Both the position numbers and the translations under genes were made by a program. A model generated the notes under the pieces. That model had not been told where the DNA came from and did not search any database. It saw only the letters and a list, made by a program, of their open reading frames with translations. From assembly GCA_036924855.1 (NCBI GenBank), contig JBAGRP010000001.1, positions 5,630,001 to 5,694,000 of the forward strand: a DNA stretch of 64,000 nucleotides, written 5' to 3'. This document shows, one piece after another, positions 1 through 64,000 of the stretch. The first letter of the stretch is position 1. Every line of letters starts with the position of its first letter. Source of the DNA: Nitrobacteraceae bacterium AZCC 2146 (lineage in GTDB: Bacteria; Pseudomonadota; Alphaproteobacteria; Rhizobiales; Xanthobacteraceae).

Positions 1-618
1 TCAGCCACGGTCTATGCCGAGGGCGTGCACCGCGCTTCCCGGCCGCGCTACGAGAGCGAAAAAGGCTCTTCCGAGTCCGGGGCTGATCGCGATTTCAGGC
101 CCGACGTCACCGTGCGTGATGGCGATGTGATTGAAGGCGACGGCTGGGCGCTGCAAGCGGTGGCGACGCCGGGCCACACCGCCAACCACATGGCGTTCGC
201 ATGGCCGGAACGTAAGTTCCTGTTCGTCGGCGATCATGTCATGGGCTGGTCGACCTCGATCGTAGCGCCGCCGGACGGCTCGATGATCGACTACATGGCC
301 TCATTGGAGAAGCTCGCGGCGCGCGACGAGGACCTGTATTTCTCCGGCCACGGCCCTGAGATTCCCGATGCGCAAAGGTTTGTGCGCTTCCTGATCCGCC
401 ATCGCCAGGCCCGCGAAGCCTCGATCCTGCATCGCCTCGCCAAGGGCGCAGCCGACATCCCGACTCTGGTGCGCGCGATCTATATCGGCATCGATCCGAG
501 GTTGACGGGCGCCGCCGGCTATTCCGTGCTGGCGCATCTGGAAGATCTCGTTGCCCGCGGGATCGTGGCGACCGATGGCGATCCGGTGATATCAGGCAGC
601 TATCGGATGGCGGCCTGA
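1..618 (+). CDS. MBL-fold metallo-hydrolase, C-terminal part (5' cut by window)
   Basis: The reading frame is open from base 1, so the N-terminus and the first metal-binding motif lie outside the window. What remains contains PGHTANH, the third metal-ligand histidine region of the metallo-beta-lactamase fold, then FVGDHVMGW with the bridging Asp, and SGHGPEI with the last His. The final ~70 residues (RQAREASILHRLAKG onward) look like the winged-helix tail of LACTB2-like hydrolases. Family members hydrolyse thioesters, phosphodiesters or related bonds; the substrate here cannot be told. The downstream neighbour is an intergenic palindromic repeat. The family call is firm, the function open. 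Confidence 0.85.
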   Translation, partial: SATVYAEGVHRASRPRYESEKGSSESGADRDFRPDVTVRDGDVIEGDGWALQAVATPGHTANHMAFAWPERKFLFVGDHVMGWSTSIVAPPDGSMIDYMASLEKLAARDEDLYFSGHGPEIPDAQRFVRFLIRHRQAREASILHRLAKGAADIPTLVRAIYIGIDPRLTGAAGYSVLAHLEDLVARGIVATDGDPVISGSYRMAA

Positions 619-646
619 GGGCTGTCGGGAACGCGAACCTCTCGAA

Positions 647-760
647 CGTCATTGCGAGCCCGCGAAATTCGCCTCTTGGCGATTTTCGCTGAGCGAAGCA
701 ATCCAGAAGCTACAAGCGAAGAACTGGATTGCTTCGTCGCAAGGGCTCCTCGCAATGACG
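647..760. repeat. Palindromic intergenic repeat, family A copy 1
   Basis: The element opens with CGTCATTGCGAG and closes with CTCGCAATGACG, and carries inner arms around GCAATCCAG and CTGGATTGC. It can fold into one long hairpin. Related copies lie at 3447-3565 and 11246-11359. It sits between the stop of the metallo-hydrolase and the stop of the DUF1499 gene, so it could also end both convergent transcripts. Confidence 0.85.
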
Positions 761-781
761 GCCGAGGGGGCTCCGCGCCGC

Positions 782-1627
782 TTACTTCTTCACACCCTTC
801 GCTACCGCCTTCGCCGGCGCCACGACCTTCTTCGGCGCCGGCGCGTTGTCGACGGCGGTGTTGATGTCGTCGATCAGCTTGGTTATGCGCGCGGCGTTGC
901 TGCCGAGGTCGCCTTCGAAATAACGGGATGAGGAGCGGATATCGACCCGCGATCCCTCGCCGTCCGGCGTCACGCGAATCGAGACGTCCTCGCGAAACCC
1001 CATGATCGGGGTCCGTGCCACCGCCTCGATGCGGCCGATCCGGCGCGGCGGCTGCGGCGCGCGCTCGTCGATCACCAGCCATTTGCGCTTGGTGACGACA
1101 GCCAGCGCCACCTCATAGGCACGCTGCACGGGCACGTCGAGGTCGACCGGCTCGATGTCCGGATAGGCGGCGCGCTGCAATTCGGCGGAATAGAGGCCGG
1201 CATAGACCGCGGTGTTGGCGTCGTCGCCGGTGCGCAGCCGCGCCAGGGCCTCGAAGCGCGGCGGGTCGATCGGATCGGTGGTGATGTCGTGGATCGGCGG
1301 CAGCTTGCGGTACTGCAAAGCGAGATAAGCGGGGTAGGCCAAAATAACCACGTCCAGCGCCAGCGCCAGCAGGATCCGGCTCATGCCGCGCGAGCCGTTG
1401 CGCCAGATCGCGGCGAAGCCGCACAGCGCCACCAGGATCGACAGCCCGGCAAAACCGAGCGCGCCGAAAAACGTCATCAGCGCCGGTTTTACCTCCAGGA
1501 ACCCGAACCGCACGATCATGATCGAGACCACCGCGGCGATCGCGGCGAACACCGCCAGCCGCCGCGCCCACAGTGCCAGGCTGGACACCGGCTCCGTCTG
1601 GTAGGCTGCGGAAAACCTGCGGGCCAT
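782..1627 (-). CDS. DUF1499 family membrane protein
   Basis: The protein is about 281 aa from the ATG at 1627; the frame stays open upstream to 1744, but the extra ~40 residues look unconserved. Three or four hydrophobic segments occupy roughly residues 15-125. A soluble DUF1499-type domain follows (DITTDPIDPPRF, then VVTKRKWLVIDE and MGFREDVSIRV). The tail is rich in Lys, Ala and Pro. The function of DUF1499 proteins is not established. It is transcribed away from the acyl-CoA synthetase at 1829, with which it shares an upstream region of about 200 bp. Confidence 0.75.
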   Translation of the reverse strand: MARRFSAAYQTEPVSSLALWARRLAVFAAIAAVVSIMIVRFGFLEVKPALMTFFGALGFAGLSILVALCGFAAIWRNGSRGMSRILLALALDVVILAYPAYLALQYRKLPPIHDITTDPIDPPRFEALARLRTGDDANTAVYAGLYSAELQRAAYPDIEPVDLDVPVQRAYEVALAVVTKRKWLVIDERAPQPPRRIGRIEAVARTPIMGFREDVSIRVTPDGEGSRVDIRSSSRYFEGDLGSNAARITKLIDDINTAVDNAPAPKKVVAPAKAVAKGVKK

Positions 1628-1772
1628 CGCTGAATTCTGCCGGGTTGGAGCTTTGCCGGGCGCGAAAAACGCCAGGCTGCAAATATCCCGCTTGAGACCA
1701 TGCCGTGTCAGGAAATTCAAGGGACTTTGGTAAGCAGCCGGCATCGTCTAAGAAGGGTGCTGTGGCCGTTCA

Positions 1773-1801
1773 ACCTCTTCCATGGTTAACCGAGAAGAGG
1801 T
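1773..1801. promoter_or_regulatory. Inverted repeat upstream of acyl-CoA synthetase
   Basis: ACCTCTTC (1773-1780) and GAAGAGGT (1794-1801) form a perfect 8-bp inverted repeat with a 13-bp spacer. The spacer contains ATGGTTAA, the reverse complement of a CtrA half-site. It ends 27 bp before the start codon at 1829. It could be an operator or a leader hairpin; the role is inferred from position only. Confidence 0.35.
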
Positions 1802-1828
1802 GAAGACGGTCGCAGGGAGCCGCCTGTC

Positions 1829-3439
1829 ATGCTCGTTAAAACCTCCGATTACGATCAGCTCACGCGCGATTTTCGCTGGGACGTCCCGGCGCGCTTCAAC
1901 ATCGCCACCGCGGCCTGTGATCGCCATGCCGATGGCAGCAATCGTCTGGCACTGATCTACGTCGATGAGGACGGCGCCACGCATCGTTTCTCCTTCGACG
2001 AGATGCAGGCCTTCTCGCGCAGCTTCGCCAATGTGCTGAAGGCGGATGGCCTGCAGCGCGGCGACCGCGTTGCGGTGTTCCTGTCGCAGTCGGTGGAATT
2101 GCCGATCGTGCATCTCGCCGCGTTCCGTTCGGGTTTGGTCTCGGTGCCGCTGTTCACGCTGTTCGGCGATGACGCGCTGGAATTTCGCCTCGCCAATTCC
2201 GGCGCCAAGGCCGTCGTCACCGACACGAGCGGCTGGGACAAGTTGTCGAAAATCCGCGAGCGGCTGCCTCATTTACAGGATATCTACGTCATCGACAGTG
2301 CGCCGCACGCCGGCGCCAAACCGTTCTGGCCGGCGATCGAGGCGGCATCCGAGGACTTTGCGACCGTCGATACGTCCTGCGACGACCCCGCCATCATCAT
2401 CTACACCTCGGGCACGACGGGGAACCCCAAAGGCGCGCTGCACGCCCATCGCGTGCTGCTCGGCCATCTCCCCAATGTGGAGATGGTGCATGATTTCTTT
2501 CCGAAGCCCGGAGACGTCTACTGGACGCCGGCGGACTGGGCCTGGATCGGCGGGCTGTTCGATGCGCTGTTCCCGGCCTGGTATCATGGCGTGCCCGTCG
2601 TCGGGCATCGCGCCAGGAAATTCGAGCCGCAGGCGGCGATGCAGCTGATGGCCGATCACGGCGTGCGCAATGTGTTCCTGCCGCCGACCGCGCTGAAGCT
2701 GATGCGGCAGGCCGACGTCAAGCATCCCGGCGTCAAGCTGCGCAGCATGCTGACCGGCGGCGAATCCCTCGGCGCCGAACTGCTCGGCTGGGTCCGCGCC
2801 ACCTTCGGCATCGACGCCCACGAGATCTACGGCCAGACCGAGTGCAATCTGGTTGTCGGCAACAACGCCAACCTGTTCCCGATCCGACCGGGCTCGATGG
2901 GCCGGCCGACGCCGGGCTTTGATGTGCGCATCGTCAACGAAAGCGGCGAGGAATTGCCGCGCGGTGAGCGCGGCATCGTCGGTATCAGGCAGCCCAATCC
3001 CTGCACCATGCTTGAATACTGGAAGAACCCTGAAGGGACAGCGAAGAAATACGCCGGCGAATTTCTGCTCACCGGCGATCTCGGCATCCAGGATAACGAT
3101 GGCTATTTCTGGTATGTCAGCCGCGAGGATGACGTCATTACCTCCGCCGGCTATCGCATCGGTCCCTCGGAGATCGAGCACACGCTGCTCAAGCATCCCG
3201 CGGTGGCCAACGCCGCGGTGGTTGGCATCCCCGACCCGATCCGCACCGAAGCCATCAAGGCCTGGATCGTGCTGCGTCCAGGCTTTACACCGAGCGATGC
3301 GCTGGCCCGCGAAATCCAGGATTTCGTCAAGGTGCAGCTCGCCGCCCACGAATATCCGCGCCATGTGCAGTTCGCTGAGACGCTGCCGATGACCGCCACC
3401 GGCAAGGTGCTGCGGCGGGAGTTGCGGGCGCTGGGGTAG
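1829..3439 (+). CDS. AMP-binding acyl-CoA synthetase
   Basis: The protein is 536 aa and belongs to the ANL adenylating superfamily, which activates a carboxylic acid as acyl-AMP and then forms an acyl-CoA thioester. The P-loop YTSGTTGNPKG lies near residues 191-201. YGQTECN matches the A5 motif, LTGDLG the A7 region and SAGYRIGPSEIE the hinge. TATGKVLRREL carries the catalytic Lys close to the C-terminus. The length and the PADWAWIGGL segment resemble the medium-chain/benzoate-type (ACSM) branch more than acetyl-CoA synthetase. The substrate is unknown. It appears monocistronic, with a palindromic repeat just after it. Confidence 0.88.
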   Translation: MLVKTSDYDQLTRDFRWDVPARFNIATAACDRHADGSNRLALIYVDEDGATHRFSFDEMQAFSRSFANVLKADGLQRGDRVAVFLSQSVELPIVHLAAFRSGLVSVPLFTLFGDDALEFRLANSGAKAVVTDTSGWDKLSKIRERLPHLQDIYVIDSAPHAGAKPFWPAIEAASEDFATVDTSCDDPAIIIYTSGTTGNPKGALHAHRVLLGHLPNVEMVHDFFPKPGDVYWTPADWAWIGGLFDALFPAWYHGVPVVGHRARKFEPQAAMQLMADHGVRNVFLPPTALKLMRQADVKHPGVKLRSMLTGGESLGAELLGWVRATFGIDAHEIYGQTECNLVVGNNANLFPIRPGSMGRPTPGFDVRIVNESGEELPRGERGIVGIRQPNPCTMLEYWKNPEGTAKKYAGEFLLTGDLGIQDNDGYFWYVSREDDVITSAGYRIGPSEIEHTLLKHPAVANAAVVGIPDPIRTEAIKAWIVLRPGFTPSDALAREIQDFVKVQLAAHEYPRHVQFAETLPMTATGKVLRRELRALG

Positions 3440-3446
3440 GGCACAA

Positions 3447-3565
3447 CGTCATTGCGAGGAGCGTAGCGACGAAGCAATCCAGTATCTTCAAAAAGGCAAC
3501 TGGATTGCTTCGCGGAGTCTGTCATCGGGCGGCGCTCCGCGCCGACCCGTTGGCTCGCAATGACG
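3447..3565. repeat. Palindromic intergenic repeat, family A copy 2
   Basis: Starts CGTCATTGCGAG and ends TCGCAATGACG, with inner arms GAAGCAATCCAG and CTGGATTGCTTC. It is the same family as 647-760 and 11246-11359. It separates two convergent genes. Confidence 0.85.
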
Positions 3566-3578
3566 ACCGCGCAGGCTG

Positions 3579-4094
3579 TCACATCGGCGTCTTGATCCCA
3601 AGCGCCCTCAGCGCCGCCAGCATGCGCAACGGCGGCTCCATCTTGATCGTTAACGGAGCTCCGGTCTCCAGCAGGCTTTTCAGGCTCGACAGGATCGCCG
3701 GCCAGCCTTGCCGCCCGCCCGACAGGATGTCGTCATCGATGGGGCGGTCATGGGCCTGAATCAATGTCAGACGAACGGCATCGCCGGCCTGCTCGATTTC
3801 ATAGGTCACCAGCGTCGGGCCGAGCTGCTCGACCAGACCAGGCCAGTTGACGTTCCACGTGATCGTCAACCTGCGCGGCGGATCGTGCTCGATCACTTCG
3901 CCGGTGATGTGGTCCGAGCCATCGGGCGCGCGGACGACAAAACGTCCGCCGACCTTCGGCTCAAGCTCGACGGCAAAACCCGAGAAGTATTTTTTGGTGA
4001 ACTCCGCCGAGATCAGCGCCTGCCACACCCTTTCGGGTGTGGACGCGATGTAGATCGTGTAGACGATCGCGGGTTTGAACTTGCCGACGTCCAT
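3579..4094 (-). CDS. SRPBCC / AHSA1-type ligand-binding protein
   Basis: 171 aa. The opening KPAIVYTIYIASTPERVWQAL and the EHDPPRRLTITW segment are characteristic of the AHSA1 branch of the START/SRPBCC fold, a helix-grip domain with a hydrophobic pocket. The last ~35 residues extend past the usual domain end. It is the third gene of an ArsR-AHSA1-AHSA1 operon and lies 9 bp after the second gene. In this common arrangement the ArsR-type regulator probably controls the two SRPBCC proteins; their ligands are unknown. Confidence 0.82.
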   Translation of the reverse strand: MDVGKFKPAIVYTIYIASTPERVWQALISAEFTKKYFSGFAVELEPKVGGRFVVRAPDGSDHITGEVIEHDPPRRLTITWNVNWPGLVEQLGPTLVTYEIEQAGDAVRLTLIQAHDRPIDDDILSGGRQGWPAILSSLKSLLETGAPLTIKMEPPLRMLAALRALGIKTPM

Positions 4095-4103
4095 GATGTG
4101 CTC

Positions 4104-4562
4104 TTATGCCTCTGCGTCGCACGCCTTATCGAAAATCAGCGGCTTGCCGGTTTCAAGAATGCTCTTGAGACTGGACAGGACCATCGGCCATCCGCCGGAA
4201 ATGCTGGGGAACGTCTTGCTGCCTTCGGCGAAACCCTCGTGCGTGACGGTGAGCTTGACGGCGCCGCTGCTCGGTTCGAGCACGAACGTCACGCGCGAGG
4301 GACGTTCCTTCTTCATCTCCTCATCGAAAACCGAAAGCCAGCTGTAGGATAATCTGCGCGGCGGATCGGATTCGAGAATGACGCACTCGTTCATCACCTT
4401 GCCGCCCTTGTCCATATGCATGCGAGAACCGACCTTCCAGTCCGACGTCAGGCTGCAATCGTACCAGTAGGTTTGTGTGAATTCCTTGTCTGTCAGTGCG
4501 TGCCAGAGCTTTTCCGGCGTGGTCTTGATAAAGGTCGTGTAGACGAATTCTGGCTTACTCAT
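4104..4562 (-). CDS. SRPBCC / AHSA1-type protein
   Basis: 152 aa from the ATG at 4562; a GTG one codon upstream is also possible. YTTFIKTTPEKLWHAL at the N-terminus and SDPPRRLSYSW in the middle place it in the AHSA1 family, and it is a paralogue of the next gene downstream. Its start overlaps the end of the ArsR-type gene by 8 bp, which suggests translational coupling. No catalytic function can be assigned. Confidence 0.85.
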   Translation of the reverse strand: MSKPEFVYTTFIKTTPEKLWHALTDKEFTQTYWYDCSLTSDWKVGSRMHMDKGGKVMNECVILESDPPRRLSYSWLSVFDEEMKKERPSRVTFVLEPSSGAVKLTVTHEGFAEGSKTFPSISGGWPMVLSSLKSILETGKPLIFDKACDAEA

Positions 4563-4869
4563 CACGCTTCTCCAGTTGACGTTTTAATTCGCCGAGCGCG
4601 ACCAATTTCGCGCGGTCGAATTTCCTGATCCATCGTTCGCCGATCTCGTGGATCGGCACTGGGTTGAGGTAGTGCAGCTTCTCGCGGCCATGCTTCAGCG
4701 TGGTGACGAGACTAGCCGCCTCCAGAATCCCAAGATGCTTGGTCACGGCCTGGCGCGACATGTCGAGGCCGTCGCAGAGTTCGTTCAGCGTCTGTCCGTT
4801 TCTGGCATGAAGCCTGTCCAGCAAAGCGCGTCGCGATGCGTCGGCCAGTGCTTTGAAGACTTCATCCAT
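4555..4869 (-). CDS. ArsR-type winged-helix transcriptional regulator
   Basis: 104 aa from the ATG at 4869; another ATG at 4887 would add six residues. The sequence FKALADASRRALLDRL and LDMSRQAVTKHLGILE form the winged helix-turn-helix of the ArsR/HTH_5 family. There is no cysteine metal site of the classical ArsR kind, so this is probably a non-metal member that controls the two AHSA1 genes overlapping its 3' end. It is divergent from the LysE-type gene at 4995, so the 125-bp gap may hold both promoters. Confidence 0.85.
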   Translation of the reverse strand: MDEVFKALADASRRALLDRLHARNGQTLNELCDGLDMSRQAVTKHLGILEAASLVTTLKHGREKLHYLNPVPIHEIGERWIRKFDRAKLVALGELKRQLEKRDE

Positions 4870-4994
4870 GGCAGGGATAATAGGCAACCAAATGGTTGCA
4901 TGTCAAGAGGAGATCGAGGCTGGAGAGCCATGCTTTCGCTGCCGGGGCGAACGTGCATAATCGAAGACCGTCTTTCGTATCCGCGAGGTTGGTT

Positions 4995-5609
4995 ATGTCG
5001 CTTCAGGTCTATTTTGCCTTCGTTGTTGCCTGCATCGTGCTGGCGCTGCTGCCGGGACCGATGGTGACCCTGATCGTCGCCAACGGGTTGCGCCACGGCA
5101 CCCGCGCTGCGCTGATCAACGTCGCCGGCGCGCAGGTCGGCCTTGGCATCGTGATCGGCATCGTCGCGGTGGGTCTGACATCGCTGATGGCAACGATGGG
5201 CTACTGGTTCGACTGGGTGCGCTTTGCCGGTGCGGCCTATCTGGTCTGGCTCGGCATCAAGCTGATCCGCGCGCCGGCCGAAAGCGTCACTGCGGATGCA
5301 CCGCCACCGCCGCGCGGCGGGTTTTTCCTGCAGGGCTTGCTGGTGCTGCTCAGCAATCCGAAGGTGCTGGTGTTCTTCGGTGCCTTCATTCCGCAATTCG
5401 TCGACATGGAAAAGGATCACGTCTCGCAGGTGGCCTTGCTCGGCATCACCTTCATGGCGACCGCGGGATTGACCGACGCGATCTACGCGCTGCTGGCGGG
5501 GCGGGCGCGAAAATTCTTTTCGGTGCGGCGAACGCGGCTGCTGTCGCGCGTCTCCGGCGGCTTCATGATCGGCGGCGGCGTCTGGCTGGCGCTGACGCGG
5601 GCGCGCTGA
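4995..5609 (+). CDS. LysE/RhtB family amino-acid exporter
   Basis: 204 aa from the ATG at 4995. The frame is open upstream, but MSLQVYFAFVVACIVLALLPGP is the standard LysE-family N-terminus, so this start was chosen. The family hallmark PGP is followed by LRHGTRAAL and, mid-protein, LLSNPKVLVFFGAFIPQF. Five to six hydrophobic segments are visible. Members export amino acids or derivatives across the inner membrane by proton antiport. The substrate cannot be read from the sequence. Confidence 0.88.
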   Translation: MSLQVYFAFVVACIVLALLPGPMVTLIVANGLRHGTRAALINVAGAQVGLGIVIGIVAVGLTSLMATMGYWFDWVRFAGAAYLVWLGIKLIRAPAESVTADAPPPPRGGFFLQGLLVLLSNPKVLVFFGAFIPQFVDMEKDHVSQVALLGITFMATAGLTDAIYALLAGRARKFFSVRRTRLLSRVSGGFMIGGGVWLALTRAR

Positions 5610-5692
5610 TCGAAGCGATTGAACCATCCCGTCCGTTGCGGCGTCCAAGCTTCATGGCGTCAACCGGCGCCGGTCTCCCATGAGGTTGCGCC

Positions 5693-6667
5693 TTGCCGGA
5701 TTTGCCGTGGTACGTCTATGCGATGGCGCTGGCGCCATTCGGCGTTATTCTCATTGCCGCCGGGTACAAATATCTCCAGGTCCGTGCCGCCAGCGACTGG
5801 CCTTCGACACCCGGCAAGGTCGTGGTGTCGACGTCGGAAGTGCGCGACGTCAAGGTGATCGACGATACCAGGGACGATCGCCAGGGCGTCGAGCAGCGCA
5901 ACTTCGCCAACATCGTTTACGAATACACCGTGAGCGGACAGAAGCTCACCAACAACCGCGTCGAGATCGGCGAGAACCGCGGCGATTTCCAGGTGGCGGA
6001 GACCATCGCGCGCTATCCGGTCGGCACCGCGGTGACGGTCTTCTACAATCCGCGGCATCCGCGGGATGCCGTGCTGGAGCGCGACATGCCGAAGGGCACC
6101 GGCGGCTGCCTCGCCATCGCCGCCGTGATCATGCTGGTGGTGGTGTTCGGCGGCGCGATCGGCGTAAAGCGCATCGCCGACCTTGTCGGCACGCATCTGG
6201 CCGATCCAAAACTGTCGCCGCTCGTGGTCGCCCTGGGCGCATTCGGATTCTTCATCGCGCTGTTCGGGCTGGCGCTGCACCGGCAATCGTCATTGGCCAG
6301 GACCTGGCCCGTTGTTCCCGGCACCATCAAGCTGACCGAACCTGAAATATATCAGAGTGCCGACAGCGACAGCGGTCGGAGCGGTCCGATCATGTACCGT
6401 ATCCAGGTGCTCTATAACTATCATTTCCGCCATATCGCCTACACCGGCACGCATGCGAGCGTGAGCAGCAGCAGCAAGCCGACCTCGAAGGATTCCGTGC
6501 GTTCGTTCGGCGCGACCTATCGCAACGGCGCCAGCGTCAAGGTCTACGTCGATCCCGCCAATGCATCGCAATCCACGATCAGTCCCGGAGGGGCGGCGGC
6601 GTGGTTCCTGTGGGCGATCGCGCTGGGGTTCGCAGCAGCGGCATATTACGTGGCCACGCACGGGTAG
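5693..6667 (+). CDS. Membrane protein with two DUF3592 modules
   Basis: 324 aa from a TTG; an ATG at 5723 is the alternative start. Two copies of the DUF3592 pattern are visible. The first runs from WPSTPGKVVVS to VTVFYNPRHPRDAVLE (about residues 40-145), the second from WPVVPGTIKLTE to VKVYVDPANASQS (about 205-300). Each is preceded by a hydrophobic segment, and a last one closes the protein. Function is unknown. It stands alone between the LysE gene and the convergent N-formylglutamate amidohydrolase gene. Confidence 0.72.
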   Translation: MPDLPWYVYAMALAPFGVILIAAGYKYLQVRAASDWPSTPGKVVVSTSEVRDVKVIDDTRDDRQGVEQRNFANIVYEYTVSGQKLTNNRVEIGENRGDFQVAETIARYPVGTAVTVFYNPRHPRDAVLERDMPKGTGGCLAIAAVIMLVVVFGGAIGVKRIADLVGTHLADPKLSPLVVALGAFGFFIALFGLALHRQSSLARTWPVVPGTIKLTEPEIYQSADSDSGRSGPIMYRIQVLYNYHFRHIAYTGTHASVSSSSKPTSKDSVRSFGATYRNGASVKVYVDPANASQSTISPGGAAAWFLWAIALGFAAAAYYVATHG

Positions 6668-6697
6668 AGATGCATCGTCCGGGACACGAGAGCGTAG

Positions 6698-7495
6698 CTA
6701 AATCAGCCCCTGCGTCTTCAGCGTGATCTCGATCTCCTGAAAAACCCTTGTCAGACGCTCGGCCCATTGTGTCTCGCCGGCGGGATCATCGACCAGGTCC
6801 TGACGGATTTCGATGCCGGTGTTCATCAGCCCGCGCTTCTCGCCATGGACGGGGATGGTGTAGTCGGTTGCGTCGCTCACCGCATAGGGCTCGTTGTCGC
6901 CGACCACGAGGTCGACTTCGGCGCGCAGGCCCTGCAGCAGCAGCGGCGGCAGTTGGGTGTCGTGCTGATACAGCGTGCCGATGTGCCAGGGGCGGGCGAT
7001 GCCGGCATAGACCGGCGTAAAGCTGTGCAGCGACACCAGTACCGTCGGCAGGCCATCGCGCAGCCTGTTGTCGATCACCTCGCGAATCCGCCGGTGATAG
7101 GGATCGAAGATCAGTTGCCGCCGGCTCTCGGCGGCGGCGCGATCGAGGCCGTCATTGCCGGGCACCGTGGTGGCGTCGCTGATCAGCGGGATCGAGCTGG
7201 CGGCGTCCGGCGGCCGGTTGCAGTCGATCACCAGCCGCGAATAGCGCTGCGCCACCAGATGCGCGTCGAGCGCGCTTGCCATCTGCTCGGCGACGCCAGC
7301 AATGCCGACGTCCCAGGCGATGTGCCGGGTCAGCTCGCTCTCGGGCAGGCCGAGGTCGCCAAGCATGGTCGGGATCAACCGGCCATAGTGGTCGCAGGTC
7401 AGCAGGAACGGCGAGCGTCCCGCGCTGTTTTGTTCCAATACCGGCGGAACATCCCCGGCTCCGAGACGTAGTGATGTGTCGCTGACGCTATCCAA
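6698..7495 (-). CDS. N-formylglutamate amidohydrolase family protein
   Basis: 265 aa if the TTG at 7495 is used; no ATG lies close. Family motifs seen are LTCDHYGRLIP, HIAWDVGIAG, VIDCNRPP and VSLHSFTPVY. Relatives remove the formyl group from N-formylglutamate in histidine degradation (HutG-type), but many alphaproteobacterial homologues lie outside hut operons and are uncharacterised. No other hut gene is nearby, so a role in histidine use is unproven. It is divergent from the transglutaminase pair at 7594. Confidence 0.8.
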   Translation of the reverse strand: MDSVSDTSLRLGAGDVPPVLEQNSAGRSPFLLTCDHYGRLIPTMLGDLGLPESELTRHIAWDVGIAGVAEQMASALDAHLVAQRYSRLVIDCNRPPDAASSIPLISDATTVPGNDGLDRAAAESRRQLIFDPYHRRIREVIDNRLRDGLPTVLVSLHSFTPVYAGIARPWHIGTLYQHDTQLPPLLLQGLRAEVDLVVGDNEPYAVSDATDYTIPVHGEKRGLMNTGIEIRQDLVDDPAGETQWAERLTRVFQEIEITLKTQGLI

Positions 7496-7593
7496 AGCGT
7501 TTTTCCCCTATATTGCCTAACGAGGCAGCACACCGGCCTGTCAATCAGCAGCGACCGGTATAGATTTGCCTGTATCCTGTATGAAGTCACGAC

Positions 7594-8499
7594 ATGAATG
7601 ATTTGACGATGCCCCTGCTGACGATTCATCACAAGACCGAATACCGCTACGCACATCCCGTTGCGTTTGGCGAACACCGCGTCATGCTGCGCCCGCGCGA
7701 TGGCCACGATCTGCGCATGCTTACCGGCAAGCTCGAGATTACGCCGGAGCCGATGTCGCTGCGCTGGATCCACGACGTGTTCGGCAACAGTGTGGCCATC
7801 GCCACCTTCGACGAGCGTGCGCGCACGCTGACCGTCAATTCGACGGCGACCATCGAGCACATGCCATCCGACGAATTCGCGTTGACGCCGGACGACAAGG
7901 CCTACTTCTATCCGTTCCTCTACAATGGCGAGGAGCTGCCGGATCTGCAGCATTACATCACGCCGCAATATGGTGATCCCGACGGCGAGCTGTCGTACTG
8001 GGCGCGCGAGTTTCTCGATCCGGAAGGCCCGACGCCGACGTTCAATATTCTCAGCGGCATGACTCACGGCATTCGCAAGCAGTTCACCTATCGCAAGCGC
8101 CACGATCACGGCACCCAGCATCCGCTCGATACGCTACAGACCAAATCCGGCACCTGCCGCGATTTCGCGCTGTTCATGATCGAGGCGCTGCGCCGGCTCG
8201 GCATCGCCGCGCGCTTCGTCTCCGGCTATCTGTTCATCCATGGCAATCGCGAGCGCGGCTATGTCGGCGGCGGCTCGACCCATGCCTGGGTGCAGGTCTA
8301 TCTGCCGGCGGCGGGCTGGATCGAATTCGATCCCACCAACGGCATCGTCGGCAGCCGCGATCTCATTCGCGTCGCGGTGGCGCGCGATCCGCGCCAGGCG
8401 ATCCCGCTGCACGGCACCTATCTCGGTACGGCTGACGCCTTCCTCAGCATGGATGTCAGCATCAATGTCGTCTCAGCCGGCGAAGACGCAAAGGCGTAA
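7594..8499 (+). CDS. Transglutaminase-like protein with intact Cys-His-Asp triad
   Basis: 301 aa. An N-terminal beta domain (LLTIHHKTEYRYAHPV) is followed by a transglutaminase core with C188 in SGTCRDFA, H230 in STHAWVQVY and D246 in FDPTNG. That is the full papain-like triad. Bacterial members are thought to act as peptidases or amide-transfer enzymes and often sit with circularly permuted ATP-grasp and DUF403 genes, which are absent here. A second transglutaminase-like gene starts 6 bp after the stop, so the two are co-transcribed. Confidence 0.88.
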   Translation: MNDLTMPLLTIHHKTEYRYAHPVAFGEHRVMLRPRDGHDLRMLTGKLEITPEPMSLRWIHDVFGNSVAIATFDERARTLTVNSTATIEHMPSDEFALTPDDKAYFYPFLYNGEELPDLQHYITPQYGDPDGELSYWAREFLDPEGPTPTFNILSGMTHGIRKQFTYRKRHDHGTQHPLDTLQTKSGTCRDFALFMIEALRRLGIAARFVSGYLFIHGNRERGYVGGGSTHAWVQVYLPAAGWIEFDPTNGIVGSRDLIRVAVARDPRQAIPLHGTYLGTADAFLSMDVSINVVSAGEDAKA

Positions 8500-8505
8500 A
8501 GTACG

Positions 8506-9324
8506 ATGGAAATCAGGGTTGGCTTTGAAATCACCTACGCGGCCAAGCAGCCGACGCCGATGGTGACGATGCTGAACATCCATCCCTCGCGCTATGGCGA
8601 CATCGTCGGCACCGAATCCATCACCACCGAGCCCAACGTGCCGATCACCTACTATCGCGACAGTTTTGGCAATGTCTGCGGCCGGCTGGTGGCGCCTGCC
8701 GGCGGCATCACCTTTCGCGGCGACACCCTGGTGCGCGACTCAGGTTTGCCCGACGTCGTGGTGCCCTCCGCAAAACAGCTGCCGATCGATGAGTTGCCGG
8801 ACGAATGCCTGCTGTATCTGATGGCGAGCCGCTACTGCGAGACCGACAAGCTCACCGACGTCGCGTGGTCGCTGTTCGGCCACACCGAACCAGGCTGGCA
8901 GCGCGTGCAAACGATCATCGCCTTCGTGCACAACCACGTCAAATTCGGCTATCAGCACGCCCACGCCATGAAGTCGGCGCACGACGTCTACGAGCAGGGC
9001 AATGGCGTCTGTCGCGACTACGCGCATCTGGCGCTGACCTTCTGCCGCTGCATGGGAATTCCGGCGCGCTACTGCACCGGCTACATGGGCGATATCGGGA
9101 TTCCCTATGACGGCTCGGTGATGGACTTTTCCGGCTGGTTCGAAGTGTATCTGTCGGGCCGCTGGTACACGTGCGACGCCCGTCACAACAAGCCGCGGAT
9201 CGGACGAATCCTGATGGGCACCGGCCGCGACGCCGCCGATGTCGCGCTGACGACCAGCTTCGGCCGCATGGATTTGGTGAAATTCTTCGTCATCAGTGAC
9301 GAAATCAAGCACCTGGCGGCGTAG
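8506..9324 (+). CDS. Transglutaminase-like protein, His position of triad replaced
   Basis: 272 aa. The nucleophile C169 is present in GNGVCRDYAH. The segment aligned with HAW of the upstream paralogue reads SGW (S209-W211), so the usual catalytic His is missing. D224 and H227 in CDARHNKP lie shortly after and might supply a His. This substitution may be a trait of its subfamily rather than decay, because the rest is well kept. It lies 6 bp after the first transglutaminase gene and 7 bp before the gamma-glutamylcyclotransferase gene, so the three form an operon. Confidence 0.85.
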   Translation: MEIRVGFEITYAAKQPTPMVTMLNIHPSRYGDIVGTESITTEPNVPITYYRDSFGNVCGRLVAPAGGITFRGDTLVRDSGLPDVVVPSAKQLPIDELPDECLLYLMASRYCETDKLTDVAWSLFGHTEPGWQRVQTIIAFVHNHVKFGYQHAHAMKSAHDVYEQGNGVCRDYAHLALTFCRCMGIPARYCTGYMGDIGIPYDGSVMDFSGWFEVYLSGRWYTCDARHNKPRIGRILMGTGRDAADVALTTSFGRMDLVKFFVISDEIKHLAA

Positions 9325-9331
9325 TCGTTCG

Positions 9332-9736
9332 ATGAGTGCTCTGCTGGATCGCGTGTTCGTCTACGGCACCCTGATGCGCGGCTTCGATCATCCGATGTCG
9401 AAGCTGCTGTCGGCCGGTGCCGAGTTTCTCGGTGAGGCGTCGTGCCGCGGCCGGCTTTACATGGTGGCGCATTATCCGGGGCTGCTGCTGTCGAACGATG
9501 CGGACGATATCGTGTTCGGCGAACTCTACCGCATGCGCCAGCCCACCGATCTGCTCGCCACCCTCGACGATTACGAAAGCGTCGGCCCCGGCTACGCACC
9601 GCCGACGCTGTATCTGCGCGAGTCGCTGCCGGTCACGCTGGGCGACGGCACGGTGAGCGAAGCATGGACGTATATTTACAATCGGCCGGTGGAAGAATCG
9701 AAGCGGATCGTTTCAGGAAGATTTCTGGAGCCGTAA
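9332..9736 (+). CDS. Gamma-glutamylcyclotransferase-like (AIG2/GGCT) protein
   Basis: 134 aa from the ATG at 9332. VFVYGTLMRGFDHP is the YGTL substrate-binding motif of the GGCT fold. The catalytic acid is probably in LATLDDYESVGPG. Relatives cleave gamma-glutamyl compounds to 5-oxoproline; the true substrate is unknown. It is the last gene of the transglutaminase operon. Confidence 0.85.
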   Translation: MSALLDRVFVYGTLMRGFDHPMSKLLSAGAEFLGEASCRGRLYMVAHYPGLLLSNDADDIVFGELYRMRQPTDLLATLDDYESVGPGYAPPTLYLRESLPVTLGDGTVSEAWTYIYNRPVEESKRIVSGRFLEP

Positions 9737-9740
9737 CGAG

Positions 9741-9880
9741 CCTCGTGTCCCGCACGCGGTGCGGCATTCTTATGCCGCTCCGCAGATGCGGGACCCATCC
9801 TTTCGTAGCCACAATGGGCCCCGGATCAGCAGCGCACCACGCCGCCAAAGGCGGCGCGCTGCGCAGCATCCGGGGCACGA
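9741..9880. repeat. Palindrome-rich intergenic repeat, family B copy 1
   Basis: Two hairpin halves are visible. The first runs from TCCCGCACGCG to CGCAGATGCGGGACCC, the second from GGCCCCGGATCAGC to GCATCCGGGGCACGA. The same two-part layout returns at 16667-16794. It lies between convergent genes. Confidence 0.75.
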
Positions 9881-9887
9881 TTCACTA

Positions 9888-11093
9888 CTAGGCGCGCCCG
9901 CGCTTCCCCAAAAACTCCGTCGCATAGAGCGCCAGCGCCAGCAGTGCGAAGCCCAGCCCGATCATGCTTACCAGCGGCGCGCCGCCGTGCGACACCGCGG
10001 TGCCGCTGACGGCCGAACCCACCGCGCCGCCGAAGAAGAACAGGCCCATATACAGCGCGTTGAGCCGGCTGCGGATTTCGGGCGCCAACGAAAAGATCGA
10101 GCGCTGCCCGGTGACCAGATGCGCCTGCGAGCCGGCATCGAGCACGATCCCCGCCAGTACCATGGCGACCAGCGAGCCGGTGCCGCCGATCCAGGTCAGC
10201 ACAAAACTCAAGCCCATCGCGACGATGGAGACGCCGGTTATCGCACGGCTGTGGCCGCGGTCGGCGAGCCGGCCCGCCAATGGCGCGATCAGCGCGCCCG
10301 CCGCGCCGCTGAGCAGGAAGGCCGACAGCGCGAGATGTCCGAGCGAGAACGGCGGCTGCTCCAGCAGCAGCGGCGTCGCGGTCCAGAACAGGCTGAAGGC
10401 GCCGAAGAACAGCGCCTGATAGGCGGCGCGCCGCTGCAGCACCGGCGTGGTGATCAGCAATTCCCACAGCGAGTGGATCAGTCTGGGATAGGTCAGCGCG
10501 TGTTCGGGCCGGCGTCGCGGCAGGACATAGGCCATCAGCGCCAGCACCGCGCACATCGCCGCCGCCGACATCCAGTACACCGCGCGCCAGCCGAAGGTGC
10601 CGGCGATCAGCGTCGACATCGGCCGCGCCAGCAGGATGCCGAACAGCGCGCCTGACACCACGGTGCCGACCACCTGGCCGCGGCGGCGCTCCGGCGCCAG
10701 ATGCGCGGCCATCGGGATGATCATCTGGGTGCCCACCGCGGAGATGCCGAGCACCAGCGATGAGGCGATGAAGATGCCGGCATTGGGCGCCGCCGTGGAA
10801 ATCAGCAGGCAGGCGATCAAGGCGCTGAGCGTCAGCAGGATCAGCTTCTTGTTCTCGACGAGATCGCCGAGCGGCGCCAGAAACAGCAGGCCGGCGACAT
10901 AGCCGAGCTGCAGCATGGTGACGATGAAGCTGCCGGTGGCGACGCTGATCCCGAAGGAATCGCTGATCGGCCCCACCAGCGGCTGCGCGTAATAGACATT
11001 GGCAACGGTGACGCCGCAGGCCACGGCAAATGAAAAAATCAGCCAGCCGCCGGGACCGTCGTCCTGGGCGGACGTTTCGTGTGATGAGGACAT
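9888..11093 (-). CDS. MFS transporter, DHA1-like
   Basis: 401 aa from the ATG at 11093; the frame is open to 11180 but the canonical protein starts here. About 12 hydrophobic segments are visible. VYYAQPLVGPISDSFG and LGDLVENKKLIL match the first helix and the loop 2-3 motif of drug/proton antiporter-like MFS members (YgaY/YnfM type). It probably exports a small molecule by proton antiport. The substrate is unknown and no regulator adjoins it. Confidence 0.85.
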   Translation of the reverse strand: MSSSHETSAQDDGPGGWLIFSFAVACGVTVANVYYAQPLVGPISDSFGISVATGSFIVTMLQLGYVAGLLFLAPLGDLVENKKLILLTLSALIACLLISTAAPNAGIFIASSLVLGISAVGTQMIIPMAAHLAPERRRGQVVGTVVSGALFGILLARPMSTLIAGTFGWRAVYWMSAAAMCAVLALMAYVLPRRRPEHALTYPRLIHSLWELLITTPVLQRRAAYQALFFGAFSLFWTATPLLLEQPPFSLGHLALSAFLLSGAAGALIAPLAGRLADRGHSRAITGVSIVAMGLSFVLTWIGGTGSLVAMVLAGIVLDAGSQAHLVTGQRSIFSLAPEIRSRLNALYMGLFFFGGAVGSAVSGTAVSHGGAPLVSMIGLGFALLALALYATEFLGKRGRA

Positions 11094-11245
11094 GGAGACT
11101 TTCAGCGGCGGGAATTTTCCAACATATGGAATATTCGAGCGCCCTACGGAAGGGCGGGTCGCCGGATAGGAGCCATGCAATGCGGATGTGATCGGGGGAT
11201 ACAGGCCTGTGCTTCAGACTGACCGGAATTGTTGGCGTGCCACGC

Positions 11246-11359
11246 CGTCATTGCGAGCTCGGACAAAGTTGGCCTTGCCAACTTTGTCAGAGCGAAGCAA
11301 TCCAGAAAGCTGCAAGCGAAGGCTGGATTGCTTCGTCGCAAGAGCTCCTCGCAATGACG
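11246..11359. repeat. Palindromic intergenic repeat, family A copy 3
   Basis: Opens CGTCATTGCGAG and closes CTCGCAATGACG, with inner arms AGCAATCCAG and CTGGATTGCT. It is the third copy of the element at 647-760 and 3447-3565. Confidence 0.85.
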
Positions 11360-11405
11360 AATGGAGCGTTTCGCAAGTGGTGCGCGCTGCCGATATTTGC
11401 GCCGT

Positions 11406-11963
11406 TCAGACCTTCTCCCGCACCAGCCGCACGTCGACCTCGCGCTCCACGTAGTTCCACTCCTCCGTCCCGCGCAACTGCTCGACCAGCTCCTCGAACA
11501 GCTCCGCATGCTCCGGCGCGAATTCGAACCAGGTCAGGAAGTCGAAGGGCTCGCCAAGGTCGCGGCTGTGATAGAGCTGCCGCGCGATCGCCGGCAGGTA
11601 TTTCAGGCTGTCGGCGATATGGCGCGACTTGTCTTCGAAAATGCGGCGGCGCTCGTTCTGGGTCAGGTCCCACCATGCCGCGGATTTCTTGATCGGGATC
11701 AGCGCCGCATGGGTCGCCTCGGGGCGGCCGAGGCCGGCCTGTGCGGCGACCAGCGCCTGTTTCTCGGTGCGCTCGACATAGCGCACATGGCTGGCGACAC
11801 CGGCGAGGCGCCACGAGGTCTGTGACGGCAGCAGCGGTAGCGAGATCGCCGCGCTATGCGTCACCGAGAGTGACGGCACCGGCGGGAGCGGCTCGCCGAT
11901 GGCCGGCGTCATCGCGATCACCTGCCACGCACCGCTGTTGCCGCCCCGGAATGTCGTGAACAT
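11406..11963 (-). CDS. Chlorite dismutase family heme protein, short form
   Basis: 185 aa, the size of the dimeric short chlorite dismutases described from Nitrobacter rather than the ~240-280 aa pentameric forms. KSRHIADSLKYLPAIARQL carries H115 and R128. Their 13-residue spacing fits the proximal heme His and distal Arg of that group. FDFLTWFEFAPEH and EEWNYVEREVDVRL are conserved core segments. Such enzymes convert chlorite to chloride and dioxygen. The native role in organisms that do not reduce perchlorate is unresolved. No perchlorate or chlorate reductase gene is near. Confidence 0.82.
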   Translation of the reverse strand: MFTTFRGGNSGAWQVIAMTPAIGEPLPPVPSLSVTHSAAISLPLLPSQTSWRLAGVASHVRYVERTEKQALVAAQAGLGRPEATHAALIPIKKSAAWWDLTQNERRRIFEDKSRHIADSLKYLPAIARQLYHSRDLGEPFDFLTWFEFAPEHAELFEELVEQLRGTEEWNYVEREVDVRLVREKV

Positions 11964-12011
11964 GCCGCAGCAGAGCGTGGAACCCGACTGAGTTCAAGCA
12001 ATTTGAATGCT

Positions 12012-12137
12012 CGTCATTCCGGCGGCGCGGGCGGCGATAGCCGCGCGCGAACCCGGAATCCCGAGATGTTCATCACTTCGGGATTCCGGGTTCGCGTTCC
12101 GTCGCCTCGCGGCGCCGGATCGCGCCCCGGAATGACG
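12012..12137. repeat. Long intergenic palindrome, family C
   Basis: The element opens CGTCATTCCGG and ends CCGGAATGACG. A strong inner hairpin is made by CGAACCCGGAATCCCGA and its mirror TCGGGATTCCGGGTTCG around a short loop. It lies between the chlorite dismutase start and dnaG. Confidence 0.8.
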
Positions 12138-12220
12138 GTGTGTGAAGCCCTGTGTATAATGGGGCGAAACCGGCGATTTCTGGCTTTTGCGGCCGTTCCG
12201 CCTATATGCATAACGCCACC

Positions 12221-14242
12221 ATGCGCTTCACGCCCCAATTCCTCGACGATCTGCGTGCCCGGCTTCCCGTCTCGGAAGTCGTGAGCAAGCGCGTCAAGCT
12301 GAAGAAGGCCGGGCGGGAGTGGAAGGGGCTGTCGCCGTTCCAGCAGGAGAAGTCGCCGTCGTTTTTCGTCAATGACGAGAAGGGATTTTACCACGATTTC
12401 TCCAGTGGCAAGCATGGCGACATCATCAGTTTCCTGATGGAGACCGACGGTTGCAGTTTTCCCGAAGCGGTGGAACGGCTGGCGCAGATGGCCGGGGTGG
12501 CGCTGCCGGCGGCGACGCCGGACGCCGCGCGCCACGAGCAGCGCCGCAAGACCCTGTATGACGTCATGGACCTCGCCGCAAAATTCTTCGCGGACACGTT
12601 GACCTCGCGCAATGGCGCCAAGGCCCGCGGCTATCTCGCCGACCGCCAGATATCGCCGTCGGTGCAGCTGCAATTCCGCCTCGGCTACGCGCCGGCTGAG
12701 CGTTTTGCGCTGAAGGAATATCTCGGCGCCGCCGGCATTCCCGTCGCGGACATGGTCGAGGCCGGCCTGCTGGTCGGCGGCGACGATATCCCGGTGCCCT
12801 ATGATCGCTTTCGCGACCGGGTGATGTTTCCGATCACCGACCTGCGCGGCCGTGTCATCGCCTTTGGCGGACGTGCTTTGGAAAAGGACATCTCGGCGAA
12901 GTACCTGAATTCGCCGGAAACCCCTTTGTTTCACAAGGGCGACAATCTCTACAATTTCCCGACCGCGCGCACCGCGAGCCATAACGGCGCGGTGCTGGTG
13001 GTGGTCGAGGGCTATGTCGACGTCATCGCCATGGTCGGCGTCGGCTTTGCCGCCACCGTGGCGCCGCTCGGCACCGCATTGACCGAAAATCAGCTGCAGC
13101 TGTTGTGGAAGATGGCCGACGAGCCGATCCTGTGTTTCGACGGCGACAAGGCCGGCCAGAAGGCGGCGTGGCGCGCCGCCGAGATGGCGCTGCCGCACCT
13201 CAAGCCCGGCAAGAGTCTCCGTTTTGCGCTGCTGCCGGAGGGCCAGGACCCCGACGATCTCGCCCGCTCCGGCGGCCGCATTGCCGTGGAAGAAGTCATC
13301 TCAGCGGCGCGCAGCCTGTCCGATCTGATCTGGGCCCGCGCTATCGAAGGCGGCGACTTCGCCACGCCGGAGCGCCGCGCGGCGCTGGAGGCCCGCATCA
13401 ACGAACTCGCCAACGGCATCCGCGACGACGTCGTGAAGAAATACTATCGCCAGGATCTCGCCGAGCGGCTGCACCGCACCTTTGCGCCGCAGGGCGGTTT
13501 CGGCGGCAACCGCGGCTTCGGCGGCGGTGGCTTCCGCGGCGGCGGAGGCGGCTTCGGCGGCAGACCCGGCGGTGGCCGCACCTTCACTCCCGGCGCCGCG
13601 GGCCGAAGCGAGCCGCGTGGCCGCTCCAGTGCGTCGGCCGGCAGCCAGACCATCAACCGCGCGCCCTACCAGGTGATGAGCCCGCAGCTCGCCACCTCCT
13701 CGATCATGCGCGGCCAGCGCAGCGCGATTTCCCGCCGCGAGGCGCTGATCGTCCAGTCGCTGATCAACCACCCCTGGCTGCTGCACGACCGGCTCGAGGA
13801 AGTCGCCGCCCTGGAGCTGGCGCACCCCGAGATGCACCGGCTGCGTGCCGGCATCATCGCCGCCTTCGCCCATGAGCATCATCATGGCGACGAGGCCGAG
13901 CAAAGCGAGCAAATGCGTTCAGATCTGGTTAAAGCCGGATTTTCAGAGCAATTACAGCATGTTGAAAGGGCGATTACGACCAAGGACGTGTGGGCGGCGC
14001 AGCCCGGGGCGGCGCGGGAGGATGTTCTTTCCACCTGGACGCAGCTAGTTGCCTTGCATCGCCAGTGGCACTCCTTACTTAGGGAGCTGAAGGATGCCGA
14101 GCTGGCTTTGGGGGAAGAGGCCAGCGAGACAAATTATGGATGGCTACGCGACGTCAAGGCACGGCTCGCCGAGGTGGACGGTATCGAGGCCCTGATTGAG
14201 GGGTTCGGCGAATCATCGGGCCGCTTCCTGCGCAGTTCGTGA
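12221..14242 (+). CDS. dnaG: DNA primase DnaG, degenerate zinc-binding domain
   Basis: 673 aa; the ATG at 12221 matches the usual MRFTPQFLDDLRARL start. It makes RNA primers for replication. The N-terminal zinc-ribbon fold is recognisable (LSPFQQEKSPSFFV, residues 37-50), but all four usual ligands are replaced: S38, Q41, D59 and S62. The catalytic Toprim core is intact (VVVEGYVDVIAM; DGDKAGQKAA). A glycine-rich linker of ~30 residues follows at about 425-455, then the C-terminal DnaB-interacting helical domain. rpoD follows after 236 bp, the classical primase-sigma arrangement. Confidence 0.97.
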   Translation: MRFTPQFLDDLRARLPVSEVVSKRVKLKKAGREWKGLSPFQQEKSPSFFVNDEKGFYHDFSSGKHGDIISFLMETDGCSFPEAVERLAQMAGVALPAATPDAARHEQRRKTLYDVMDLAAKFFADTLTSRNGAKARGYLADRQISPSVQLQFRLGYAPAERFALKEYLGAAGIPVADMVEAGLLVGGDDIPVPYDRFRDRVMFPITDLRGRVIAFGGRALEKDISAKYLNSPETPLFHKGDNLYNFPTARTASHNGAVLVVVEGYVDVIAMVGVGFAATVAPLGTALTENQLQLLWKMADEPILCFDGDKAGQKAAWRAAEMALPHLKPGKSLRFALLPEGQDPDDLARSGGRIAVEEVISAARSLSDLIWARAIEGGDFATPERRAALEARINELANGIRDDVVKKYYRQDLAERLHRTFAPQGGFGGNRGFGGGGFRGGGGGFGGRPGGGRTFTPGAAGRSEPRGRSSASAGSQTINRAPYQVMSPQLATSSIMRGQRSAISRREALIVQSLINHPWLLHDRLEEVAALELAHPEMHRLRAGIIAAFAHEHHHGDEAEQSEQMRSDLVKAGFSEQLQHVERAITTKDVWAAQPGAAREDVLSTWTQLVALHRQWHSLLRELKDAELALGEEASETNYGWLRDVKARLAEVDGIEALIEGFGESSGRFLRSS

Positions 14243-14321
14243 GCAAAATTTGCTGCGGATGGCGGCTGCCAGAACCGCGAAAAGACTCGCCAAATCCATG
14301 GTTTGGCTGCAAAAACACGGT

Positions 14322-14336
14322 TAATCGGAGCTTAAC
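14322..14336. promoter_or_regulatory. Candidate CtrA box upstream of rpoD
   Basis: TTAA (14322-14325), seven bases, TTAA (14333-14336) is a perfect fit to the CtrA consensus TTAA-N7-TTAA. It lies 143 bp before the rpoD start in the dnaG-rpoD gap. The pattern is short and can arise by chance, so regulation by CtrA is a hypothesis. Confidence 0.35.
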
Positions 14337-14478
14337 GCTCTTCGGGCTTAAGTGCGGAAACCGTTAAGACTAATTCGGGGGTGGCGAAGGTAAGCGCCGC
14401 CCTTTCCGCGTCGAACGGATAAAAGATTCAAAGCGGGGTGGCAACGCCCCCAGCGTGATCGCGTTTCAGGAGCATTGA

Positions 14479-16602
<2,124 letters not shown>

Positions 16603-16626
16603 TCGTCGCTCCATCGACGGCTATCA

Positions 16627-16655
16627 AAATGCCCGGCTCGCGCCGGGCATTTTTG
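16627..16655 (+). terminator. Rho-independent terminator of rpoD
   Basis: GCCCGGC, loop TCGC, GCCGGGC, extended by flanking AAAAT and ATTTT pairs and followed by a T-rich run. It begins 25 bp after the rpoD stop. Confidence 0.9.
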
Positions 16656-16666
16656 TTTGAGCTCGG

Positions 16667-16794
16667 TCTCGTTTCCCGGACGCGCTGCAGCGTGAAACGC
16701 TGCTGCGCAGATCCGGGACCCCGGTTTTTTTTTAGTTATCGGGACCCCGGATCAGCGAAGCAGTACTTCGTACTGCGTCGCATCCGGGGCACGA
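16667..16794. repeat. Palindrome-rich intergenic repeat, family B copy 2
   Basis: Shares with 9741-9880 the layout TCCCGGACGCG ... GCAGATCCGGGACCC and ACCCCGGATCAGC ... GCATCCGGGGCACGA. The rest of the gap to 16994 holds a further GGGGGAAGCC/TTGATCGGGGG-like palindromic stretch and no recognisable gene. Confidence 0.7.
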
Positions 16795-16994
16795 GGGAGC
16801 GCGCCGCCCATGCCCCTCCCCATTGCGGGGGAAGCCTGCCCCCGACTTGATCGGGGGTTGGGAGGGCCGTGCCACGCGCTCCGACGCCGCTGGCAGGCCC
16901 CGCCACTATCGCCACGCCGTCCGTTGCAATCTATAGTCGTGCGCATTGAACGCATGAGAATTCGGGTTTCGTCCGCAACGTAAGGAGTTTGCCG

Positions 16995-17369
16995 ATGGCC
17001 ATGATGCTTGCCCCTCTGTCGCTCCACGATGGCGATGCGCTGCCTTCCGCCGCGGGCGGCGTGGGGCCGTTCTCCGGCGGCAACGCCCAGACTATCAATC
17101 CGTGGCGCTGGATAGCCAATGTGATGGGCAACCAGTTCAGCCTCTTCACCGTCAACCTCGGCCGCTCCAGCGCGCCGGAGGTGGAAGCCGAGATCTTGCA
17201 GGACGTCGGCTCCTACGGCCGCCAGATCGGCCGCATCAGCGAGGTCGTCGAGGTACTGGTCCGCCGCCTGCCGCGCGACACGCTCAGCGAAGACGAACTC
17301 GCTGCCGTCGAGGATTTTTCCGCGCAGATGCGCGAGATCAAGCGGATCAAGGAGCGGCATGGAAGGTGA
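16995..17369 (+). CDS. Hypothetical protein
   Basis: 124 aa. TAAGGAG at 16981-16987 is a good ribosome-binding site for the ATG at 16995. The middle (NPWRWIANVMGNQFSLFTVNLG) is conserved-looking, and the C-terminal half (VEAEILQDVGSYGRQIGRISEVVEVLVRRL, written here as its start and end) is amphipathic and likely helical. There is no signal peptide and no known domain. It lies at the left edge of the AT-rich island but keeps the G+C-rich codon use of the core genome. Confidence 0.6.
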   Translation: MAMMLAPLSLHDGDALPSAAGGVGPFSGGNAQTINPWRWIANVMGNQFSLFTVNLGRSSAPEVEAEILQDVGSYGRQIGRISEVVEVLVRRLPRDTLSEDELAAVEDFSAQMREIKRIKERHGR

Positions 17370-17615
17370 GGAGAGGTGCAGTGGCCCGGATGTCGCTGCA
17401 CTCATCCGGGCACGCTTGCTGTTTCCGTGGATCATCATCGCGGCGCAGGTGGTGACGAACAGGCAGATGGCGGGGGCAGGGTGAGGGAGCATAGGTAGAT
17501 TGGCGAATCGCAGTCCGCCGATGCATAACGAAGGCGGCGCAACAACATGCGACCTATTGCGTCGGACGCGCTCTTCGCTAATCAAAGTTAGACTAAAATA
17601 TGCGAGGTGATATCG

Positions 17616-18857
17616 ATGATTGTTCGTCAATCCGTTCGTTGTACCATTTGTAGTCACGACCATACGCTTCGTATTGCGATCGGATCGGGGAAAACGCAGG
17701 CTCACTCGTTTGCGTGCGTGAACTGTGAACAAAAGCTATCTATTTATTTCGAGAAGAATTACGGAGATGCGAGCTTTCATGGCCATCAATTCGAAAACTG
17801 CGAACCTTCCGGTAGGGAGGGGACTATAGTAAATTTACATCCGGACTTTGTTATACCGGCAGACAAGGTGCACAAAGACAAACACTTTCAGTCGATCGAA
17901 ACTATTCAGAGATTGCACAGAACGGGTGCTTTGGAGCGAATGTTAAATTCGTGGAAGAATGATGAGGCGAGTGAAGTAAATTACAAAGAAGAAATTACTC
18001 GAAATAAGACTGCATACGACAGCGCAGATTTCTTGGAATTGGGTGCAAAGATACTTGCGCTGTATGCCTCTGGAAAAGTGGAAATAGCGCAGGATTTGCT
18101 GACGAAGGAAGCTGCCGCATATGGTCTGCCAGAGGGCATAATCATAGACGACATTCTCGACAGATTATTTGCGGTGGGAGGTGATCGCGCAATGAGGTGT
18201 CGTGTAGCGCTTCAGGATCTTTGGGGACGTGCGAAAGAAGCAGATCTGGAGGGGGCTAAGTCCGCCTGGTCTTACTTAGAGGCTGAGCAGAACAGCGAAT
18301 TATTAAGCTCGTTCTCTGGCCTAGTGTCGTCATTTTCAAAGTCTCACAGAAATTTTCTCCCAATAATGCATAGCTTGAGAAGCTTTGGCAGTGTTCCCAA
18401 TGATGGGTCCGTGTCGTCGATCAACTTTGACGATACGAAGATGTTTTATGGGAATATCTACGAGGTTGTGACGTCGGCGTTCATAATGCCTGCCGTAATT
18501 AACAACGTCGCTAACGGTCGCTCGTTTGATCGTTTTGAGCGGCTGATTCTCAAAGATTATCTCAATCTTGATAAATCCGGGAGGCACAACTGTTTCGCCA
18601 ACGGAAGTGATCTATCCATTCTTTCGGAAAATTTGGACAATCAGTTGCGAAATGCATCGCATCATCAAGCAATATCGATTGTATCTCGCACTGGACGAAT
18701 TTCGTTTCGCGCAGGTAAGAGCTCAATTAGGCGTTCCATGGGGTATGCTGAATATCTGGAGAAGACCTTCTTGCTATTTGAAGTTCTTCTGGGGTTGATG
18801 CATTTCATAGTCGGAAATAGACGGGATAGTAGTGCACATGAAGGACTAAAAGCGTAA
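17616..18857 (+). CDS. Uncharacterised zinc-ribbon protein with C-terminal HEPN-like motif
   Basis: 413 aa from the ATG at 17616, with GAGGTGA 5 bp upstream; a GTG at 17607 is in frame. The N-terminus has two CxxC pairs (CTIC, CVNC) about 27 residues apart, typical of a zinc ribbon. The middle is helical and charged. The last third has FYGNIYEVVTSAF, then LDNQLRNASHHQAIS. The RNASHH part fits the Rx4-6H signature of HEPN-type RNases and toxins. The gene is clearly richer in A+T than its neighbours, with matching codon use, so recent transfer is likely. A second unknown gene starts 55 bp later. No function is known; an RNA-targeting defence or toxin role is only a hypothesis. Confidence 0.6.
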   Translation: MIVRQSVRCTICSHDHTLRIAIGSGKTQAHSFACVNCEQKLSIYFEKNYGDASFHGHQFENCEPSGREGTIVNLHPDFVIPADKVHKDKHFQSIETIQRLHRTGALERMLNSWKNDEASEVNYKEEITRNKTAYDSADFLELGAKILALYASGKVEIAQDLLTKEAAAYGLPEGIIIDDILDRLFAVGGDRAMRCRVALQDLWGRAKEADLEGAKSAWSYLEAEQNSELLSSFSGLVSSFSKSHRNFLPIMHSLRSFGSVPNDGSVSSINFDDTKMFYGNIYEVVTSAFIMPAVINNVANGRSFDRFERLILKDYLNLDKSGRHNCFANGSDLSILSENLDNQLRNASHHQAISIVSRTGRISFRAGKSSIRRSMGYAEYLEKTFLLFEVLLGLMHFIVGNRRDSSAHEGLKA

Positions 18858-19447
18858 TCTGCCAACAGCGCGCGCAGGAGGAGCAATACGCTGCGCCTGC
18901 GAGCTGGAGTGGATGCTTTCGAGCGAAAGGATTGGCCGCGCAATGTTGAATCAGAAAGCGCAACAAAATCCGGATTACGTCAAATACGCAAATTGCATGG
19001 AGGAGATAAAGCGGAGGCAGTTAGCTATAGATGATATTTTGTGCGCGGCGAAGACAACTACATTCAAGTACACCAATGTTGAGTTCGTTGCTCTTCAGTT
19101 TCGAAAGATTTTTGAGCTGGTTATTTTATCTACAGTTGCTTCGCATCATCATTTTTTTGACGGGGTTGTCAGGAAGATTGGAAAAGAATGGGAGATAAGA
19201 AAGGTCGTTGCTATAGTCGAAAAGAAGAACCCGTCATTTTATCCTAAACCCATAACGCGCGTGCCGAGTGTCGCCCCGGGTGTAAAAGATGATCTCGTTC
19301 CTGTTGAGGACGGATACCTTACCCTCGCTGACTTGATTGAGGCGCATGGCCGGATCGGGATCTTGATGCATGCTCATAGCCCGTATCGCGAGGGGCTGCT
19401 TCTCGATGAGATTGAAAAGCAGTTCCCTATCTGGCGAGAGCGGCTAG

Positions 19448-20888
19448 CACTACTTTGGCAATTTTTTAGCGGCGGCGAGTTTTTGGGATTCCCAAGAGAA
19501 GGTTTGCGTGATTCATGGGAGGTCGGCTGGCGGAGGGCCGATCTATGGACGTGGACTGGCAAGTTGATCTTGATCGCTGGCTTGCGCCGTTTGTCGCGGC
19601 GCTGCGGCACAAGACGCGGGCCCGGATGTGCCCTCTCTATGTCGCGGGTTTGATTGGTCCAGGAGACCGCAAGAGTGTTCAGCCGATGGCAGCACGCGCC
19701 AGCGGTGTCGGTTACGATCAGCTCCATCATTTCGTCGCTGCCGGAGTTTGGGACACTGCTCCACTCGAGGCTGCCCTGCTGAAGGAGGCAGATAGATTGG
19801 TTGGCGATGATGCAGGTTTTCTTGTCATAGATGATACGGCGTTGCCCAAGAAGGGACGTCACTCGATTGGCGTCGCGCCACAATATGCCTCGTCGCTCGG
19901 AAAGACTGCCAACTGTCAGTCGCTGGTTTCGCTAACGTTGGCGTCGCGGGAGGTGCCGGTGATGGTGGGCCTGCGGCTGTTCCTGCCCGAGAGTTGGACA
20001 AATGATCCTGAGCGCATGGCGCGGGCCCGTGTGCCGAAGGATAGACAGACTGCTCTGACAAAGCCGGAGATTGCCATCGAGGAGATCGACCGCGTCATCG
20101 CCTCCGGTGCGCGTTTCGGCTATGTGCTTGCCGATGCAGGGTACGGCTCCAGCGGGCCTTTCCGTCAGGCTCTGAGCGAACGCGGTCTGCTGTGGGCGGT
20201 GGGTCTGTCGCGGCGCCAGAACGTCTATCCCGCCGACATTGCCCTGATCTTCCCCGTCGCGAAGACCGGAAAGCCCCGCAAATACCACATCCCTGATCAG
20301 CCGCCGGTCTCTGCTGAAGCGTTATTGGCTGAAGGCAAATGGCAAAGGGTCAGTTGGCGGCGGGGCACCAAAGGTCGGCTGACATGTCTCTTCACTGCCC
20401 GCCGTGTCCGGGTTGCGGATGGCCATAAGCACCGGATGCTCAATAACCGTGTGCAGTGCATGCCTGGCGACGAGGTCTGGCTCGTCGGCGAGCGGCGATC
20501 GACCGGGGAGCAAAAATACTATGTGTCGAACCTGCCGGTCGATACCACCATCAAGACACTCGCGGCTACTATCAAAGCCAGATGGGTCTGTGAACAGGGC
20601 CACCAGCAGCTCAAGGAAGAGCTTGGGCTCGACCACTTCGAAGGAAGATCCTGGACCGGATTACATCGACATGCCTTGATGACGATGATCGCCTACGCCT
20701 TCCTACAGTCCCGCCGCCTTAAAGCAGCGGGACGAAAAAAAAAGAATCTCGGGACCGCCACCACAACCAAGCATGCCGGCCATCAGGCAAGCAATCCTCG
20801 ACCTCTTCGCAAGACCTCCACCCCGACGATGCCCTCACTGTGACATGCTACTTGCAGATATCGCGAAGCCTAAAGTGCCAAAGTAGTG
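19448..20888 (+). mobile_element. IS701-family insertion sequence, complete
   Basis: 1441 bp bounded by perfect 13-bp inverted repeats: CACTACTTTGGCA at 19448-19460 and its complement at 20876-20888. CTAG flanks both sides (19444-19447 and 20889-20892), the typical 4-bp target duplication of IS701-family elements. It carries one transposase gene whose restored stop lies inside the right inverted repeat. It interrupts an unknown gene whose frame is recovered when the IS is removed, so the insertion is recent. Confidence 0.93.
19545..20886 (+). CDS. IS701-family transposase, frameshifted at an A9 run
   Basis: The ATG at 19545 follows CGGAGGG by 7 bp. DDE-type residues are seen in VIDDTALPKKGRHS, VLADAGYGSSG and CEQGHQQLKEELGLDHFEG. 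In the primary frame the protein ends at 20843 after 432 aa with an unconserved tail. At nine consecutive A (20735-20743) the loss of one A restores a tail with GPPPQPSMPAIRQAILDLF and CPHC, ending at 20886 (446 aa). That tail fits related transposases. The product may need slippage at the A run, or this copy may be newly broken; an assembly error in the homopolymer is also possible. Confidence 0.85.
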
Positions 20889-21066
20889 CTAGTTCGATTG
20901 CTCAATAATCACCTCATTCGATTCCCCGGAGACGATGCTTTCCTCTATGTCGGGATGCAGAGCGCCGATACGGGAGCGGTCCATACGTCATATTTTGAAA
21001 AGCTTTAGTTCCCTGTGCTTGTCTGCTTGAGAGAAAACATATCTGCAAGATATACCGAATCTGATA

Positions 21067-21094
21067 TTGACAACAGTCCTATCTTGACTATAAT
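21067..21094 (+). promoter_or_regulatory. Near-consensus sigma-70 promoter
   Basis: TTGACA (21067-21072) and TATAAT (21089-21094) are both perfect matches, with a 16-bp spacer. Transcription would begin near 21101, exactly where an 11-bp stem starts. No open reading frame with a credible start follows, so it more likely serves an RNA. Confidence 0.65.
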
Positions 21095-21100
21095 CCTCTT

Positions 21101-21480
21101 CATCCCGCCCCGATGAGAGGGGCGTTCGCGGCGTCCGTGGTCGCGGGGCGGGATGCGGTGGCGCGGCAGCGTCAGGCCGGAGCGAAGGTCGCAGGGCGCA
21201 AGCCCGGATGCGAACGTGCGCCTTGTACAAAGGGTGCGTTCAAGGCCGGATGAGCGTGAGCGGCGCGAGCCGAGGCTGACGACCACGCTGGCGCGCCGGC
21301 CCAAGTCGTGTGGTTCCTGGGTGCCTAATGGGGCACCCCGGGGCGGAGAGTTCGCAACGCCAACCGGCCTGCGAACCGCATCCTCAGCTCCGGGCGTCGA
21401 CCAATCCGCCGGGAAGAGCACGAAGCAAGCCGGAAGCACACCGCGTGCGGAACGCCGGGTGATCCCCCGGTGAATCCGGA
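21101..21480 (+). ncRNA. Candidate structured non-coding RNA / repeat element, copy 1
   Basis: CATCCCGCCCC (21101-21111) pairs perfectly with GGGGCGGGATG (21145-21155) at the predicted 5' end. Another hairpin is GGGTGCC, TAATGG, GGCACCC (21319-21338). A compact CCGGG/CCCGG hairpin lies near 21459-21474. The region is very G+C-rich although the DNA just before it is AT-rich. Open frames here have arginine- and proline-rich, shadow-like translations. A shorter relative with the same promoter layout lies at 31929-32040. The 3' limit is not visible; similar palindromic sequence runs on toward 21650. Between 21009 and 21724 no protein gene is supported. Confidence 0.4.
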
Positions 21481-21724
21481 AGTCCCGGGCGCACTATTTG
21501 CCGTCTACGGCATCCGCGCTTGGGCCATGGGTGCATCGGGCACCCGGCGTTCCGCGCGCCCTCTGTTGGAGGGCGGGATGGAATGGCTCACACCTCGGGC
21601 GCTGTGCGCCGCGAGATCGCGAACCCGTATCCGCAGCAAGGCGAATTTAACCAGGAGCGCCCGGTTTTTGACCTGCGTGCAAATCGCATGGCATGATGAA
21701 GCCATTGCACAGGGGGAATCGAAT

Positions 21725-22549
21725 ATGTCGGGACGACGTTTTGCTACCGCTTTTGGCGCGCTTGTCCTGACACCGCTATTGTTCGCCGCTCCCGCCTCCG
21801 CCGCCCGCTGCGGTGGCGATTTCAATACTTTCGTGTCCACGATGTCGGCCGAGGCCGCCGCCGCCGGCATCTCGCAGGGCGTGGTCTCGCAGGCCTTTGC
21901 CGGGGTGACGCAGGACCCGGCGGTGCTGTCGTTCGATCGGCGCCAGCGCGGCACCTTCAACAAGAGCTTTGAGCAATATGTCTCGACGCGGGTAGGTGCC
22001 GGGCGCATCGGCATCGGGCTGCAGATGCTGCAGCGCCATGCGGCGCTGCTGTCGCGGATCGAGCAGCGTTTCGGCGTGCCGCCTGTCATCGTGGTGGCGA
22101 TCTGGGGGCTGGAATCGGATTTCGGCCGCGGCGATATCGGCAAGATGCCGGTGATCCGCACGCTCACGACCATGGCGCATGATTGCCGCCGCACCGAGCT
22201 GTTCCAGGGTGAGCTGCTGGCGGCGCTGAAGATCCTGCAGCGCGGCGATCTTCCGCAGCGCGATCTGATCGGCGCCTTTGCCGGCGAAATCGGCCAGACG
22301 CAATTCCTGCCGTCGTCCTACATCAAATACGGCGTCGATTTCGACGGCAACGGCCATGTCGACCTCCGGCACAGCGTGCCCGACGTGCTGGCCTCCACCG
22401 CCAACCTCCTGCACACCGCCGGCTTCAGGAATGGCGCGCCCTATGGTGAAGGCACCGCGAATTTCGAGGCGATGCGCGAGTGGAACAGGGCGACGATCTA
22501 CCGCAAGACCATCGCCTATTTCGCCGACCGGCTGTCGCAGGGGCGGTGA
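21725..22549 (+). CDS. Lytic murein transglycosylase, MltB/SLT_2 type
   Basis: 274 aa from the ATG at 21725, preceded by AGGGGGAA. A Sec signal peptide runs to about residue 27 (LLFAAPASA before ARCGG). The catalytic Glu lies in AIWGLESDFGRG. EIGQTQFLPSSYIKYG and VDFDGNGHVDLRHSVPDVLAS are family core motifs. It cleaves peptidoglycan between MurNAc and GlcNAc, forming 1,6-anhydro ends, in the periplasm. It lacks the C-terminal peptidoglycan-binding domain found in longer relatives. Confidence 0.9.
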   Translation: MSGRRFATAFGALVLTPLLFAAPASAARCGGDFNTFVSTMSAEAAAAGISQGVVSQAFAGVTQDPAVLSFDRRQRGTFNKSFEQYVSTRVGAGRIGIGLQMLQRHAALLSRIEQRFGVPPVIVVAIWGLESDFGRGDIGKMPVIRTLTTMAHDCRRTELFQGELLAALKILQRGDLPQRDLIGAFAGEIGQTQFLPSSYIKYGVDFDGNGHVDLRHSVPDVLASTANLLHTAGFRNGAPYGEGTANFEAMREWNRATIYRKTIAYFADRLSQGR

Positions 22550-22721
22550 GCGCCATCCCCCTTCATCAATTCAAAACCACACTGTGGATTACACAGCCGC
22601 GGTGAGACTCCGTTAACCCCCAAGGTTGCAATTTACCGCCCAAGGGAACTTGGTGGCGAGAACTTGCGACGGGGATGACGGACGTGACCACAGACGAGGC
22701 ACGACAGGCCGGGGGGCTCCC

Positions 22722-23954
22722 ATGCTGAGCGTGCCGACGCTGTTCACGGTGTTCACCGTCAACTTTCTGGCGATGGGCCTGGTCTGGACTTACGTCATGA
22801 CCAGCTATCCGAATTTCGCCGCTGCGCGCTACTGGACCGCCGCCGCCTTCGCCGCCGCCGCTGGCACCGGCATGTCGATGCTGCGCGGCGCGGTCGATCC
22901 CTGGATTCCGATCGTACTCGGCGGCACGCTTCTGTTGCTGGCCTCCAGCCTGGGCGCCATGGGCATCAGCCAGTTCTATCACAGGAAGGTGGCATGGCCG
23001 CCTTATCTGGCGATCATCGCTGTCAGCGTCGTCGCCATCGCGGCGTTCACGCTGTGGCACGACGACATGCCGATCCGGACCCTGGTCTATTCGCTCGCCC
23101 AGTCGCTCACCATGGCGATGACGCTGCCGCTGGTGCTGTCGCGCCGGGCTGACGGCAGCAATCCCGGCGCGCGGATGGCCGGCGCCATCGCCTTGCTGGT
23201 GATCGCCGTGCATGCGGTGCGCTCCGGCGCCGGCCTGCTGCAAATCGGTGGCACCATGACGCTGACCGATTTCAACAGCTTCCAGGCTGTCATGGTGCTG
23301 CTGCTGGTGTTCCTGTCGATGGCGTGGAATTTCGGCTTCCTGCTGATGGCGATCGACGCGCTGCGCCGCGAGGTCGCCGATCTCGCGCTGGTCGACGATC
23401 TCACCGGCGTCGCCAACCGCCGTCATCTGCTGCAGCGCCTCACCGAGCAATGCGCGCTGTCGCTGCGCACGGAAAAGCCCTTTGCGCTGCTGGCGATCGA
23501 TCTCGACGGCTTCAAGGAAATCAACGACGGCTTTGGCCACGCCGCCGGCGACGCCTGCCTGCGGCGTTTCACGGCGATGGCGCAAACAAAACTGCGGCCC
23601 GGCGATCTGCTCGCCCGCAGCGGCGGCGACGAATTCTGCATCGTGCTGCCGGCCACCGGCCTTCACGAGGGCGCCGTCATCGCGCGCCGCATTCTCGAGG
23701 CCTGCCGCGATAACGCTGCGGCCTGCACGCCCGGCGACATCCCGGTCGCCGCCTCGATCGGCGTGGCGCAGTGGCAGCCGTCCATCGGCAACCACCCCGA
23801 ACGCCTGATCGCGAGCGCCGACCAGGCGTTGTACGGCGCCAAGAAGGACGGCAAGAACCGCTTTGCGATCTGCGACCTCGCCACCACCCCGCCGCTGGCG
23901 CCGGAAATCGGCAACGCGCCGGCGCCCGTGCAGATGCGGCGCACGGTGGCATAG
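22722..23954 (+). CDS. Membrane diguanylate cyclase (GGDEF), first tandem copy
   Basis: 410 aa from the ATG at 22722, after GGGGGG. The first ~210 residues carry about six hydrophobic segments, likely a membrane sensor. The GGDEF domain follows, with DDLTGVANRR, an intact GGDEF at about residue 301 and RPGD five residues before it, a fit to the inhibitory I-site RxxD. It should make cyclic di-GMP from two GTP, with product feedback. A paralogue with the same length and motif spacing starts 12 bp after its stop. Confidence 0.9.
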   Translation: MLSVPTLFTVFTVNFLAMGLVWTYVMTSYPNFAAARYWTAAAFAAAAGTGMSMLRGAVDPWIPIVLGGTLLLLASSLGAMGISQFYHRKVAWPPYLAIIAVSVVAIAAFTLWHDDMPIRTLVYSLAQSLTMAMTLPLVLSRRADGSNPGARMAGAIALLVIAVHAVRSGAGLLQIGGTMTLTDFNSFQAVMVLLLVFLSMAWNFGFLLMAIDALRREVADLALVDDLTGVANRRHLLQRLTEQCALSLRTEKPFALLAIDLDGFKEINDGFGHAAGDACLRRFTAMAQTKLRPGDLLARSGGDEFCIVLPATGLHEGAVIARRILEACRDNAAACTPGDIPVAASIGVAQWQPSIGNHPERLIASADQALYGAKKDGKNRFAICDLATTPPLAPEIGNAPAPVQMRRTVA

Positions 23955-23966
23955 GGGGCGGCGGCG

Positions 23967-25184
23967 ATGCTGAATTTCTCCACATTGTGGGTCATCTATC
24001 TCGGCAACTTCGTCGGGACCGGCCTGGTGTGGGTCTATGTCGCGCGCAGCTATCCGAATTTCGGTGCGGCGCGGTTCTGGTGCGCGGGGTCGTTCGTCGT
24101 CGCGGCGGGTGCGGCGATATCGCTGCTGCGTGGTGTTGTCGATCCGCTGGTTCCGATCCTGCTCGGCAACGGAACGATGGTGCTCGCCTCCTGTCTCTGC
24201 GTCATGGGCGTGCAGCGGTTCTACGACCGGCCGGTGGCGTGGCGCGCCAGCGCGCTGATCGTTCTCCTCACTTTGGCCAGCCTCGCTTTCTTCGCGATCG
24301 GGCGCGACGAAATGTCGGCGCGGATCGTGGTCTACTCGCTGGGCCAGTCGATTCCGCTGCTGCTGGCGCTGCCGCTGCTGCTGTCGCGCCGGATCGGCGA
24401 CGGCGGTCCGGGCGCCCGCATGGCCGGCTATCTCGCGCTGGTGATGATCGCGCTCTATGTCATCCGCTCGGTCGCCTGCCTGCTGCGGGTCGATGGCGAG
24501 GTGACCTTCGTCGACTTCAACGGCCTGCAAAGCGCGCTGATCGCACTGTTGATGTTCATGGCGATGGCGTGGAATTTCAGTTTCCTGCTGATGGCGATCG
24601 ACCGGTTGCGCGGCGAGGTCGCTGCATTGGCGCTGGTCGACGATCTCACTGGCGTCGCCAACCGCCGCCATCTGCTGCAGCGCCTCACCGAGCAATGCGC
24701 GCTGTCGCTGCGCACCCGCGCGCCGTTCGCGCTGCTGGCGATCGATCTCGACGGCTTCAAGTTGATCAATGACAGCTATGGCCACGCCGCCGGCGACGAA
24801 TGCCTGCGGCAGTTCACCCGCGCCGCGCAAAGCCGGCTGCGCCCCGGCGACATGCTGGCGCGCGCCGGCGGCGACGAATTCTGCATCGTGCTGCCGGCCA
24901 CCGCGCTGCCGGAGGCGGCTCAGATCGCGCGCCGCCTCCTCGAGGCCTGCCGGGCGCAGGCGGTGCCGAGCGCCGGCCGGATGCTGCCGCTGGCCGCCTC
25001 GATCGGCGTCGCGCAATGGTCGGAGCAGATCGGCCACGCACCGGAACGCCTGATCGCTGCCGCCGACCAGGCACTGTACTCTGCCAAGAACGAGGGCAAG
25101 AACCGTTGTGCGATCTACAACCCCGCGCCGCCGCTGGCGCCGGAGATCGAGGAAGCGCCCGCGCCGATGCGCACGGTGGCGTAA
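23967..25184 (+). CDS. Membrane diguanylate cyclase (GGDEF), second tandem copy
   Basis: 405 aa. Same architecture as the gene just upstream: about six membrane segments, then DDLTGVANRR, RPGD five residues before GGDEF, and GGDEF again at residue 301. Long runs in the cyclase domain are nearly identical to the first copy at DNA level, while the membrane parts differ more. This points to tandem duplication with a diverging sensor, or to gene conversion in the output domain. The 12-bp gap implies co-transcription. Confidence 0.9.
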   Translation: MLNFSTLWVIYLGNFVGTGLVWVYVARSYPNFGAARFWCAGSFVVAAGAAISLLRGVVDPLVPILLGNGTMVLASCLCVMGVQRFYDRPVAWRASALIVLLTLASLAFFAIGRDEMSARIVVYSLGQSIPLLLALPLLLSRRIGDGGPGARMAGYLALVMIALYVIRSVACLLRVDGEVTFVDFNGLQSALIALLMFMAMAWNFSFLLMAIDRLRGEVAALALVDDLTGVANRRHLLQRLTEQCALSLRTRAPFALLAIDLDGFKLINDSYGHAAGDECLRQFTRAAQSRLRPGDMLARAGGDEFCIVLPATALPEAAQIARRLLEACRAQAVPSAGRMLPLAASIGVAQWSEQIGHAPERLIAAADQALYSAKNEGKNRCAIYNPAPPLAPEIEEAPAPMRTVA

Positions 25185-25635
25185 GGGACCAGGCATCCGC
25201 GCGGCCTCGGGCAAATTCAACGGCTTAGCGACGCGCCCTGCGTTGAAGAAATTGGCGATATAGCTATTTCCGCGTCATGCCAGCCTTGTCGAGCATCGAC
25301 GTCCTTGTTTCCGTTTGAACTTCTAAAAGACGTGGATGGCCGGACCCCTTCGCGAAGACGCGTCGCTTGAAGCTGCTTGCGAACGGGGGCGACAAATTTC
25401 TGCTGTCGAGGAAACAGCGGACCTAATCCGAACGTCGTCTGAAGACAGTTCACGGTCCGGAACGGACCATGGCGGCCTCTGCTACCGTCACCGCATTCCG
25501 GCTTCCGGCCAATCGCGGAAAATGCTATCATTTCCTCCTTCGGATCTCGTCCGGGAGGTGGCACATGCTGCTACGTCCGCCAGCATATCCCGGACGATCC
25601 GATGACGCCGAACGAGAGTTATTCGGAGGTCGATC
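25185..25635. other. Intergenic region without recognised gene
   Basis: No credible coding sequence is seen. The last part holds the promoter area of the peroxiredoxin gene and a nested hairpin at 25549-25595, annotated separately. Confidence 0.6.
25549..25595. promoter_or_regulatory. Nested hairpin in peroxiredoxin leader
   Basis: GTCCGGGA (25549-25556) pairs with TCCCGGAC (25588-25595). Inside it, ATGCTG (25565-25570) pairs with CAGCAT (25581-25586). It ends 40 bp before the peroxiredoxin start. It could be an operator or an RNA element; no T-run follows, so a terminator is unlikely. Confidence 0.4.
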
Positions 25636-26298
25636 ATGGCTCTGCAACTCAATGACACGGCACCTGATTTCGAAGCGGAGACGACCGAGGGCAAAATCCG
25701 ATTCCACGACTGGATCGGCAGCAACTGGGCGGTGTTGTTTTCCCACCCCAAGGACTTCACGCCGGTCTGCACCACCGAACTTGGCTACATGGCCAGAATC
25801 AAGCCGGAGTTCGACAGACGCGGCGTTAAAGTCATCGGACTCTCGGTTGATCCGATGGATCGCCACGCCGGCTGGGCCAGCGACATCAAGGAGACGCAGG
25901 GCTTCGCCCCGAACTTTCCGATGATCGCCGATGCCGATTACAATGTCTCCAAACTCTACGGCATGCTGCCCGCGCCGGTGTCAGGCGATCCGACCAAGCG
26001 CACGCCCGCCGACAATCAAACCGTGCGCAACGTTTTCGTCATCGGGCCGGACAAGAAGGTCAAGCTCATCCTCGTCTATCCGATGACCACCGGTCGCAAC
26101 TTCGACGAGGTGCTGCGCGTCATCGACTCGCTCCAGCTCACCGCCAAACACAAAGTTGCGACACCGGTGAACTGGAAGAACGGCGAGGATGTTATCATTG
26201 CCGGTTCCGTATCGGACGACGACGCCAAAAAGCAATATCCGCAGGGCTGGAAGGCGCCAAAGCCCTACATCCGGATCGTCCCGCAGCCGCATGGATAA
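25636..26298 (+). CDS. Peroxiredoxin, 1-Cys (Prx6-like) type
   Basis: 220 aa, with TTCGGAGG upstream. The peroxidatic C45 lies in HPKDFTPVCTTELG. No second conserved cysteine appears in the C-terminal half, and the long C-terminal domain (DVIIAGSVSDDDAKKQYPQG) is that of the 1-Cys Prx6 group. It reduces hydrogen peroxide and organic peroxides, probably in the cytoplasm as there is no signal peptide. A thioredoxin-fold redoxin gene lies 400 bp downstream on the other strand. Confidence 0.92.
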   Translation: MALQLNDTAPDFEAETTEGKIRFHDWIGSNWAVLFSHPKDFTPVCTTELGYMARIKPEFDRRGVKVIGLSVDPMDRHAGWASDIKETQGFAPNFPMIADADYNVSKLYGMLPAPVSGDPTKRTPADNQTVRNVFVIGPDKKVKLILVYPMTTGRNFDEVLRVIDSLQLTAKHKVATPVNWKNGEDVIIAGSVSDDDAKKQYPQGWKAPKPYIRIVPQPHG

Positions 26299-26699
26299 AC
26301 GTGCACGCTCGTCAGGTCGACCAGCAGGCGGTTGCTGTTCTATTGCGCCTTCGGTGAGTGATCCGCCATGGCTGTGCAGGCTGCACGCGTGCTGTCGGGC
26401 GCAAACCGCAGAGCCTGTCGCTCTGTATGCCTCTTCAAGCCACCTCACCGAGGCGCTGATCGCTATCGCGTATCAGCCAGTAGCCCAGGCCAAGCGCGAG
26501 AATCGCGGCCGCGATAGCCATGATGTTCAGCGCGTCGGTTTGATCGACATCGAGGTCTCCCGCACACGACACGCCACGTGCTTTCACAAGGTCGCATAAG
26601 CCCCCGTCATTGCTGAGGTCCAAACGGACATTGCAGCAGGATCACCAGCGGGATCGCCTGGCACTGCCAGCGGCAGGATTGCACGCCATACTATGATCC
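26299..26699. other. Intergenic region, possibly a small membrane ORF
   Basis: The gap between two convergent redox genes shows no well-supported gene. A minus-strand frame at 26435-26623 (62 aa) ends in a hydrophobic helix (MAIAAAILALGLGYWLIR) and might encode a small membrane protein, but it has no clear ribosome-binding site. Confidence 0.4.
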
Positions 26700-27380
26700 T
26701 TAGCCTGCAACCTCGGAGGCCGCCGACATCAGCTCTCGCGGGGTAGGGGCCCCGAACATGCGATGGCCCCCCTCAGGAACTTCGGTAAAGCTCCAACGTA
26801 CGATGCCCTCCCGGTCAAGCAGGAACTGGCCAAAGAGCTGGCCTTGGCCAGTTGCCAGCATGTGCTCGTCGGCTTCGGTTATTTCGTAGCCGTCCTTCGT
26901 ATTGAGGAGATCGGCCGCCGCCATCGGGTTCATCGGCTCGGGCAACTCGCCCGGCATGTCCATCCGCATGGTCATGACGGCGTTCATCCCCAGCTTGTGC
27001 GGCCACTCGGTTTCGCTCTCGGTGAACTCGAGATTGGGCAAGCCAAACGCGCGATGTGAGACACGCTCGGGGTCGGACGCGGCGAGCAGATTGGGCAGCG
27101 GATGATAACGGAAATAGAGCCGCGCGCGTTCGATTGGCGTGTTGACTACCGCGAGACTCTCGACGCCTTTCTCGCGCAAGGCTGAGTCAAGTTGCGCCTG
27201 CGCTGCAAGATGGCGTCGGCAGAACGGGCAATGCAGGCCTCGAAACAAGCCGACCAATACTGGGCTATGGCCGCGAAAGTCATCAAGCGCGATCTTGCCG
27301 TCGCGTGTGATCGCATCCAGCACAATGTTCGGTGCGCGGTCGCCCGGGTGGAGTAGCCCATCGACATGACGTTCGGACAT
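26700..27380 (-). CDS. AhpC/TSA-type redoxin with CPFC motif
   Basis: 226 aa from the ATG at 27380, with GAGGAGG just upstream. The N-terminal half is a thioredoxin fold: PGDRAPNIVLDA, then LFRGLHCPFCRRHLA with a CxxC active site. This resembles peroxiredoxin-like or thiol-disulfide proteins rather than the classical TxxC peroxiredoxin site. The C-terminal half (WPHKLGMNAVMTMRMDMPGE) is less familiar. No signal peptide. It starts 21 bp after the stop of the large cyclase/ATPase gene, so the two may be co-transcribed. Confidence 0.8.
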   Translation of the reverse strand: MSERHVDGLLHPGDRAPNIVLDAITRDGKIALDDFRGHSPVLVGLFRGLHCPFCRRHLAAQAQLDSALREKGVESLAVVNTPIERARLYFRYHPLPNLLAASDPERVSHRAFGLPNLEFTESETEWPHKLGMNAVMTMRMDMPGELPEPMNPMAAADLLNTKDGYEITEADEHMLATGQGQLFGQFLLDREGIVRWSFTEVPEGGHRMFGAPTPRELMSAASEVAG

Positions 27381-27400
27381 GGTCAACCTCCTCTGCTTTG

Positions 27401-30400
27401 CTAATCAAGAAATGGCAGTACGACCAGCGCTTCGGGATCAAGCCCGTGCTGGGCGCAGACATCGTGCGCCAGAGAGAAATACCGCTCGGCCTCAGGCATG
27501 TCGCCTCGATCGAGGTTCAGCGTCGCGAGACCATCATAGCATGGAAAGAGCTGCTGTGGTTCGCCCGTTTCCCGCGCCACCTCAATTGCCTCATTGTAGT
27601 AGCGGACCGCAAGTTCGGGATGGCCATGGCATTGATGAATTTGCCCGAGCACAATCAATGGCACAGCAAGATGTTCGCGCTGGTCGAGCGCACGGTCGAG
27701 TTCGATCGCCTTTTCGGCGGCCGGCACGCCTTCGTCGGCGCACCTGTCCGTGAAGGTGCAACAGGCGACAGCGAGATTGGCAAGAAGACGCGCCTGAAAG
27801 CCGAGATCTCCGATCCGGCGTGCGACATCAAGGCCGCGCCGGCATACCTCCATGGCTTGCGCCGGATCAACCATCGTGTAGAGCACGCCAAGGTTGGTGT
27901 AACCGCGGCAGGCTGCGCTGAGAAGGCCAGCGGCTTCGGCAACTGCGACGCTTCGCTCCACCTCGCGTACAGCCTCCTGGCTTCGGCCCAGCCGTGCCAG
28001 TGCAACCCCTTTGGTATTGAGCGCCTCCGCAGTGGCGCGGGCTGCCTCGAGTCCGGCCTGCTTGTCTACGTCCGGCGGCACAGATTGAGCGTGACCAAGC
28101 GCGTCGTCTGCCCATCTCGCGGCTGCGGCATGATCGCCGATGCGAAATGCGAGGTGGCCGCGCTCCTGCAACAGGTGCGCCCACTCGATCGGCGCGTCCG
28201 TTCCTTCGAGCAACGCAGCCGCCTCGACGTAATGCGCCTCGGCCTTGTTTCGTTTGCCGGCGTCCCACATCAACCGGCCAAGCTTGCGAAGTATCCGCGC
28301 TCCCGCGGCGCGGTCCCCGGCCGCGCGGTGGGCTTCCAATACCGTCTGGTAATGTTCTTCGGCCGTGTCACGCCGGCCAGCCGCTCCACACAGGTCGGCA
28401 ATTCGCTCGTACAGCACAAGCCGTTCCGGTCCTTGATCGCCAGCGGTTAACAAGACGGCGAGTGCCTGCTGATAGAGGCGGATGGCGTCGTCGTTGGCGT
28501 AGATCGCGCGTGCGCGATCGCCGGCCGCGCTCAGATAATGCGCGCCCTTCGGCTTGCTCGCGCTGAGGCTGAAGTGATGTCCCAGCAGTGAGAGGTCTTC
28601 GAGCCGCTCGGGGTCACCCCCACACAACCGCTCAAGGGCAACTCCGATCCGCCCATGCATCTCAATGCGCCGTTGCAGAAGGAGGTTTTGGTAGATCACA
28701 TCCTGAAGCATGGTTTGCGTGAAACGGTAGGATTGCAGCGAGATCGAGTTCGCACCCGCGATCTCCTCGATGATCTCGGCGTCGCACAGCAGCTCAAGCC
28801 CTGCCTCTACTTTCGCCGGGGTGGTCGCTGTGGCACCGAGAAGGGCAGCATCAAAGCGCGGCCCGATGACCGCTGCCTCCTGGGCCAACCTACGCACATC
28901 GTGTGGCAGTCGGTCCACTCGCGCAAGCAGCAGCGCCTGAATGCTCGCCGGGATGCCGGCAGCCGCTTCATCGGACTTGATCTGCCAATGCGAGCCGTCG
29001 CGTTCCAAAACGCCAGCTTCGATGAGACCGCGGATGATTTCTTCAATGAACAGCGGATTCCCGCTCGCGCGTTCAAGAATTCGATTGAACAGATTGCCGG
29101 ATGATCCATTCCAATCGTGACCGAAGAACGCCGCGAGCAGCTTTTGTCCGTCGGTGACGCCAAGGGGGGCCAGCCGCAGTGTTGTATGACTAATTCGACT
29201 TGAGTCGAGCTGATCCATTTCAAGCGTCGGCCGGTGTGTGAATAGTAGCATCAGCCGCCCGCGCTCCAGCCGATCCATCACGAACCGCAGCGCCTCAAGC
29301 GACACGGCGTCGGCCCAGTGCAGGTCCTCGACGATAATCAGGAGGGGCGATAGGGCCAGACGCCGTTCGAAGACGGTGCGGATCGCGAAAAAAATCTGCC
29401 GCCGAAGCTGTTCCGGTTCAACGTGTTGCAGGGCGTCGTCGGGGTCGCCGAGACCAAGCACATAAAAGTAGAGGGGCATCAACCGCTCGACCTCTTCGGC
29501 CGCGAGGCCAAGCTCCGACAGCGCTTCGGTCAGCCTGGCCTGCGCCTCTGCTGCCGAAGCCTTGTGCGCGATGCCGTAGGCGCTGCGCAGCACGGCGGCA
29601 AGAGTACCGTAGGATTGCTCGCCCAGCGGCGAGCAAACGGCCCGCCGGACCGCCACGCTCGCGAAGCGGCCCTCTTCGCCCGCGCGGGTGACGAATTCAT
29701 TCGCCAGGCGAGATTTTCCGATGCCGGCTTCGCCAACCAGCCGGATCAGTTGGGCAGCGCCACCACACGCCAGATCAAGGCACCCCATCATGCGGGCCAT
29801 CTCGGCGTCGCGCCCGATCAGCGGCGCGCTAAGACCCAGTATCTCGAGTCCGCGTGCCGCACGCGGCGTGTCGAGCGGTCCCTTCAGACGATGTACCAGG
29901 ACGCTGCCTACCTTGCCGCGCAGCGCAACGTCGCCAAGCGATTCATACGAGAATGCATGCCGGGTGAGGCGGTAGGTCAGCGGTCCCACCAGCACGTCGC
30001 CCGGGGGGGCCATCGATTGCAAGCGTTGAGCGGTATTCACCGTGTCGCCGGTCACTGAATAGGATTTGGCAACGCCCGCACCCAGTCCTCCCGCAACCAC
30101 GTGCCCGGTGTTGATTCCGATATGAAGCATGAGCGGCGCACCGGCATATATCTTCGAGCATTCTCCCAAGCACGCCGTCCGCTTGATCATGTCGAGAGCC
30201 GCACGGAGCGCCCGCTCAGGATCGTCTTCGTGCGCGGCCGGTGCACCAAACAATGCGAGCAGCGCATCGCCAATGAATTTGTCCACGAAGCCGCCAAAAC
30301 TTTGCACCGCTGCCGTCAATTCCTCGAACAATTCGTTCTGAAGAGCCTGCATGACTTCCGGGTCGAGCCGCTCGCTCATCGTGGTAAAGCCACTGAGGTC

Positions 30401-30736
30401 TGCAAACAGCACGGTAATGGTGCGGCGGTTAGCTTCGCTGTCGACCTTGTGCAGCGGCGGCCGGGGTGTGCGCCCGGTCCCGGCAACCGGGGTCGGCGTC
30501 AGCGCTGGTGGGTGGGCCCCCATTGCGGCCGTCGCCGGAATGGTTGGCGATGACGGCTCCCGTTGGTTGCCGGCCTTGGGGCCGTCACCGACAGGGGCTC
30601 CGCATTTCGGGCAATACGCAAAATCCGGTGCGCGCGCATAGCCGCAGCTGGGGCACGAGTCCGGCTGCTTCGCGCCGCATTTTGGGCAGAAAGCAAAGCC
30701 GCTCTGAACCTCGAAACCGCAACGAGAGCAGTTCAT
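27401..30736 (-). CDS. Zinc-ribbon / adenylate-guanylate cyclase / AAA ATPase / TPR protein
   Basis: 1111 aa. Two zinc ribbons open the protein (CSRC...CPKC, residues 3-20; CPSC...CPKC, 28-45). A Pro/Ala linker leads to a class III cyclase domain at about 105-290. Its metal residues are D113 in FADLSGF and D157 in IGDALL, and SVTGDTVNTAQRL follows. An ATPase domain has Walker A GEAGIGKS at 335-342 and Walker B LLIIVEDLHWAD. From about residue 700 on the protein is a TPR array. Relatives are signalling proteins of unknown output in alphaproteobacteria. It is soluble and probably makes cyclic AMP, with the ATPase/TPR part as a regulatory platform. Confidence 0.9.
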   Translation of the reverse strand: MNCSRCGFEVQSGFAFCPKCGAKQPDSCPSCGYARAPDFAYCPKCGAPVGDGPKAGNQREPSSPTIPATAAMGAHPPALTPTPVAGTGRTPRPPLHKVDSEANRRTITVLFADLSGFTTMSERLDPEVMQALQNELFEELTAAVQSFGGFVDKFIGDALLALFGAPAAHEDDPERALRAALDMIKRTACLGECSKIYAGAPLMLHIGINTGHVVAGGLGAGVAKSYSVTGDTVNTAQRLQSMAPPGDVLVGPLTYRLTRHAFSYESLGDVALRGKVGSVLVHRLKGPLDTPRAARGLEILGLSAPLIGRDAEMARMMGCLDLACGGAAQLIRLVGEAGIGKSRLANEFVTRAGEEGRFASVAVRRAVCSPLGEQSYGTLAAVLRSAYGIAHKASAAEAQARLTEALSELGLAAEEVERLMPLYFYVLGLGDPDDALQHVEPEQLRRQIFFAIRTVFERRLALSPLLIIVEDLHWADAVSLEALRFVMDRLERGRLMLLFTHRPTLEMDQLDSSRISHTTLRLAPLGVTDGQKLLAAFFGHDWNGSSGNLFNRILERASGNPLFIEEIIRGLIEAGVLERDGSHWQIKSDEAAAGIPASIQALLLARVDRLPHDVRRLAQEAAVIGPRFDAALLGATATTPAKVEAGLELLCDAEIIEEIAGANSISLQSYRFTQTMLQDVIYQNLLLQRRIEMHGRIGVALERLCGGDPERLEDLSLLGHHFSLSASKPKGAHYLSAAGDRARAIYANDDAIRLYQQALAVLLTAGDQGPERLVLYERIADLCGAAGRRDTAEEHYQTVLEAHRAAGDRAAGARILRKLGRLMWDAGKRNKAEAHYVEAAALLEGTDAPIEWAHLLQERGHLAFRIGDHAAAARWADDALGHAQSVPPDVDKQAGLEAARATAEALNTKGVALARLGRSQEAVREVERSVAVAEAAGLLSAACRGYTNLGVLYTMVDPAQAMEVCRRGLDVARRIGDLGFQARLLANLAVACCTFTDRCADEGVPAAEKAIELDRALDQREHLAVPLIVLGQIHQCHGHPELAVRYYNEAIEVARETGEPQQLFPCYDGLATLNLDRGDMPEAERYFSLAHDVCAQHGLDPEALVVLPFLD

Positions 30737-30854
30737 GGATCAAGACCTCGCGGAAGCCGCGATGGCGCGATCTGATCCTGGACCTCATCGAACGGGCCCT
30801 GGATCCCTGGCAAGAATGGGCTTGCAGCGCCGGAAGAGCAAGCGATGGTTGCGG

Positions 30855-30965
30855 CCCATCGGCCACGCTGCCGAATGCCTGTTCGCCGCTGTCGACCAGG
30901 CGCTGTATGGCGCCAACAACCAAGGCAAGAACCAGGGCAAGAACCGCTTCGCGGTCTGCGAGCCG
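30855..30965 (+). pseudogene. Remnant of a GGDEF-domain gene
   Basis: The plus frame reads PIGHAAECLFAAVDQALYGA, then QGKNRFAVCEP. This matches the C-terminal end of the cyclase domain of the gene at 23967 (IGHAPERLIAAADQALYSA and GKNRCAIYNP). A NQGK unit is duplicated (NNQGKNQGKN). No GGDEF core precedes it. It is the only thing recognised in the ~300-bp gap between the cyclase/ATPase gene start and the TauE-type gene end. Confidence 0.75.
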
Positions 30966-31041
30966 ACGCTTCGCTCGTGCCCCGCATCGCGAACCTATCG
31001 AAGCCGCAAGATGGGTTCGCTGCGCTCAACCATCCTGCGGG

Positions 31042-31773
31042 CTACACGACCAGCACCACGCCCGATGCGAATAGCAGCACCAGCACCACTTTTCGGAACG
31101 AGGCCTCGTCGAGGCGGCCATAGAGTTTCAGCCCGAGCCATGTGCCCGCCGCCAACGCCGGCAGGCCGATAGCGAACAGCCTGATCGTGTCAGATGTGAT
31201 GGCACCCCTGGCGCCGAGCCACAGCGCGCTCATCAGGAAGATTGCGACCGCGACCGGCTGAAAGATGGTGCGTTGCTGGTCCTTGGGCCAGCCGCGCAGG
31301 CCGCTCCAGATGGTGACGAGGATGCCGGCGAGGCCAGTCACGCCGCCCAGCACGCCATTGAGAAAGCCGACGCCGGCATCGGCCGCAGCACCGCCGCCAG
31401 TAACAGGCTTCAGTGCGGGGCGGAAGAAAGCATAGAGGCTGTAAAGCACCAGCAGCACGCCGACGCCCGCGCGCAGATGGGCAGGATTGGCCCAGGTCAG
31501 CACGCTGACGCCGACAGGCACACCGATGGCGGCGCCGATCAGGAAAGGCCGGAGCCTGCGCCAGTCGAGCGCGTGCCGCAGCTTCCATACCGAGTAGCCC
31601 TGCACGATGAGGCCGAATGCGATGATCAGCGTCGCGCTTTGCAACGGCGAGAGGATGTAGAGCCAGATCGAGGCCGCGACCAGACCGAAAGCGAAGCCGG
31701 ACAGGCCGGCGACCAGCGCACCGGCAAACGTGGCCACAAGAAAGAGCGGAAGTTCGAGGGGTAATCCGTCCAT
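31042..31773 (-). CDS. TauE/SafE-family permease
   Basis: 243 aa from the ATG at 31773, preceded by GGAG; the frame is open to 31803. Seven to eight hydrophobic segments are seen. GALVAGLSGFAFGLVA near the N-terminus and GFLNGVLGGVTGLAGILVTIW mid-protein are the two inverted-repeat signatures of the family. Members move sulfonates, sulfite or other organic anions across the inner membrane. Substrate unknown. Confidence 0.85.
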   Translation of the reverse strand: MDGLPLELPLFLVATFAGALVAGLSGFAFGLVAASIWLYILSPLQSATLIIAFGLIVQGYSVWKLRHALDWRRLRPFLIGAAIGVPVGVSVLTWANPAHLRAGVGVLLVLYSLYAFFRPALKPVTGGGAAADAGVGFLNGVLGGVTGLAGILVTIWSGLRGWPKDQQRTIFQPVAVAIFLMSALWLGARGAITSDTIRLFAIGLPALAAGTWLGLKLYGRLDEASFRKVVLVLLFASGVVLVV

Positions 31774-31928
31774 GTGCTCGCTCCATAAGAGGGCGAGCAG
31801 CACTTGAATGGGATCACCATTTCACGGGGAGGCTGCGAAGTCCCCAAGGCACGCTAGGTCCGATGATGGGCGGAGGTCAATTGCGAGCTTGGCAGCGCTA
31901 TTGCGTCTACGATATAGGAAATAAATCT

Positions 31929-32040
31929 CTGACATCTGATTTGGGTTTAGACTATATTCCCATCACTCCATCCCGCTGAGGGGCGTTACCGGGACGCCGA
32001 TTGGCGCGGGGCGGGGTGTGGCGCCTGCGGGCGTGGGGCA
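31929..32040 (+). ncRNA. Candidate structured RNA / repeat element, shorter copy 2
   Basis: CTGACA (31929-31934), 18 bp, TATATT (31953-31958) mirrors the promoter of the copy at 21067. CATCCCGC (31969-31976) then pairs with GCGGGGTG (32011-32018), keeping the 5' stem of copy 1 with one pair changed to a G-T wobble. An inner GGCGT/ACGCC arm is also present. The homology stops by about 32040, just before the PAS-protein stop. Confidence 0.35.
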
Positions 32041-32069
32041 GACGTTGCTCCGCGCACTCGGGAGGCGCC

Positions 32070-32582
32070 TCAGTGCATCGCCTTCTCGTGGGTGATGTCG
32101 ATGATGACGCCGGGCAGCCGCACCGGCCGGCCGGATTTGTCGAGCGTGCAGTAGCCGCGCGCGAATACCCAGCTGATGCGATCGTTCTTGATCAGGCGGT
32201 ATTCCGCCTCATAGAGGCCGCCGATTTGCATCGACTTGTCGAGCGTCGCCCATACCCGTGCGATATCGTCGGGATGAACCGCGTCCAGGTAATTCATGAC
32301 GGGCAAACCGTGCGTCGCTTGCAGTGGATCGACGTTGAAGAAATCCGCGCAGCCGGCGTCGCCGTAAGCGCGGTCGTTGCTGACGTCCCAGTCCCAGATT
32401 CCGGCGATCAACTCGCGCGGGGCCAGCTTGCGCTTCAGCGGCAGTTCGAAGGTTTCGTCCGGCGTGGTGCTTTTGTAGGCCTCAGCCGCCGCAAGCCGCA
32501 AAATATAGGAGAGGAATTCGTGCTTCCGCTCGCGCGCGTAGCTTGCAATATCAAGGCACACGTCTCCTAATGGTCGCTGCAT
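32070..32582 (-). CDS. PAS-domain protein
   Basis: 170 aa from the ATG at 32582, with GGGAG 7 bp upstream; an upstream in-frame ATG at 32648 has no such site. After a helical N-terminus, IAGIWDWDVSNDRAYGD opens a PAS_3 fold, with AVHPDDIARVWATLDKS, YRLIKNDRISWVFARG and VRLPGVIIDITHEK closing it. There is no output domain, so it may sense a ligand and act through a partner, or be a stand-alone signalling protein. Confidence 0.8.
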   Translation of the reverse strand: MQRPLGDVCLDIASYARERKHEFLSYILRLAAAEAYKSTTPDETFELPLKRKLAPRELIAGIWDWDVSNDRAYGDAGCADFFNVDPLQATHGLPVMNYLDAVHPDDIARVWATLDKSMQIGGLYEAEYRLIKNDRISWVFARGYCTLDKSGRPVRLPGVIIDITHEKAMH

Positions 32583-32663
32583 GTATTGTCTCCCGCCGAT
32601 TCCCAATGGGTGAGAATACAATCTTTCGGGAACTTTTGATACCTGCATCTGGAGAATTTCGCG

Positions 32664-32882
32664 GTGTGGAAAGTCGGACGGGCATCGGATGCAGAAGGCC
32701 TGCGGATGATGCTGGCCTTCTTCAACATCGACGATCCCCGGCAGCGGCTGCGGCTGATCGAACTCGCCGAAGCCTTCGCCAGGGGCGCGCCATTGGCAAG
32801 CGGCGAAAGCGCGTTGGCGTTGCAGGACAACGCGCAGCCGGACACATCACAGCCGGACACATCGCAGCAAGACAAATTATAG
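32664..32882 (+). CDS. Small hypothetical protein
   Basis: 72 aa from a GTG, or 58 aa from ATG codons near 32706. FFNIDDPRQRLRLIELAEAFA is a well-formed amphipathic helix, and the C-terminus has a QPDTS repeat. It is divergent from the PAS gene. No domain was recognised; it may be a small regulatory protein or a chance frame. Confidence 0.4.
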   Translation: MWKVGRASDAEGLRMMLAFFNIDDPRQRLRLIELAEAFARGAPLASGESALALQDNAQPDTSQPDTSQQDKL

Positions 32883-33011
32883 TCCGAACAGGCGCTGCCG
32901 GATCCGGCGAAGCGCTGAACGGACGCGGTGCGCGGCAGAACAGGTGGCGGATGTTCAGCTCTGTCGCCTATCCGCGCAATCACCTGATACACTATCGTTT
33001 GGTGCTGAAAA

Positions 33012-33299
33012 CTAGCGGCCGTTGCCGCGGCAGCGTCCTCCGGGGCCGATGTGATAGCCGCGCGGGCAGGCATGCGCGGTGGGATTGGCGTAGTTGCGCA
33101 GGCAGCCACCATAGGGTCCGCGGTGCATGCCGGGCCCGCAGCCACCGGCGACCTCGATGATGTCGGCCCGCACAACGTCGGATGCCGGCGCCGGCGGCAT
33201 CGCCCCGGCTGGGCTCTCAATTGCGCCGGCCAGCAACATTGCCGCGGCGAATGTTATGAAAACCGGTTTCCTGAAACGAGTTATCATGGCGAGTGTCAT
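33012..33299 (-). CDS. Small secreted GCG_CRPN-type protein
   Basis: 95 aa from the ATG at 33299, with GGAG upstream. A Sec signal peptide covers about residues 1-33 (FITFAAAMLLAGAIESPAGA). The mature part has GCGPGMHRGPYGGC and ACPRGYHIGPGGRC, matching the Cys/Gly/His-rich GCG_CRPN pattern of small rhizobial exported proteins. Function unknown; the cysteines may form disulfides. Confidence 0.75.
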   Translation of the reverse strand: MTLAMITRFRKPVFITFAAAMLLAGAIESPAGAMPPAPASDVVRADIIEVAGGCGPGMHRGPYGGCLRNYANPTAHACPRGYHIGPGGRCRGNGR

Positions 33300-33331
33300 G
33301 GCGTTTCTCCGTGATGCGCGGGGCATATCGC

Positions 33332-33580
33332 TCAGCCCCCAGCGGCGAATGCCATGCCGGCGCGGACTTCGCCAATCGCCTGATCGATCAGGCCCATGGC
33401 GCGTTCGCGGTGGCCGCCCTTGTTCGGTGTCGCCGCCTGCAATTCGCCGCGGGCCGACTGCAGCAAGCCGATGCTCGCCTCCATGTGCGGCTGCGCGCCG
33501 ATCGCATAGCCGATGCCGACGCTGGCGGCGATCGCGGCACTGAGCAGCAGGGTGTAGGTGGAAGAAGCTCTGGTCATCAT
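33332..33580 (-). CDS. Small exported helical protein
   Basis: 82 aa, with GAGGAGA before tandem ATG codons. An N-terminal hydrophobic segment (YTLLLSAAIAASVGIGYAIG) serves as a signal anchor. A helical part follows with LLQSARGELQAATPNKGGHRERAMGLIDQA. This Lys-Gly-Gly-His helix-loop-helix pattern recurs in small rhizobial exported proteins of unknown function. It lies 32 bp upstream of the GCG_CRPN gene and is probably co-transcribed with it. Confidence 0.65.
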   Translation of the reverse strand: MMTRASSTYTLLLSAAIAASVGIGYAIGAQPHMEASIGLLQSARGELQAATPNKGGHRERAMGLIDQAIGEVRAGMAFAAGG

Positions 33581-33705
33581 CGTCTCCTCGTCCTGTTGTG
33601 AAGGTCGCGCCCGACGTCATCGGTAGACAGATACGGATGCGTCGTCTTGGACCGGACAGCGCTGGAAAACCAGAAATTTGGACTGGACGGCGCCGGGAAC
33701 TTGAA

Positions 33706-34770
33706 ATGACAATGCCGGCGGTTGCGTCGTCTTCAGCCGGCATTTACGTCGCACCGGTCGGGCTGGCTCCGTCGCAACATACATTTCGCGGCTTTTTAGA
33801 TGGGACCGTCATGTCCGTCGTCAGGAAAATGCTCTCGACCGACGTGCTGCCGGCTGGGCTCGATGACCGGCAGCGGTTTCTGAGCTTTGCGGAATTGTTC
33901 GAGCATTTTTCCAACACTGGCGAACTCGATCCCGCCGATGACATCCCGTTTCGAGCTTCGATGAATTCCATCACCATCGGCACCACGATGCTGGGCCGCT
34001 GCGACGGCACTTTCACCACGGTGCGGCGCGAACGTCGCCAGGTGCTCGAGACCAATGACGACCGCTATTGCCTGGCGCGCAATACCGGCAACCGCGCCGC
34101 GCAGGTGGTGCATCGCGGCCGCGAACTCACTATGCGGCCGGGCAGCATGGTGCTGCTGAAGCTCGATGAACCGTTCTTCAGTGCCGACGGCACCAATCAC
34201 AAGCGTTTCACCAATGTGCATGTGCCGCCGGTGGCGCTGCATGCGATCGTGGGGGATCTCGACAATTGTGTCGGCCGCGAACTGGCGCCCGGGGGCGCAC
34301 TGTCACTGGCGATGGATTACAGCGATCTGCTGCTCAAGCATTCCGACGCCGTCGATGAAGCCGGCATGGCGATCGCCGCGCATCTCACCGATCTGATCGC
34401 CCTGGGATTGGGCGCGCGCGGCGATGCGGCCCGGGCAGCGCAGCGCCGCGGCTTGCGCGCGGTTCGTTTGAAAACGGTGCTGATGATTCTGGAGAAGCGC
34501 TTCAGCGAGCCGGACTTTTCCGCGTACAAGCTCGCCGCAGCCGCGGGCCTGTCGGAACGCTACGTCAACGAACTGCTATATGAGGATGGCGCCAGCTTCA
34601 GCGCGCGGCTCAACGAGATGCGGCTACGCAAAGCGGCTTCGATGCTCGCGCAAGAACAGCGCCGTATCAGCGACATCGCCTTCGATTGCGGCTTCAACGA
34701 CCTGTCCTACTTCAACCGCTGCTTCCGCCGCCGTTTCGGGTTGACGCCATCGGCGGCGCGCGGACGCTGA
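33706..34770 (+). CDS. AraC-family transcriptional regulator
   Basis: 354 aa from the ATG at 33706; the frame is open farther upstream. The N-terminal half has the AraC_binding_2 cupin-like domain (FRASMNSITIGTTMLGRC, then RQVLETNDDRYCLARN). The C-terminus has two helix-turn-helix motifs: FSAYKLAAAAGLSERYVNEL, then ISDIAFDCGFNDLSYFNRCF, with RRRFGLTPSAARG closing it. The ligand and targets are unknown. Confidence 0.88.
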   Translation: MTMPAVASSSAGIYVAPVGLAPSQHTFRGFLDGTVMSVVRKMLSTDVLPAGLDDRQRFLSFAELFEHFSNTGELDPADDIPFRASMNSITIGTTMLGRCDGTFTTVRRERRQVLETNDDRYCLARNTGNRAAQVVHRGRELTMRPGSMVLLKLDEPFFSADGTNHKRFTNVHVPPVALHAIVGDLDNCVGRELAPGGALSLAMDYSDLLLKHSDAVDEAGMAIAAHLTDLIALGLGARGDAARAAQRRGLRAVRLKTVLMILEKRFSEPDFSAYKLAAAAGLSERYVNELLYEDGASFSARLNEMRLRKAASMLAQEQRRISDIAFDCGFNDLSYFNRCFRRRFGLTPSAARGR

Positions 34771-34840
34771 ATAGGTTCCTGAAAGAGAGCGCGACGCGAT
34801 GCCGCTTGCGCAAGCGCAATGCGGTCCCCATGTGAGCGGC

Positions 34841-35356
34841 ATGTCGAACGATCAAACCTTTCCTGGCCATGCCCCCCGCACCCGCCCCACAGCGGCCCGT
34901 GGTCCGATCATCGATCAGGACGGCCGCGAGGTCCGCCCGGAATCATTGCGTCCGGATTTTCAGGGATTTCATTTTGATTTCAACGGTGCGACGAATCCGT
35001 TCGCCAACCTGACGCGTGAACAGCGCGTGGCGCGGCTGGAAGCTTTGGCCAAATTACTGGACGTCGCCTTCATCCTGCCGGGGACCAATATCCGCTATGG
35101 CATCGACGGCATTATCGGCTTGATCCCGGTGGTCGGCGACATCATCACCACGGCGATTCAGCTGTGGCTGGTGCGCGAGGCGCGCGCGCTGGGCGCGCCC
35201 TGGCACGTGACGACACGGATGCTCGGCAATGTCGCGCTCGACGGCGTGATAGGCATCGTGCCGTTTGTCGGCGATGCCTTCGACGTCATGTTCCGCGCCA
35301 ACATCCGCAACATGAGGCTGTTGCGGAAGTGGCTGGAGAAGCAGCCCAGACTTTAG
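34841..35356 (+). CDS. DUF4112 membrane protein
   Basis: 171 aa from the ATG at 34841. Two hydrophobic segments end in the paired motifs GLIPVVGDIIT and GIVPFVGDAFD, the hallmark of DUF4112. A polar N-terminal arm of about 60 residues precedes them. Function unknown. Confidence 0.82.
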   Translation: MSNDQTFPGHAPRTRPTAARGPIIDQDGREVRPESLRPDFQGFHFDFNGATNPFANLTREQRVARLEALAKLLDVAFILPGTNIRYGIDGIIGLIPVVGDIITTAIQLWLVREARALGAPWHVTTRMLGNVALDGVIGIVPFVGDAFDVMFRANIRNMRLLRKWLEKQPRL

Positions 35357-35402
35357 AGCATGATCCGGAAAAGTGGATACCGGTTTTCCGATAAGAAGAT
35401 CA
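35355..35402. repeat. Short palindromic repeat after the DUF4112 gene
   Basis: AGAGCATGATCCGGAAAAGTGG followed by TACCGGTTTTCCG and ATAAGAAGATCA (parts joined) makes an imperfect palindrome around GGAAAAGTGGATACCGGTTTTCC. It is of a kind widely dispersed in Bradyrhizobium-type genomes. It sits directly on the DUF4112 stop and may work as a bidirectional terminator. Confidence 0.6.
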
Positions 35403-35415
35403 CGCCACTATAAAA

Positions 35416-35703
35416 CTAAGCGGCGTCGGCGTCGTCGGTGGCAGGCTCCACCGGCTCGGGGACCCGGCGCTCCAGCGGAAAGTCTTCGCTCTCATACAAT
35501 GTGCGAATTCCGCTCTGGTCGAAACGGGCTTCATCGACCTGCAGATAGGCGCCATTCAATGAATCCGCCGGCAGTTGCTCGATCGCGAATTGCACGGCAG
35601 CCGCAGCGGTGTCGAAGCGGCGATAGGCGAAGCCAGCGCGCTTCTTCTTGCGGATCGCGGCGGGGAATAATTCTGCGGCGGTGTTGTAGCTAAAAGCAGC
35701 CAT
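35416..35703 (-). CDS. Hypothetical protein
   Basis: 95 aa from the ATG at 35703. AFSYNTAAELFPAAIRKKKR, then GFAYRRFDTAAAAVQFAIEQ and NGAYLQVDEARFDQSGIRTLYES suggest a small alpha/beta domain that is conserved in appearance. The acidic C-terminus is low complexity. There is no signal peptide and no recognised family. Confidence 0.6.
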   Translation of the reverse strand: MAAFSYNTAAELFPAAIRKKKRAGFAYRRFDTAAAAVQFAIEQLPADSLNGAYLQVDEARFDQSGIRTLYESEDFPLERRVPEPVEPATDDADAA

Positions 35704-35952
35704 GGTCAGTGACCTCAATGAAAGTACGCAACGAAACGACGCCTCATTCGCGATGGCAGCCGACTGGCCGCCCGCAGAACATCATTTCTGGACAGACCCC
35801 AATATAAGCACGTTTCAGCAAAATGCGACACCCGCAACGCAGCATGATGAATCGCTGATTCCGGGCGGTATGATGGTCATAAAGCGTGTGTTTGAAGGGG
35901 CTTAGCCGTCAATCCGGCTCTGTCGCAGGGCAGCCCTGAGGCGATTTATTGC

Positions 35953-36333
35953 CTATTGTCCGGTCATATCCGGAATCGGGACGATCTTTAGCGGCGTCGT
36001 ATAGGGCTCGACGCGCAGTGCGTCATTGGACATCAGGCCGACCTGGCGCAAAGGCGCCTGCTCCAAAGCGCCGGCTTCAGCCTTGCGTACGGCATATTGC
36101 CAGGCCGTGAGCGTGCCTTTGGATGCGAGATGCTTGGCGACGCCGCCTGCGTTCTTGCTGTCGAATTGCGACAGCTGGTCGTCGTTGATGCCGATGATGA
36201 TTTCATCCCGGGCCGTGATCACCTTGAAAAGCGATACCTTGTCGGTGGCGAGCGCGGGATGAGTGACGACGCTCTCTAGAATGAGGCCGGCGAGGGCAAG
36301 GCCAAGCAGCCAGCGATTGGAACAGGCAGACAT
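35953..36333 (-). CDS. Exported hypothetical protein
   Basis: 126 aa with a Sec signal peptide (WLLGLALAGLILESVVTHPALA). The mature part has VSLFKVITARDEIIIGINDD, then GGVAKHLASKGTLTAWQYAVRKA, and ends in a Pro-rich tail. No family was recognised. Its start is about 100 bp from the msrB stop on the same strand, so it could be the third gene of that operon. Confidence 0.6.
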   Translation of the reverse strand: MSACSNRWLLGLALAGLILESVVTHPALATDKVSLFKVITARDEIIIGINDDQLSQFDSKNAGGVAKHLASKGTLTAWQYAVRKAEAGALEQAPLRQVGLMSNDALRVEPYTTPLKIVPIPDMTGQ

Positions 36334-36433
36334 GTTAATACTTTCTTATTCTTATTCAGCGCTGACAGAAAAGCCCCGCGCAACCAATATTGGTCGCGCG
36401 AGGCGAAACGACAGTTCGACTTAAATTACGTAT

Positions 36434-36847
36434 TTATTTAGGCTGAAGTTTCAAGGCCGCCGAGTTGATGCAATAACGCAACCCTGTTGGTCCCGGACCG
36501 TCGGGAAAAACATGGCCGAGGTGGCCGTTGCACTTCGAGCACAGCACTTCGGTGCGCACCATGCCATGGGTGACGTCGCGTTCCTCGTCGACGTGGCTTT
36601 CCAGCGCCGGCTGCGTGAAGCTCGGCCAGCCGCAGCCGGAATCGAATTTGGCGTCGGATTCGAACAAGGTCTGGCCGCAGCCGGCGCAAACGAACGTGCC
36701 CGGCGTGTGGTCATGCTCGTATTCGCCGGAAAATGGCCGTTCCGTCGCCTTTTCGCGCAGCACCGCATATTGCATCGGCGTCAATTCGCGGCGCCATTCG
36801 GCCTCGCTCTTCTCGACCTTGCCGGGCATCGTCTTGGTGTCGGACAT
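36434..36847 (-). CDS. msrB: Peptide-methionine (R)-S-oxide reductase MsrB
   Basis: 137 aa. It reduces methionine-R-sulfoxide in proteins. The resolving and catalytic region RYCINSAAL holds the nucleophilic Cys near residue 127. CAGC and CSKC bind the structural zinc, and SGCGWPSF and [10 protein letters not shown] are core motifs. No signal peptide is seen, so it should be cytoplasmic. It follows msrA by 40 bp. Confidence 0.95.
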
Positions 36848-36887
36848 GGAATCTCCTTTCGAAGCGATCGTCAGATGGCGACTTCGG

Positions 36888-37607
36888 TCAGTTCGTGACC
36901 TTGGCGCTGCTCACCAGCGTCGGCTTCTCGATATAGTTCTGGGCAAAGATCTTCTTCAGGTTCTCGACCTTTGGAAGATCGTTATAGGCAATATAAGGCT
37001 GGTTCGGGTGCAGCGTCAGGTAGTCCTGATGATACGCCTCGGCGGGGAAGAATCCCTCCAGCGAACCAACCTTGGTGACGATCGGCTTCTTGTAGACCTT
37101 GGCGGCATTGAGCTGTGCGATATAGGCGTTCGCGACCTGCTTCTGCTCGTCACTGGTGGCGAAGATTTCCGAGCGATATTGCGTGCCGCTGTCCGGCCCC
37201 TGGCGATTCAGCTGGGTCGGATCGTGCGCCACCGAGAAGTAGATCTGCAGAATCTTGCCGTAGCTGATCTGCTTCGGGTCATATTTGATCTCGACGGCTT
37301 CGGCGTGTCCGGTCGAGCCGGTCGAGACCGCGCTGTAATTCGCCGCGCTCTTCGGGCCGCCCGCATAGCCTGACACCGCGTTGACGACGCCGGCGGTGTG
37401 CTGGAATACGCCCTGAACGCCCCAGAAGCATCCGCCTGCGATCACCGCGGTCTGGATGCCGTCGGAGGCCTTGGCGTCCATCGCCGGCGCGGGAATGATC
37501 ACGGCCTCTTCAGCGGCAAAAGTGGGTGCGATCAGGACAGACGAAATCACTAGCGCGCCGACGGCGGCAGCGCAGAGCGACAGGCGGCTGAAAGTGGAGC
37601 GGCGCAT
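36888..37607 (-). CDS. msrA: Peptide-methionine (S)-S-oxide reductase MsrA, exported form
   Basis: 239 aa. It reduces methionine-S-sulfoxide. [12 protein letters not shown] holds the catalytic C60, with VSGYAGG and [12 protein letters not shown] downstream. The first ~31 residues are a Sec signal peptide ([21 protein letters not shown]), so the enzyme is probably periplasmic, unlike the MsrB encoded 40 bp downstream, which has no signal. The pair forms an oxidative-damage repair operon. Confidence 0.94.
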
Positions 37608-37805
37608 GGCAATTCCTCTCGGGTGGATGGCCGGATCACCGGCAGTTTAGACCGCGGCGCGTGGTTCGCAAATCGCGCATTCGGTCCGATGCTTCCAGAT
37701 ACGCAGCAGGGGGCAGCTTGTTACGGAAATTCGCACACGACTTCGTGAAACGGCAGCAAAAAGCCGCAGGACTCGCGTCCGCGGCTCATTACAACGTCAT
37801 TCCGC

Positions 37806-38192
37806 TTACGGGCAGGGATAGCGATTGCCGTCGTTGTTCAAATACGTGCCCGACGCCGGATCGTAGGAGCGGTAGCGCCGCGAGCAATAGGCTGCGTTCT
37901 GCTGGGCGGCGGCGTTGGCCTGGCTCGCGGCAATCGCGCCGCCGATGATGGCGCCTGCCGCAAGGCCGCCAAGAACCGCGCCGCCATTGCCGTAACCGCG
38001 GCGATATCCTCCGCGATAGCCATAGCCTCGATCATAGCCGTAACGGCGATACTGCACGTTTTCGGTCTGAGACGGCACCGCGTTCGTCATGCCAGCCTGA
38101 CTGATCAGGGGCGCCGAAATCGCCGGCACCGAGAATGAAAGCGCGGTGGCGCCAATCAGCACGGCCGACGTCAATGTCTTGAAAAATCGCAT
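37806..38192 (-). CDS. BA14K family exported protein
   Basis: 128 aa from the ATG at 38192, with AGGAG upstream. A signal peptide ends near ALSFSVPAISA. A Tyr/Gly/Arg-rich stretch and a glycine-zipper segment (LGGLAAGAIIGGAIAAS) follow. The C-terminal AYCSRRYRSYDPASGTYL, followed by the DGNRYPC segment, is the BA14K signature. This family was first seen as a Brucella immunoreactive protein with lectin-like activity. Likely bound to the cell envelope. Confidence 0.8.
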   Translation of the reverse strand: MRFFKTLTSAVLIGATALSFSVPAISAPLISQAGMTNAVPSQTENVQYRRYGYDRGYGYRGGYRRGYGNGGAVLGGLAAGAIIGGAIAASQANAAAQQNAAYCSRRYRSYDPASGTYLNNDGNRYPCP

Positions 38193-38296
38193 GAAGCACT
38201 CCTGCATGTTCGGTGATTCAGCCTAACCGCTGACAAGCGCCAACGTTCCTCAGAACCGCGCGATGGGCTGCGTCGTTTCAGCGCGCTGATGGCGTC

Positions 38297-39406
38297 TCAG
38301 ATCACAATGCTCAGCCGCTTTGCGGCGCGGGTGATACCCGTGTACAGCCAGCGCGCGCGGCTTTCCTGGAACGCAAAGCTCTCGTCGAACAGCACGACGT
38401 CGTCCCATTGCGAGCCCTGGCTCTTGTGTACAGTGAGCACATAGCCGTAATCGAATTCGTCATAGGGCTTGCGCTGCTCCCACGGCAACGTCTCGACGCC
38501 GCCGCTGAAGCAGTCGGCACGCACAGAAACCTTGGTCACCTTGCCGCCAAAGTCTTCGTCGGGCGATATCCGCATGGTGATGATGCGGGATTTCGATTGC
38601 GCGCGTGCCTTGACGCGCCACAGGCCGCCGTTGAACAGCACCTTCTTGCGGTTGTTGCGCAGGCAGACCAGCTTGTCGTTGGCTACCGGCAGGGGATCTT
38701 CGATATTGAGCTTCTGCCGCACCCGCATGTTGTAGGAGCGCCGCGTATTGTTGCGGCCGACCAATACCTGGTCGGCGGCCATCACGCGGTCCGGATCGAG
38801 CTCCTTGCGCGACACCACTTCGCTTTCGCCGTAACGGCCGATGTCGAGTTCGCGGCCTTCGCGCACGTCCATCGACATCCGCACGATGGGGTCGTGTTCA
38901 GCCTGGCGATGCACCTCGGTCAGCATCACGTCGGGCTCGCCATCGGTGAAGAAACCGCCGCCCTGGATCGGCGGCAGCTGCGCGGGATCGCCGAGCACCA
39001 GCAGCGGACAGTCGAACGACATCAGGTCGCGGCCGAGGTCGGCGTCGACCATCGAGCATTCGTCGATCACGATCAATTTTGCCTTGGAGGCCGGGGCGTC
39101 GTCCCAAAGTTCGAAATTCGGCTGCTCCTCGCCGGATTCCCGCGCCCGGTAGATCAGGGAATGAATGGTCGAGGCGCCATCGCAGCCCTTGTTGCGCATC
39201 ACCAGAGCGGCCTTGCCGGTGAATGCCGCGAATTTCACCTCGCCGTCGACATTGTCGGCAATGTGCCGCGCCAGCGTGGTCTTGCCGGTGCCGGCATAGC
39301 CGAACAGACGGAAGATCGGCGGCGTGCCGTTCTTGCCGGGCTTGGCCTTCAGCCAGTCATCGACGGCTTTCAGCGCGGCATCCTGATGCGGGGTAAAAGT
39401 GGGCAT
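38297..39406 (-). CDS. ATP-dependent RecD/Dda-like DNA helicase
   Basis: 369 aa, a compact superfamily 1B helicase. Motifs in order: Walker A GYAGTGKTT (36-44), FTGKAALVM (Ia), DECSM (115-119, II), GDPAQLPP (139-146, III), and near the C-terminus VLTVHKSQGSQWDDVV (V) and YTGITRAAKRL (VI). Its size and lack of RecBCD-type N-terminal domains resemble phage T4 Dda and stand-alone RecD-like proteins. It moves 5'-3' on single-stranded DNA by family precedent. The cellular role here is unknown. Confidence 0.88.
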   Translation of the reverse strand: MPTFTPHQDAALKAVDDWLKAKPGKNGTPPIFRLFGYAGTGKTTLARHIADNVDGEVKFAAFTGKAALVMRNKGCDGASTIHSLIYRARESGEEQPNFELWDDAPASKAKLIVIDECSMVDADLGRDLMSFDCPLLVLGDPAQLPPIQGGGFFTDGEPDVMLTEVHRQAEHDPIVRMSMDVREGRELDIGRYGESEVVSRKELDPDRVMAADQVLVGRNNTRRSYNMRVRQKLNIEDPLPVANDKLVCLRNNRKKVLFNGGLWRVKARAQSKSRIITMRISPDEDFGGKVTKVSVRADCFSGGVETLPWEQRKPYDEFDYGYVLTVHKSQGSQWDDVVLFDESFAFQESRARWLYTGITRAAKRLSIVI

Positions 39407-39608
39407 GGCGTCTCGGGAAAGGAGGGCTCGCAGGGGTGCTGCCGCGACTCATAAGGGCAAGCTAACCATTCGGGCGGTCGGTGCAAGCGGGTGCCGGCGC
39501 GCGCCAACATGTCCGGTTGCCCAATCTGGCCGCATGGCGCAGTTATAGGCTGGACGTGGCCGTCTGGCCTGTATCAAGAGTGCTTTTGGGCCTTATGGGA
39601 GACCCGCG

Positions 39609-39995
39609 GTGGAACGCAGACTGCTTCAAATCGCGCTGGCGCTGACAGGGTTGGCCGCGGTCGGCTTCGGCCTCGCCGGGGTGCTGATCGGCACCAGTTT
39701 CAGCGGTGTGGCCAGCGACGTGACCATGGACAGCTATGTCCGCTTCCTCAAGGGCATGCTGCTAGCGATCGGGCTGATCTACTGGTCGGCGATTCCCGAC
39801 GTCGAGAAGCACGGCGAGCGGATCGCGGTGGTGACCTTCATCCTGGTGCTCGGTGCGATTCCGCGGCTCCTGGCGGTGATCAGCCACGGCGTGCCGACGC
39901 TCGGCATCCTGCTCAGCCTCGCCGGCGAGTTGATCGCCGTGCCGCTGATCTGGCTGTGGCAGCGCCACGTCGCCGGCCGTAGGGTTGTCGCATGA
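39609..39995 (+). CDS. DUF4345 membrane protein
   Basis: 128 aa from a GTG. Four hydrophobic segments cover nearly the whole length, with MDSYVRFLKGMLLAIGL in the second quarter and ISHGVPTLGILLSLAGEL near the end, which fit DUF4345. Function unknown. The stop overlaps the ATG of a second small membrane protein by 4 bp, so the two are translationally coupled. Confidence 0.78.
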   Translation: MERRLLQIALALTGLAAVGFGLAGVLIGTSFSGVASDVTMDSYVRFLKGMLLAIGLIYWSAIPDVEKHGERIAVVTFILVLGAIPRLLAVISHGVPTLGILLSLAGELIAVPLIWLWQRHVAGRRVVA

Positions 39996-40147
39996 AGCGT
40001 GTCGGCATCTGGATTGTCTATGCGATCGGCGCGCTGTCGATCGGCTATCTCGCGCTCTACGCCTACGTGATGTTCACCCGGCATGACCTTGTGCCGGGCG
40101 ATCCCATCCAGATATTCCGCAAGCCGGACGCGCCGAAGTATTCGTGA
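39992..40147 (+). CDS. Small single-span membrane protein
   Basis: 51 aa. The ATGA overlap with the DUF4345 stop sets the start. One transmembrane helix (VGIWIVYAIGALSIGYLALY) is followed by a cytoplasmic or periplasmic tail (RHDLVPGDPIQIFRKPDAP). Coding support is the 4-bp overlap, the clean helix and the following terminator-like palindrome. No family was recognised. Confidence 0.6.
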   Translation: MKRVGIWIVYAIGALSIGYLALYAYVMFTRHDLVPGDPIQIFRKPDAPKYS

Positions 40148-40172
40148 ATTGAGACTCTTGCCGCGTAACGCG

Positions 40173-40208
40173 CCGTCATCCTTCGAGGCGAGCGCCTCAG
40201 GATGACGG
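40173..40208. terminator. Palindrome between convergent genes (possible bidirectional terminator)
   Basis: CCGTCATCCTTCGAGGC, GAGC, GCCTCAGGATGACGG forms a long near-perfect hairpin between the small membrane-protein gene and the flbD stop. There is no T-run, so it may be a dispersed repeat rather than an intrinsic terminator. Confidence 0.5.
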
Positions 40209-40215
40209 CGGTGTC

Positions 40216-41595
40216 TTACGCCGTCGCCGCAATCGCGCGGTAATCGCCGGCGCCCGCCGGTGTAATCGGCAGCCCGCCGTCGGCGTATTCGTTCAGCTTG
40301 TTGCGCAGCGTGCGGATCGAAATGCCGAGAATGTTGGCGGCGTGGGTGCGATTGCCCAGGCAATGCTTCAGCGTCTCAAGGATCAGGTCGCGTTCGACAT
40401 CGGCGACGGTGCGGCCGACCAGTGCGCGGGTCACCTGTTCGGCGGCAAACGTCGCATGTGCGACGGCCGGGGCGGTCTTGGTGAGGTCGAGACGATCGCC
40501 GTCCGGCGTCAGGATCGCGTCGGAGCCAATCTCATCGCCATTGGCCATCAGCACCGAGCGATGGATGGTGTTTTCCAGTTCGCGGACGTTGCCCTGCCAG
40601 CGGTTGGTGGTCAGCACGCGCCGCGCCTCGCTGGAGATCGGCCGCACCGGCACGCCATTGGCCTCGGCATATTTCTTGGCGAAATGCTGCGCCAGTTCGA
40701 GGATATCCGCCGGGCGTTCGCGCAGCGGCGGGATCTTCAGGTTGACGACGTTGAGCCGGAACAGCAGATCCTCGCGAAACGTGCCTTCGCGCACGGCGTC
40801 GGCGAGATTGCGGTTCGAGGTGGCGATAATGCGGATATCGATCGGCACCGGGCGGGTGCCGCCGACGCGATCGATCACGCGCTCCTGGATCGCGCGCAGC
40901 AGCTTCGATTGCAGCCGGACGTCCATTTCGCTGATTTCGTCGAGCAGCAGCGTGCCGCCGGTGGCCTCCTCGAACTTGCCGATGCGCCGGGCGATGGCGC
41001 CGGTGAAGGCCCCCTTCTCGTGGCCGAACAGTTCGGATTCCAGCAGATGCTCCGGGATCGCCGCGCAGTTGATACTGATGAACGGCTTCCTGGCGCGGTT
41101 CGAGCGGGTGTGGACGTAACGCGCCAGCACTTCCTTGCCGGTGCCGGATTCGCCGGTGATCATCACCGAAGCGTCGGAGCCGGCGATCTGCTGTGCCAGC
41201 TTGACGACCTTGGCCATCGCCTCGTCGCGGTAGATCAGGTCGCGTGAATCGTTGGCGACCGCGGCGAGCACGGCGGCGATCAGTTCCGGATCCGGCGGCA
41301 GAGGGATATACTCTTTCGCCCCGGCGTGGATCGCGGCGACCGCAGCGCGGGCATCGCTGGTGATGCCGCAGGCGACGATCGGCACGTGGATGTGTTCGGC
41401 TTCCAGCCGCATCACGAGGTCGCGAATGTCGAGGGCGACATCCACCAGCAGCAGGTCGGCGCCCTTGCCGCCGCGCAGCACCCGCATCGCCTGATCGTGA
41501 TCCTCGGCGTGAACGACGGAGGCACCGTTGTCCATGGCGATCTTGGTGGCGGTGGTAAGCTGGCCCTTGAGCGTGCCAACGATGAGAAGCCGCAT
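40216..41595 (-). CDS. flbD: Sigma-54-dependent flagellar regulator FlbD
   Basis: 459 aa. It activates or represses class III/IV flagellar genes from sigma-54 promoters. The receiver-like domain (1-115) keeps D52 in LLLVDVAL but lacks the acidic pair at the end of strand 1 (VGTLKG instead), as in FlbD, which does not rely on ordinary phosphorylation. The AAA+ domain has Walker A GESGTGKE (148-155) and the sigma-54-binding loop GAFTGA (195-200). A Fis-type helix-turn-helix ends the protein ([17 protein letters not shown]). It is the last gene of the fliFGHN-flbD block. Confidence 0.92.
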
Positions 41596-41649
41596 GGTGA
41601 TCTCCTGTTATCTCGTAGTCGCGCTGTTCGAGCGCCGGATCGTTGAGTG

Positions 41650-42000
41650 TTAGACGCGTTCCGCCTTGATGATTTCCGTCATGGTGACGCCGAGCTTTTC
41701 TTCGACGAGGACGACTTCTCCACGCGCCACCAGGCGGTTGTTGACGTAGATGTCGATTGCTTCGCCGACGCGGCGGTCGAGTTCGAGCACGGTGCCGGGT
41801 CCGAGCTTCAGGAGTTCGCCGACATCCATCTTGGAGCGGCCGAGTACGGCCGAAACCTGCACCGGCACGTCGAACACGGCTTCCAGGTCGGCGGCAATGC
41901 GCGTGGCCTGTTCGTCGTCATTGTAGCCGATGTCTCCCATCGCCATTGCGTCGGTGGCGTTGAGGTCGGGAAGCGGTACCTGGGCGTCATGTTCACTCAT
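41650..42000 (-). CDS. fliN: Flagellar motor switch protein FliN
   Basis: 116 aa. The C-terminal SpoA domain is clear: VFDVPVQVSAVLGRSKMDVG, then LGPGTVLELDRRVGEAIDIYVNN and LVARGEVVLVEEKLGVTMTEI. An acidic N-terminal arm precedes it. FliN is part of the C-ring and acts in switching and export-apparatus docking. It lies 10 bp after fliH. Confidence 0.95.
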   Translation of the reverse strand: MSEHDAQVPLPDLNATDAMAMGDIGYNDDEQATRIAADLEAVFDVPVQVSAVLGRSKMDVGELLKLGPGTVLELDRRVGEAIDIYVNNRLVARGEVVLVEEKLGVTMTEIIKAERV

Positions 42001-42010
42001 GGTTTCGTCC

Positions 42011-42646
42011 TCATGGCCGTGGCAGGCCGGCCTGATTGCGGGTCGCCATGTAGCGCCCGACGAGTTCGGTTATTTTGGCCTCGATTGCCGCGCGCTCCAG
42101 CAGCACGCCGCCATCGGCCCATTCGATCTTGCAGTCGCCGTTCTCGATCTCCGGCTCGGCGAGGATGACAAGTCGGCCCTGGAAGCCGCTTTGCTTGGCA
42201 AGCTTCTCGATCCGCTCGCGCGCGTCGTCGTAAAGCTGGTCGTTGACCCGCACGACGAGGTGCGGGGTCGAGACCAGATGCTTGAAGCAATCGTGGACCA
42301 GCGCCATCACCTCGGTGAGCGGCTCGACGGCGATCAGCTCGCTGCACAGTTTTCGCGCGACCGAGACCGCGACGTCGACGGCTTCGGTCTCCATCCGGGT
42401 CTCGATGGCGGCAAACCGCGTCGAGATCGACGAGATCGCGACGCCGATTTCCTCCAGCGCCAGCGCGGCACGGCGGTCGCTTTCCGCCTTGGCTTCGCGC
42501 TGCGCGGCATCGAAGCCGGCGCGGTAGGCGTGCGCTTCCGCATTGGCGATCTTCTCGGCGATCTCCGCCGGCGTGACGGCGGGCGCGCGCGCCTTGTCGG
42601 GCGCTGCGAAGTCGACGTCGAACAGATATTTTGCCGGAGCTGCCAT
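42011..42646 (-). CDS. fliH: Flagellar assembly protein FliH
   Basis: 211 aa. The order (between fliG and fliN), length and composition fit FliH, the regulator that links the export ATPase FliI to the C-ring. The N-terminal half is an Ala/Glu-rich helix (AEIAEKIANAEAHAYRAGFD) with a coiled-coil look. The C-terminal half has VNDQLYDDARERIEKLAKQS and LVILAEPEIENGDCKIEWAD, typical of FliH/SctL. Its ATG shares one base with the fliG stop. Confidence 0.88.
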   Translation of the reverse strand: MAAPAKYLFDVDFAAPDKARAPAVTPAEIAEKIANAEAHAYRAGFDAAQREAKAESDRRAALALEEIGVAISSISTRFAAIETRMETEAVDVAVSVARKLCSELIAVEPLTEVMALVHDCFKHLVSTPHLVVRVNDQLYDDARERIEKLAKQSGFQGRLVILAEPEIENGDCKIEWADGGVLLERAAIEAKITELVGRYMATRNQAGLPRP

Positions 42647-43734
42647 CAGTACACCAGTTCGTCGTCGGCACGGTTCTTGGTCAGCACGATTTCACCCTTC
42701 GCGGCCATGTCCTTGGCGAGATTGACCAGCAACGCCTGCGCCTCGTCGACGTCGCGCAGCCGGACCGGGCCGAGCGCGGCCATGTCGTCGAGCAGCATCT
42801 TGCCGGCGCGCGACGACATGTTGCCGAGGAAGAAGTTGCGGACATCCTCGTTGGCGCTCTTCAGCGCGATGCCGAGCTTGTCCTTGTCGACGTTGCGCAT
42901 CAGCGTCTGTGCCGAACCGGCGTCGAGCTTGACGAGGTCATCGAAGGTGAACATCAGCGCCTTGATGCGTTCGGCGGCTTCGCGGTTGTCTTCTTCCAGC
43001 GAGGTAATGAAGCGGGTCTCGGTCTGGCGGTCGAAATTGTTGAAGATTTCCGCCATCACCTCGTGGGCGTCACGGCGGCGGGTCTGCGACAGGTTCGACA
43101 TGAATTCGGAGCGCAGCGTCTGCTCGACGCGCTCGATGATTTCCTTCTGCACCGTTTCCATCTTCAGCATGCGGCCGATCACGTCGAGCGCGAGGTCTTC
43201 GGGCAGGATCGCCAGCACGCGGGCGGCGTGTTCCGGCTTCAGCTTCGACAGCACCACGGCGATGGTCTGCGGGTATTCGTTCTTGAGGTAGCTGGCGAGC
43301 ACCTCTTCCTGCACGTTGGAGAGCTTTTCCCACATGTTGCGGCCGGCAGGGCCGCGAATTTCTTCCATGATGCCGTTGACGCGATCGGACGGCAGATACT
43401 GCGTCAGCAGCCGCTCGGTAGCGTCGAAAGTGCCCATCAGCGCGCCGGAGGCGGACATCCGTGAGACGAATTCGAGCAGCAGGTCTTCCACGGTTTCCGG
43501 TTCGATGGTGCCGAGCGAGGACATCACGCTCGATAGTTGGCGGACCTCGTCGTCATCGAGCAGCGACCAGACCTTGCCGCCATATTGTTCGCCGAGCGCC
43601 AGCATCAGGATCGCCGCGCGCTTCGGGCCGCTGAGCGGCTTGGCCGCGGCGCGGCCGCCCTGGCGCTGGGCAAGCGATGCGACGACGCTGGCGATGTCGC
43701 TGCTGTTGTCGCCTGTGGTTGCGGGGACTGCCAT
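42646..43734 (-). CDS. fliG: Flagellar motor switch protein FliG
   Basis: 362 aa. [20 protein letters not shown] begins the conserved N-terminal domain. [20 protein letters not shown] is in the middle ARM-like domain. The C-terminal torque-generating domain has [20 protein letters not shown] and [20 protein letters not shown], with the charged residues that face MotA. It starts 5 bp after the fliF stop. Confidence 0.96.
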
Positions 43735-43739
43735 TCAGG

Positions 43740-45356
43740 TCACGCCGGTTCCTGCAGCCACTGACGAACAATGGCGGCGGTTTCGTTGGGATTGCGATCG
43801 GCCAGTTCGCCGACGCGATGCACCGACTGGGCATGGACCTGGCCCTGCACGGTGGCGATGTCGATCATGTTGGGGCCGGCGTGGGGAACGAGGGCCTGCC
43901 CGTCCGGGCCGACCGCGCTGCCGTCGGTCAGCGCGGCTGCGGCGGTTTGGGCGGTGAGCACCGGGACCGGCTCGCTGGCCAGAATGCGGCGAACCAGCGG
44001 GCGAATGACCATGAACATCACCACGAGGCCGAGCAGCATCATCACCGCGAGTTCGATGACGTACATCACGTCGTCCTTGGTGAATTGCAGCGCGCCGAGC
44101 AGTCCGGTGGGCTCTGCGACCGGGACGACGGTCGGGCCTTCGGCGAATCTCAAATTGACGATCTCGACCTGATCGCCACGCTTCTGGTCGAAGCCGATCG
44201 CGGAGCGAACCAACTGGCCGATACGGTCGAGTTCTTCCTTGGTGCGTTCCTGATAGACCAGATCGCCTTTTTCGCTCTTGTTGTACATGCCGTCGACCAG
44301 CACAGCGACGGAGATGCGGTTGACGCGTCCAGCCTCGGTGACTTCGGTCTTGGTGGTGCGGGAGATCTCGTAATTGTTGGTTTCTTCCGACTTCTTGCTC
44401 TGGTCCCGCGCCGATGGGGTGCTTCCCTGGTTCTGATTGCCGGGCAACTCGTTGTTGACGGTGACCTGACCGTCGCGTTCGCCGGTCGCCGACGACTCTT
44501 CGCGGGACTGGCTGGAGCGCAGCACCCGGCCTTCGGGGTCGAACTTGTCCGAGGTCTGGGTGACCTTGTTGTAATCGAAATCGGCGGTGAGCTGGACCCG
44601 GGCGCGGCCGGCGCCGACGACCGAGGAGACGATCGCCTCGATCTGGTTGCGCATCCGCTTCTCGAAGCCGGCGCGGCGCTCGTCGCCGGTGGCGCCATCG
44701 GTGGTCGGATCGGTGGCGCCGTCGGCCAGCAACTGGCCGGCTTCATCGACGATCGAGACCCGGTTCGGCTTCAGGCCGTTGACGGCGGAGGCCACCACAT
44801 GGCGGATGGCGCGGACCTGCTGCGGATCGAGCGTGCCACGGACGCGAACCACGATGGAGGCCGACGGCTCAGGGGTTTCTCGCGAAAACAGCGGCCGTTC
44901 CGGCAGCACCAGATGGACGCGGGCGGCCTGGATCCGGTCGATGGCGCGGATGGTGCGGGCCAGCTCGCCTTCGAGCGCGCGGAGATGGTTGATGTTCTGA
45001 ACGAAGCTGGTGGTGCCGAGCGCGTCGGATTTGTCGAAGATCTCGTAGCCGACGCCGCCGCCCTTGGGCAGCCCGCCTTCGGCCAGCTTCATGCGCAGCC
45101 GGGTGACCTTGTCTTTCGGCACCATGATGGCGGCGCCGTCGTTCTTCAGCTCATAGGGGATCGCCTGGCGTTCCAGGTCCTTGATGATCGCCGAGGAGTC
45201 TTCGACGCTGAGGTCGGTAAACAGGGTGGTCAGCTGCGGCGTGGTAACGCGCATAATGACGAATGCAAAGAATCCGATCAGCGCGGCCGTGACCGCGACC
45301 ATCGCCATCAGGCGCGCCGCGCCGAGACCCTTGAGGAAACTTAGCAGACTCTGCAA
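43740..45356 (-). CDS. fliF: Flagellar MS-ring protein FliF
   Basis: 538 aa. Transmembrane helix 1 is near residues 15-37 and helix 2 near 435-455 (VIELAVMMLLGLVVMFMVI). Between them the secretin-like ring-building motifs are seen (IPYELKNDGAAIMVPKDKV; RARVQLTADFDYNKVTQTS). The C-terminal tail beyond helix 2 binds FliG. It is the first gene of the fliF-G-H-N-flbD unit and has CtrA-like boxes about 70-90 bp upstream. Confidence 0.96.
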   Translation of the reverse strand: MQSLLSFLKGLGAARLMAMVAVTAALIGFFAFVIMRVTTPQLTTLFTDLSVEDSSAIIKDLERQAIPYELKNDGAAIMVPKDKVTRLRMKLAEGGLPKGGGVGYEIFDKSDALGTTSFVQNINHLRALEGELARTIRAIDRIQAARVHLVLPERPLFSRETPEPSASIVVRVRGTLDPQQVRAIRHVVASAVNGLKPNRVSIVDEAGQLLADGATDPTTDGATGDERRAGFEKRMRNQIEAIVSSVVGAGRARVQLTADFDYNKVTQTSDKFDPEGRVLRSSQSREESSATGERDGQVTVNNELPGNQNQGSTPSARDQSKKSEETNNYEISRTTKTEVTEAGRVNRISVAVLVDGMYNKSEKGDLVYQERTKEELDRIGQLVRSAIGFDQKRGDQVEIVNLRFAEGPTVVPVAEPTGLLGALQFTKDDVMYVIELAVMMLLGLVVMFMVIRPLVRRILASEPVPVLTAQTAAAALTDGSAVGPDGQALVPHAGPNMIDIATVQGQVHAQSVHRVGELADRNPNETAAIVRQWLQEPA

Positions 45357-45425
45357 CGAACCAGCCCCTGAGATTCGGCCTGAAAAGACCGACTGGGCAA
45401 ATTTTGCCCATGGGATGGTTTCGAT

Positions 45426-45443
45426 ATGGTTAACGATGGTTAA
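45426..45443 (-). promoter_or_regulatory. Tandem CtrA-like half-sites upstream of fliF
   Basis: On the minus strand the sequence reads TTAACCATCGTTAACCAT: two TTAACCAT units 2 bp apart, also readable as TTAA-N6-TTAA. It lies 70-87 bp upstream of the fliF start and downstream of the sciP terminator. CtrA controls early flagellar operons in alphaproteobacteria, and the adjacent gene encodes a SciP homologue, which represses CtrA targets. Confidence 0.55.
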
Positions 45444-45462
45444 TAGGTCGCAAACAATGGTA

Positions 45463-45505
45463 AAATGACGAAGGCCGGCTTCCCGTGAAGGAGCCGGTTT
45501 TCGTC
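45463..45505 (-). terminator. Terminator downstream of sciP
   Basis: GACGAA (45467-45472) pairs with TTCGTC (45500-45505), and inside it CCGGCT pairs with AGCCGG. On the minus strand the hairpin is followed by a short ATTTTA run. It begins 28 bp after the sciP stop and separates sciP from fliF. Confidence 0.6.
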
Positions 45506-45532
45506 AAATGCGCGATACCTGAGAAGATTCGC

Positions 45533-45808
45533 CTATTGGCGGTATTGCTGGATGCGGGTCGTCCGCAGGCCCGCCAGGCCGTGCTGATCGATCGAGAATT
45601 GCCAGGAAAGGAATTCATCAACGGTCAGCGTGTAGCGGCTGCAGGCTTCCTCAAGGGACAGCAAGCCCCCACGGACGGCGGCGACCACTTCGGCCTTGCG
45701 GCGGATGACCCACCGTTTTGTACCGGGCGCTGGCAGATCCGCAATTGTTAACGGACTGCCGTCAGGCCCGATGACGTATTTGACCCTCGGGCGATGGGGT
45801 TCTGTCAT
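45533..45808 (-). CDS. sciP: CtrA inhibitor SciP (DUF1153)
   Basis: 91 aa from the ATG at 45808; the frame is open for a few codons upstream. The sequence VKYVIGPDGSPLTIADLPAP, then TKRWVIRRKAEVVAAVRGGL and LSLEEACSRYTLTVDEFLSW is the DUF1153 core with a helix-turn-helix. In Caulobacter the family member SciP binds at CtrA-activated promoters and blocks transcription in G1. Its position between hook and basal-body genes fits a flagellar or cell-cycle role. Confidence 0.85.
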   Translation of the reverse strand: MTEPHRPRVKYVIGPDGSPLTIADLPAPGTKRWVIRRKAEVVAAVRGGLLSLEEACSRYTLTVDEFLSWQFSIDQHGLAGLRTTRIQQYRQ

Positions 45809-45994
45809 GGCGTACTCACAAACTCTCAACCACTGAACTCACTTCAACAACCTACGCCCAGCGACTTAAAATTTGCCTAAGCCTAAAACTCCAATGCGAA
45901 TAGAACTGAATTTGGGCAGGATCGCTGTCCCAGAGGCCAGACATAGCCATGCTCCGACCGTCGGTCGGAGCAATTTAGCCGCGATTTGGCTGGA

Positions 45995-46711
45995 TCAGGT
46001 CGTCGAGGTGGTGGGAGTCGTCGGAGTGACCGTGCGCACGACGCGCTTGATCTGGTCCACGGTGTAATTCGCGCCACCGATCGAGAGCAAGGCGGGGCTT
46101 GCTGAGAGGTCGACGGAATCGACCATGCCCTGGACCTCGGTGGAGATCGCCACGGTCTGGCCGTTCTGGTCCTTGCCGGTGGCGGTCAGCGTATAGGCGC
46201 CGGGCGGATACGACGTGCCGTCATTGCCCTTGCCGTCCCAAACGAAACTCGACCCCCCCGATTTCAGCGCAAAATTGCCGCTGTAGACGGTGGCGCCGGC
46301 CGCATTCGTGATGCTGACCGTGGAAGTGGTGGTGTCTTTGGCGGCGGTCAAATTCCACGTGGCCGAGCCATCGAATTGTGTGGTGCTGCCATCGACTGCA
46401 ACGGTGTTGCCGACATAGACCAGCGCCTGCGTGGCTTGTGCGCTCTTCTCGATGTCCACCAGCGACTTCAACTGATCGTTCGACTTGAGCTGTTGTTCGA
46501 CGCCGGCAAACTGCACCAGCTGCTGTGTGAACTGGTTGGTATCGAGCGGATCAAGCGGATTCTGGTTCTGCAACTGCGTCGTCAGCAGCGTCAGGAAGGT
46601 CTGGAAATTATCCGCGATTCCCGTCGTCGAACTGGTGCCGGTGGAGCTAGTGGTGCTGGTGGTGGCGGGTGCCGAAACGACCGGCGTCGGCGTGGTTGCA
46701 TCAATCGCCAT
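45995..46711 (-). CDS. flgD: Flagellar hook capping protein FlgD
   Basis: 238 aa. The N-terminal FLTLLTTQLQNQNPLDPLDT followed by FTQQLVQFAGVEQQLKSN is the FlgD export and capping signature. The C-terminal half has the FlgD Ig-like fold (FVWDGKGNDGTSYPPGAYTL). It caps the growing hook and is shed on completion. The ends are Thr/Ser/Pro-rich. It lies 10 bp after fliK. Confidence 0.92.
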   Translation of the reverse strand: MAIDATTPTPVVSAPATTSTTSSTGTSSTTGIADNFQTFLTLLTTQLQNQNPLDPLDTNQFTQQLVQFAGVEQQLKSNDQLKSLVDIEKSAQATQALVYVGNTVAVDGSTTQFDGSATWNLTAAKDTTTSTVSITNAAGATVYSGNFALKSGGSSFVWDGKGNDGTSYPPGAYTLTATGKDQNGQTVAISTEVQGMVDSVDLSASPALLSIGGANYTVDQIKRVVRTVTPTTPTTSTT

Positions 46712-46721
46712 GATTCTCTCC

Positions 46722-48269
46722 TCAGATACTGATGTCTACGCCGCTGCTGGATCCCAGCATGCGGCCGTAGCTTCGTCCTGCGCTCACGGCAGGCATGGAG
46801 TCGTCTTCGCTGATGATCAGGCGCTGCGCATTGCGCCCGGAATTATCGCCGCTGTTCTGTTGCCCCGACGAGGACTGGTCGCGCAGGCTGAACTGCAGCC
46901 CGCCGTCGCTGGTCTTCATTCCTGCTTGCTCCAGCGCGCGCTGCAGCTGCGGCGCGTCCTGGCGCAGCATCGCCAGCGTCTCCGGCTTCTCGACTGTCAG
47001 ATGCGAGGTGACGTTGCCGTGGCGATCGACATCGAGCCGGACGTCGATGCGGCCGAGTTCGGCAGGATCGAGGCGGATGTCGAAGCGGCTCTTGCCGGAT
47101 TGCGCGGACTGCGCGATCTCGACCGCAACGCCGTTCAACGGCACCGGCGCGTTGGTGGCGACCGCGGCGGTTAGCTGTGGCGCGGGCGCGGCCGCGGGAG
47201 TCGCGGCCTGCAGTAGCGGCTGCTGGGCGGTATTGGTGTTGGGCTGGCTGGCGTCGACCGTCTGCGCCGCGGCTGCGGTATCGATGGTGCGGTGTTCGTG
47301 GGCGGTTGCCGGCTTGGTCGAAGTGGCGGTCGGGTCCGGCTTGGCGCCATCGGCCGACACTTCGTCGGCCTTACCCTCCTTGCCCTCCTTGACCGGGTGT
47401 TTTTCGGTCGTCGTTGCCTGCACCGGCTGCGATGTCGCTGCAGTCACCGTGGCATCGACGGCGTCGGACTTGACGTCGGTGGTCGCTGCGGTTGTGGCCT
47501 CGGTCGCCTGTTTGGCCTGCTTTGCGCCGGTCTTGGCGGTGGCTGGCGTCGCGCTAGCAATCAGCGCGGCAAAATCCTGATCGGTCGATGCCGGTGTCGC
47601 CGTCGCTGCAGTTGCAGTGGCCGCTTCAGTTCCGGTTCCGGTTGCCGCGGCTGCTTCGGCTGCCGCGGCCTGCGCCTTCAGCACGGCGGCGGCGATCGCC
47701 AGCGGCTGCGCTGTGCCGGCATTCGCGGTTGTCGCCGGCGTCGCCGTAGTGTCAGCCGTGGCGGTAACGACAGGGATGACGACCGCGACGGCGGTCACCG
47801 GCACGGCTTTATCGATCTGCGGGGCGGCATTGGGATCGGTCGCGGTGCTGGCGTCCGTGGTCTTCGTGTCCTTCGCGGAGGAATCCTTGTCGGTCTTGGT
47901 GTCCGTCTTGGCGCCTGTCTTGCTGTCGGCCTTGGATTGTTTTGCTTCCTTGGCGGCGTCGGCAGCGGATTGCGCCTGAACGTCCCGATCCTGCGAATTC
48001 GATGCAGCGCTGGTATCGGCGCGATCGTCGTCACGCCGCGGCGTGTCATCGGTTCGGGCTGGGCGGTTGTCATCGCGGGGCGGAGGTGTGGGCGCTGGCA
48101 GATCGGGCAGTGCGGATGCCGCACGGTCATTATTGCTGTTCGCGGCCGTGCTGCTGTCGACCAGCGACCCAAAGCGGTCGGAGTCCGACGGCTGATCGTC
48201 GCGGGCCGACTTCGATCGCGCATTCTGAAACGATACGTTTGAGGCGATATCTGACGTCACGCTAACCAC
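46722..48269 (-). CDS. fliK: Flagellar hook-length control protein FliK
   Basis: 515 aa from a GTG at 48269, with AAAGG 6 bp upstream; other in-frame GTG codons at 48260 and 48320 are possible. About 350 residues are low-complexity, rich in Ala, Thr, Asp and Lys, as usual for the FliK ruler part. The C-terminal Flg_hook domain is clear (FDIRLDPAELGRIDVRLDVD; LRQDAPQLQRALEQAGMKTS). It measures hook length and switches export specificity. It precedes flgD. Confidence 0.82.
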   Translation of the reverse strand: MVSVTSDIASNVSFQNARSKSARDDQPSDSDRFGSLVDSSTAANSNNDRAASALPDLPAPTPPPRDDNRPARTDDTPRRDDDRADTSAASNSQDRDVQAQSAADAAKEAKQSKADSKTGAKTDTKTDKDSSAKDTKTTDASTATDPNAAPQIDKAVPVTAVAVVIPVVTATADTTATPATTANAGTAQPLAIAAAVLKAQAAAAEAAAATGTGTEAATATAATATPASTDQDFAALIASATPATAKTGAKQAKQATEATTAATTDVKSDAVDATVTAATSQPVQATTTEKHPVKEGKEGKADEVSADGAKPDPTATSTKPATAHEHRTIDTAAAAQTVDASQPNTNTAQQPLLQAATPAAAPAPQLTAAVATNAPVPLNGVAVEIAQSAQSGKSRFDIRLDPAELGRIDVRLDVDRHGNVTSHLTVEKPETLAMLRQDAPQLQRALEQAGMKTSDGGLQFSLRDQSSSGQQNSGDNSGRNAQRLIISEDDSMPAVSAGRSYGRMLGSSSGVDISI

Positions 48270-48574
48270 GGGCGGCCTTTCAAGATGAGTTCCATATTCA
48301 GTGAGCAAGGACCGGGCCACGCCGTTCAGAAATAAAAATGTGATGTTTTACAATATGTTAGGGGGATGTCGGTTCAGGAGGGCCGCGCTTTGTGGCCGCT
48401 TTGTTTCTGCCCGTCGGCAAGAATTGCCGTTTGCGCCTTGCGCCATGATTGCCTGAGCGGAAGTCGGCCTATATTAAAGTGCAGTATGCCAGCCATCGCC
48501 GGAACGGCCGCAAGTTCCGGGATTTGCTTCAGCTTTCCTGATCGCGACGGTTTGCAGCCAGCGCGATCGCAGCA
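48270..48574. other. Divergent intergenic region between fliK and mnmA
   Basis: It holds the promoters of two divergent genes. An AT-rich stretch near 48335-48362 may contain them. No gene was recognised. Confidence 0.5.
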
Positions 48575-49789
48575 GTGACCGAAACCATGCTCAACAGTCT
48601 GGATCTCGAGGGTCGTCCGCAGGACACCAGGGTCGTGGTCGCCATGTCCGGCGGAGTCGACTCTTCGGCGACGGCTGCGCTGCTGAAGTCGCAAGGCTAC
48701 GACGTCGTCGGCATTACGCTGCAGCTTTACGATCATGGCGCCGCCACCCACCGCAAGGGCGCCTGCTGCGCCGGCCGCGATATTCATGACGCCCGCGATG
48801 TCGCCGAGCGGATCGGCATTCCGCATTACGTGCTGGACTATGAGAGCCGGTTTCGCGAGTCGGTGATCGACAATTTTGCCGCAAGCTATGCCTCCGGCGA
48901 GACGCCGGTGCCGTGCATCGAGTGCAACCGCTCCGTCAAGTTTCGCGACCTGCTAGCGACCGCGCGCGAGTTGGGCGCGTCGGCGCTGGCGACCGGCCAC
49001 TATGTCGCGTCGCGCCGTCTCGCCACCGGATCGCGCGCGATGGTGTGCGCCGCCGATGCCGATCGCGACCAGAGCTATTTCCTGTTCGCCACTACCCAGG
49101 AACAGCTCGACTATCTGCGCTTTCCGCTCGGCGACATGACCAAGCCGCAGACCCGCGAGTTGGCGCGGCAATTCGGATTGTCGGTTGCCGACAAGCAGGA
49201 TAGCCAGGACATCTGCTTTGTGCCGTCCGGTCGCTACACCGACGTGATCGAACGGATGAAGCCGAATGCGCTGGAGCCCGGCGATATCGTCGACATGGAA
49301 GGCCATGTGATTGGCCGCCATGAAGGCATCGTGCATTTCACCGTGGGCCAGCGTCGCGGCCTCGGCATCGCTGCCAGCGCGCCGTTATATGTGGTGCGGC
49401 TGGATGCGGCTGCCCGGCGCGTCATCGTCGGACCGCGTGAAGCCTTGCGGATGCACCGCATAGCGCTGCGCGACCTTAACTGGATCGGCGACGGTGCGCT
49501 GGATCGTGCGGTCGGCGAGGGTCTCGAGCTCTTCGTCAGGGTGCGTTCGACCCGCGCACCGCAGCCGGCATGGCTGCGTGCAGTCAATGGCGGTTATGAG
49601 GTCGAACTGGTCGGCGGCGAAGAGGGCGTGTCGCCCGGCCAGGCCTGCGTGTTCTATGACGCTGTCGGTGGCCAGGCGCGGGTGCTCGGCGGCGGCTTCA
49701 TCAAGAGTGCCGCGGCGAAAAGCCCTGTCGGTGTCCCGGTGCACGATGCTAACGTGCCACAGCCGCTGGTCGCAGCGTTGCGCGTTTAA
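48575..49789 (+). CDS. mnmA: tRNA-specific 2-thiouridylase MnmA
   Basis: 404 aa from a GTG; an ATG four codons later is an alternative. It thiolates U34 of Lys, Glu and Gln tRNAs. The PP-loop [10 protein letters not shown] lies at 24-33. The catalytic Cys pair is in [11 protein letters not shown] and [16 protein letters not shown] and TVGQRRGLG are further signatures. The C-terminal beta-barrel ([11 protein letters not shown]) is complete. Confidence 0.96.
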
Positions 49790-49806
49790 GAGTTCAGGGC
49801 AGGGGC

Positions 49807-50445
49807 ATGGCTGGCGATATCGACCGCGCGGGAGTCGCGAAGGCCTACGGGCTGTGGGCACCGATCTACGACATCGTGTTCGGCAAGGTGTTCGATCCTG
49901 GCCGCCAGGCCACCATCATCGAGGCCGACAAGATAGGCGGCCGCATTCTCGACGTCGGCGTCGGCACCGGCCTGTCGCTGATCGACTATTCGCGCAGCAC
50001 GAAGATTTGCGGCGTCGATATTTCCGAGCCGATGCTGCGCAAGGCGCATCAGCGGGTGCAGGCGCTCAACCTGACCAACGTCGAAGCGCTGGCGGTGATG
50101 GATGCCAAGAACCTCGCTTTCGCGGATGGTTATTTCGACGCGGTGGTGGCGCAATATGTCATCACCGCGGTGCCGGATCCCGAAGCCACGCTCGATGACT
50201 TCATTCGCGTGCTGAAACCCGGCGGCGAGTTGATCCTCGTCAATCACATCGGCGCCGAGAGCGGCTCGCGCCGCCTGTTTGAACTGGCATTTGCGCCACT
50301 GGCGCGGCGGCTCGGCTGGCGCCCGGAATTTTCCTGGGGCCGGCTGGTCGACTGGGCGGCCGGTCACGGCGGCGTCACCCTTACCGAGCGGCGACCGATG
50401 CCGCCGATGGGGCATTTTTCCCTGATCCGCTATCGCAAATCCTGA
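49807..50445 (+). CDS. pmtA: SAM methyltransferase, PmtA-like (phosphatidylethanolamine N-methyltransferase)
   Basis: 212 aa. The class I SAM motif is RILDVGVGTGLSLIDY, with VDISEPMLRKAHQRV following and IRVLKPGGELILVNHI later. The N-terminal AYGLWAPIYDIVFGKVFDPGR matches the Rhodobacter-type PmtA proteins, which methylate phosphatidylethanolamine toward phosphatidylcholine. It lies 17 bp after mnmA. The enzyme class is certain, the lipid substrate likely. Confidence 0.72.
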   Translation: MAGDIDRAGVAKAYGLWAPIYDIVFGKVFDPGRQATIIEADKIGGRILDVGVGTGLSLIDYSRSTKICGVDISEPMLRKAHQRVQALNLTNVEALAVMDAKNLAFADGYFDAVVAQYVITAVPDPEATLDDFIRVLKPGGELILVNHIGAESGSRRLFELAFAPLARRLGWRPEFSWGRLVDWAAGHGGVTLTERRPMPPMGHFSLIRYRKS

Positions 50446-50458
50446 TAGCAGCGTTTTC

Positions 50459-50475
50459 GCCGGGAACATCCCGGC
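50459..50475 (+). terminator. Short hairpin after the PmtA-like gene
   Basis: GCCGGGA, loop ACA, TCCCGGC: a perfect 7-bp stem 14 bp after the stop. No real T-run follows, and the next start is only 20 bp away, so it may be a weak terminator or a leader hairpin of the next gene. Confidence 0.35.
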
Positions 50476-50495
50476 TGAAAGCTCGTTTTGTCGGG

Positions 50496-50861
50496 ATGCA
50501 GATCAAACAATCATTGTTCCTTGTCAGCTTCCTGATCGCCGGTTCCGGCGCGGCCACCGCGCAGGCACCACCGACGCCTGCGACACCGCCGGCCCAGACC
50601 GCGCCTCCGGCGCCGACCCATTCCGCCAATGACTGCGCGCCGACGCAGACCGGCCCGCGGGGCACAATCACTCCCAATGGCACGACGACAGGACAGAGCC
50701 CGGAACCGCTCGGCGACAAGCTCGCCAGATCAGACGGCGTGCTCTGTCCGCCGACAGGGGTCGATCCGGAGATTCGGGCGCCGACGCCGAACACGGGCAA
50801 TACGCCGGTGATCCCGCCGCCCGGCAGCCCCGGAGGTGATCCGACTGTCCGGCCGAAATGA
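50496..50861 (+). CDS. Exported proline-rich hypothetical protein
   Basis: 121 aa. A signal peptide (LFLVSFLIAGSGAATAQA) is followed by a Pro/Ala/Thr-rich mature part with only two cysteines (NDCAPTQTGPRG and DGVLCPPTGVDP), which could form one disulfide. It resembles small exported rhizobial proteins of unknown function. Its stop abuts the stop of the convergent quiC-like gene with no gap. Confidence 0.6.
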   Translation: MQIKQSLFLVSFLIAGSGAATAQAPPTPATPPAQTAPPAPTHSANDCAPTQTGPRGTITPNGTTTGQSPEPLGDKLARSDGVLCPPTGVDPEIRAPTPNTGNTPVIPPPGSPGGDPTVRPK

Positions 50862-52721
50862 TTACACGCGCGGCATGCCCGCGGGCCGTGCCTCTCGCGT
50901 CTGCGCGGCGAGCCTGATGCCGGCATTGGCGGCGCCAAATCCCTGGTAGTTGCGGCGCTCGACGATCTCGAAGAAGAACCGCTCATCAAAGCTGTGCGTG
51001 TAGATCTGGAAGAATTCGCCGTCGCCTTCGCGGTCGTAGAGGATCTGGTTGTCGCGCAGCGCCGACATGGTCTCGGCATCGAGACCATGTTTGGCCTCGA
51101 CATCGTCATAATAGTTCTCCGGAATTTTCAGGAAGCTGGCGCCGCGCCTTCGCATTTCCGCGACGGCCGCGAAAATATCGTCGCATGAAAATGCGATATG
51201 CTGCACACCCGAACCGAAGAACTCGGAAATGAAGCGGTTCGACAGCGTGCGCGTTGCCGATGACCCGTTGAGCACGACACGCAGCGACTGATTGCCATTG
51301 ATCAGTGCCTGGCTTTGCACGAGGCCGACGGGATCGGCTATTTCCATCTGCGGTAGCCGCTGCAGATCGAGGATACCGGTATAGAAGAGCAGCCACGACA
51401 GCATCTCGTCATATGGCATCGACTGCGAGACATGATCGACGGCGCTGAGGCGATCTGCGCTGGCGTCGCTGCGCAGCGGCTCGAAATCGATATCCCAGTT
51501 CTTGCCGGCGCTTTCCAGGAAATACAGCAGGCTGCCGCCGACCCCATGGATCGCTGGAATTTCCAGTTCGCCGGGCCCGACCGGTTGATAGAACGTCCGC
51601 GCCTTCAGCGCTTCCGCGCGCGCCATGGTCTTGCCGGCGTCATCGACATCCACAGCGATGGCGCAGACGCCGGGTCCGTGGGTGACATAATGCGAATGCG
51701 CAAAACCATCGGGCTCGCAATTGATGACGAGGTCGATGCCGCCCTGCGACCACCTTTCGACATCCTTGCTGCGATGGGCGCCGGTCTTGCGAAAGCCAAG
51801 CTGGCCGAACAAAACAGCGAGGTCGGCCGCCTTCGTCTCATTGACCGCGAATTCGATGAAGCCGACGCCGCGGCTTTGCGCCTTCGGCTGCAATGCATCG
51901 ACGGAGGCTTTCGCGAGTTGATCCTCCAGCAGGATGAGCGAGCGCAGCCCGTCGGTTGCGGTGCGCACCGCCGAGCCCGCGCGAAACTGGTCGTTGAAAA
52001 TCTCCAGGGACCACGAACCTTTGTAACCGGTTGCCAGCACCGATTCCATGAAAGCGACCACGGGCAGATCGCCCTGGCCGGGAAAGCAACGGAAATGCCG
52101 GCTCCATGACAGCACGTCGAGGCCGAGCTTTGGCGCGTCCGCAAGCTGGACCAGAAAGATCTTGTCGGCCGGAATCGACTCGATCGCGTTGACCGGAAAC
52201 GATGGCGCCAGCGCGTGAAAACTGTCGAGAATGACGCCGATCGCCTTGTGGTCGGCACGGCGCACGATCTCCCAGGCATCGCGGTAGTCGTTGACATGCT
52301 TGCCCCAGGCCAGCGCCTCGAAGCCGACCCGCAGCCCGCGAAGTGCAGCGCGTTCGCCGAGTTCGTGGAAATCCGCGGCGGCGCGATCGATGCCGCCGAG
52401 CGAGACCGGGGAAATATTGCTGCAGACCAGCAGCAGATCGGTCTGCAATTCCTGCATCAGATCGAACTTGCGCTCGGCACGGGCGAAGTTGCGCCCGCGC
52501 TGTGGCTCCGGCATGCCTTCGAAATCCCGGAACGGCTGAAATGCGCAGATCGCGAGTCCGAGATCGCGGCAGAGTTGCCCGACATCGCGCGGGCTGCCGC
52601 TGAACGACAGCAGGTCGTTCTCGAAAATCTCGACCTCGTCGAAGCCGGCGGCGGCGATGGCGCGCAGCTTTTCATCCAGCGCGCCGCTGAGCGAAACGGT
52701 GGCGATCGAACGCTTGGTCAT
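50862..52721 (-). CDS. quiC: QuiC-type 3-dehydroshikimate dehydratase fused to HPPD-like domain
   Basis: 619 aa. The N-terminal TIM barrel (1 to ~270) has the metal-ligand signatures VGFEALAWGKHVND, VILDSFHAL, FLVQLADAP and WSLEIFNDQF, as in QuiC/AsbF-type dehydratases that turn 3-dehydroshikimate into protocatechuate. The C-terminal half is a vicinal-oxygen-chelate domain like 4-hydroxyphenylpyruvate dioxygenase, with possible metal ligands in AVDHVSQS, GVQHIAFSCDD and FFFEIVERR. Pseudomonas QuiC1 has the same fusion; the activity of the C-terminal part is not settled. It is the last gene of the transport/shikimate operon and overlaps the oxidoreductase by 4 bp. Confidence 0.85.
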   Translation of the reverse strand: MTKRSIATVSLSGALDEKLRAIAAAGFDEVEIFENDLLSFSGSPRDVGQLCRDLGLAICAFQPFRDFEGMPEPQRGRNFARAERKFDLMQELQTDLLLVCSNISPVSLGGIDRAAADFHELGERAALRGLRVGFEALAWGKHVNDYRDAWEIVRRADHKAIGVILDSFHALAPSFPVNAIESIPADKIFLVQLADAPKLGLDVLSWSRHFRCFPGQGDLPVVAFMESVLATGYKGSWSLEIFNDQFRAGSAVRTATDGLRSLILLEDQLAKASVDALQPKAQSRGVGFIEFAVNETKAADLAVLFGQLGFRKTGAHRSKDVERWSQGGIDLVINCEPDGFAHSHYVTHGPGVCAIAVDVDDAGKTMARAEALKARTFYQPVGPGELEIPAIHGVGGSLLYFLESAGKNWDIDFEPLRSDASADRLSAVDHVSQSMPYDEMLSWLLFYTGILDLQRLPQMEIADPVGLVQSQALINGNQSLRVVLNGSSATRTLSNRFISEFFGSGVQHIAFSCDDIFAAVAEMRRRGASFLKIPENYYDDVEAKHGLDAETMSALRDNQILYDREGDGEFFQIYTHSFDERFFFEIVERRNYQGFGAANAGIRLAAQTREARPAGMPRV

Positions 52722-53776
52722 GCAGCCTGCTCCACGATCTGGCCGGGCGAAACGCGCATGCCGGTGCGCGCCGCTTGTTGTACGGCTTCGACAACGGCGA
52801 GTGTGCCCATGGCATCCTCGACGGGAATCAAGGGGGTTTCGCGGCGAGCGATCACGGCGAGAAAATGCCGCAGCTGTTCGGTCAGCGGATCGTCATTTGG
52901 CGCGGTGACATCGGTTCGTGCGAGCGACGAAAACCAGCCGGCATCGTCGCCGGGATAGGACCACAGCTCCATGGTCGGCACGGAGAGCGAACCCTTGGTG
53001 CCGGCGAACAGATAGCAGGGCTGGTTTTCGCGGGCGTAGGCGGCGTTTTCGCCGGACGACAATTCCCAGCTCCATGGCGCCGGCGTGGCATCGGACACCG
53101 TCACCGTGCCGAGCGCGCCATTGGCGAATCTCAACAGCAGTGCGGCAGTGTCCTCGACCGCAAAGCCGCGCGCCTTGTTCGAGGTCAGCGCCTGCACCTC
53201 GACGATCTCGCCGCAGATGAAGCGCAGATTGTCGATGTCATGCACCAGATTGATCAGCATCGGCCCGCCGCCGGGCTCGCGGCGCCAGGCGACGTCGAAA
53301 TAATTGTCGGGCTTTTTCAACAGCCACAACCCGACCACGGCGGTGAGCTGGCCGATCTGACCGCCGGCAATGGCGTCACGTACCGCCTTGATGCGTGGAT
53401 TGTGCCGGCGATGATGGCCGACCAGCACCGGCACGCCGGAGCGCCTGGTGGCCTGAAGCAACTCCTGCGCAGCCGCCACGGTGTCGGTGACCGGCTTCTC
53501 CACCAGTGCCGGGATGCCGTGTTCGATGCAGTCCAGCGCCATCGCCAGATGCAACGCATTGGGCGAAGCGACAATCATGCCGTCGAGCTGCGCTTCCTCC
53601 AGCAGTTCGCGATGGTCGGCATACCAGTCGATGCCGCGTGCCGACGCAAATGCTTTCGCTTCCGACGAAGGGTCGGCGATCCCCGCGGCCACGCAATCCT
53701 CGGAGGCCTCGATCAGCTCGACATGCTTGCGGCCGATCGCGCCTGCGCCCGCCACGCCGATCCGCATCGCGCTCAC
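52718..53776 (-). CDS. Gfo/Idh/MocA family NAD(P)-dependent oxidoreductase
   Basis: 352 aa. Rossmann motif GVAGAGAIGRKH at the N-terminus, PNALHLAMALDCIEHG, then VEKPVTDT, the family's conserved EKP with the catalytic-type Lys. Substrate-domain motifs include GGGPMLINLVHDIDNLRFI with an HD pair. The family oxidises sugars, inositols and cyclitols. In this operon it could act on quinate, shikimate or a related ring alcohol, which is inference. It overlaps its neighbours on both sides by 4 bp. Confidence 0.85.
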   Translation of the reverse strand: MSAMRIGVAGAGAIGRKHVELIEASEDCVAAGIADPSSEAKAFASARGIDWYADHRELLEEAQLDGMIVASPNALHLAMALDCIEHGIPALVEKPVTDTVAAAQELLQATRRSGVPVLVGHHRRHNPRIKAVRDAIAGGQIGQLTAVVGLWLLKKPDNYFDVAWRREPGGGPMLINLVHDIDNLRFICGEIVEVQALTSNKARGFAVEDTAALLLRFANGALGTVTVSDATPAPWSWELSSGENAAYARENQPCYLFAGTKGSLSVPTMELWSYPGDDAGWFSSLARTDVTAPNDDPLTEQLRHFLAVIARRETPLIPVEDAMGTLAVVEAVQQAARTGMRVSPGQIVEQAA

Positions 53777-54513
53777 GCCGCGGTCTCCGTCATCGCGCCG
53801 CCCAGGAACAATTGCCCGATGCGGGGATCGTTGAGAACGCGGTCGGCCTTGTCGTACAGTCGGGTCTGGCCGAGTTCGAGCACGATGCCGAAGTCGGAAA
53901 TTTCCAGCGCCGAGCGGGCATTCTGCTCGATCATCAGGATCGAGACGCCGCGGTTGCGCAGCTCCTTCAGGATGTTGAAGGTCTGCAGCACCATCAGCGG
54001 CGACAGACCGATGGAGGGCTCGTCGATCAGCACCAGCTGCGGATTGAGCAGCAGGCCGCGGGCGATCTCGAGTTGCTTCTGCTCGCCGCCGGACAGCGTC
54101 GAGGCCTGCTGTGTCGCCTTCTTGCGCAGCACCGGAAATTTGTCGAGCGCGGCTTCAATGCGCGCCGGCAGGTCGGTGATGTCGCGTCCCGCCGCGACCG
54201 CGCCGAGTTCGATGTTGTGGCGCACCGACAATTCCGGAAAGATGTTGCGGCCCTGCGGCACGTAGCAGATGCCTGCGGTGAGCAGCGCGCGCTGGCTGAG
54301 GCCGGTGACGTCGCGTCCCTTGAATGTGACCTTGCCTTCGCGCAGCTTCAACAACCCGAAGATCGCCTTGAACACGGTGGATTTGCCGGCGCCGTTCGGT
54401 CCGATCACCGTGGTGATCGATCCCGCTGGCACCGAGAAGCTGGTGCCGTTCAGGATCGTCATCTTGCCGTAGCCGCCGACCAGATTTTGAACGTCCAGGA
54501 TCGCGTCGCTCAT
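53773..54513 (-). CDS. LIV-type ABC transporter ATP-binding protein (LivF-like)
   Basis: 246 aa. Walker A GPNGAGKST, signature LSGGEQKQLEIARGL, Walker B LVLIDEPSIGLSP. VPQGRNIFPELSVRHNIELG is typical of LivF. The protein powers uptake together with the LivG-, LivM- and LivH-like proteins of the same operon. Based on its neighbours the substrate is probably a shikimate-type compound rather than leucine. Confidence 0.92.
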   Translation of the reverse strand: MSDAILDVQNLVGGYGKMTILNGTSFSVPAGSITTVIGPNGAGKSTVFKAIFGLLKLREGKVTFKGRDVTGLSQRALLTAGICYVPQGRNIFPELSVRHNIELGAVAAGRDITDLPARIEAALDKFPVLRKKATQQASTLSGGEQKQLEIARGLLLNPQLVLIDEPSIGLSPLMVLQTFNILKELRNRGVSILMIEQNARSALEISDFGIVLELGQTRLYDKADRVLNDPRIGQLFLGGAMTETAA

Positions 54514-54523
54514 GGGTTGGTCC

Positions 54524-55267
54524 TCAATGTCCGAGGTAAGCTTCGATCACGGCGGGATTGGCGCGGACTTCGTCGGGTCGCCCCATCGCCAGCACCTTGC
54601 CTTCCGCCATCACCATGACGCGCGAGCACAGCGACATCACGAATTCCATATTGTGCTCGATCACCACGAAGGTGGCGCGCTTCTCGCGGTTGATCGCGGT
54701 CAGCCGGTCCTTGAGATCGGCAAGCATGGTGAGGTTGACGCCGCCGGCGGGCTCATCGAGCAGCACCAGCCGCGGCCCGCCCATGAAGGCCATCGCCGCA
54801 TCGAGCAGTTTTTGCTGCCCATAAGAGAGTCCGCCCGCGGGCTCCTTGGCGAGATGATCGAGCTTGAAGAAACCGATCATCTGGTCGGCGGCGTTGGTCA
54901 GGCCGGCATCAGAGGGGCCGAGCAGCCGCGACAGCATGTTGCCTTGGTGCTCCTGCCCGGCGAGGATCAGGTTCTCGCGCACCGAGAGTTTGGGGAACAC
55001 CTGCAGCAGCTGGAAGGTGCGGCTGACGCCGAGGCCGTTCAGCTCCGACGGTCGCATCCCGGTGACCACCTTGCCATCGACTTTCACCTCGCCGTCGCTC
55101 GGGGTGAGCTGGCCCAAGATGCAGTTGAACAAAGTGGACTTGCCGCAGCCGTTCGGGCCGATCAGGCCGAGGATCTCGCCCTCCTGCACGTCGAAGCTGA
55201 CGCCGTTGACGGCGGTGATGCCGCCAAAGCTCTTGCGGATGTTGCTGACTTCGAGAACCGCGGTCAT
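54524..55267 (-). CDS. LIV-type ABC transporter ATP-binding protein (LivG-like)
   Basis: 247 aa; the start was set at the ATG at 55267, which overlaps the permease gene by 4 bp. Walker A GPNGCGKST, signature LSYGQQKLLDAA and Walker B LVLLDEPAGGVNLT are present. SRTFQLLQVFPKLSVRENL and the C-terminal NPAVIEAYLGH are LivG hallmarks. It is the second ATPase of the importer. Confidence 0.92.
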   Translation of the reverse strand: MTAVLEVSNIRKSFGGITAVNGVSFDVQEGEILGLIGPNGCGKSTLFNCILGQLTPSDGEVKVDGKVVTGMRPSELNGLGVSRTFQLLQVFPKLSVRENLILAGQEHQGNMLSRLLGPSDAGLTNAADQMIGFFKLDHLAKEPAGGLSYGQQKLLDAAMAFMGGPRLVLLDEPAGGVNLTMLADLKDRLTAINREKRATFVVIEHNMEFVMSLCSRVMVMAEGKVLAMGRPDEVRANPAVIEAYLGH

Positions 55268-56259
55268 GGCGCCGTTTCCAGTTTGGATTTCGTCACCGCC
55301 CGCAAGGCGGAGGCGATCTTGGTGCGGCGTTCCGCCATGAAGCGATCGAGGATGCCCAGAATGCCGGTCGGCGAATAGATCAGCAGCAGGATCACCGCGA
55401 CGGCGTAGATCATCAGGTAATACCCCTGGGTGAAGCGCAGCCATTCCGGCAGCAGCACCGCGATCATCGCGCCGAGGAACGGGCCGAAGAAGAAGCCGGC
55501 ACCGCCGACGATCACCATCATCAACAGGTCGAGCGACAGCGCCAGGCTGAACGGCACGGGATCGACATATTGTGTCAGCGGTGCATAGAGCGTGCCGGCG
55601 ACCCCTCCGAGTGCAGAGCCGATAGCAAAGGCCATTAGCGTGTAGCGTCGGGTATCGATGCCGAGCGACAGCGCCCGGATCGGATTTTCGCGCAAGGCCA
55701 CGAAGGCGCGGCCCCATGGCGAACGGATCAGCCACCACACTGCCAGCGAGACGATGCCGAGCGAGCCGAGGCAGAGATAATAGAATGGCAACGGGCGCCG
55801 GGTGGGAAAGCCGAACACATCGGGCCGCGGAATGTTGCTGATGCCGTAGATGCCCTTGGTCAGCCAGTCCTCGTTGCGGAACACCAGGAAGGCCAGCGTC
55901 GAAAACGCCAGCGTGACGAAAGCGAGGTAGTGATGCTGCACCCGCAGAGCGGGGTAGCCGAGGATCCAGCCGATCGCAAAGCACAGCACGATGGCGACGC
56001 CCAATGCTGCGATCAGCGGCAGGCCGTTCGACGTCATGATCGCCGCGGCGTAGGCGCCGATGCCGACGAAGGCGCCCTGCGCCAGCGACACCTGTCCGGC
56101 ATAGCCCAGCGTCAGGTTCAGCCCCATCGCGGCGATGGTCATCACCGCCCACTGGCTGAGGATGAACAAGCCGTAGCGATTGAAATTCATCGGCACGATG
56201 ATCAGTGCGGCGATCACGACGATGCCGAACGCAATCTGCAGATATTTGCCCGCGGTCAT
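55264..56259 (-). CDS. LIV-type ABC transporter permease (LivM-like)
   Basis: 331 aa with about nine hydrophobic segments. MGLNLTLGYAGQVSLAQGAF and WGRAFVALRENPIRALSLGI are the LivM signatures, and the C-terminal half has FGPFLGAMIAVLLPEWLR. It is one half of the inner-membrane channel and overlaps its neighbours by 4 bp each. Confidence 0.92.
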   Translation of the reverse strand: MTAGKYLQIAFGIVVIAALIIVPMNFNRYGLFILSQWAVMTIAAMGLNLTLGYAGQVSLAQGAFVGIGAYAAAIMTSNGLPLIAALGVAIVLCFAIGWILGYPALRVQHHYLAFVTLAFSTLAFLVFRNEDWLTKGIYGISNIPRPDVFGFPTRRPLPFYYLCLGSLGIVSLAVWWLIRSPWGRAFVALRENPIRALSLGIDTRRYTLMAFAIGSALGGVAGTLYAPLTQYVDPVPFSLALSLDLLMMVIVGGAGFFFGPFLGAMIAVLLPEWLRFTQGYYLMIYAVAVILLLIYSPTGILGILDRFMAERRTKIASALRAVTKSKLETAP

Positions 56260-57131
56260 ATGGTGCGCTCCTCCGGCCGGCCTAGGATTCCCTGCGGGCG
56301 GAACAGGATGATGACGATCAGCAGGATCAGCGGTACCGCGGCGCGGTACTGCGTCGAGACATAGGCTGCGGCGAGATTATCGACGACGCCGATCAGCAGG
56401 CCGCCGGCGATGGCGCCGCGCACCTGGTTGAAGCCGCCGACGATCGCCGCGATGAAGGCGGCCTGTCCCAGCACTTCGCCGCTGGAGAATTTGGCGAGAT
56501 AGATCGGCGTGATCAGCAATGAGGCCAGCGCCACCAGGAAGGCATTGATCAGAAAGGTCAGCAGGATCATCCGCTCGACGGGGACGCCGATGATCCGCGC
56601 CACCGTCGGGTTCTGCGCAGCGGCCTGCATCTGGTGACCGACCGAGGTGCGGTTGAGTAGCGCGGTGAGGGCGAGCACCGCAGCTATCGCCAGCGCCAGC
56701 ACGCCGATGCTCTGCAGCGAGACCATGCGGCCGAAGATCGAGATATCGCCGGCCGGCACGATGGAGGGAAATGGTGACGCCTCGGCGCTGAAGAACTGCT
56801 TCACCGCCTCCTTGAGGCCGATCGCCAGCGCCATGGTGGCAATTGCCAGCGGCAGCACGCCGTGGCGCAGCATCGGATCGACCAGCAGCATCTTGAAGCC
56901 AAGCCCGAGCAACAGCATCGACAGCAGGATACCGATGATGATTGCCAGCCAGAACGGCACGCCGGCGTGCATCGCCGCCAGCATCAGGAACGCCGGCAGC
57001 ATGACGAACTCGCCCTGCGCGAAATTGATGGTCTGCGAGGTCTGCCAAAGTAGCGTGAAGCCGACCGCGACGATCGCATAGATCGCCCCGGTGGCGAGGC
57101 CGGCGACGAGAAGATCAAGCAGATTGGACAT
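56256..57131 (-). CDS. LIV-type ABC transporter permease (LivH-like)
   Basis: 291 aa with about eight hydrophobic segments. LVAGLATGAIYAIVAVGFTL and QTINFAQGEFVML are LivH signatures, and AAIVGGFNQVRGAIAGGLLI closes the core. It pairs with the LivM-like protein. It is separated from the binding-protein gene upstream by 215 bp that contain a repeat. Confidence 0.92.
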   Translation of the reverse strand: MSNLLDLLVAGLATGAIYAIVAVGFTLLWQTSQTINFAQGEFVMLPAFLMLAAMHAGVPFWLAIIIGILLSMLLLGLGFKMLLVDPMLRHGVLPLAIATMALAIGLKEAVKQFFSAEASPFPSIVPAGDISIFGRMVSLQSIGVLALAIAAVLALTALLNRTSVGHQMQAAAQNPTVARIIGVPVERMILLTFLINAFLVALASLLITPIYLAKFSSGEVLGQAAFIAAIVGGFNQVRGAIAGGLLIGVVDNLAAAYVSTQYRAAVPLILLIVIILFRPQGILGRPEERTI

Positions 57132-57181
57132 AGGCCCTCCAAATTCTCGGCCGGCGCTTTGAGCCAGGCGCAGGTCGCGCG

Positions 57182-57332
57182 CTCCCTCGCCCCGCGCTTG
57201 CGGGGAGAGGGCTGGGGTGAGAGGGGCGCTTGCAAGTGAAACACTGGCTCCCCCTCACCCGAAGCCTCGCTGGCGCTCGGCTCCGACCTCTCCCCGCCTA
57301 GCGAAGCTTTGCTTCGCGCGGCGGGGAGAGGT
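57182..57332. repeat. Palindrome-rich intergenic repeat, family D
   Basis: The element is built of CTCTCCCC/GGGGAGAG-type arms. Visible are CTCCCTCGCCCCGC with GCGGGGAGAGGG, and CTCTCCCCGCC with GGCGGGGAGAG around GAAGCTTTGCTTC. It lies between the binding-protein and permease genes of one operon and may damp transcription or protect the upstream mRNA. Confidence 0.75.
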
Positions 57333-57346
57333 GAAGTGCGCAGGCG

Positions 57347-58489
57347 TTACGGGTTCAGCTTCGGCAGCACCTTCTTGATGACCTGCTTGCCCTCGACGAC
57401 TTCGGCCAGGAAACCCTGGCGATCGATGTCGCCGTTCTGATCGAAGGTCACGTCCATCAGGATGCCCGGCTCGCTGGCGGCCTTGATGGTGAAGTTGTGC
57501 AGATTATCAGCGAAGGCCTTGGAATCGACCTTGCCCATCTTTTCGGTGGTGGCCTTGATCATGTAGATCGCAAGGTACCCCTTGAGACCGTTGTGATCGG
57601 GCACATAGTTGTACTTCTTGACGAACTTTTCCCGGAACGCCTTGATCAGATCGACCGGCGCATCGGTGGTGAGGCCGACATGGCCGCGCGCGCCATTGGC
57701 GGCATCGCCGGCGAGCTCGATCACCTTCTGGCCGACCAGCGTGGTCTCGCCCATCAGCGGCACGGTGACGCCCTGGCGCTTCAGTTCTTTCAGGATGCGC
57801 GCGCTCTCTTCTTCATTGACGTAGATGAACACCGCGTCGGGCGCCGCCGCCTTGATCTTGCTGACGTCGGCGGCGAAATCGGCCTGGCCGGCTTCGGTGG
57901 AGAGATCAGCTGCGACCTTGATGCCGTATTTGCCGAACTCCTTGGTGATGACGTCGCGGCCGCCCTTGCCGAAATCATTGTTGACCCAGACGATGGCCAC
58001 CGACTTCGCCTTCAGATCGTCGTTGATGTATTTGGCGACTTTCGGCATCGAAGACTGCTGGCCGAACGAGGTGCGGAACAGGAACTTGTTGCCGGCCTGG
58101 GTGAGTTCGGCGGCCTCGCCGCCCATGATCTGCGCGATGCCGGCTTCGGCCGCGAGCGGCGCCGTCACCTTGACCGAACCGGAATAGCCGGGGCCGAGCA
58201 GCACATAGGGTTCGGTATCGAGCGCCTTTTGAACCTGCGCACGGGCCACGCCGGGATTCGACTGCGAGTCCGCGTGGGTGACTTCGAGCTTGCGGCCGAG
58301 CACGCCGCCCTTGGCGTTGATCTCCTCGATCGCCAGATCGATGCCGTTCTTCCAGTTGGTGCCGACGGTGGCGCCGCCGCCGGACAGTTCGGCGACATTC
58401 GCCAATTTGATCGGCGTTCCGGACTGCGCGAACGCCGCTCCGGTTAAAACAGTCGCGAGCAGTGCGCTCGCCAAAAATACTGACTTCAT
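57347..58489 (-). CDS. ABC transporter substrate-binding protein, LivK/Peripla_BP_6 type
   Basis: 380 aa with a signal peptide (FLASALLATVLTGAAFAQ). GTPIKLANVAELSGGGATVG starts the mature domain. IEEINAKGGVLGRKLEVTHADSQ is the classical LIV-binding signature, given here in full only to HAD. It binds the ligand in the periplasm and delivers it to the LivHM-like channel. Homologues for shikimate, aromatic acids and amino acids all share this fold, so the ligand is inferred from the operon. Confidence 0.92.
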   Translation of the reverse strand: MKSVFLASALLATVLTGAAFAQSGTPIKLANVAELSGGGATVGTNWKNGIDLAIEEINAKGGVLGRKLEVTHADSQSNPGVARAQVQKALDTEPYVLLGPGYSGSVKVTAPLAAEAGIAQIMGGEAAELTQAGNKFLFRTSFGQQSSMPKVAKYINDDLKAKSVAIVWVNNDFGKGGRDVITKEFGKYGIKVAADLSTEAGQADFAADVSKIKAAAPDAVFIYVNEEESARILKELKRQGVTVPLMGETTLVGQKVIELAGDAANGARGHVGLTTDAPVDLIKAFREKFVKKYNYVPDHNGLKGYLAIYMIKATTEKMGKVDSKAFADNLHNFTIKAASEPGILMDVTFDQNGDIDRQGFLAEVVEGKQVIKKVLPKLNP

Positions 58490-58550
58490 CGAATCCTCCC
58501 GTTGTTATCGTTGTGATTGTTGGATCGCGGCCTTGTATCCGGCCGCGTTG

Positions 58551-59441
58551 TTATGCTGCGTTTGTAGTCGGATACCTTTTGGCCATTACGGCGTCGAAAG
58601 CAATTCCCATTTCGACGGTGGATGGCGCAAGGCCTGTAAAGAGCTCGAAGGCGTCGGCGGCCTGATAGATCGCGAGATCGCGCCCGGTCATGACGGCGGC
58701 GCCCTTGGCCTTGGCGGCATTCAGCAGCGGTGTCCACAGCGGCGAATACACCGCATCGGCAACCCACAGATCGGCGTGCAGCAGCGCATCCGGCACCGGG
58801 GTGCCGCGGTTCGGCAGCATGCCGACCGGCGTGCCGTTGACGACACCCACGGCGCCGCCCAGTGCGTCCTCGACGCTCGCAGCGATCCGTATATCCTGCT
58901 TCTTCTGCAACAGCGATACGAGATGCTCGGCCTTGGTGCGATCGGTATCGAAAATCCTGATTTCAGCGACGCCGAGATCCGCCAGCGCAAAGGCGATCGC
59001 CTTGCCGACGCCGCCAGTGCCGATCACGGCGACGGCACCATGCGCGGAGGCGGTAACGAGCTTGCGGGCGGCCCGGGCAAAGCCCGTGGTATCGGTGTTG
59101 TGGCCAATCAGGCGGCCGTCGCGAACCACAACGGTGTTGACCGCGCCGATCGCCTTTGCGCCCGGCGATAATTCGTCGAGCAGATCGAGCACCGCTTCCT
59201 TGTAGGGGAAGGTGACGTTGATGCCGGCAAAGCCGAGCCGCCGGACGCCTTCCAGCAACAGTTTCAGGTCGTCGCGGCCGGCGCCGGCGACCTCGATCAG
59301 CTGGTAGTGGCAGCGCGCACCCAAGGCCTCCGCCGCGCGTTCATGCATCGCCGGCGAGGCGGAATGCGCGATCGGCGCACCGAGCAGACCGGTGAGGAAG
59401 CGGCGGCTGGAAGCAGGGGTCTTTTGCCCGGGCGAATTCAT
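58551..59441 (-). CDS. Shikimate dehydrogenase family protein (AroE/QuiB-like)
   Basis: 296 aa from the ATG at 59441. GLLGAPIAHSASPAMHERAA is the substrate-binding start, GINVTFPYKEAVLDLLDE holds the catalytic Lys, and GHNTDTTGFAR the Asp. AVIGTGGVGKAIAFALADLG is the dinucleotide-binding loop. It interconverts shikimate and 3-dehydroshikimate or uses quinate. In a catabolic operon with an importer and a QuiC-type dehydratase, the oxidative direction is more likely than biosynthesis. Confidence 0.88.
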   Translation of the reverse strand: MNSPGQKTPASSRRFLTGLLGAPIAHSASPAMHERAAEALGARCHYQLIEVAGAGRDDLKLLLEGVRRLGFAGINVTFPYKEAVLDLLDELSPGAKAIGAVNTVVVRDGRLIGHNTDTTGFARAARKLVTASAHGAVAVIGTGGVGKAIAFALADLGVAEIRIFDTDRTKAEHLVSLLQKKQDIRIAASVEDALGGAVGVVNGTPVGMLPNRGTPVPDALLHADLWVADAVYSPLWTPLLNAAKAKGAAVMTGRDLAIYQAADAFELFTGLAPSTVEMGIAFDAVMAKRYPTTNAA

Positions 59442-59523
59442 CGTTGATGGCCAATGCTGTGGCGGCAAATTGATCGCGAAATTGCCGCAAGAATAGCGCA
59501 GCGGCGATCTAACACAATTACCC

Positions 59524-59544
59524 TGTTATGCAACAAACATAACA
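59524..59544. promoter_or_regulatory. Interrupted palindrome, candidate LysR operator
   Basis: TGTTATG (59524-59530), CAACAAA, CATAACA (59538-59544) is a perfect 7-bp inverted repeat with a 7-bp spacer. It contains the T-N11-A LysR-box. It lies between the LysR stop (59550) and the first structural gene (start 59441), 83 bp upstream of the latter. Confidence 0.6.
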
Positions 59545-59549
59545 TGGTG

Positions 59550-60488
59550 TTACTTTTTACGACCCCGGGGATCCGGCACTTTTGCCGCGGTTCGCCCCGG
59601 TCCTACGGCGCGCATTTCCGCGCGCAGGCAGTCGATGAAATGCTCGATGTGCAGCGACAGCGGCGCGCCGCGCTTTACGGCGATGTACGTATCGAACCGG
59701 GTCGGCTCGATGATCGGCACCACGACGACGCCGGGATAGCCGCCATGTGCGACGGTGAACTGGTCGATCACGGCGATGCCGAGCCCGGCCTTCACCAGCG
59801 CGCAGACCGTGGTGCCGAAGCGGGCCCGGATGGTGATGTCGTATTTAAGCTTATAGCGGGCGAAAATCTCGGCCATGATCCGGCCATAGGGATCGTTGGG
59901 ATCGATGCCGATCAGGGGATAGCGAATGATCTCTCTGGCGGAGACCTGCTTGCGGCCCGCGAGTTCGTGTCCTTCCGGCACGATGCAAAACAGCTCGCCG
60001 GACGCCAGCGGCAGGAAATCGAGCCCGGAATGATCGAGCCGGTAGCTCATGGCCGCGCAATCGCCGCGGCCGAGCAGCAGATAATCGACCGCCTCTTCGA
60101 TCTTCAGGATATTGATGTCGATCCGCAGTTCGGGATAGCGCCGTCGCACCTGCTCGATGGCGCGCGGCACCATCACCTGGGAAATGCTCGGTACCGAGCC
60201 GATACGCAACTCCGACAACGCACCGCGGCCGATCTTGGAGATGATCTCGGTGAGGTCGTCGACCTTCTTGTAGACGCCGTTGATCTGCTCGAAAATACTC
60301 TCCGCTTCCGGCGTGGGAAAATAGCGCCCGTTCTGGCGCTGGAAGAAGCGGATGCCGAGCGATTTCTCCGTGTATTTCACCAGCCGGCTGATGCCGGGCG
60401 CCGACACGTTGAGAAGTTTTGCCGCGCCGCCAATGGTGCCCGTCACCATCACGGCGCGGATCACCTCAACCTGACGCAGCGTCATCAT
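59550..60488 (-). CDS. LysR-family transcriptional regulator
   Basis: 312 aa from the ATG at 60488. The N-terminal helix-turn-helix is MTLRQVEVIRAVMVTGTIGG, then AAKLLNVSAPGISRLVKYTE. The effector-binding domain follows (LRIGSVPSISQVMVPRAIEQ; KAGLGIAVIDQFTVAH). It is co-directional with and just upstream of the shikimate-type operon, with a palindromic site in between, so it is the likely regulator. Its effector could be shikimate, quinate or dehydroshikimate. Confidence 0.9.
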   Translation of the reverse strand: MMTLRQVEVIRAVMVTGTIGGAAKLLNVSAPGISRLVKYTEKSLGIRFFQRQNGRYFPTPEAESIFEQINGVYKKVDDLTEIISKIGRGALSELRIGSVPSISQVMVPRAIEQVRRRYPELRIDINILKIEEAVDYLLLGRGDCAAMSYRLDHSGLDFLPLASGELFCIVPEGHELAGRKQVSAREIIRYPLIGIDPNDPYGRIMAEIFARYKLKYDITIRARFGTTVCALVKAGLGIAVIDQFTVAHGGYPGVVVVPIIEPTRFDTYIAVKRGAPLSLHIEHFIDCLRAEMRAVGPGRTAAKVPDPRGRKK

Positions 60489-60779
60489 GCGCAAAAGCCC
60501 CGATTATGCCCCCGGAGCTTATAGCGCGATCGACCGCAAAGGTCGCGCGCTCGAAAGGGGGGCGTGGTCAAAAGCCCCGGTGTATGTATGTTGAGATAAT
60601 TCCTATTTCGATGACCTCCCGCTCGCCCTGTCTACGAGGGCGCGAACGCAGTACTTCAAATCTTATCGATTAACCATTGGCCAATTAACACAAGTTGCAG
60701 GAGTCGGTTGTAGAAAGGCGCGGTTCGGCTATTGAATTCGGTAACTCGAAATACTTTGCCACCGGACTGAGGGATTCGC
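60489..60779. other. Divergent intergenic region
   Basis: It separates the LysR gene and the glycosyltransferase gene. TTAACCAT at 60670-60677 with a further TTAA at 60685 is a CtrA-like half-site about 100 bp upstream of the glycosyltransferase. No gene was recognised. Confidence 0.5.
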
Positions 60780-62051
60780 ATGCGCGTTGCTGTCGTTCAT
60801 GACTGGTTATACGTGCTGGGCGGCGCAGAGCAGGTGCTGCGCGAAATCCTGCGCTGCTATCCGAACGCGGATGTCTTCACCCTGTTCGATGTCCTCACGC
60901 CGGAGGATCGTGCCAAAATCGGCTTCGAGAAAGCGCATACCAGCTTTCTGCAGAAGATGCCGAAGATCCGCAAATATCATCGCTCGTATCTGCCGCTGAT
61001 GTCGATCGCGATCGAGCAATTCGATCTGTCGAGCTATGATCTGGTGATTTCCAGCAGCTACGCGGTCGCCAAGGGCGTCATTACCGGGCCCAATCAGCTG
61101 CACATCTCTTATGTGCATTCGCCGATGCGCTATGCCTGGGACCTGCAGCATGCGTATCTGAACGAAAGCGGCTACACGGCGGGCATCAAGAGTGCTGTAG
61201 CGCGGGCGCTCCTGCATCGGATGCGGATCTGGGATGTGCGCACGGCGCATGGTCCGGATGCGATGATTGCCAATTCCAATTTCGTCGCCAAGCGCATCAA
61301 GAAGGTTTATGGCCGGGATGTGAAGGTGATCTATCCGCCGGTAACGATGTCCAGGCAGACGGTCGATCAGCCCTCGGGCGGGCATTTTCTCGCGGCAAGC
61401 CGACTTGTGCCCTACAAGAAGATCGAAGCCGTCATTCGGGCGTTTGCTGAGCTGCCCGATCAGAAACTTGTCGTCGCCGGCCATGGCCCCGATGCGGAAC
61501 GCTTGAAGAAGATGGCCGGTCCCAATGTGTCGTTTGTCGGCTTCGTCAGTGACGAGAAGCTGCGTGAGCTGATGGGCACCGCGCGTGCCTTTGTGTTCGC
61601 AGCCGAGGAAGATTTCGGCATTATCGTGGTCGAAGCGCAGTCGGAGGGCGCCCCCGTTTTGGCGCTTGGTCGTGGCGGCGCGCGCGAGACGGTGTCGGCG
61701 TCGCCTGGCCGCCGCACCGGAATGTTTTTCGATTCCCCCAATCCGAAAGCGATTGCGGAATGTGTTCGCGCATTTGTTGCGCAGGAGGATTCGTTTTCAA
61801 GGTCCGACTGTCGGGCCCGGGCCAGCGAATTTTCCGCCGAGAGATTTCGCGCGGAGTTCACCGCTTTTGTAAGCAACCAGATGAATTCGTTTACGGGCGA
61901 AAGAAGGCGCGAGCCCATTGGCTCTGTTCGAAACAAGCTTGGGTTCCGCCGGCGCTGGGGCGATCGGGACCATTCCGAGCGCCGGCCGGAAACGCCGGCC
62001 GCTCTGACTAGTTCACCGGAGCACGCGGTTTGTAGTCGGGAAACCGGCTGA
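60780..62051 (+). CDS. Family 4 glycosyltransferase
   Basis: 423 aa. The N-terminal Rossmann domain starts VAVVHDWLYVLGGAEQVLRE and carries HISYVHSPMRYAWDLQ. The C-terminal donor-binding domain has AASRLVPYKKIEAVIRAF, AGHGPDAERLKKMAG and AEEDFGIIVVEAQSEG, the E-x7-E-type motif of retaining GT4 enzymes. The YVHSPMRY/DW pattern resembles WbaZ-like mannosyltransferases of O-antigen or exopolysaccharide synthesis. The last ~40 residues are polar and probably disordered. Its 3' end overlaps a convergent gene by 44 bp. Confidence 0.87.
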   Translation: MRVAVVHDWLYVLGGAEQVLREILRCYPNADVFTLFDVLTPEDRAKIGFEKAHTSFLQKMPKIRKYHRSYLPLMSIAIEQFDLSSYDLVISSSYAVAKGVITGPNQLHISYVHSPMRYAWDLQHAYLNESGYTAGIKSAVARALLHRMRIWDVRTAHGPDAMIANSNFVAKRIKKVYGRDVKVIYPPVTMSRQTVDQPSGGHFLAASRLVPYKKIEAVIRAFAELPDQKLVVAGHGPDAERLKKMAGPNVSFVGFVSDEKLRELMGTARAFVFAAEEDFGIIVVEAQSEGAPVLALGRGGARETVSASPGRRTGMFFDSPNPKAIAECVRAFVAQEDSFSRSDCRARASEFSAERFRAEFTAFVSNQMNSFTGERRREPIGSVRNKLGFRRRWGDRDHSERRPETPAALTSSPEHAVCSRETG

Positions 62052-62424
62052 GCAGCGCGGCCTTCAGGAATTTGAAATGCGTGATGCTGATCGTGAGCTC
62101 GCGCAGCCGGCGCTGGCCGTTGGAGATTTCTTTCTCAAACAGATCGAGATGGTCGCTGTCGAGCTTTTCCCGGCTCAGATATTCGTCGTTGCCATTGCCG
62201 AAGGTGACGGCCGCGCGCGACAGCACGTCATCGACCCGCCGGGTGAGACCGGTCTGCTCGGCTTCGGCTCCGTTCAGCGCATCTTCAAGAGAGCGAATGA
62301 TGGCCTCAACCCGCAAGCGGTCGGTCTCGGCATCGCGTTCCGCAGAGCGCGCCTTGAATTCGCGCTCGCCGGTGAAGCCCCTCAAATAGTTGTGCGCGCG
62401 AGCCCGCAAGAACAGCTGGAACAT
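62008..62424 (-). CDS. Hypothetical coiled-coil protein
   Basis: 138 aa from the ATG at 62424. Nearly the whole sequence is charged and helical (FKARSAERDAETDRLRVEAI; RSLEDALNGAEAEQTGL; LDSDHLDLFEKEISNGQRRL), suggesting a coiled coil. There is no signal peptide, membrane segment or known family. It is convergent with the glycosyltransferase gene and overlaps it by 44 bp at the 3' ends. Confidence 0.6.
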   Translation of the reverse strand: MFQLFLRARAHNYLRGFTGEREFKARSAERDAETDRLRVEAIIRSLEDALNGAEAEQTGLTRRVDDVLSRAAVTFGNGNDEYLSREKLDSDHLDLFEKEISNGQRRLRELTISITHFKFLKAALLSRFPDYKPRAPVN

Positions 62425-62673
62425 GTCGCATCCCGTCCAAAGGCGTGGAACAATATGCCGCCGGACTATCTGATCGCCCATCACGATTACTAATAGGTTA
62501 AAACAGGCCGTGGCGCGCTTGATGAGCAGGCAACGGGCAGGGGGCGTCATCGGCGCCTGTGCCGATTGCAGAGGCGATCATCCATGAAGGACGTCATGGC
62601 CATCCTGCCCCGATGCGCCTATGCAGACCCGCCGGACGGGTGATAGGTAGCAAAGAACCGGGGAGTGAAACGT

Positions 62674-63483
62674 ATGGCAAGCATGTGCCGGAGATCTTTC
62701 GCGTTGCTGGCGATGACCGGGCTGCTTGTCGTGCCTTTCGTGGGCGCCGCGGTCGCCGGCGATCCGGAGCCGCGCGACATTCTGGCGCCGACCGGCAAGT
62801 TCAGGGTCGGGCTTTACACGGGAACACCGACGTCGATCCTGCCGGATCCGCAGTCGGGCGGCCCAAAGGGTGTCGGTTACGACCTGGGCAGGGCCCTCGC
62901 GCAACGGCTCGGCGTGCCCTACGAGCCCGTGGTGTTTTCCAAGAACGCCGAGGTGCTCGAGGCCGTGAAGACCGGGAAGGTCGATGCCGCCTTCACCAAT
63001 GCCTCGGCGTCACGCGCCAGGGAAATGGATTTCGGTCCGCCCTATCTGGAAAGCGAACTCGGCTATCTCGTCCCGCAAGGGTCCCCGGCCGTCACGCTCG
63101 CCGATATCGAAAGGCCCGGATTTCGTGTCGGTGTCACCGAGGGAAGCTCCTCCGATGCCGTATTGTCGCGCGACCTCAAGCAGGCGCAGGTCGTTCGCGT
63201 CGCTGCCATTACGCTGGTGGCCGAGATGATGGTGGCCGGCAAGCTCGACGCCTTCGCCACCAACAAGGCGACCTTGTTCGAGATGGCGGAAAAGCTGCCG
63301 GGATCGAAGGTCCTCGATGGCAGATGGGGAGTCGAACGGCACGCCATCGCGATTCCGAAGGGGCGCGATCAGGGGATGGCATTTGTTAAAAAGTTCACGG
63401 AAGAGGCGAAGGCAGAAGGCTTGGTGAGCGCCGCGATTGCCCGTTCCGGGCTGCGGGCTGCCACGACGGCCGGGCCGCAATAG
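62674..63483 (+). CDS. Periplasmic solute-binding protein, SBP_bac_3 type
   Basis: 269 aa from the ATG at 62674, with GGGGAG 8 bp upstream. The signal peptide ends near VPFVGAAVAG. GKFRVGLYTGTPTSI, GVGYDLGRALAQRLGVPYEPV and KTGKVDAAFTNASASRAREM are typical of family 3 binding proteins for polar amino acids or small organic acids. No permease or ATPase gene adjoins, so it may be an orphan receptor or serve another transporter. Confidence 0.85.
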   Translation: MASMCRRSFALLAMTGLLVVPFVGAAVAGDPEPRDILAPTGKFRVGLYTGTPTSILPDPQSGGPKGVGYDLGRALAQRLGVPYEPVVFSKNAEVLEAVKTGKVDAAFTNASASRAREMDFGPPYLESELGYLVPQGSPAVTLADIERPGFRVGVTEGSSSDAVLSRDLKQAQVVRVAAITLVAEMMVAGKLDAFATNKATLFEMAEKLPGSKVLDGRWGVERHAIAIPKGRDQGMAFVKKFTEEAKAEGLVSAAIARSGLRAATTAGPQ

Positions 63484-63615
63484 CAATTGCTAACCGTCAC
63501 TTCTGAAAGAGGTATCCATCAACCGACGATTCTGGTCTACAGCGCATTCAATTTCAATAGAGTCACCGCGTCATCTACGCGAGTCGACTGGCTTATCCAT
63601 CGGGAGGACACACGC

Positions 63616-64000
63616 CGTGGCAACTCTGACGAAATTCATCGGTATCGGCATGGCCGCCGCCGTTTCCCTGGCTGGCTTCAGCGCGCACGCCCAGTCGTTC
63701 CCTAAAAAGCAGGTGACGTTCTTCGTGCCCTATGCCGCCGGCGGCGCCGTCGATGTGATTGCGCGCACCATTGGCCAGTCGCTGTCGAAGACCTGGGGGC
63801 AGACGCCGATCATCGAGAATCGTCCGGGCGCCGGTGGGACCATTGCCTCGAAGGCGCTGACCCAGGCTGCCCCGGACGGCTACACACTGATCCTGGTCGC
63901 CAGCGGCCATCCGCTCAACCAGTTTTTCTATCCCAGCCTGCCCTACGATACGTTCAAGGATTTTACGGCGATCAGCGAGGTGGCCTATTCGCCGCTCGCC
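63616..64000 (+). CDS. Tripartite tricarboxylate transporter receptor (Bug/TctC family), 3' cut
   Basis: It starts at a GTG with GGGAGGA 8 bp upstream and is open to the window end (128 codons seen). The signal peptide is MATLTKFIGIGMAAAVSLAG followed by FSAHAQ. VTFFVPYAAGGAVDVIART and ENRPGAGGTIASKALTQA are the ligand-binding loops of the Bug fold, then APDGYTLILVASGH. It binds carboxylates in the periplasm for TctAB-like permeases. It lies 130 bp after another binding-protein gene. Confidence 0.88.

Follow-up and report, generated by a model that had tools for sequence, protein, structure and literature searches.

A zinc-ribbon HEPN-like gene and a second, insertion-broken HEPN-like gene in a variable slot downstream of rpoD in Nitrobacteraceae bacterium AZCC 2146

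HEPN RNases power many abortive-infection systems. The RNases of this superfamily, as in the Csm6 and HepT structures, are recognized by an Rx4-6H motif with a polar residue after the arginine (PMC3710099). The superfamily survey, in the parts used here, already lists zinc-ribbon fusions of HEPN, some HEPN families without the Rx4-6H motif, and a family given as 'Bxe_C0808, in operon with AbiU2', the pairing being named there without detail (Anantharaman et al. 2013, PMC3710099). Tha, from Staphylococcus aureus prophages, is described as a stand-alone protein whose C-terminus is a HEPN RNase domain (R265NSIMH270) and whose mechanism resembles abortive infection (PMC11087260). Other systems compared below are AbiU2 (HEPN_AbiU2, PF18734), a small HEPN-like protein, the HEPN/MNT toxin-antitoxin system (HepT), and Lamassu (LmuB/LmuC, ABC-3C). 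Here, two neighbouring genes (gene 1 and gene 2) are compared with these systems. By description, gene 1 is likened to Tha, both being stand-alone with a C-terminal HEPN domain, whereas Tha-1 has 301 aa and is reported with no recognized N-terminal domain and gene 1 encodes 413 aa with a zinc ribbon (PMC11087260). In the literature searched (titles and the first part of abstracts, mostly without subscription papers and preprints), neither the gene 1 family nor the gene 2 family was described; both are unnamed families of a known superfamily, and the zinc-ribbon HEPN layout as such is known.

The window, that is, the whole stretch of 64,000 nucleotides analysed (positions 5630001-5694000 of a 7.64-Mb single-contig genome), carries the two genes on the forward strand between rpoD and an mltB-like gene (Table 1). 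Two start codons were considered for gene 2: ATG 18913, which lies 55 bp past gene 1, and ATG 18943, which is closer to the beginning of most of the aligned homologues. The initial annotation had reported two AT-rich neighbours 55 bp apart, the second of 216 aa, and both values fit the reading from ATG 18913 (for the length, as the sum of the two pieces). Gene 1 has a GC content of 0.453 and the two gene 2 pieces have 0.462 and 0.479, against 0.626 for the whole window and 0.657 and 0.624 for the reference genes dnaG and rpoD (both named by eye). Among 625 windows of 1.5 kb (step 100), GC values below 0.52 were found only at window starts 17101-18501, and the lowest was about 5 standard deviations below the mean. 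The two genes, on the same strand, 55-85 bp apart and similar in base composition, could be co-transcribed here. No tRNA was found within the 64-kb window, and an Rfam search of 16.5-22.7 kb gave a single sub-threshold microRNA match, which was regarded as chance. The upstream gene at 16989-17369 was considered as a further part and set aside: among 17 other same-genus genomes it had one partial match, with no link.

Table 1. Features of the locus in window coordinates.
Feature	Coordinates	Strand	Basis
rpoD (named by eye), left border of variable slot	14479..16602	+	Relatives' identity
Left cargo edge: final codons of DUF4345 gene, whole in a relative	17417..17487	+	
Gene 1	17616..18857	+	ORF; ATG 17616 to stop ending 18857; 413 aa, intact
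Codons from C9 to C37, zinc ribbon cysteines C9, C12, C34, C37 (two CxxC pairs) of gene 1	17640..17726	+	
Codons of R345-N-A-S-H-H350 (RNASHH, 345-350) of gene 1, predicted RNase motif Rx4H	18648..18665	+	
Gene 2, 5' piece	18913..19447	+	ORF; homologue-profile match E 3.9e-76, at 18961-19461
CTAG target duplication, left copy	19444..19447	.	
IS701-family insertion sequence	19448..20888	+	Transposase ORF 19545-20843; NCBIfam IS701 E 8.3e-126
CTAG target duplication, right copy	20889..20892	.	
Gene 2, 3' piece	20889..21008	+	Homologue-profile match E 2.7e-9 at 20889-21005
Right border element of slot, ahead of mltB-like gene	21086..21161	+	Matched in 9/10 relatives
mltB-like gene (named by eye), right of slot	about 21726-22549		

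Gene 1 is predicted to encode a zinc-ribbon, all-helical protein with a C-terminal domain that is HEPN-like by its motif and by moderate-score fold matches, as initially proposed from the two CxxC pairs (C9/C12 and C34/C37) and the RNASHH motif. The alignment used has 90 rows, the protein of the window plus 89 out of 119 further listed matches; many near neighbours are omitted, as are some short records that lack the N-terminus (P0071, P0073), so that the cysteine counts, 88, 89, 90 and 90 of 90 for C9, C12, C34 and C37, respectively, are favoured. In the same rows R345, N346, S348, H349 and H350 are invariant (90/90). The protein thus has the Rx4-6H arrangement with a polar residue after R; as in the Csm6 and HepT structures, its Rx4H motif lies on a helix (predicted helix 342-349 of the model), and R is followed by a polar N. 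The motif by itself is weak evidence, since R[NDH]x3-5H occurred somewhere in 1841 of 5000 shuffles of the gene 1 protein; that every one of the 90 aligned sequences has it is judged not to be chance. E283 is also invariant (90/90), and the protein of the window lacks the K or R four residues further on that HEPN domains often have (Ex3[KR]). The structure model (pLDDT 91.9) gave moderate-score matches to the HEPN domain of Csm6 and to a HEPN toxin; note that VIA scores below 8, or below about 13 for helical bundles, may reflect a common arrangement. Foldseek searches with the gene 1 and gene 2 models against the PDB and viral models gave nothing significant (best E values 0.35, 0.74 and 0.59), and a PDB sequence search gave no credible match for either gene.

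No Pfam, NCBIfam or PADLOC family matched gene 1 above cut-off, and the same held for gene 2. PHROG 13366, a family without assigned function, matches gene 1 (E 7.3e-15). Zn_ribbon_Elf1 of Pfam was rejected as a name: the best E value was 6.6e-5, with matches in 42 of 90 rows, and the protein of the window scored 12.7 bits against a cut-off of 29.8. Gene 1 differs from known HEPN RNases in its N-terminal beta region and helical middle and in having no match above cut-off to a family of these libraries. That gene 1 encodes a zinc-binding, RNA-handling protein without a nuclease role, in which the motif is structural, we consider highly improbable, given that the R, the N and both H residues are invariant on a helix within the HEPN-matching part, and that gene 1 is patchy in distribution and AT-rich, unlike housekeeping genes.

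The database contained 232 matches to gene 1 including itself; among the 120 listed, the best two others were 45 and 42% identical and the remainder 33% or less. For gene 2 there were 90 matches including itself, with identity up to 74%, and four of the six named ones were from Bradyrhizobium. In the genome samples, own genome included, gene 1 was present in 1/198 genomes of the family, 2/357 of the class and 3/388 of the phylum, and gene 2 in 3/198, 7/357 and 4/388, respectively; the samples overlap, and the query was a single protein for the family and a profile for the class and the phylum. Both genes are therefore non-core in these samples. Homologues of gene 1 were found on 18 genome contigs (including Rhizobium, Sphingomonas, Acinetobacter, Comamonas, Nitrotoga, Desulfohalobiaceae and Phycisphaeraceae), on four plasmid records of three genera (two conjugative) and on six IMG/VR contigs, and no match was found in the INPHARED phage records; for gene 2, none of 10 pattern-matching stretches in IMG/VR was confirmed. 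Gene 1 was AT-richer than its flanks in 26/26 loci (median GC difference -0.082) and gene 2 in 11/11 (-0.107), same-length windows of the same loci being as AT-rich as the gene in 4% of cases on average; the gene 1 value was not outstanding in two loci (L012, 37% of windows; L020, 31%). The 26 are of 31 loci: three broken or partial copies (L024, L026 and L028) and two near duplicates (L030 and L034) were omitted. The AT-richness against the flanks and the patchy distribution support horizontal acquisition of both genes, as had been suggested. In one of the broken loci, the Nitrococcus homologue of gene 1 is split, and a 371-aa ORF separates its two parts (L024, 8062-10432).

The neighbours of gene 1 homologues included phage-type genes in four loci (L031, L032, L033 and L014): ParB-methyltransferase, RuvC-like resolvase, primase, terminase small subunit, endolysin and repressor genes. 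Over 28 gene 1 loci, the commonest neighbour family was a site-specific integrase (6 loci, one or two of them neither rhizobial nor sphingomonad); an RHE_PE00001-family gene came next (4/28). Since no neighbour family occurred in more than 6 of the 28 loci, gene 1 appears to have no general antitoxin partner. This bears on the reading that gene 1 serves a mobile element (addiction, competition between elements, or upkeep of a plasmid or prophage) rather than host defence against lytic phages: its homologues on plasmid records and IMG/VR contigs, and near VapC or integrase genes, fit such a service, but the lack of a commoner neighbour, the chromosomal slot of the gene in the window and the known or candidate defence genes that adjoin some homologues speak against it, and we regard it as unlikely. 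On plasmid pRSpC104a of Rhizobium sp. C104 (L040), a gene 1 homologue directly follows LmuC-LmuB of Lamassu, its annotated start overlapping the end of LmuB, and a 75-aa ORF resembling part of this LmuB stands just before gene 1 in L017 and L038. Among the loci scanned, which were a minority, LmuB and LmuC together were beside gene 1 only in L040, and short LmuB-like pieces only in L017 and L038. Lamassu was rejected for the gene 1 of the window, where no unassigned ORF above 330 aa (LmuB size) lies between rpoD and the mltB-like gene. In L101, the neighbour of a distant relative of gene 1 matches PDC-S31 (E 3.2e-14), and in L091 a gene 2 homologue lies about 12-15 bp behind an AbiJ_NTD4 protein. 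PADLOC gave no match for seven other neighbours of homologues; the neighbour scans cover a minority of all homologue neighbours.

An IS701-family element splits gene 2; its ends are inverted (arms of 21 nt including CTAG), and its left end was found at six further places in the same genome. Homology to gene 2 picks up again right after the element, and gene 2 is taken to be inactivated by the insertion, in agreement with the breakage proposed at the outset. The initial annotation had placed a HEPN-like domain on gene 1 only; that assignment is supported for gene 1 but not to the exclusion of gene 2, an intact homologue of which also gave a HEPN-like structure model. Gene 2 thus probably encodes a smaller HEPN-like protein of another family than gene 1, and the gene 1 profile gave no match when compared with the profiles of gene 2 and AbiU2. 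No invariant Rx4-6H was found among the 40 aligned gene 2 homologues (40 of the 90 database matches), H179 being present in 40/40 and R174 only in 27/40; in this the family differs from HepT. The intact homologue P0122 matches PHROG 13799 (E 6.4e-23), a family without assigned function. Three names were rejected for gene 2. LCD1 of Pfam was weak (best E 0.0018, 7/40 homologues). PF18734 (AbiU2) matched 0/40 homologues at E values up to 1 and had no match in the genome of the window; hhalign gave a probability of 0.1% between the gene 2 and AbiU2 profiles, a comparison of low sensitivity with six AbiU2 proteins only, and R[NDH]xxxAH, seen by eye in five of these six, is absent from gene 2. For HEPN/MNT, the neighbours of gene 2 are gene 1 and the IS transposase, and no nucleotidyltransferase profile matched. 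Elsewhere, a gene 2-type HEPN-like domain was found in frame with an N-terminal cysteine-rich (zinc-ribbon-like) part (L095, 7325-8614, minus strand).

The initial annotation suggested that the two genes may be one module, with lack of co-occurrence named beforehand among the refuting observations, and this part of it is not supported. A gene 2 relative was found in 0/31 gene 1 loci (24 other loci and 7 more) and a gene 1 relative in 0/11 gene 2 loci, so that the conserved adjacency of a toxin-antitoxin pair was not seen in either set, and both genes occurred together only in the genome of the window among the surveys of 198, 357 and 388 genomes. Note that the 31 loci include two near-duplicate pairs, that a neighbour could be missed in some because L011, L022 and L027 end close to gene 1, and that the 11 are of 12 gene 2 places outside the own genome, a partial match in G279 (L085) being left out. 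A true two-gene module, with a HEPN RNase and a second HEPN-like regulator or sensor, would explain the shared strand, the short spacing and the like base composition, and by description would resemble the pairing of Bxe_C0808 with AbiU2 (PMC3710099); one gene 2 homologue (P0135) is moreover named AbiU2-like in UniRef. However, the partner gene is absent from every locus of both sets and from every other genome surveyed, and the gene 2 homologues, P0135 included, have no match to Pfam HEPN_AbiU2, which makes such a module quite improbable. As far as these data go, genes 1 and 2 would form a neighbourhood, not a module.

For 10 genomes of the same genus, the slot was compared over the 10 kb that follow rpoD (a longer stretch for three); rpoD itself was 90-96% identical in the eleven other genomes of the genus in which it was matched over its full length. 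The left cargo edge of the window showed a 79-94% DNA match to the 3' end of the DUF4345 gene in 6/10 relatives, and the entire gene of the one relative checked (L067) matches Pfam DUF4345 (E 6.2e-16). Within about 200 bp after this end, an AT-rich ORF (GC 0.49-0.52) was found in four of the six (L065, L066, L068 and L069). The mltB-like gene was matched in 7/10 relatives, and in two of those with a right border (G026 and G189) the element at 21086-21161, part of a dispersed repeat, is the sole marker of the border. G107 has about 1.5 kb between rpoD and the right border, and eight other relatives have about 3 to 11 kb there; for G169 (L071) the rpoD side alone was matched and no right border was found. 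Twenty ORFs, the AT-rich ones first, from nine of the ten relatives (none from G107) were scanned. Strong PADLOC matches were Drt2 of DRT2 (G124, L068), HamA and HamB of Hachiman (G169, L071) and a methyltransferase (G155, L072) whose neighbour is weakly PD-(D/E)XK-like; weak ones (E 6.3e-5 in L069, 0.0072 in L070) were not counted. Known defence genes were therefore present in 3/10 relatives, and six of the nine scanned had no strong defence match. On this count, the slot is a possible defence hotspot of the genus. The slot genes of the three relatives, together with the homologues near Lamassu, AbiJ and phage genes, support the defence setting that had been proposed for genes 1 and 2.

The explanation we find probable is that two separately acquired accessory genes sit in a variable rpoD-mltB slot, gene 1 being a stand-alone abortive-infection HEPN RNase and gene 2 having been inactivated by the IS. 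Most likely gene 1 would work in outline like Tha. Its zinc ribbon and beta region (1-75) and helical middle (92-257) may sense infection or hold the enzyme off; the HEPN domain (about 271-412) would dimerize, and the paired R345/H350 of the dimer would cut RNA without metal once a phage product triggers the protein, so that the loss of RNA would halt the growth of the infected cell ahead of phage release. We infer that gene 1 does this independently of gene 2, which would be a second HEPN-like gene that arrived in the same slot and was since inactivated. A wider reading, which we hold tentatively and as rather less than probable, is that gene 1 represents an undescribed stand-alone family of zinc-ribbon HEPN anti-phage proteins, carried by prophages, plasmids and chromosomal slots in several phyla, joined to Lamassu in rhizobia as an added effector and kept there after Lamassu decay (L017, L038), and that the rpoD slot is an unreported defence hotspot of the genus. 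The interest of the locus lies in two families without a name in the defence and domain libraries searched; one of them combines an invariant motif, predicted to be catalytic, with a zinc-ribbon head, possibly its sensor. For the genus, the rpoD-mltB slot is an easily located place to look for more defence genes, and the broken gene 2 illustrates defence-type genes decaying in place.

Several minor observations were made around the slot. Elsewhere in the genome, the dispersed repeat of the right border (21060-21500) recurs once almost in full (90%), with twelve further matches to parts of it. Beyond the mltB-like gene, 22626-25184 holds two adjoining genes of similar length (442 and 405 aa) in which GGDEF-type signatures were recognized by eye; both match one stretch in relatives, which makes a tandem duplication probable. 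In G026 (L065), the 3' end of rpoD occurs again at 2689-2930, about 2.3 kb downstream of rpoD, a pattern of the kind left by an element integrating at the rpoD end. AT-rich cargo ORFs in the slot of relatives (L066, 3517-5928; L069, 1816-3015; L065, 8158-9999) gave no clear PADLOC or Pfam family, only weak HNH_5 and PDC-M28B matches, and are possible undescribed defence genes.
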